Shown: piece by piece, positions 1-22,114 of the stretch
Numbering within the stretch: the stretch's first letter is position 1
Layout: every line of letters begins with the position of its first letter
Made by a program: the position numbers and the translations under genes
The notes under the pieces: model-generated
What the model was told of the DNA's origin: nothing
Seen by the model: only the letters and a program-made list of their open reading frames with translations
Database searches by the model: none
IMG/VR virus record: IMGVR_UViG_3300021964_000610
Coordinates: 1 to 22,114 of that record
Strand: one strand, 5' to 3'
DNA: 22,114 nt
From: a virus

Positions 1-290
1 TGTTCAGACCAGACAACTTTGATAAGCCTAATATTAAAAAGAAAATAACTGATATTAAAAAGGCTGTTAAGCTAACTGCACCACCTAATAAATGTTATGA
101 TGATGTTCCAGATGGTAAGTCTGGTAATATGAAACTTGCTAAAGGTTGTGTATATTGTAGACATAAGTTTGAATGTCATGCAGATGCAAACGATGGTAAA
201 GGTTTAAGAGTGTTTAAATATTCAACAGGTTATAGATACTTAACTCAAGTACCTAAACCACCTAATGTTATAGAGGTTACACAGATATGA
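1..290 (+). CDS. C-terminal end of a probable PD-(D/E)XK (Cas4/RecB-like) exonuclease, 5'-truncated
   Basis: Open from the window edge in the frame starting at base 3 and ending with TGA at 288-290, giving about 95 residues. The fragment has four cysteines spaced C-x17-C-x2-C-x5-C (fragment residues 31, 49, 52, 58). The last three fit the C-terminal part of the iron-sulphur staple of Cas4/AddB-type PD-(D/E)XK nucleases. The nuclease core would lie upstream, outside the window, so the call rests on the cysteine pattern and on the neighbouring DNA-metabolism genes. In phages such proteins act as recombination or host-DNA-degrading exonucleases. Its stop overlaps the next start (ATGA), suggesting translational coupling. 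It could instead be another zinc or Fe-S protein. Confidence 0.6.
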   Translation, partial: FRPDNFDKPNIKKKITDIKKAVKLTAPPNKCYDDVPDGKSGNMKLAKGCVYCRHKFECHADANDGKGLRVFKYSTGYRYLTQVPKPPNVIEVTQI

Positions 291-535
291 ATGGTAGGAA
301 AGCCAAGAGACTAAGACGTAGAGCAGAGGAATTACTTATCAGTTGGATAAGAACTATGGTTCCAGAAGGAGAAGATGCTACTAAGATAACTAAGAAAAAC
401 TTAGGTGAGTTCTTACCAGAACAAACTCATATCTTTGCAAATAATAGATTCATGTTAAGTGCTTATAGTTTAAGATGGTTCTATAAAAAAGTTAAGCAGA
501 ATCCAAACATTACTTTGGAAGAGCTTAATGCCTAG
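287..535 (+). CDS. Small basic phage protein of unknown function (82 aa)
   Basis: Starts at ATG 287, overlapping the upstream stop by 4 nt, with a GAGG stretch about ten bases upstream. The protein is rich in Lys and Arg, with an N-terminal basic helix (MNGRKAKRLRRRAEELL) and an aromatic stretch near the middle (SAYSLRWFYKKV). No catalytic motif is visible. It lies between a probable exonuclease and an endonuclease I gene and ends 8 nt inside the latter, so a DNA-binding or accessory role in replication or recombination is possible, but this is inference from position and charge only. Confidence 0.75.
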   Translation: MNGRKAKRLRRRAEELLISWIRTMVPEGEDATKITKKNLGEFLPEQTHIFANNRFMLSAYSLRWFYKKVKQNPNITLEELNA

Positions 536-962
536 AAGAGTACCACGAAAGCCAAGACCTAAAAAAGTAAACGTACCTAAAGGATACGATAGTGCTTGGG
601 AATATGATATACATCAGACTATCTTAAAAGAATGGAATCATCATTGGGATAATATTAATTATGTTGTTAAGCATAAGTACGAGCCAGACTTTGTAAAGGT
701 TATAGATGGTAAAACAATTTTAATAGAAGCTAAAGGTAGATTCTGGGACTATGCAGAGTATAGTAAGTACATACATATTAGAAGTGCTTTACCTAAGAAT
801 TATGAGTTAGTGTTTTTATTTCAAAAACCTTTCTCTCCAATGCCGGGTGCTAAAGTAAGAAAAGATAAAACAAAAAGAACTCATGCTGAGTGGGCTGAGA
901 CAAACGACTTCACTTGGTACAGTGAGGAAACATTACCGGAGGAATGGAGAAGTGAAATATAA
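528..962 (+). CDS. Endonuclease I / Holliday-junction resolvase (T7 gp3 family)
   Basis: A 144-aa protein with the PD-(D/E)XK core of T7 endonuclease I. E25 lies in an N-terminal SAWEYD segment, D54 in YEPDF, and E67 with K69 in IEAKGRFW. These correspond to E20, D55, E65 and K67 of T7 gp3. The later part also follows gp3: a Tyr/Ile/Arg helix after the core, a VFLF strand, and a C-terminal LPEEW segment like LPAEW of T7. The family cuts branched DNA as a domain-swapped dimer, resolving replication and recombination intermediates before packaging and helping to degrade host DNA. The start at 528 overlaps the upstream gene by 8 nt and has a GGAAGAG ribosome site. The gene belongs to the same operon as the exonuclease and the nucleotide-metabolism genes. 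Confidence 0.93.
   Translation: MPRRVPRKPRPKKVNVPKGYDSAWEYDIHQTILKEWNHHWDNINYVVKHKYEPDFVKVIDGKTILIEAKGRFWDYAEYSKYIHIRSALPKNYELVFLFQKPFSPMPGAKVRKDKTKRTHAEWAETNDFTWYSEETLPEEWRSEI
939..943 (+). promoter_or_regulatory. Shine-Dalgarno GGAGG selecting the GTG start at 952
   Basis: GGAGG lies 8 nt before a GTG at 952 that is in frame with the DUF3310-like protein. The ATG at 945 closes after three codons, so this site most plausibly serves the GTG. Confidence 0.7.
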
Positions 963-1218
963 ATTTAAAGAAGATGAAATAATAAGAGATATAAGAACAT
1001 ATGTTGATAGAACATACGAACAACATTACTCTAATGGTAAGTACCAAGCTACAGATATCATACTAGATTCCGGTCATGGTGAAGGCTTTTGTATTGGAAA
1101 CATTATGAAGTACGCTATGAGATATGGAAAGAAGCATGGTAATAATCCAGATGACTTACGTAAGATAATACACTATGCTATAATAGCTTTATATTTACAG
1201 GACAAAGATAATGATTGA
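952..1218 (+). CDS. DUF3310-like phage protein (nucleotide-kinase-associated family)
   Basis: Read from GTG 952 this is an 88-aa protein. It carries the DUF3310 pattern: an HY near the N-terminus, a central F-C-I-G-N-I-M-K-Y segment, an RYGKK turn, then a D-D-L-R-K-I-I-H-Y-A helix to the end. The domain is common in phages and also occurs in T7 gp1.7, a nucleotide kinase, so a role in nucleotide metabolism is plausible, but no ATP-binding loop is visible in this short form. An ATG at 883 in the same frame would add 23 residues that overlap the endonuclease by 80 nt and do not look like the family, so the GTG with its good ribosome site is preferred. The gene overlaps nrdA by 8 nt. Confidence 0.8.
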   Translation: MKYKFKEDEIIRDIRTYVDRTYEQHYSNGKYQATDIILDSGHGEGFCIGNIMKYAMRYGKKHGNNPDDLRKIIHYAIIALYLQDKDND

Positions 1219-3106
1219 AGACAAGATAGGACAGAAGCCTTACCTAGGCATTACAATAGATTACGATAAAGAAAAAACATTTGATAAGTTTAGTTTAGAT
1301 ACACTCAAAGATAGATATTTTTGGGAAGGAGAAACACATGCCCAAGAAGCATTCGCAAGAGCCTCAGTCTTCGGAGCAACCTACAAAGGTGAGACAGATT
1401 TTGAATTGGCTCAAAGACTTTATAACTACAGTTCCTCTCGTTGGTTCATGTTCAGCACTCCTATACTTAGTAACGGGGGAACAACTCGTGGGCTTCCTAT
1501 CAGTTGTTTTCTTAACTATGTTCCTGATAGTAGGGGTGGTTTATCTTCTCACTATGACGAGAATATTTGGTTGGCAAGTTCGGGTGGAGGCATTGGTGGA
1601 TATTGGGGAGATATTAGGAGTAATGGTATATCTACTACTCATGGCTCTCGTTCTACTGGTTCAATTCCTTTCATGCATGTAGTTGATTCTCAGATGTTAG
1701 CTTTTAACCAAGGCACTACAAGACGTGGTAGTTATGCGGCTTATATGGATATCAGTCATCCAGAGATTGAAGAGTTTATTAACATGAGAAAAGAATCAGG
1801 TGGAGATATAAACAGAAAGAATCTGAATCTTCATAACGGTGTAAACATTACAGATGCTTTCCTTGAAGCAGTACAGAAAGATGAAGATTGGAGATTGATA
1901 GACCCTAAGACTAACGAAGCAGTTAAGACTATCAACGCTAGAGATTTATGGTGGCAGATAATAAATGCTAGAGCAGAAACAGGTGAGCCTTACATGGTGA
2001 ACATTGATACTTGTAATAAACATTTACCTAAAGCACAAAAGGATTTAGGTTTAAAGATAAGACAAAGTAACTTATGCTCAGAGATTACTCTACCAACAGA
2101 TGAAGAGAGAACAGCAGTATGTTGTTTATCTTCTGTAAACTTAGAACACTTTGATGACTGGTCAAAAGATGACATGTTCATTGAAGATTTAATAACCATG
2201 CTTGACAATGTTTTACAGCATTACATTGACAACGCAATAGATACAGAACAATTAGGAGAATACAGTGCAAATTTCAAACGCTTTCAAAAATATGTCAAAG
2301 AGGGTAAGGAAGGCTTTACCAAGAGTGCCTACTCAGCGTATCGAGAAAGGAGTCTCGGTCTCGGTAGTATGGGCTTCCATGCTTATCTTCAATCTCGTAA
2401 CATCCCTTTTGAGGGGATATACGCTAGTGGTTTCAACTATAAAGCATTCTTGTATATCAATACTAGAGCAAATGAAGCGACTAAAGAACTGGCTGTTAGA
2501 AGAGGAGAGGCTCCAGACATTCATGGTACGGGTAAAAGAAACGCTAACCTATTGGCTATTGCTCCTAACGCTAGTAGTGGGATTATATGTAGTGGTACTT
2601 CCCCTTCTATTGAGCCTTTCCGTGCTAACTGCTATACTCACAAAACTTTGTCAGGGTCTTACCAAGTTAAAAACAAGTATCTCGAAAAAGTTCTCAAGTC
2701 TAAGGGACTTAAAGGCAAAGAGTTAGATGCTATATGGAAAGATATATCCGGTAACGATGGTTCAGTACAACACTTAGATATTTTAACTGATGATGAAAAA
2801 GAAATATTTAAAACTGCAAATGAACTAAATCAGATTTGGATTGTCGAACATGCTCACCAAAGACAAGAGTTTATATGTCAAGCTCAGTCTGTTAATCTGT
2901 TCTTCACTTTACCAAAGGCAACAGAGCCTCAAGAAGTACACGATGAGTACATGCAATATGTTAATGATGTACATTGGTATGGCATGAACAAACTTAAATC
3001 GCTTTATTACTTCCGTTCTAATGCAGCCAGAACTGTAGAGAATGTTAATACTAAAGTACAACGAATAAATTTAGAAGATACAGAATGTATCGCATGTGAG
3101 GGATAG
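1211..3106 (+). CDS. nrdA: Class I ribonucleoside-diphosphate reductase, alpha subunit
   Basis: A 631-aa catalytic subunit that reduces ribonucleoside diphosphates to deoxyribonucleotides with the NrdB radical. Visible active-site residues: C99 (in GLPISC), N287, C289 and E291 (in SNLCSEI), and C304 just before LSSVNL, matching E. coli C225, N437, C439, E441 and C462. The phosphate-binding segment GTSPSIEPF and the C-terminal thiol pair C626-x2-C629 are present, so the chain looks complete. It is shorter than cellular NrdA (about 760 aa) because the N-terminal ATP-cone is missing. The ATG at 1211 overlaps the previous gene by 8 nt and has an AGGA ribosome site. It raises dNTP supply for phage replication. 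Confidence 0.96.
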   Translation: MIEDKIGQKPYLGITIDYDKEKTFDKFSLDTLKDRYFWEGETHAQEAFARASVFGATYKGETDFELAQRLYNYSSSRWFMFSTPILSNGGTTRGLPISCFLNYVPDSRGGLSSHYDENIWLASSGGGIGGYWGDIRSNGISTTHGSRSTGSIPFMHVVDSQMLAFNQGTTRRGSYAAYMDISHPEIEEFINMRKESGGDINRKNLNLHNGVNITDAFLEAVQKDEDWRLIDPKTNEAVKTINARDLWWQIINARAETGEPYMVNIDTCNKHLPKAQKDLGLKIRQSNLCSEITLPTDEERTAVCCLSSVNLEHFDDWSKDDMFIEDLITMLDNVLQHYIDNAIDTEQLGEYSANFKRFQKYVKEGKEGFTKSAYSAYRERSLGLGSMGFHAYLQSRNIPFEGIYASGFNYKAFLYINTRANEATKELAVRRGEAPDIHGTGKRNANLLAIAPNASSGIICSGTSPSIEPFRANCYTHKTLSGSYQVKNKYLEKVLKSKGLKGKELDAIWKDISGNDGSVQHLDILTDDEKEIFKTANELNQIWIVEHAHQRQEFICQAQSVNLFFTLPKATEPQEVHDEYMQYVNDVHWYGMNKLKSLYYFRSNAARTVENVNTKVQRINLEDTECIACEG

Positions 3107-3108
3107 TC

Positions 3109-3252
3109 GTGGATTGTTGGCACTGTGGAACACAATTAATATGGGGCGGAGACCACGATATAGAAGATGAAAACGAAGAGTATATAATGGAGACTAACTT
3201 ACATTGCCCTAAATGTAACTCCGAAGTTATAGTCTATTTACCAAAGGAATAA
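3109..3252 (+). CDS. Small zinc-ribbon protein (47 aa) between nrdA and nrdB
   Basis: A short reading frame from GTG 3109, with GAGGG 6 nt upstream, to TAA 3252 fills almost the whole space between nrdA and nrdB. The product has two CxxC knuckles, C3-W-H-C6 and C33-P-K-C36, separated by an acidic loop. This is the arrangement of a single zinc ribbon. Small zinc-ribbon proteins of this size are common in phage genomes, usually without known function. The position inside an nrd operon, the ribosome site and the intact cysteine pairs support a real gene. A role with the reductase or in DNA/RNA binding is only a guess. Confidence 0.72.
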   Translation: MDCWHCGTQLIWGGDHDIEDENEEYIMETNLHCPKCNSEVIVYLPKE

Positions 3253-3256
3253 TAAT

Positions 3257-4240
3257 ATGAGCTTACTAACAACTAGAGATTACTACAAACCATTTGAATA
3301 TCCGTGGATGTTTGACTACTATGTATTACAGAATCAGATGCACTGGATGCCAGAGTCTGTAGCACTACACACAGATGTAAAAGATTGGCAAGAACTTACA
3401 CCGGTTGAAAAGAATTTACTTACACAAATATTCAGATTGTTTACTCAGTCTGATGTTGATGTTGGTGCCGGATATGTAGATAAGTATATGCCTATATTTA
3501 AAAAGCCTGAATCAAGAATGATGATGGGTTCTTTTGCAAACATGGAATCAATTCATCAACATGCTTATTCTTTATTACTTGACACAGTTGGAATGCCTGA
3601 GATAGAGTACAAAGCTTTTGCAGAGTACGAAGAGATGTCAGATAAGCATGATTATGTTGGTAACTTTAAACCTCTTAAGTCTGATAAAAGAACTATTGCA
3701 AAAACTTTAGCAGTCTATTCAGCTTTTACAGAAGGCTTACAGTTGTTCAGTAGCTTTGCAATCTTATTAAACTTTCCAAGATTTGGTAAAATGAAAGGTA
3801 TGGGACAGATAGTTACTTACTCTATCCGTGATGAGTCTATGCACGTTGAAGCTATGACTAAGTTGTTTAGAGAGTTTATACAAGAGAACATAGAAATATG
3901 GACAGATGATTTTAAGAAAGAACTCTATGACATATGCAGACATATGGTAGAGTTAGAAGATAAATTTTTGGATTTAGTTTTTGATATGGGAGATATACAA
4001 GGACTAACTAAGAAAGATATGTATGCTTACAATAGATACATAGCAGATAGAAGGTTGCTTCAGTTAGGATTAAAAACTAACTTTGACCAAAGAGAGAATC
4101 CTCTTGGTTGGATTGATGAAGTAACCGGAGTAGAACACCAGAACTTTTTTGAAGGTAGGGCTACTACCTATATGAAAGCAGGGCTTCGAGGCAGACAGGA
4201 CAATATTAAATTTACAAACCTAGAGGAACCTAATGATTAA
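3257..4240 (+). CDS. nrdB: Class I ribonucleoside-diphosphate reductase, beta subunit
   Basis: A 327-aa ferritin-like radical-generating subunit. The metal ligands are visible: D66 (probable), E97 and H100 (MESIHQHAYS), E159 (FTEGLQ), E193 and H196 (RDESMH). The radical tyrosine is kept as Y104, at the E-x2-H-x3-Y position equal to E. coli Y122, so the protein should form a tyrosyl radical on a di-metal centre. It passes the radical to NrdA encoded just upstream. The start at 3257 has an AAGGA ribosome site and follows the zinc-ribbon gene by 4 nt. The last bases overlap the next start by 8 nt. Confidence 0.96.
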   Translation: MSLLTTRDYYKPFEYPWMFDYYVLQNQMHWMPESVALHTDVKDWQELTPVEKNLLTQIFRLFTQSDVDVGAGYVDKYMPIFKKPESRMMMGSFANMESIHQHAYSLLLDTVGMPEIEYKAFAEYEEMSDKHDYVGNFKPLKSDKRTIAKTLAVYSAFTEGLQLFSSFAILLNFPRFGKMKGMGQIVTYSIRDESMHVEAMTKLFREFIQENIEIWTDDFKKELYDICRHMVELEDKFLDLVFDMGDIQGLTKKDMYAYNRYIADRRLLQLGLKTNFDQRENPLGWIDEVTGVEHQNFFEGRATTYMKAGLRGRQDNIKFTNLEEPND

Positions 4241-4451
4241 TAAATCCGAAGCTAACTTAGTAAGCTTCAAAATACTTTTAACAAGAGATAATAAAATAGT
4301 AACAGAGTTTAGTTTACTACCTGAAGATATGGTAGACGAAGTATTCCCACCAGATGACAGAGCAGTAATTAAAACTATTATCAGAAATGGTAAAGCTAAG
4401 TTAGAAAACTTACACGACTACTTTCAAAGAGAACTTAATGTTCTAAAGTAG
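4233..4451 (+). CDS. Small unknown phage protein (72 aa) after nrdB
   Basis: Starts at ATG 4233, overlapping the nrdB end by 8 nt, behind an AGAGGA ribosome site. The protein is mixed-charge, begins with a probable beta segment (VSFKILLTRDNKIVTEF) and ends with a helix (LENLHDYFQREL). No family motif is recognised. It is the last gene of the nrd transcription unit before a new promoter, so it probably shares expression with the reductase. Function unknown. Confidence 0.72.
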   Translation: MINKSEANLVSFKILLTRDNKIVTEFSLLPEDMVDEVFPPDDRAVIKTIIRNGKAKLENLHDYFQRELNVLK

Positions 4452-4455
4452 GGGA

Positions 4456-4484
4456 TTGACATTTATTTTTAGTTATGTTATAAT
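4456..4484 (+). promoter_or_regulatory. Consensus sigma70 promoter
   Basis: TTGACA at 4456-4461 and TATAAT at 4479-4484 are separated by exactly 17 nt, a perfect match to the bacterial housekeeping promoter. Transcription would start near 4491. It lies in the only sizeable gap of the + strand module and points at the 88-aa gene at 4517, which has GGAGGG 7 nt before its ATG. The match suggests early expression by host RNA polymerase. Confidence 0.85.
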
Positions 4485-4516
4485 GGCTTTTTAATTAAAA
4501 GCTGGAGGGCTAACTA

Positions 4517-4783
4517 ATGACACTAGGAATAAATAAAAATATTATGTATGAGTTTTATATCAACACTGAGTATGGTATGAGTGTTTGGCATTGGAACTTA
4601 ATTGATTGGCGTAAAGCTCTAAGAGACTTCATAAATTATAAAGACGATGAAGGATTTGTATTTGAAATACAAATAACATATGAAGATGGTTGTGATTTTG
4701 TGGAGATATACCCAAACAATAATACTGATATACTACCACAATACGTACAAAAAGCAGTCAATAAAGTTTTAACTAATTTATAG
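4517..4783 (+). CDS. Unknown 88-aa protein behind its own promoter
   Basis: Begins at ATG 4517 after a strong GGAGGG ribosome site and about 26 nt downstream of a consensus promoter. The protein is acidic and aromatic-rich (several Tyr and Trp, e.g. SVWHWNLIDWRKALRDF), looks like a small soluble alpha/beta fold, and has no signal peptide, membrane segment or known motif. Its last 11 bases overlap the end of the convergent adenylate cyclase gene. A monocistronic, strongly promoted small gene at an operon boundary is typical of a phage early host-takeover or accessory protein, but that is inference. Function unknown. Confidence 0.75.
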   Translation: MTLGINKNIMYEFYINTEYGMSVWHWNLIDWRKALRDFINYKDDEGFVFEIQITYEDGCDFVEIYPNNNTDILPQYVQKAVNKVLTNL

Positions 4784-6506
4784 TATAAATCTTTATAGGT
4801 TTTTCTTTACCCTTTACATAAATTGGCTTAAGAGTTGCATATTCACCTGTGTAACTCTTAATTGTTTCATGACCTATGACTATATCTTTACCAACTTCTT
4901 TAGTAGAACTTTCTAACCTTGCAGCCAAGTTTACTGCATCACCTATTGCTGAGTAATCAAATCGTGAATCGCTTCCCATATTACCTACAACTGCCTCTCC
5001 TGTATTTATCCCTATACCTATCTCTATCCCTAAGTCGGCTTCAGCCATACGTTGGTGTATTTTCACAGATGCTTCAACAGCTCTTTGCTCATGGTCATCT
5101 AGGTCTATAGGTGCATTAAAGATAGCCATCATCGCATCACCAATATATTTATCTACCATCCCTCCACACTCTTTTACTGCATCAGCTTGAATAGTTAGTG
5201 CCTTATTCATAATCTCTGTTACTTGTTCAGGCTCTAGTTTTTCTGACAAGCTTGTGAAGCCACGAACATCTGTAAATAAAAACGTACATCTCCTTCTATC
5301 TCCGCCTAACTTCAAAAGCTCTGGATTATCTTGGAGTTGTTTGACTTGTCTTGGGTCAAGGTAATGTTCAAATTGTTTCTTGATAAGTTGTCTAAGCTTG
5401 TATTGCTTTCTAAAGTTTATATAGAATTGTAAAGTTGCAATAAGTGTCATACTTGTCATGCTCCAAGTCACATCTATGAGTATGTTATTTTGTATGACAC
5501 TATATCCAAAGTAGCCTACTCCTGACATCAAACCACCAACTGATACAATACCCCATGTGATACCTAATCGTGCTATTAGAAGAGCTGTGAGGAAGCCTGA
5601 GACACATAATAATAATAGTTCAACAAACAATCTATAGTCTGGTATTTGTGGCGTATCCATTAACATGCTCTCAGATAACGCAGCTTGAATTTTGTGAGGC
5701 TCTAATAAACCTACCGGAGTTGCTACTTGATTAGTAATACCTTTAGCTGTAAAGCCTACAAATACAAACTTATCTTTTACATTCATCTCAGCTAGTGTAG
5801 TTTGTGGAGTGTCTACCCAACTAATCCACTTACGACCAAGACTATCTGTAGAAACGGGTGGAATACCTCTAACTCTAACCTGTTCTATTCCATTCAGATT
5901 TGTGACAATCTGATAAGTACGACCACCTCCTAGTATTTTTAAAACTTCTGTTCCAAACGAAGCAACCCACCCATTATCTGTTTGTTGTAGTAAAGGTATA
6001 CGCCTTACTAAATTATCTACATCAACTGGTGCAGAGATAGCACCTTGACTAGCTGATTCTTTTAATACATCTATGTTCTCTAAAAATCCTTGAGCCTTTG
6101 GTAAAGCTACTATTGGTCCTTTTATAACTGTACCATGTGTTGCCGGGAAGTTATTGTTGTTTACTTCTGGCATAGCTATAACACTTGCAGAGCTTTGTAA
6201 AGCTTGAGCAAACTCATCATCTCCACCTAATCTATCTGCATGTGGAAATAACATCACCCAACCAACACCTAACGCACCAGCATCCATAATCTTTTTATGA
6301 ATACTTGCTAAGTCTTGACGAGGTAGAGGATATCCTCCCATATTATCTAGGTCTTGTTCAGTAATGTTAAGGGTTGTAAAGTATCCAGTAGGTTCTGGAG
6401 TTGTGACAACAGCATCAAAAGTCTTTAGTCTTAGTACTTCAAGTGGTACACTGTTGAACAGGAGAGGCAACGTAAGTAAAGATAATAAGGTGATAGACCA
6501 CTTCAT
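4773..6506 (-). CDS. CHASE2-domain class III adenylate cyclase
   Basis: A 577-aa membrane protein predicted to make cAMP from ATP in response to an extracytoplasmic signal. Order: N-terminal hydrophobic anchor (1-20), CHASE2 sensor domain (about 25-290), three membrane helices (about 293-315, 316-338, 343-363), a short linker and the class III cyclase domain (about 400-577). Catalytic residues are intact: metal-binding D413 (FTDVRG) and D457 (YIGDAMM), transition-state N526 and R530 (NLAAR). Purine-selecting K453 and D523 specify ATP rather than GTP. The ATG follows AAGGAG within the end of the FecR gene, with a 1-nt gap, so the two are co-translated. CHASE2 cyclases beside FecR-domain proteins are a known arrangement in bacteria. 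On a phage genome it is unexpected. No cAMP receptor is encoded in the window. Confidence 0.93.
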   Translation of the reverse strand: MKWSITLLSLLTLPLLFNSVPLEVLRLKTFDAVVTTPEPTGYFTTLNITEQDLDNMGGYPLPRQDLASIHKKIMDAGALGVGWVMLFPHADRLGGDDEFAQALQSSASVIAMPEVNNNNFPATHGTVIKGPIVALPKAQGFLENIDVLKESASQGAISAPVDVDNLVRRIPLLQQTDNGWVASFGTEVLKILGGGRTYQIVTNLNGIEQVRVRGIPPVSTDSLGRKWISWVDTPQTTLAEMNVKDKFVFVGFTAKGITNQVATPVGLLEPHKIQAALSESMLMDTPQIPDYRLFVELLLLCVSGFLTALLIARLGITWGIVSVGGLMSGVGYFGYSVIQNNILIDVTWSMTSMTLIATLQFYINFRKQYKLRQLIKKQFEHYLDPRQVKQLQDNPELLKLGGDRRRCTFLFTDVRGFTSLSEKLEPEQVTEIMNKALTIQADAVKECGGMVDKYIGDAMMAIFNAPIDLDDHEQRAVEASVKIHQRMAEADLGIEIGIGINTGEAVVGNMGSDSRFDYSAIGDAVNLAARLESSTKEVGKDIVIGHETIKSYTGEYATLKPIYVKGKEKPIKIYTIN

Positions 6507-6507
6507 G

Positions 6508-7695
6508 TTAATCTCCTTGCGTTATTTTTATAGTAGAGTCTCCTCCACCATTGACAATGACCTGAGTACTCTTACCGTTTTGAATCATAATAACTGTATA
6601 AGCGTTAGACCTATCTAAGTCTAGCCTTACAGTGTCTTCTAGAGACTTGTAAAAGGTTATAAGGTTGTCAGTTAAGAATGTGTTGATTTGGGTGTTAGAG
6701 TCAAAGCCAACTTGAGTTCCTTTTAAATCTATGTCAGTCTTTAAAAGTGATTCAGTATTGTCTAACTCATTTACCTCTTCTATGATGTCTAGTAAATCTT
6801 CTAGAAAGTTTACATCAAGATAATTTATATCTAACTCTGTAAACTCTAACTCATCTTCTGCAAGATAGTCTACGTCTAAATCATCGAACTCAAGGAAGTC
6901 AACATCAAGAATATTAGAAACGCCATTTCCATCTTGTCCTTCATCTTCTTGTTCTACTTCCTGTGGTTCATTTACTATTAACATGTTATCAATTAACTCA
7001 AGAGTCAAGTCAAGTATAACGGGTTTGGTTGGTTCAGTCTCGTACATTGAAACTGTAGTAGCTTGGTAAGGCTTGTTAAGTGTTACCTGTCCCATAGCTG
7101 TTGCGACAACAATCTCTCCACTTGGAAGACCATCATCGTCTGGTAATAATATAACTAAACTTCTACCTAGTTCATCTACAGTAACTGTAAAGTCTGTACC
7201 ACGAATAGCTATCGTAGCACTAGGAGTTTGTATGGTTATATTTTCTTTATCTATTGTAGCTAATTTACCAGTGATAAATCTTGCAGTACCACTAGCAAAC
7301 TGAAGTGCCATCTTAGATTTAGACGGGTCTGGGTCATAGATAAACTCGTCTATTATTAGTTCAGAATGTTCAGTCAAACGAACTTGACTGTCATCTAAAA
7401 AAGTAATGCCCAGTCTCCCGTTAGAAGTCTGGACATTGTCATAACTGTTTATGTTGAAATCTAATGCAGCTTGAAAAGTTTCTTTTCTTACTACTCTTCC
7501 GGCTCCATTAAGTTCTGTTATATTTCCTATATTAGCAGCTAGTTGTTGTTCCGCCATCGTTTTGAACGACACAAACAGTACCATTACTACCAACAGAATC
7601 AATCTGTAACCAGTCTGCAGCCAATTTTGATGACTGAATAATGTTAAATGTTCTGTTGCTTCCTGTTTGGTCAAGATAGAAATATCCACCTGCAT
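6508..7695 (-). CDS. Exported FecR-domain protein with acidic repeats, partner of the CHASE2 cyclase
   Basis: Predicted extracytoplasmic protein of about 395 aa. The FecR domain (about 79-175) shows the usual DNVQTSNGR, FLDDSQVRL, IIDEFIYDP and IAIRGTDFTV strands. No cytoplasmic anti-sigma domain and no sigma factor are seen, so this is the stand-alone periplasmic type found with CHASE2 cyclases. A hydrophobic stretch (about 31-46, LILLVVMVLFVSF, then KTMA) sits exactly where FecR homologues have a signal peptide. It lies wholly inside the overlap with the curlin-like gene. ATG 7695 is preferred because AGGA lies 7 nt before it. GTG 7701 is the longest start, and ATG 7557 would remove the export signal. 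After the FecR domain comes an acidic region with four D-[VI]-[DN]-[FY]-L repeats and a short Gln/Asn/Gly tail that recalls a curlin repeat. Confidence 0.85.
   Translation of the reverse strand: MQVDISILTKQEATEHLTLFSHQNWLQTGYRLILLVVMVLFVSFKTMAEQQLAANIGNITELNGAGRVVRKETFQAALDFNINSYDNVQTSNGRLGITFLDDSQVRLTEHSELIIDEFIYDPDPSKSKMALQFASGTARFITGKLATIDKENITIQTPSATIAIRGTDFTVTVDELGRSLVILLPDDDGLPSGEIVVATAMGQVTLNKPYQATTVSMYETEPTKPVILDLTLELIDNMLIVNEPQEVEQEDEGQDGNGVSNILDVDFLEFDDLDVDYLAEDELEFTELDINYLDVNFLEDLLDIIEEVNELDNTESLLKTDIDLKGTQVGFDSNTQINTFLTDNLITFYKSLEDTVRLDLDRSNAYTVIMIQNGKSTQVIVNGGGDSTIKITQGD
6802..6912 (-). repeat. Acidic D-[VI]-[DN]-[FY]-L repeats in the FecR protein
   Basis: The encoded segment contains LDVDFL, LDVDYL, LDINYL and LDVNFL in about 37 residues, with Asp/Glu-rich spacers. 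It is a low-complexity acidic linker between the FecR domain and the C-terminal tail and could bind cations or form a stalk. Confidence 0.7.
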
Positions 7696-8248
7696 ATCCA
7701 CTTCCTGTAAAGTTTACTGTGTTGCTATCTCCATCTACATCAACGTAGTTAGTAGCACCATCGTAGTTAATATCAAAGTCAAATGTATTACTATCACCAT
7801 TAATAATCCAGTCTAAGTCTGTGTTACTAGACATAGCTAACGTAGCTAAGTCAAGTGTAAAAGTATTACTATCTCCAGTAACATCTACATTAACATCAGA
7901 ACCATCTGCTCCATAAGTATTTGTTGGGTCTACTTGTATAGTAAAGTTATTCCCACTTCCATCAAACTCAAAAAACCCTGTGAAGTTATCAGCTAAAATA
8001 TCTCCTAAGAACTTATTAGTATCTCCAATTTGATTGATGTCTAAAGTCAAGGAAGTTCCATCCAAGTCTAAAGGTGTTAAAGTTCCAGCTACGGAATTCA
8101 AACCACCAATAATATTTGCAGAACCTAACTGTTCTAAATCTATGTTAGCTGTAGCACCCGATTGGTCAACATATATTTCGTTATCAGCCCCGTATGTTGG
8201 CAATGCACTCAGCATCACAAACAGGCTCATTAATTTTAATATTTTCAT
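7532..8248 (-). CDS. Curlin-like (CsgA/CsgB-type) repeat protein, secreted
   Basis: A 238-aa protein with a clear signal peptide (residues 1-20, ending PTYG before ADN). The mature chain is Asp/Asn/Gly/Thr-rich and built from short strands that match the curlin pattern Q-x-G-x-x-N: Q29..G31..N35, Q40-L-G-S-A-N45 and Q73-I-G-D-T-N78. A second set reads G-D-S-N-T-[FV] at about 125, 151 and 173, followed by alternating hydrophobic strands. QTGSNRTFNIIQ lies near 194. These suggest a stacked beta-solenoid or amyloid-forming subunit exported through the CsgG pore encoded just upstream. Only two cysteines exist, C226 and the C-terminal C238. It starts 65 nt inside csgG, and its last 164 nt overlap the FecR gene. 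Sequence drift from enteric CsgA is large, so polymerisation is inference. Confidence 0.78.
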   Translation of the reverse strand: MKILKLMSLFVMLSALPTYGADNEIYVDQSGATANIDLEQLGSANIIGGLNSVAGTLTPLDLDGTSLTLDINQIGDTNKFLGDILADNFTGFFEFDGSGNNFTIQVDPTNTYGADGSDVNVDVTGDSNTFTLDLATLAMSSNTDLDWIINGDSNTFDFDINYDGATNYVDVDGDSNTVNFTGSGYAGGYFYLDQTGSNRTFNIIQSSKLAADWLQIDSVGSNGTVCVVQNDGGTTTSC

Positions 8249-9038
8249 ATTTCCAATAGCCTCTCTCTATTCCTATTTTTATAATATTTAGAACACCTGT
8301 CTCTATTGCCTTCTGCAAAGCTATAGATACAGATTCATTCTCCGATACACCGCCTTCTATTTCTACCAGCTCTGTGCCAGTTTCAATAAACCTAAATATA
8401 TCTTGAGAAATACTAGTGGAGATAATGCTCTTAGAAACTAACGTCTCTGTAAGCACTTCTCCTGTTGATACAGATACTAACCTTAATGATATAGTAACTG
8501 TATCTTCCCTGTACTGCTTACTGTTACCTACTCCTAGGTATCTAGCTCCAGCACCTCCAGACTTGAGATTAGCTTCGTAACTAATTACCCCACCCTGAAT
8601 CAACAACCCTGCAAATAGCAGAGGTTTCATTTTATTATCTTCTTTAAACTCTTTACGAGTACTTCTTATAAGTTGTCTTTCTTTTGTTAGGTCATCCAAG
8701 CCTACTCTTTCTACAACTCTAAAAAACTTTCCATCCGATGTATGCTTCAAAGCTCTTATAAGAAAAGCTTCTGGAGCTTGTGTAATAGCTGTACTAAATA
8801 AAGCAAAGGTACTATTACTTCTTCTCTGTCCTGTTAAATCTTTAAAGCTATTAGGGTATATAGCTATAGTCGGCATTACTGTAGCCGGTGGTAAATTCTT
8901 TAACTCTTCTGACTGTAGTTCTAAAATGTCCGGAGATTGTATTTTCTTTGTTAATAATAAATCTTCGTTATGACTTATAACCGCACAGTTAGAAAGTAAA
9001 ATTGCCAACAGGCAAGGAAATAGTCGTTGTATCACCAT
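8184..9038 (-). CDS. csgG: Curli secretion pore lipoprotein CsgG
   Basis: A 284-aa outer-membrane lipoprotein that forms the curli export channel. A signal peptide ends in the lipobox LSNC, with lipidated C18. The Asn before the cysteine is less usual than Gly or Ala. Conserved CsgG segments follow: DLTGQ, FSTA, V-x-E-R-x-G-L, NERK-like KERQLIRS, GGVISYEANLKSGG, GARYLGVG, VSTGEVL, FRFIE and the final ETGVL..IERGYW. Resemblance to E. coli CsgG runs over nearly the whole chain. The loop between TGQ and FSTA, which forms the pore constriction, differs: the E. coli PYPASN residues are replaced, with only the final Phe kept. The first 50 nt overlap csgF. The last 65 nt overlap the curlin-like gene. 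Confidence 0.95.
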   Translation of the reverse strand: MVIQRLFPCLLAILLSNCAVISHNEDLLLTKKIQSPDILELQSEELKNLPPATVMPTIAIYPNSFKDLTGQRRSNSTFALFSTAITQAPEAFLIRALKHTSDGKFFRVVERVGLDDLTKERQLIRSTRKEFKEDNKMKPLLFAGLLIQGGVISYEANLKSGGAGARYLGVGNSKQYREDTVTISLRLVSVSTGEVLTETLVSKSIISTSISQDIFRFIETGTELVEIEGGVSENESVSIALQKAIETGVLNIIKIGIERGYWKYENIKINEPVCDAECIANIRG

Positions 9039-9498
9039 TTGAATCCGTTATTGTTAAAGTTATTATCCCATCTATAACAGTGTATTCTATTCTGTTACCT
9101 TCTAATTCTAGTACACCACTATCGCTAGGAGTCTCACCAAACAAGTTCTCTACAAGTTGTCTAGATAATTGTGCATATATTCTAGACTCTAAGTTTCTTA
9201 TAAACCTTGCAAGTGTTGTGTTCTCTTTATCTCTTTCTATCTCATCTTGTAAAGCTTTTATCTCTGCTTTCAAAGCTGCCTTACGATTAAACTCTTGGTT
9301 TTGTATGGTTAGATAATGTGATGATGTACCAACACCATTAAAGCTAGGGCTTTTAAATTTAAATACCATCTCATCTGCAAAGACTTTAGAGTTACCCCAG
9401 AAAGCCAACAACATCAAACCAAAAACAGCTACTTGAACTACAGAAGCAACTGTAATCTGTTTCATAGGATGTACTTTTTCTAAATCATTTAAGTTCAT
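8989..9498 (-). CDS. csgF: Curli assembly factor CsgF
   Basis: A 169-aa secreted protein. A hydrophobic export signal spans about 13-41 with cleavage after KVFA, exposing a mature N-terminus DEMVFKFKSPSFNG. This matches the CsgF N-terminus (TMTFQFRNPNFGG in E. coli) that inserts in the CsgG channel. The C-terminal beta part also follows CsgF (IEYTVIDGIITLTITDSNG, then TTTISLPVGNF). The central helical region (about 70-118), with heptad-like charged residues, is longer than in E. coli CsgF (138 aa). ATG 9498 overlaps the stop of the 28-aa membrane peptide as ATGA, which favours it over an internal ATG at residue 12. CsgF couples the pore to curlin nucleation at the cell surface. Confidence 0.9.
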   Translation of the reverse strand: MNLNDLEKVHPMKQITVASVVQVAVFGLMLLAFWGNSKVFADEMVFKFKSPSFNGVGTSSHYLTIQNQEFNRKAALKAEIKALQDEIERDKENTTLARFIRNLESRIYAQLSRQLVENLFGETPSDSGVLELEGNRIEYTVIDGIITLTITDSNGDTTTISLPVGNFTF

Positions 9499-9581
9499 AA
9501 CTGCTCTAATACACTAAGAATAAATAAAAATACAAAAATACTTATTACTGGTATTTCAAATTTAATCTTTTCTTTTATCAT
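9495..9581 (-). CDS. 28-aa single-helix membrane peptide
   Basis: A reading frame from ATG 9581 to TGA 9495 encodes a peptide with a charged start (MIKEKIKFE), a hydrophobic helix (PVISIFVFLFILSVL) and a polar end. It begins 20 nt inside the preceding coiled-coil membrane protein and ends by overlapping the csgF start as ATGA, and it fills an otherwise unexplained gap of 63 nt. The topology and its place after the holin genes suggest an accessory holin, antiholin or pinholin-like peptide. The ribosome site is weak (AGAG). It is supported by gene packing and by its membrane-protein composition, not by homology. Confidence 0.6.
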   Translation of the reverse strand: MIKEKIKFEIPVISIFVFLFILSVLEQL

Positions 9582-9912
9582 CTCTTTTAGCTTTTGAAAT
9601 TTTAGCAGTGTCAATTAACTGTGGCACTCCTAATATAGTTTTAATCATAGTATCTTGTCTTATAATTTCATTATCAAGACTTCTTACTCTATCTATCAAT
9701 GCAACAAGTATGCCATGTTGCGTATCTAACTTTACACCTAGTCTTTCTTCTATAGCTGCTATCTGTGATTCTACTTTTGCATCAACAGCATCTAACTTTG
9801 CTTCCATGCCATCAACAATACGTATGACTAACTTATAAATAAACCAACCAAGACCTATTGCTGCTGCTATAGGAAACCCAACTTCTTGAATAAAGACTAC
9901 TACTTGTTCCAT
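9562..9912 (-). CDS. One-helix membrane protein with coiled coil, holin-like
   Basis: A 116-aa protein with an N-terminal membrane helix (about residues 11-32, VGFPIAAAIGLGWFIYKLVI) followed by a long amphipathic coiled coil (about 34-90) and a basic tail (KAKRDDKRKD). The layout resembles the BhlA/UviB group of small phage holin-like proteins. Its start overlaps the upstream holin stop as TAATG, so both are translated together. It probably acts in lysis, as a second holin or holin regulator. The assignment rests on topology and position in the lysis cassette. Confidence 0.65.
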   Translation of the reverse strand: MEQVVVFIQEVGFPIAAAIGLGWFIYKLVIRIVDGMEAKLDAVDAKVESQIAAIEERLGVKLDTQHGILVALIDRVRSLDNEIIRQDTMIKTILGVPQLIDTAKISKAKRDDKRKD

Positions 9913-10385
9913 TAGTCTTTCTGTGTGTTAGAAGCTCCAAAGTAAAATGATATTACAGCACTTGCTAAACCACCAAGGTATCCTAGTACTAAGTTTATAA
10001 GAGCTTCAGAGTTCTGCTCGGGTGGTTGTAAAGTAACAAGAAATATATATCCTAAGAATCCACCTACTGTAGCTATGCCCATAATACGTGCAGTCCAGTC
10101 TTTACTAAAGTTCTTTCTAGCATCTTGAGTATCTAGTGTTTCTAACTTAAACACATCTACTTCTAACTCTTTCATCTGCACTTCAAAAGCTTGTTCAGCT
10201 TTTTTAAGTTCTAGCATTTGTTCAGGTGTTGCATCTGCTACAGCTTTCTCTATAGCTTTAGGTGTGTTAGGAACTCCCAATACATCAGCTATCATGTTTG
10301 CCGCCATTCCTCCCATTGGTCCACCCAAGGCAGTTCCTAATGTAGGTGCAACAGCTCCAACTATATTCTTTAATACGTTCTTCAT
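9912..10385 (-). CDS. Holin of the GTA_holin_3TM type
   Basis: A 157-aa protein with the order seen in the gene-transfer-agent/phage 3-TM holin family: a Gly/Pro/Ala-rich N-terminus (APTLGTALGGPMGGMAANMI), a charged helix carrying AIEKAVADATPEQMLELKKAE, an AR pair before the membrane part, helices at about 101-119 and 129-149, and a short FGASNTQKD end. Such holins make the inner-membrane lesions that release the lysozyme encoded upstream. The start overlaps the preceding small gene as ATGA and has GAGG 8 nt upstream. No distinct third helix is evident unless the Ala/Gly-rich N-terminus inserts. Confidence 0.82.
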   Translation of the reverse strand: MKNVLKNIVGAVAPTLGTALGGPMGGMAANMIADVLGVPNTPKAIEKAVADATPEQMLELKKAEQAFEVQMKELEVDVFKLETLDTQDARKNFSKDWTARIMGIATVGGFLGYIFLVTLQPPEQNSEALINLVLGYLGGLASAVISFYFGASNTQKD

Positions 10386-10531
10386 TCTATATCCTCGTAA
10401 ACTTTCGTTAATAAATTTTCAAATAAAATTCTAAAGTCTTCTAAAGCAACAAAACCCATTTCATTATTTCCTTGAAAAAGACAATATTCTCGGTAGCTTT
10501 CTTCTAATTGCTTTTCAGTGTATAGAAGCAT
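10382..10531 (-). CDS. 49-aa acidic protein between lysozyme and holin
   Basis: A short frame from ATG 10531 to TGA 10382 fills the gap between lysozyme and holin. It starts inside the last 17 nt of the lysozyme gene, just after AGGGGAAGAGG, and ends as ATGA with the holin start. The product (begins MLLYTEKQLEESYREYC) has acidic helices, aromatic residues and no membrane segment. Coupled overlaps at both ends support a real gene. A lysis-timing role is conceivable from position. Function unknown. Confidence 0.7.
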   Translation of the reverse strand: MLLYTEKQLEESYREYCLFQGNNEMGFVALEDFRILFENLLTKVYEDIE

Positions 10532-10982
10532 CCTCTTCCCCTAGAACTATTTTCTGCAACTCTACACTACGTCTACCTACTTGTTTAAACCAACGACTAT
10601 CTTCCATCTCTACAGCCATCTTTTTCCAGTCATGGTCTCTACAAGCTTTCAACATGTTTCTAAACTTTGAAAGTCTTGAACCTCCTAGGTTAAAACACAT
10701 GTTTACTAACACTCTTTGTATAGGCTCTGGTAGCTTTTCAAAGTCTTTCTCACTACCAAAGACATGTATAGCTTCCTTGTGGTGCTTTTTAAAGTCATCC
10801 TCGTAATACATGTCTACAACTTCTTGACTAACAGGTGTACCAACTTCCCAATCATATTCAGGGTCGTTAGGTTGGCAAAGGTGTCCAACTCCTAAAGTTT
10901 TATAGCCTAGACTATCCATATAAATTTCTAACACTTCGCCTTCGTGTCGCTTTATTTCTTGCTTACATAGTTCTACATTCAT
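10515..10982 (-). CDS. T4-type lysozyme (endolysin, glycoside hydrolase family 24)
   Basis: A 155-aa muramidase that cleaves peptidoglycan glycan strands at the end of infection. The catalytic triad of T4 lysozyme is present with exact spacing: E14 (KRHEG), D23 (YMDSLG) and T29 (KTLGVGH), equal to T4 E11, D20 and T26. The C-terminal lobe shows VNMCFNLGG and a W-x-x-x-A..D-S-R-W pattern typical of the family. There is no signal peptide or anchor, so release must depend on the holin. The start at 10982 has an AAGGA ribosome site. It opens the lysis cassette, directly after the largest virion gene. Confidence 0.95.
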   Translation of the reverse strand: MNVELCKQEIKRHEGEVLEIYMDSLGYKTLGVGHLCQPNDPEYDWEVGTPVSQEVVDMYYEDDFKKHHKEAIHVFGSEKDFEKLPEPIQRVLVNMCFNLGGSRLSKFRNMLKACRDHDWKKMAVEMEDSRWFKQVGRRSVELQKIVLGEEDASIH

Positions 10983-10993
10983 ATTATTTTCCT

Positions 10994-13900
10994 TTATTTT
11001 ATTGGCAGCTTACCATCTAAAAATATATAATTTTCCATTAAATCATCAGTAGTTTTTACAACTTTATATCCTTGTTTTTGTAAAAAGTTTGTAACTGAAG
11101 GAGGCATAGAAGATATATATCCCGAACCTTCTTTTTTATTAAGTTTTAAATTCTTTTGAAATTCTTTTAAACTTCCTACTTTTCTAAGGTCCTTTTCTTT
11201 TTTTATTTCAGCTTGTAACTTATTTAAAATTTTATTGCTAGGTTTGTCTGCATTAAATACTTTATCTTTACCTAATTTTGCAGGATTAAAAGCTTGTCTA
11301 GATATATCAGACGTATCTATTTTATAAACAGTTCCTTTAGGATAAGAATAATACCTAGCTAGTCCTTTACTTTTTGTTGTATAAACACCGCTTTGTAAAT
11401 TTTCAGAAGGTTTAGGACTTCTTATATTAGTAGCTGTTATATCCTTTAAATTTTTTTTCGGACTACCATGTAATACAGTTTTAGGCATAGTAGCTTTCCC
11501 TATAACTTCTTCTCCTACTTCTTTTAAACCTTTACCAAATTTAAAAGCTCCCAATCCTAACAGAACATCTGCTACAGGAGATACTTGTTTTAGTCCCGGC
11601 TCATCTGGTCCTCTATCTATTTCACTTGTGCTTCCATCTTCATGTGTTCTAATTATTTTATTATCTAAAACTTCTATTTCAACAATAGGACTCATGTTAG
11701 AACCACCTCTAGCAAGTCCAAGTCTAATTATCTGTTCAGAATAAGGGCTACCAGTAAAAGGGTTTACCCTATCTGCAGGGTTTTCTTTAGTGTAGGGTAC
11801 GTCCTTACCCTTTACTATCCCACCTTCAACTTTTCCTTGTCTTTCTTGTAACTTTTTAAACCCTTCTTCACTTAGTTTTCCTTCAAGCTCTCCAAGTTTT
11901 TTCTGATAAATTTCCCATTCAGCATTTAGTGCGTATAATTCTTCTTGTAATTTTACCCTTCTCTTTTCAGCTTCTTCACTTGTTAAATTACCCTTTCTAA
12001 TTTCTTTAGGTATACTTTTAATTTTTGTATTTATTTCATCTCTTTCTTTTTGATGTAAAAAGGTTTTTAATTTTTTATTAGCATAAGCATCTTGAGGTCT
12101 CAATCTCAAACCAAACATATAAGCTAAAGCTAAGAACGGAGTATCGTTTGCTATGTATTGTGAACCATAAACTCTTTCTCCGTCTAATTCTCCTATATCA
12201 ATTCTTTTTGCTTTTTCATATCTTCTAGTACCGTAAGCTCCTTTTAAATATGGAATATTAGGAATTTGAGCTTTTGCAAAATGAGCTGCTATCGAACCTA
12301 TATTATCAGTATCAACTCCATATTCTTCTAAATCTCTTCCAGTGTAAGGGTCTTGCTTTGAAAATGCAGTATAAAAAGCATCGAAGAAAATACCACCCGG
12401 TTGAAAGTTTGCAGGTACTCCGGGTAAACCTACTTCAGTGCTTCTTTGTTCAAATATATCGCCACCGGGAATCCAACGACCTACATCAAGATAAACTGCA
12501 TTTCCATTTTCATCATCAACAGGCATTCTTATGTTAGTGTAAGGCATTAAGTCTCCAACAGCAGGAACACCACCAAACATTCTTTTATTATATTCTTGTC
12601 TTACAGTAAGCCTATCCATTTCTTCACCAAGTTCATCATCAGCTAAGTATGTAAATCCTTCATTTAAACCATAACCAAAAGCACCCCATTTAATAAATTT
12701 TTGAGGTCTTAAAATAGCAGATTCGGCTAGTAAAGGTATTACTCTATACGTATAACTTATAAAAGGAACCATAGTTCTTTTCAATGCTTGAACTGCAGTA
12801 GCGTTAATATCGTAATCAATAAACCACTTACGTGCATCTAAAGCTGCATCAGACCTTGAAAAACCTTTGTTAATTCTATCCATATAAACAGCCATTCTAA
12901 ATATTTGGTCTTCAAGCTGATAAAGTCTTTCCATTTTTTCAGCAGGTAGTTTGCCATATTTTTTTGTCATTTCCCAAGTTTTATCTAAAATACCAGCTCC
13001 AAAATTTTCTTTGTTTTGTAGTTTTGTTAAAGCTCTTTCTATTTCACTAAGTTCATTACCTAATTCTTTAGATACTAAATCAACATCAAATATACCATCA
13101 ATTTTTGCTTGTCTATGTATTTTAGAATTAGGATTACGCATCTCTTTAATTCCTTTAAAAAGCATTTTCAAACCATCAAAAAGACCATCACCAACATCTG
13201 CAAAATCTAATAACATTACGTTGGAAGCTGTATTACCTACGTGAGTAGGAACACTCCAAGCAGTTTTAGTTTTTTTCCAAAGTGTTTGAAGTTTGTCAAA
13301 ATATTTTGCTATAGGAGCTTTTGCAGCTTTATCAATAATTGAAAAGTTAAAAGTATGTTTTATATCTTGTAATACATTTTTTTCTATATACTTACCACTA
13401 AGCTCTCCATACTTTAATTGTTTAGTTCCTTGAACTCTACTACTAGGCATCATTGCAAAACGATTTTGTTCACTTTTTGGCAAAGCTTTCCAATCAGCTT
13501 CATCTAAAACAAAGTTTTTATTTTTAGATAAATCATCAAAGAATCTTGCAGTAGATATATCATGTGCAAATAATCTACCTGTTTCTGCTATAGCGTATGA
13601 AGCATTTTCAATTTCTTCTAAATCTTTTCTTTCTTGTTTAGTGTACTGTCTTCTTACTTTAACTTTACCACCTTTTAATTCTTCTAATATTTCCCACCCT
13701 TCTTTTTTCCATTTAGAATTAACATTATCAAAATCTTTTTTAGTAGTAGTTTCAACTAAACCTCTTGGCTTAAGCTCATCTCCAATAATTCTAATTTGTT
13801 TATTAGTTTCATAAAAAACTTTATCTGTTTCTTGTTTAGGTTTTCTATAAGTTCTTTTTATATAAGTATCAATATTTTTCTTAAAAACTTTTTCGTCTAA

Positions 13901-15709
13901 CATTCCTCTATCAACAAATTCTAAAGCATATTTTGTAATTAAAGCACGTGTTTCTGCGTTTAAATTTAAAGCTTCAGGAGATAATTTTTCTATAGAAGCT
14001 ATATCCCCATTTATCAAACCATATAAAAGTGTATTTTGCTCTTCGTTTAGTTCTTTACTAGCTTTTTCTACAATGTCTTTAAACTCCATAGCTATTTCGT
14101 TTTTATTAGCTCTAAAGTTTTGTTTTAATTTAATATATTCTGGTCTTAATCCATACTTATCTATAAACATTCTACCTACAATATCTTTAAAATTGTCAGG
14201 TGTATTTTTAACTCCGTATCTAGTAACTCCTGCACCACTTATAGTTCCTATTAAACCTGCAGTAAGTTTTTGTGCGTAAGTAGCTTCTGGGTTATCTATA
14301 GCATTATATCCAATATAACCACCAGTAAAACCTCCTAGCGATTCTGCAGGATTATTAAAAACTATATTATATAAAGGTGTTCCAACTTTATCTTTGTAAG
14401 CTTGACCAACTGAGTATTTTACTGAATATTTTTGGTCAGTAGGTTTACTAATTTCTTGAACTATATGTGTTTCTAAATCTTTTTGATTAGCAATAGGAAC
14501 TGTTTTATTAGGTTGTATATTATTTCTAACAAATTGTTTAGCATCTCTGAGACTTCCAAATAAATTAATTTGTGTTAATGCTTTTTTTCTTCTGTTAAAA
14601 TCAGCAATACTTTCACCCTTTTTTCTACCTCTTAAAAAAGGTATAGTTGTAACTTCCCATTGTTTAGGAATAATATTACCTTGCTCATCAACTGCTTTTT
14701 GTATACTATAAGTAATTTTATTTTTAGAATTTGTTGCTTTATAGATTGGATTACCTTTAGTTGTTTCTTTGTCTATAACAAAAATAACATCTTTAGGTTT
14801 TTCTGCAACTTCTTCACCAAGAACAACACCTTTCTTTTTTTGTTGTCCGGGTTTAGTATCTTGTAAATCATTAAGAGAAAATCTTTTAGTAGCTGTATTT
14901 CCTGTTTCTTTATTAACAAAACGTACTGTAGCTACACCCTTCTCTTCATCTAATTCTATAACAGTTCCAATGTTTTTTCTGTCTTTAGCACGAACTGTAG
15001 AACCTACAGTGATTGGCTGATTTAATGTATCTTCATCTACAAAGTCATCATCAAATTTTTTTGGCTCTATTTCATCAGGTGCAAAAATTCCGGGCTTTCC
15101 TCTAGCTTTTTGTATTACATCTACACTTTTACCTATTGCCGGTCCTAAAATTCCTCCTGCTATTAATCCAATACCTGCATTTTCTAAACGTCTTTCTATT
15201 AAAGAAGCATCTTCATCTAAAAGTAAGGTTTCTTTATCTTCAGGAGTATAGCCCAAAGAAGAAACAATAGCACCTGTAGACCCTCCATAAATTGCAAGGT
15301 CTTTTAAATTTTTCGCTTTTTTACCTTTAGAAATCCATCCAGCTATAGGTATGTAACTTACTGGGTCTGCTGCTATTGCTGAAGTAAGGAAAGCAATGTT
15401 AGCGTCTTTACCATATTCAGGATGTTCAAGTATAGCTTGTAGTTTTTTATCTTTCTTTTTTAAACTATTGGTCAAGGCATCCCAACCAAAAAAATCACCG
15501 CCTTTACCAAATAACTGTGCTATCCCTCTAAGTGAATCAGAAACTCCCATAGATGTAGCATAATCTATAGCTTCATCTTTATTTAGTTTATATAAAGGGT
15601 TTATATTATCTCTTATATATTGAGTTCTTTCATCAACAGGTTCTTCAGCACGATACATAGAATAATTATTTGCCTGTTGAGACATGCTTAATCTTGATGG
15701 AAAAGCCAT
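10994..15709 (-). CDS. Giant ejection/internal virion-type protein (1571 aa) with ADP-ribosyltransferase-like C-terminus
   Basis: Very large protein with an AAAGGAG ribosome site. The N-terminus has Gly/Ala/Ile-rich hydrophobic stretches (about 103-125, 138-153, 178-195) able to enter membranes. A KOW/SH3-like segment (about 232-283, VGSTVRAK..GTVIELDEEKGVATVRFVN) follows. The long charged helical centre (about 500-1250) includes aromatic stretches such as WSVPTHVGN and FISYTYRVIPLLAES. The last 165 residues look like an ADP-ribosyltransferase fold of polyvalent-protein type: H1414 in LHGS, Y1443 in SGVYTT, a GTVYKID strand, and E1559 in MENYIFLDG. Size, membrane-active segments and position beside the other virion genes suggest a T7 gp16-like DNA-ejection protein. 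No lytic transglycosylase motif was recognised. Homology needs a profile search. Confidence 0.75.
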   Translation of the reverse strand: MAFPSRLSMSQQANNYSMYRAEEPVDERTQYIRDNINPLYKLNKDEAIDYATSMGVSDSLRGIAQLFGKGGDFFGWDALTNSLKKKDKKLQAILEHPEYGKDANIAFLTSAIAADPVSYIPIAGWISKGKKAKNLKDLAIYGGSTGAIVSSLGYTPEDKETLLLDEDASLIERRLENAGIGLIAGGILGPAIGKSVDVIQKARGKPGIFAPDEIEPKKFDDDFVDEDTLNQPITVGSTVRAKDRKNIGTVIELDEEKGVATVRFVNKETGNTATKRFSLNDLQDTKPGQQKKKGVVLGEEVAEKPKDVIFVIDKETTKGNPIYKATNSKNKITYSIQKAVDEQGNIIPKQWEVTTIPFLRGRKKGESIADFNRRKKALTQINLFGSLRDAKQFVRNNIQPNKTVPIANQKDLETHIVQEISKPTDQKYSVKYSVGQAYKDKVGTPLYNIVFNNPAESLGGFTGGYIGYNAIDNPEATYAQKLTAGLIGTISGAGVTRYGVKNTPDNFKDIVGRMFIDKYGLRPEYIKLKQNFRANKNEIAMEFKDIVEKASKELNEEQNTLLYGLINGDIASIEKLSPEALNLNAETRALITKYALEFVDRGMLDEKVFKKNIDTYIKRTYRKPKQETDKVFYETNKQIRIIGDELKPRGLVETTTKKDFDNVNSKWKKEGWEILEELKGGKVKVRRQYTKQERKDLEEIENASYAIAETGRLFAHDISTARFFDDLSKNKNFVLDEADWKALPKSEQNRFAMMPSSRVQGTKQLKYGELSGKYIEKNVLQDIKHTFNFSIIDKAAKAPIAKYFDKLQTLWKKTKTAWSVPTHVGNTASNVMLLDFADVGDGLFDGLKMLFKGIKEMRNPNSKIHRQAKIDGIFDVDLVSKELGNELSEIERALTKLQNKENFGAGILDKTWEMTKKYGKLPAEKMERLYQLEDQIFRMAVYMDRINKGFSRSDAALDARKWFIDYDINATAVQALKRTMVPFISYTYRVIPLLAESAILRPQKFIKWGAFGYGLNEGFTYLADDELGEEMDRLTVRQEYNKRMFGGVPAVGDLMPYTNIRMPVDDENGNAVYLDVGRWIPGGDIFEQRSTEVGLPGVPANFQPGGIFFDAFYTAFSKQDPYTGRDLEEYGVDTDNIGSIAAHFAKAQIPNIPYLKGAYGTRRYEKAKRIDIGELDGERVYGSQYIANDTPFLALAYMFGLRLRPQDAYANKKLKTFLHQKERDEINTKIKSIPKEIRKGNLTSEEAEKRRVKLQEELYALNAEWEIYQKKLGELEGKLSEEGFKKLQERQGKVEGGIVKGKDVPYTKENPADRVNPFTGSPYSEQIIRLGLARGGSNMSPIVEIEVLDNKIIRTHEDGSTSEIDRGPDEPGLKQVSPVADVLLGLGAFKFGKGLKEVGEEVIGKATMPKTVLHGSPKKNLKDITATNIRSPKPSENLQSGVYTTKSKGLARYYSYPKGTVYKIDTSDISRQAFNPAKLGKDKVFNADKPSNKILNKLQAEIKKEKDLRKVGSLKEFQKNLKLNKKEGSGYISSMPPSVTNFLQKQGYKVVKTTDDLMENYIFLDGKLPIK

Positions 15710-15722
15710 TTATTTAACTCCT

Positions 15723-17300
15723 TTAATTTTGTAAACTATAAACTAATGTATTTCTTGTATCGTCCCAAAATATTTCTTGATTTCCTTTGAGTCCTAGATT
15801 AGGAAATAATTTTTCAAAATCAAAAACACCTAATGAAAATACTTCTTCACCTTTTTCTCTTCCAGCATTAATAGCAGGTCCTATAATTTCATATAGGTCA
15901 GAGCTTGAATCTGTTATTAAGTCATTGTAAAATGATAAATTTTCTTGAGAAATTTTCTCACTTAAATCTTTTTTATTTTTCATTTTTATTTCATAAACAC
16001 TTGTAGAAGGTGTCATATCGTCTGCTGTTTTAGTAAACTGATTTCTCATAGTAACCTCATCAAAACCCATTTCTTCAGCTATTTTTCTTTTATCATCTAA
16101 AATAGTATAGACACCATCATTATCACTATCTCCAGCAATATTTTCACCACTAGCATCTCTTACATATTGAATTTGTGTAGAATACCAAGAAGGAAAAGCT
16201 TTTTCTCGATTAGCTACATCTGTCCAATCAATAGCATAAGCATCTGGGTTTTCAGTTAAATATTTACGTGCTTCTTCAAATTGCTTATAAGTAGGTAGTC
16301 CATCACCTTTAGTCTGTAAAATAGCCATAATGTTTTTTTGCTCTTCAGGTTTTACAAGTTTATAAAGATTTTCTATTTCTGATAGTTTTACTCTATCTTC
16401 TCCTGTACGACTTGTAACTTCTGCAATAACATGTTTGTTTTCTTTTCTATATTCTACGTTTCCATCTGGAGTCATAGTAGCTAAAGAAACAATAACTTTT
16501 TCTGTGGTTACACCTTTTATTTTATCTACTTCTGTTACAGTTTCTTTTTGTTCCATATTAGGAACTAATCTACCAGTAGTTAAGTTTAATCTATTAATAA
16601 TTTTAGCAGCATCTATTCCTTGATTAGTTACAGTATCGTATGCTCTTAAAGCTGTAGACAACTCACCAAACTTATCAAACATAGCAGTTCCGTATAGTGC
16701 ATCATCAGCTCTTTCATTTTTTAATTTTAAAGTTTCTTCGGTTTCTTTTCTTACAAAACCTTTAGCTTTAGAACCTATCCAAGATGCTAAGTTTCTAGGA
16801 ATATCTGCTTGTTGTTCATAGTATTCTGTAAAGTCTTCAAAGGTTGGTATATTTTTTGTAGTTTCAATTAAATTATTATACGAAGTTAAATTAGCTTTTG
16901 CTAGTCTTGAAGCTTCTTCTCTCAAAGCTTTATTATATTGAGCAGGACTTAGATAACTAAAATCTTTCTGTGCTTCAGTTTCAAGTTGAGTAAAGTATTT
17001 ATTTTCTAAATAATCTTCAACACTTAAACCTAATTTAACTCTTTCAGTTTCAGCAGTTCTAAAGTTTTCACTTCTAGTAAGTAAGTTTTGATAAGCTGCT
17101 TTCTGTGGTAATTGTTTTGCATCTAACTCTTCAGCTTTTTTATTAATTAAAGCATTAGCACCTCTAACAGCAGTATCAAACATAAGAAGTCTTTTAGCAA
17201 ACTTATCTTGTTTTTTTATTTGCTTTTCTCTATAGTCACGAGCTTCATCTATTTTTTGCTGTGCAAAATCTAATCTTCCTTGGTAATCATATCTTGACAT
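15723..17300 (-). CDS. Probable virion/internal protein (525 aa)
   Basis: Starts at ATG 17300 after AAGGGG. The first 130 residues are strongly helical and charged (begins MSRYDYQGRLDFAQQKIDEA), followed by mixed alpha/beta sequence. A D-S-D-N-D-G-V-Y-T turn near residue 397 resembles a calcium-binding loop (DxDxDG). There is no signal peptide or membrane helix. It is placed between an acidic virion protein and the giant ejection-type protein, as internal core proteins are in T7-like phages, so an internal virion or ejection role is likely. No family is recognised from sequence alone. Confidence 0.65.
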   Translation of the reverse strand: MSRYDYQGRLDFAQQKIDEARDYREKQIKKQDKFAKRLLMFDTAVRGANALINKKAEELDAKQLPQKAAYQNLLTRSENFRTAETERVKLGLSVEDYLENKYFTQLETEAQKDFSYLSPAQYNKALREEASRLAKANLTSYNNLIETTKNIPTFEDFTEYYEQQADIPRNLASWIGSKAKGFVRKETEETLKLKNERADDALYGTAMFDKFGELSTALRAYDTVTNQGIDAAKIINRLNLTTGRLVPNMEQKETVTEVDKIKGVTTEKVIVSLATMTPDGNVEYRKENKHVIAEVTSRTGEDRVKLSEIENLYKLVKPEEQKNIMAILQTKGDGLPTYKQFEEARKYLTENPDAYAIDWTDVANREKAFPSWYSTQIQYVRDASGENIAGDSDNDGVYTILDDKRKIAEEMGFDEVTMRNQFTKTADDMTPSTSVYEIKMKNKKDLSEKISQENLSFYNDLITDSSSDLYEIIGPAINAGREKGEEVFSLGVFDFEKLFPNLGLKGNQEIFWDDTRNTLVYSLQN

Positions 17301-17301
17301 T

Positions 17302-17904
17302 TTATTGTCCCCTTTCTAATAAACTTTGTTGTGGTTGAGCTTGTTGTTCTTCAACCATAGGCTCTTCAGGTTGAGCCAATAAACTTTCTTGTGGTATTTC
17401 TAAAGATTCTATTTTTTCTACTATATCAGAAGGTAAAGCACCACTAGGTATTTGACCTTTATCAACTTTTTCTTTTATAGTTTCTGCTATATTTTTAGAT
17501 TTTTCTTCAAATAAAGTATCATCTTCTTCATCTTCATCTTCGTCATCTATTCTATAATCTACACCAGCTTTTTCCGCTAATGCCATTAATAAATACATTA
17601 AAGGTTCCATTAACATCATCATTAAGTCTGGGTTCCATTTACCTTCTCTAAATCCTACATAACCTATTTGCATTGCTAAATCAGTTATAGTAACACCATC
17701 GCCTATAGCTCCAACAATAGACATGTAAGCTTCTTCTTCTAATAATTCAGCAGTAGTATAATCTAAAGCTTCTTTAAAGTTTGTAAAGTCTGGCTGTCCT
17801 TCAAACGGTCTAGGCTCATCTGGATTAGATGTTAATGATTGACCCGGTATAGGTCTACCAGCTTGAGCAAAAGCATCGACAGCTTCTTGATTATACTCTT
17901 CCAT
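17302..17904 (-). CDS. Acidic virion-associated protein (200 aa)
   Basis: Starts at ATG 17904 after TAGGAG and ends 1 nt before the next start. The N-terminus contains GRPIPGQSLT followed by NPDEPRPFEG. I recall similar segments in structural proteins of marine phages, but this was not searched. A methionine-rich hydrophobic helix (about 93-111, PDLMMMLMEPLMYLLMALA) is followed by an acidic run of 11 Asp/Glu in 12 residues (about 120-130) and a Gln/Glu-rich tail. The position within the structural block supports a virion role. No enzymatic motif is seen. Confidence 0.6.
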   Translation of the reverse strand: MEEYNQEAVDAFAQAGRPIPGQSLTSNPDEPRPFEGQPDFTNFKEALDYTTAELLEEEAYMSIVGAIGDGVTITDLAMQIGYVGFREGKWNPDLMMMLMEPLMYLLMALAEKAGVDYRIDDEDEDEEDDTLFEEKSKNIAETIKEKVDKGQIPSGALPSDIVEKIESLEIPQESLLAQPEEPMVEEQQAQPQQSLLERGQ

Positions 17905-17905
17905 T

Positions 17906-19006
17906 CTATACTCCTACTTTGAAAGGTTGATATTGTGAAGCTGCAAAGTTTGCCATATATGAATCATATGCAGAGTTACCTTCACCTATTAAGTTATTTA
18001 AATAGTTAGAGTTTTGAAAATTACTAGCCATAAAACTGTTACCAGATTTTTGCATTGAAAAGTCTACTTCTTTAAAAACACTTCCGTTAGTAGCAGCAGA
18101 ATCATATAAATCTGGTATATCAATATTATAATAATCAGCACCTTCAGGTTGCTCATAACCAAAAGCTTCTGCAGTTTTTTGAGTTAGACCCATTTTAGCT
18201 CCGCCTATTACAGATTCTTTTACAGTTTCTTTAGCGTATTGTTTACCTGTTTCATATATATCCATTTCTGCTATATCTTTTCTAATAGCTGAATCTTTAT
18301 CAAAAATATTAATTTTATCCAGTAACCCCGTTTCTTTTGTTTGTGTTAGTAAAGAAGAAGGGTCTATAGTTAAACCTTTTTTAACAGCTAACTTACCTGC
18401 ATCTACAGGAGTTATAGCTTTTGTAAAGTCATCAGTAGCTAAGTCTAATAAATTTTTAGATTCTGGAGGTAAAGTTCCTAAAGCTTTTGTATTGAATCCA
18501 GCTTTATCAAAACCTGTATCTACAATTAACTCTCCTTTAGAATCAAAAATATTACCAGCTCCATCCCCAAATTTAGTTTGACTAACATCTACTCCTTGAG
18601 CAAGTATATCAGGACTAACTACAGGAGTCTTAACAAAACCTCTACCTTTTAAAAAGTTACCAGTTCTCTCTATAGCTCCATTAATAGTATCAGAAACACT
18701 ACTATAAACATTACCTACAAAAGTACCAGCTTTGTTTACTAAATTTAACGTGTGTCCTAAAGCTTTAGAACCTAATCCAGCTTTACCTAATAACTTTGTA
18801 GACCATGTAGCTAGTTTTCCAGAGGCTCCAAAGAAACTTCCTAATGCTCCAGTAGCATATGGCATAAGAAACATCATACCTATTTGACCAACTACTCCTA
18901 ATTTACCTATAGCTTTACCTATACTTTTAAAAGTTTTTTTAATACGTTTACCTATTTTTTTAGCAGTTTTTTTAATTCCTTTCCAAACTTTACTAAATAA
19001 TCCCAT
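17906..19006 (-). CDS. Virion protein with cationic membrane-active N-terminus (366 aa)
   Basis: Starts at ATG 19006 after AGGAG. The first 36 residues hold 12 Lys and 1 Arg in a regular amphipathic helix (KKTAKKIGKRIKKTFKSIGK), resembling a cationic antimicrobial peptide. A hydrophobic Gly/Met/Phe stretch (about 38-62) and a second Gly/Leu-rich segment (about 63-85) follow. The remainder is polar and ends with Asn/Ser/Tyr-rich sequence. The combination suggests a membrane-penetrating protein delivered with the particle, such as an ejection pore component, but this is inference from composition and position. No named family is recognised. Confidence 0.6.
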   Translation of the reverse strand: MGLFSKVWKGIKKTAKKIGKRIKKTFKSIGKAIGKLGVVGQIGMMFLMPYATGALGSFFGASGKLATWSTKLLGKAGLGSKALGHTLNLVNKAGTFVGNVYSSVSDTINGAIERTGNFLKGRGFVKTPVVSPDILAQGVDVSQTKFGDGAGNIFDSKGELIVDTGFDKAGFNTKALGTLPPESKNLLDLATDDFTKAITPVDAGKLAVKKGLTIDPSSLLTQTKETGLLDKINIFDKDSAIRKDIAEMDIYETGKQYAKETVKESVIGGAKMGLTQKTAEAFGYEQPEGADYYNIDIPDLYDSAATNGSVFKEVDFSMQKSGNSFMASNFQNSNYLNNLIGEGNSAYDSYMANFAASQYQPFKVGV

Positions 19007-19022
19007 GTTTATATTCTCCTAT

Positions 19023-22000
19023 TTATCCTTGTCCAAATATTCTATCTATAGTACTAGATGCATTATTAAAATTACTTGACCAGTTCTTAGCAGCATCTCC
19101 TTCAGAACCAGCAGCAGCTATCATAGCTTGTAATTTTCTATTAGCATCGTTCTCAGCAAATCTAAAATCATAATCTGCTTGGTCTCTTAACTCTTGCCAT
19201 AAGAATGATTGAGCTGATGAAGTTAATCCAAAAGCATTCTGTGCATTCTGTTGATTAACTGCATTCTGTGCTGCAGTGTTTGCAGTATTAGATTGTCTTC
19301 TCCAAGTAACATTAGAATTTATTACTGCTTGTTCGTTAGCAGCATTCCATTGTTGCCTATTAAAATCTAATTGAGCATTAAATTGATTGACTTGATTTAA
19401 TATAGCAGCATTAGCTTTATTAACATCTGCAGTTCTTTGAGCATCTCTAGCATTTGCAGCATTTTCAGATTGAACATTAAACTGTTCCATAGTGTTTAAT
19501 TGAGCAGTGTTAAATTGTTCCATCTGTGAATTTAAACTTGCCATAAACTGATTGACTTGATTTTCTGATGCAGCATTGAATTGTTTAGCAGCATTTTCAG
19601 CAGATTGATTAGATAACAATCTTTGTTGTTCTTGTTGAGCAGATAACATATTAGCTTGTTGCTCATTATTAAGATTAGTCATATCCATCTGTAAAAATGA
19701 TGATGCTCTCTGTGCTTCTAACTTTGTACGTGAGTCAAGCTCTGCTAAGTTTAATGAAGCTTTTGTAGTTGCATCTTGCATAATAGCTTGTTGCTCGTTA
19801 TTAAGATTTGCAAGTGTAGCAGTTTGCATAAACTTACTATTAGCTAAAGCAGTTTGTTGTTCTGCATTAAAGTTAGCCATGTCCATATTAGCATTAATTT
19901 GAGCATTAGTCATTGCAGTTTGTTGCTCATTAGAAAGCTCTGCAAGTCCCATTTGTTGTGCTAAGTTAGCATTAACTTCAGCAACTCTCATCTTCTTATT
20001 TAGATTAGCTAACTCAGTCTGATTAGCAGCAGTCATGTTTTCACTATCTGCTTGATTCTTAGCTGTAAGATTTGCAAGTGTTATTTTCTCTTCAGCACTT
20101 AACTTAGCAAACTCTGCTCTTTGTCTTAACTCTGCATTTTGTGATAAGACATTTGCAGATGTTGTAAGTTCTTGTAATCTAAATCTATTAGCTTCTGTAA
20201 AGTTTGCACTATCTGCAGCAGCTTTTTCTTGCAAGTTTGCAAGTTCCATTTGGTTCTCAGCAGACATATTTGCTAAGTCCATTTGCTGTGCTAGTGAAGC
20301 GTTAGTCTTTTTAAAGTCTACAAGAACATTAAGATTAGTAAGTCTAGATTGTTGTTCAGCAGACATTGATTCTCTTGCAGCTTGATTCATTTCTGACAAG
20401 TTTGCAAGTTCTACTTTTAAATCGTTACTAAGATTTACTTCTTCCATTCGCTGATTAAGTTCAGCTTGTCTAGCATTTCTATCTACTTTAGCTTGGAACT
20501 CTGTAAGTCTTACTTGTTGTTCAGCACTTAAGTTTTCTCTACCGGCTGCGTTAAGCTGTTCAAGATTAGCTAAATCAAGTTTAGTTCCTGTATCAAGATT
20601 AGCTAAAGCAACTTGTTGTCTTTGTGCAGATTCTTGAGAAGCTCTTTGCTGCTCATTCTGAATGTTCTGCATTCTTGTTTGCTGCTCTTGTTGAGCTGTA
20701 GTTATTACTGCTTGTTGTTCAAACTCAGCTTGTTTAAGTACAACTTGCTGTGCCATCTGTGCAGTTTGTGAAGCTGCTGTTTGTCTATTAGCAAGATTAG
20801 TCATCCTTTGTTGCATGACTTGATTAGCTTCTTGTAAGTTTGCTTGTTGTTCGTTACTTAAGTTTTGTGAAGCTCTTTGTTGTAAAGCTTGTGCATTACT
20901 TTGTGCTATTGGTAAAGCACTTTGAATAATAGCATTGAATAATGAATCTCTACCAACTGTTGAAGCTGACATACCTCTTTGAGCTAACATAGCATTAACT
21001 GCATCTACAGCAGGTCTAGCCCATACAGGAGTTTTATTTTCTTCTATTCCAGCAAGTAAACCTTCCATCTGTGTAGATACTAAAGCTTCTTGTGGAAGTG
21101 CTGCTACTGCTGCTTGAACATTAACAGGTGCTGTGTCTAATTGAGCTTCTACTGTTGCAGGGTCTTCTACAACTGCTGCTGTTACTTCTGGTGGCATCTC
21201 TGCTACAACAGCTAACATATCTGCTGCTGCAGTTTTACGAGCTTCTCCAGTTACTGCTTGTCTTGATGCAGCTTGTAAAGTTGGTACACCACCTATCTGA
21301 GCAGCATCACCTTTAGCAACTCCATCAGATGTTATTGCAGCTCTTTCAGTAGCATCCATACTTGGAGCTGTTCCTAACTCTTGTGCTATTCTTGTATTAG
21401 CTTCTGCAACTTGTGCAGTTCTTTGACCAACAACATTAAATTGTGGGATATCTTCTAAGTTTACACCTTCACCTGTAACGTTAGCAAGTATATCTGTTTT
21501 TTGTTTTTCACTTATTATCTCTGCAGTTCTTGTAGTAACTGTAGCATCATCAACAGGTGCAACTACTGCTGCAGCTCTTTTATCTAATGCTTCTACTAAA
21601 GATTCAGGACTAACTTGACCTCTTACTTCTGGAGCAAGAGCTTTATTAATTTCTTCTTGTGCAACTTGTGCAGCTTCTGTAGGACTTACTTCTGCAGCTT
21701 TTTGTATTTTTGGAATAGCTTCGTTAGATAAACTACCAATAGCTTCAGTAACTTCAGGAGCTTCGTCTTCTCCTATTAATTTTACATCTTCTATAGTGGC
21801 TGCTTTAATTTGGTCAGGAGTAACACCTTTTTTAGCTTCTCCTAATGCTACTGCTTCTGGAGCTTCTTGAGCTAATGTAGTAGCAGTTACTGCTTCTGTA
21901 GGTTCTAATTCAACTGTAGGAGCTTCTGTTCCCTCCATAGAAATCTTTTCAACTTCTGCAGTAGGAATCATACCTTCTGGTATTTTTCCAGCAGCTATTT

Positions 22001-22114
22001 GTTCTGCAGTTCTACCAGTTTGTATTGCTCTTGTACCTCTTTCTGACTCAAACAAATCTTTTTTCTGTTCTTCAGTCATTTCAGCAAATTCATCTTCAGT
22101 AATAGTTTTTTTAT
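19023..22114 (-). CDS. Very large Gln/Asn/Ala-rich helical repeat virion protein, 5'-truncated
   Basis: At least 1029 residues, open to the right window edge. The frame continues upstream of the ATG at 22079 without a stop, and that ATG has no ribosome site, so the true start is probably outside the window. Layout, numbered from that Met: an acidic Ala/Glu/Thr-rich region (1-390), a long Gln/Asn-rich helical region with strict 11-residue periodicity (about 405-830), an Asn-rich region (830-950), then a C-terminal part with aromatics (LWQELRDQADYDFRF). Such a protein would form an extended right-handed coiled coil, as in a fibre, whisker or tape-like element. It opens the visible structural block. 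The exact virion role is unknown. Confidence 0.7.
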   Translation of the reverse strand, partial: KKTITEDEFAEMTEEQKKDLFESERGTRAIQTGRTAEQIAAGKIPEGMIPTAEVEKISMEGTEAPTVELEPTEAVTATTLAQEAPEAVALGEAKKGVTPDQIKAATIEDVKLIGEDEAPEVTEAIGSLSNEAIPKIQKAAEVSPTEAAQVAQEEINKALAPEVRGQVSPESLVEALDKRAAAVVAPVDDATVTTRTAEIISEKQKTDILANVTGEGVNLEDIPQFNVVGQRTAQVAEANTRIAQELGTAPSMDATERAAITSDGVAKGDAAQIGGVPTLQAASRQAVTGEARKTAAADMLAVVAEMPPEVTAAVVEDPATVEAQLDTAPVNVQAAVAALPQEALVSTQMEGLLAGIEENKTPVWARPAVDAVNAMLAQRGMSASTVGRDSLFNAIIQSALPIAQSNAQALQQRASQNLSNEQQANLQEANQVMQQRMTNLANRQTAASQTAQMAQQVVLKQAEFEQQAVITTAQQEQQTRMQNIQNEQQRASQESAQRQQVALANLDTGTKLDLANLEQLNAAGRENLSAEQQVRLTEFQAKVDRNARQAELNQRMEEVNLSNDLKVELANLSEMNQAARESMSAEQQSRLTNLNVLVDFKKTNASLAQQMDLANMSAENQMELANLQEKAAADSANFTEANRFRLQELTTSANVLSQNAELRQRAEFAKLSAEEKITLANLTAKNQADSENMTAANQTELANLNKKMRVAEVNANLAQQMGLAELSNEQQTAMTNAQINANMDMANFNAEQQTALANSKFMQTATLANLNNEQQAIMQDATTKASLNLAELDSRTKLEAQRASSFLQMDMTNLNNEQQANMLSAQQEQQRLLSNQSAENAAKQFNAASENQVNQFMASLNSQMEQFNTAQLNTMEQFNVQSENAANARDAQRTADVNKANAAILNQVNQFNAQLDFNRQQWNAANEQAVINSNVTWRRQSNTANTAAQNAVNQQNAQNAFGLTSSAQSFLWQELRDQADYDFRFAENDANRKLQAMIAAAGSEGDAAKNWSSNFNNASSTIDRIFGQG
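19608..19937 (-). repeat. 22-residue (66-nt) helical repeats
   Basis: Residues 715-824 continue as 22, 22, 44 and 22-residue blocks starting LSNEQQT, FNAEQQT, LNNEQQAI and LNNEQQAN. The DNA copies are partly conserved, e.g. the element GCTTGTTGCTCATTATTAAG near 19660 recurs near 19790 with one change. Confidence 0.75.
19938..20597 (-). repeat. Four 55-residue (165-nt) supra-repeats, each 22 + 33 residues
   Basis: Residues 495-714 divide into alternating 22- and 33-residue blocks, each opening with a motif such as LSAEQQ, MSAENQ, FTEANR, LSAEEK or MTAANQ and usually carrying LANL about nine residues later. All block lengths are multiples of 11, i.e. a hendecad coiled coil with a 55-residue higher-order period. 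Confidence 0.8.

Follow-up and report, generated by a model that had tools for sequence, protein, structure and literature searches.

ADP-ribosyltransferases (ARTs) packaged in phage heads are known from T4 Alt and have been predicted in the virion RNA polymerase (vRNAP) proteins of N4-like phages. The active site of T4 Alt is of the R-S-E type, whereas the ARTs of polyvalent proteins have been described as H-Y-D (PMC5512222). The latter include the N4-like vRNAP polyvalent protein of Roseovarius Plymouth podovirus 1, in which an ejected giant podovirus protein is fused to an H-Y-D ART, and the ART-PolyVal family (Pfam PF18760), which belongs to the Tox-ART-HYD2 clade (PMC5512222). The anti-CRISPR protein AcrIF11 (PDB 6KYF, 8DWQ), in which D146/E147 have been described as catalytic residues (PMC12421852), is likewise a small phage ART of the H-Y-D type. 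With regard to DNA entry, T7 gp16 is modelled as a protein with parts in the periplasm, the membrane and the cytoplasm that passes through the inner membrane two times, and its N-terminal transglycosylase is absent in P22-type homologues and hence not obligatory (PMC8954989).

In the window analyzed here, a virus record of 22,114 bases, a gene on the minus strand (10994..15709) encodes a protein of 1571 aa, in which a T7 gp16-type ejection core is followed by a linker and a putative ART domain. This open reading frame, its coordinates and the motifs named in an earlier examination of the DNA letters (the sequence-only reading) are all present as quoted: LHGS with H1414, SGVYTT with Y1443, GTVYKID at residues 1459-1465 and MENYIFLDG with E1559. 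The core of the protein (residues 1-1332; 11714..15709, minus strand) gave no protein-family match itself and was assigned through its relatives. Relatives of residues up to ~1332 were found at at least 58 viral loci, with 27-67% identity, and a second scan gave more; the region common to them spans residues ~25-1332. The N-terminal parts of 17 of 29 core relatives matched PHROG 342 (phrog_342, internal virion protein with endolysin domain; best 1.2e-10), and one of the 29 matched a DNA ejection protein family. When the core family profile was compared with PDB sequences, the same stretch matched Gp29 of 9vvp (E 0.0058) and, weakly, T7 gp16 (E 0.7). The order of the genes also resembles that of T7 gp14-gp15-gp16, as a 200-aa protein (17302..17904), a 525-aa protein (15723..17300) and the 1571-aa gene are followed by an endolysin, a phage lysozyme (10515..10982; all on the minus strand). 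The 200-aa protein is a candidate counterpart of T7 gp14 by gene order and size (gp14 has 196 aa; PMC8954989), and the 525-aa protein a candidate counterpart of gp15 by gene order.

Thus, as judged from its relatives, the remainder of the protein belongs with the T7 gp16-type ejection proteins, in agreement with the ejection-type role first proposed for it. It shares with T7 gp16 and PHROG 342 the core family, the length class and the place in the structural gene order; however, it has no N-terminal transglycosylase (Pfam gave no SLT match in the 1571-aa protein) and carries an exchangeable C-terminal module instead.

The relatives end or diverge at the linker (residues 1333-1404; 11498..11713, minus strand), which begins at Gly-Gly and includes a hydrophobic, helix-like stretch at residues 1373-1391 according to a hydrophobicity calculation. 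Many of the relatives terminate no more than a few residues from position 1332, with the endolysin gene overlapping them or coming next, while others carry C-terminal tails of about 100-520 residues and, in one case, of ~810 residues. The modules at this slot comprise glucosaminidase (L042, L088), SLT (L052), tail lysozyme (L037, L094) and methyltransferase (L020) domains and an HExxH-like, protease-like motif (L014), and the fused tails of L036 and L046 are ART-PolyVal domains above the Pfam PF18760 cutoff. At the loci L023, L024 and L025, a stand-alone gene bearing ART features lies between the core and the endolysin, which is exactly the place of the ART in the window. A maximum-likelihood tree of the core had good support for 27 of its 32 inner branches; on it, the ART label requires 4 changes and all tail types taken together require 15, indicating that ARTs were gained or lost repeatedly (at least 4 times) at this slot; they are fused to the ejection protein in three separate lineages (the window; L036/L040/L050; L048). 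With other enzymes attached at this point in relatives, the ejection protein resembles a vehicle whose enzyme tails can be exchanged.

Several other proteins of these loci were noted. The ~810-aa tail, on the same core (L081:1946-4372), had no Pfam match and contains GVYLSR and IDMSK stretches that recall ART. The giant protein gp54 of the HMO-2011-type pelagiphage HTVC104P (L118:20094-25010) lies in a related gene order and has methyltransferase-like and lysozyme-like stretches at its C-terminus, and the exchange of C-terminal modules may thus reach HMO-2011-type phages as well; however, its similarity to the core is very weak, and no ART was found in it. Asn/Thr-rich repeat proteins, possibly curli-like repeat or surface proteins, were seen downstream of the endolysin at two loci (L012:12944-15996; L007:11980-12612).

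The C-terminal domain of the window protein (residues 1405-1571, ~167 residues; 10997..11497, minus strand) was delimited by a profile match (residues 1405-1555), by alignment and by an AlphaFold2 (AF2) model. On its own, it had no credible match in Pfam, PHROGs, NCBIfam, PDB sequences or phage records; PF18760 produced no match at E<=1, the cutoff of the Pfam model not being reached, and a back-translated pattern search of viral and genome contigs returned no relatives of the domain. The same kind of search with the separate-gene ARTs recovered only these genes themselves. The ART assignment therefore had to be tested through relatives. A profile that covered the variety of ARTs at the slot and left out the window sequence scored the tail at 24.8 bits, compared with at most 9.4 bits in 3000 shuffles, and at E = 1.3e-4 among 4540 ORFs, the next unrelated ORF being at 0.23; by this measure, the sequence homology of the tail to recognized ARTs is beyond chance. 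An early small ART profile had also ranked the real tail first of 2001, with a narrow margin. A profile of 70 GTGEG-type ART-PolyVals did not score the tail above shuffles, which places the domain outside that narrow ART-PolyVal clade. An ordered H-Y motif, a pattern written after the sequence had been seen, was absent from all 200,000 shuffled versions of the tail and from every unrelated ORF in a set of 1062 (at least 150 aa), and its matches were all ARTs or ART candidates. Moreover, the domain matched the separate gene of L024 (phmmer E 0.002), which in turn matched PF18760 at E=4e-4, below the Pfam cutoff, and PARP at E 0.025, while a profile-profile comparison of the two ART sets was weak (probability 21, P 0.001). 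On these comparisons, residues ~1405-1571 are probably a distant ART domain of the H-Y-[D/E] side.

In the alignment, the motifs of the tail are collinear with those of ART-PolyVal, in the order H1414 (strand 1; 11468..11470), G-x-Y1443 (strand 2; Y1443 at 11381..11383), A1451..Y1454, VFNADKP, G1547..D1555 (D1555 at 11045..11047) and N1560-Y1561-IFLD (N1560 at 11030..11032; all on the minus strand). The last strand of 70 phage ART-PolyVal domains reads N-[YF]-V-V-F-[DNS], with Asn in 54 of the 54 that could be scored, and the window has N1560-Y1561-I-F-L-D1565 here, N1560 being aligned with this near-invariant Asn. Similarly, 62 of 66 phage ART-PolyVal domains have an Asp 8 residues past the Gly of the G-[IV]-x-G-I-x-Y-x-D motif; the window counterparts are G1547 and D1555, and the ART profile aligns D1555 at this position. 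In AcrIF11 (chain 8DWQ), G-F-R-G-V-S-M-Q-D-E-Q-G-T-C-Y puts D146/E147 at the same spacing as D1555, the G..D..Y spacing of this loop being shared with the window without a gap. Because D1555 aligns with the Asp of ART-PolyVal and with D146/E147 of AcrIF11, and polyvalent ARTs are H-Y-D, the triad is likely H1414-Y1443-D1555, with His in strand 1, Tyr in strand 2 and the acid in a late strand or loop. Of the H-Y-E pattern put forward in the sequence-only reading, the ART tail itself (by the leave-window-out profiles) and H1414 and Y1443 are retained. E1559, the residue directly preceding N1560, was rejected as the catalytic residue on the alignment, in which D1555 is the acid and N1560 the conserved Asn, and it is probably not catalytic. 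The separate ART-like genes in the same slot of L023 (L023:11977-13056) and L025 (L025:11688-12878) have Asn at the aligned catalytic Asp, and the latter also lacks the His; these proteins may be inactive or changed in function.

The domain therefore has the H-Y-D configuration and the N-[YF]-V-V-F-D-type strand of ART-PolyVal, with which it shares the strand-1 H, the strand-2 Y, the D in G-x-x-x-I-x-x-x-D and the N-Y-x-x-x-D strand, and these motifs bear out its suspected likeness to effector domains of polyvalent phage proteins. The 1571-aa protein is, moreover, a large multidomain phage protein, as expected of an ART-PolyVal carrier, with the ART at the end of a protein predicted to be injected. 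However, the window domain is unrecognized by PF18760, has no GTGEG loop and a shorter D-to-N loop (5 residues), and its carrier is a T7 gp16-type ejection protein, whereas that of Roseovarius Plymouth podovirus 1 is a virion RNA polymerase. AcrIF11 differs in being free-standing and expressed after infection and in having its important Tyr (Y46) at another place, and no sequence-level match between it and the window domain was found by search. With T4 Alt, the resemblance is one of working, in that an ART is proposed to enter with DNA; the assignment to the T4 Alt type did not survive, as membership of the T4 Alt/VIP2 clade requires R-S-E (PMC5512222) and the aligned positions in the window are H-Y-D, and the ART clade and the carrier of T4 Alt are also different.

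The predicted structure of the tail was compared as well. An AF2 model from 25 aligned sequences (pLDDT 67.9, pTM 0.53) has an ART-like order of strands and helices; a first model from 5 sequences (pLDDT 46) was discarded. The fold search called for in the sequence-only reading was indeed led by an ART among PDB entries, AcrIF11 (6kyf), but the match was weak (E 0.2, TM about 0.3), with tankyrases lower down. Several models named ART-PolyVal were among the top viral structure matches, and VIA-align listed only KptA chains (ART superfamily) and an ejectosome chain at Z 2.7, a result that settles nothing. All the fold matches are weak, and as the AF2 alignment included ARTs, the fold evidence is partly circular; it is consistent with an ART rather than decisive.

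We consider it reasonably probable that the window encodes an H-Y-D ART effector as an exchangeable C-terminal module of a T7 gp16-type protein, carried in by the ejection machinery, where packaging, delivery, activity and target are what we infer. The fusion would be part of the head contents and leave the particle at infection together with the other ejection proteins, and the enzyme would reach the interior of the new host, or its inner membrane, ahead of phage gene expression. There, the ART may use NAD+ to ADP-ribosylate a host macromolecule (a component of transcription, translation or defence), a host modification that would favour takeover.

Other explanations of the tail can be weighed against this proposal. 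The motifs might be chance resemblances in a Lys-rich, low-GC tail that is not an ART, as the failure of the domain alone to match any database and of the narrow GTGEG-type profile to recognize it could suggest; given that the shuffle-tested motif and the leave-window-out profiles stand against chance, and that the tail is syntenic with the recognized ARTs of relatives, this is extremely unlikely. It is also distinctly unlikely, given that the window has kept the H, Y, D and N positions, that the tail derives from an ART but serves as a pseudoenzyme or non-catalytic binding domain, retained for virion assembly or membrane docking, even though the slot tolerates complete absence of the tail in relatives and the ART-like genes of L023 and L025 depart from the aligned active site.

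The main doubt concerns the compartment that the module would reach. As gp16 crosses the inner membrane twice in the T7 model, the C-terminal tail could finish up on the periplasmic side, where the module might work, or the module might act on components of the phage or the envelope, in the way expected of the hydrolases found at this slot; the glucosaminidase, SLT and lysozyme modules would fit a tail located in the periplasm. However, NAD+ is absent from the periplasm, and the NAD+ needed by an ART and the SAM needed by the slot-mate methyltransferase are both cytoplasmic cofactors, which makes a periplasmic site of action very unlikely. A real ART might instead act late in the producing cell, or be made free from a start at M1339, with delivery alongside the DNA incidental or absent. 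At the core/ART junction, a Shine-Dalgarno-like AGGTGG stands 7 bases before the ATG of M1339 (11693..11708, minus strand), a possible, speculative internal start read in the sequence; its predicted product, a free ART of 233 aa, is similar in size to the separate L024 product (247 aa), and L023, L024 and L025 all have the ART as a gene of its own between core and endolysin. Nevertheless, the fusion of ARTs to the ejection protein in three separate lineages speaks against such a role, as does the absence of M1339 in the close fused relative L011 (GGNTTPLFE, compared with GGSNMSPIVE in the window), and we regard it as unlikely.

A broader proposal can be advanced, although only tentatively and with somewhat less confidence than even chances would express: the gp16-type ejection proteins of these marine podoviruses may constitute a modular delivery vehicle, the C-terminus of which is a swap site where ARTs were recruited several times beside methyltransferase, protease-like and cell-wall hydrolase modules, and the ejection machine may also deliver a range of host-modifying enzymes as the phage enters. 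A DNA-entry machine common among podoviruses would then serve marine phages as an effector injector too. No report of an ART fused to an ejection or internal virion protein was found by title or abstract in the open-licence literature. The core tree implies at least 15 switches of module type at this slot, and the tail modules are short, specific domains that are open to testing.

The host is likely of the SAR11 type. The window also has RNR genes and endonuclease I, as well as a curli/type VIII secretion cluster (4773-9498, minus strand) composed of a CHASE2-cyclase, FecR, an unknown protein, CsgG and CsgF; a curli-type cluster has already been reported in pelagiphages (PMC9599517). Upstream (19023-22079, minus strand) lies a 1018-aa protein with long imperfect repeats of the NEQQ/NLNN type, whose nearest counterparts are in the pelagiphages HTVC103P/104P/115P.
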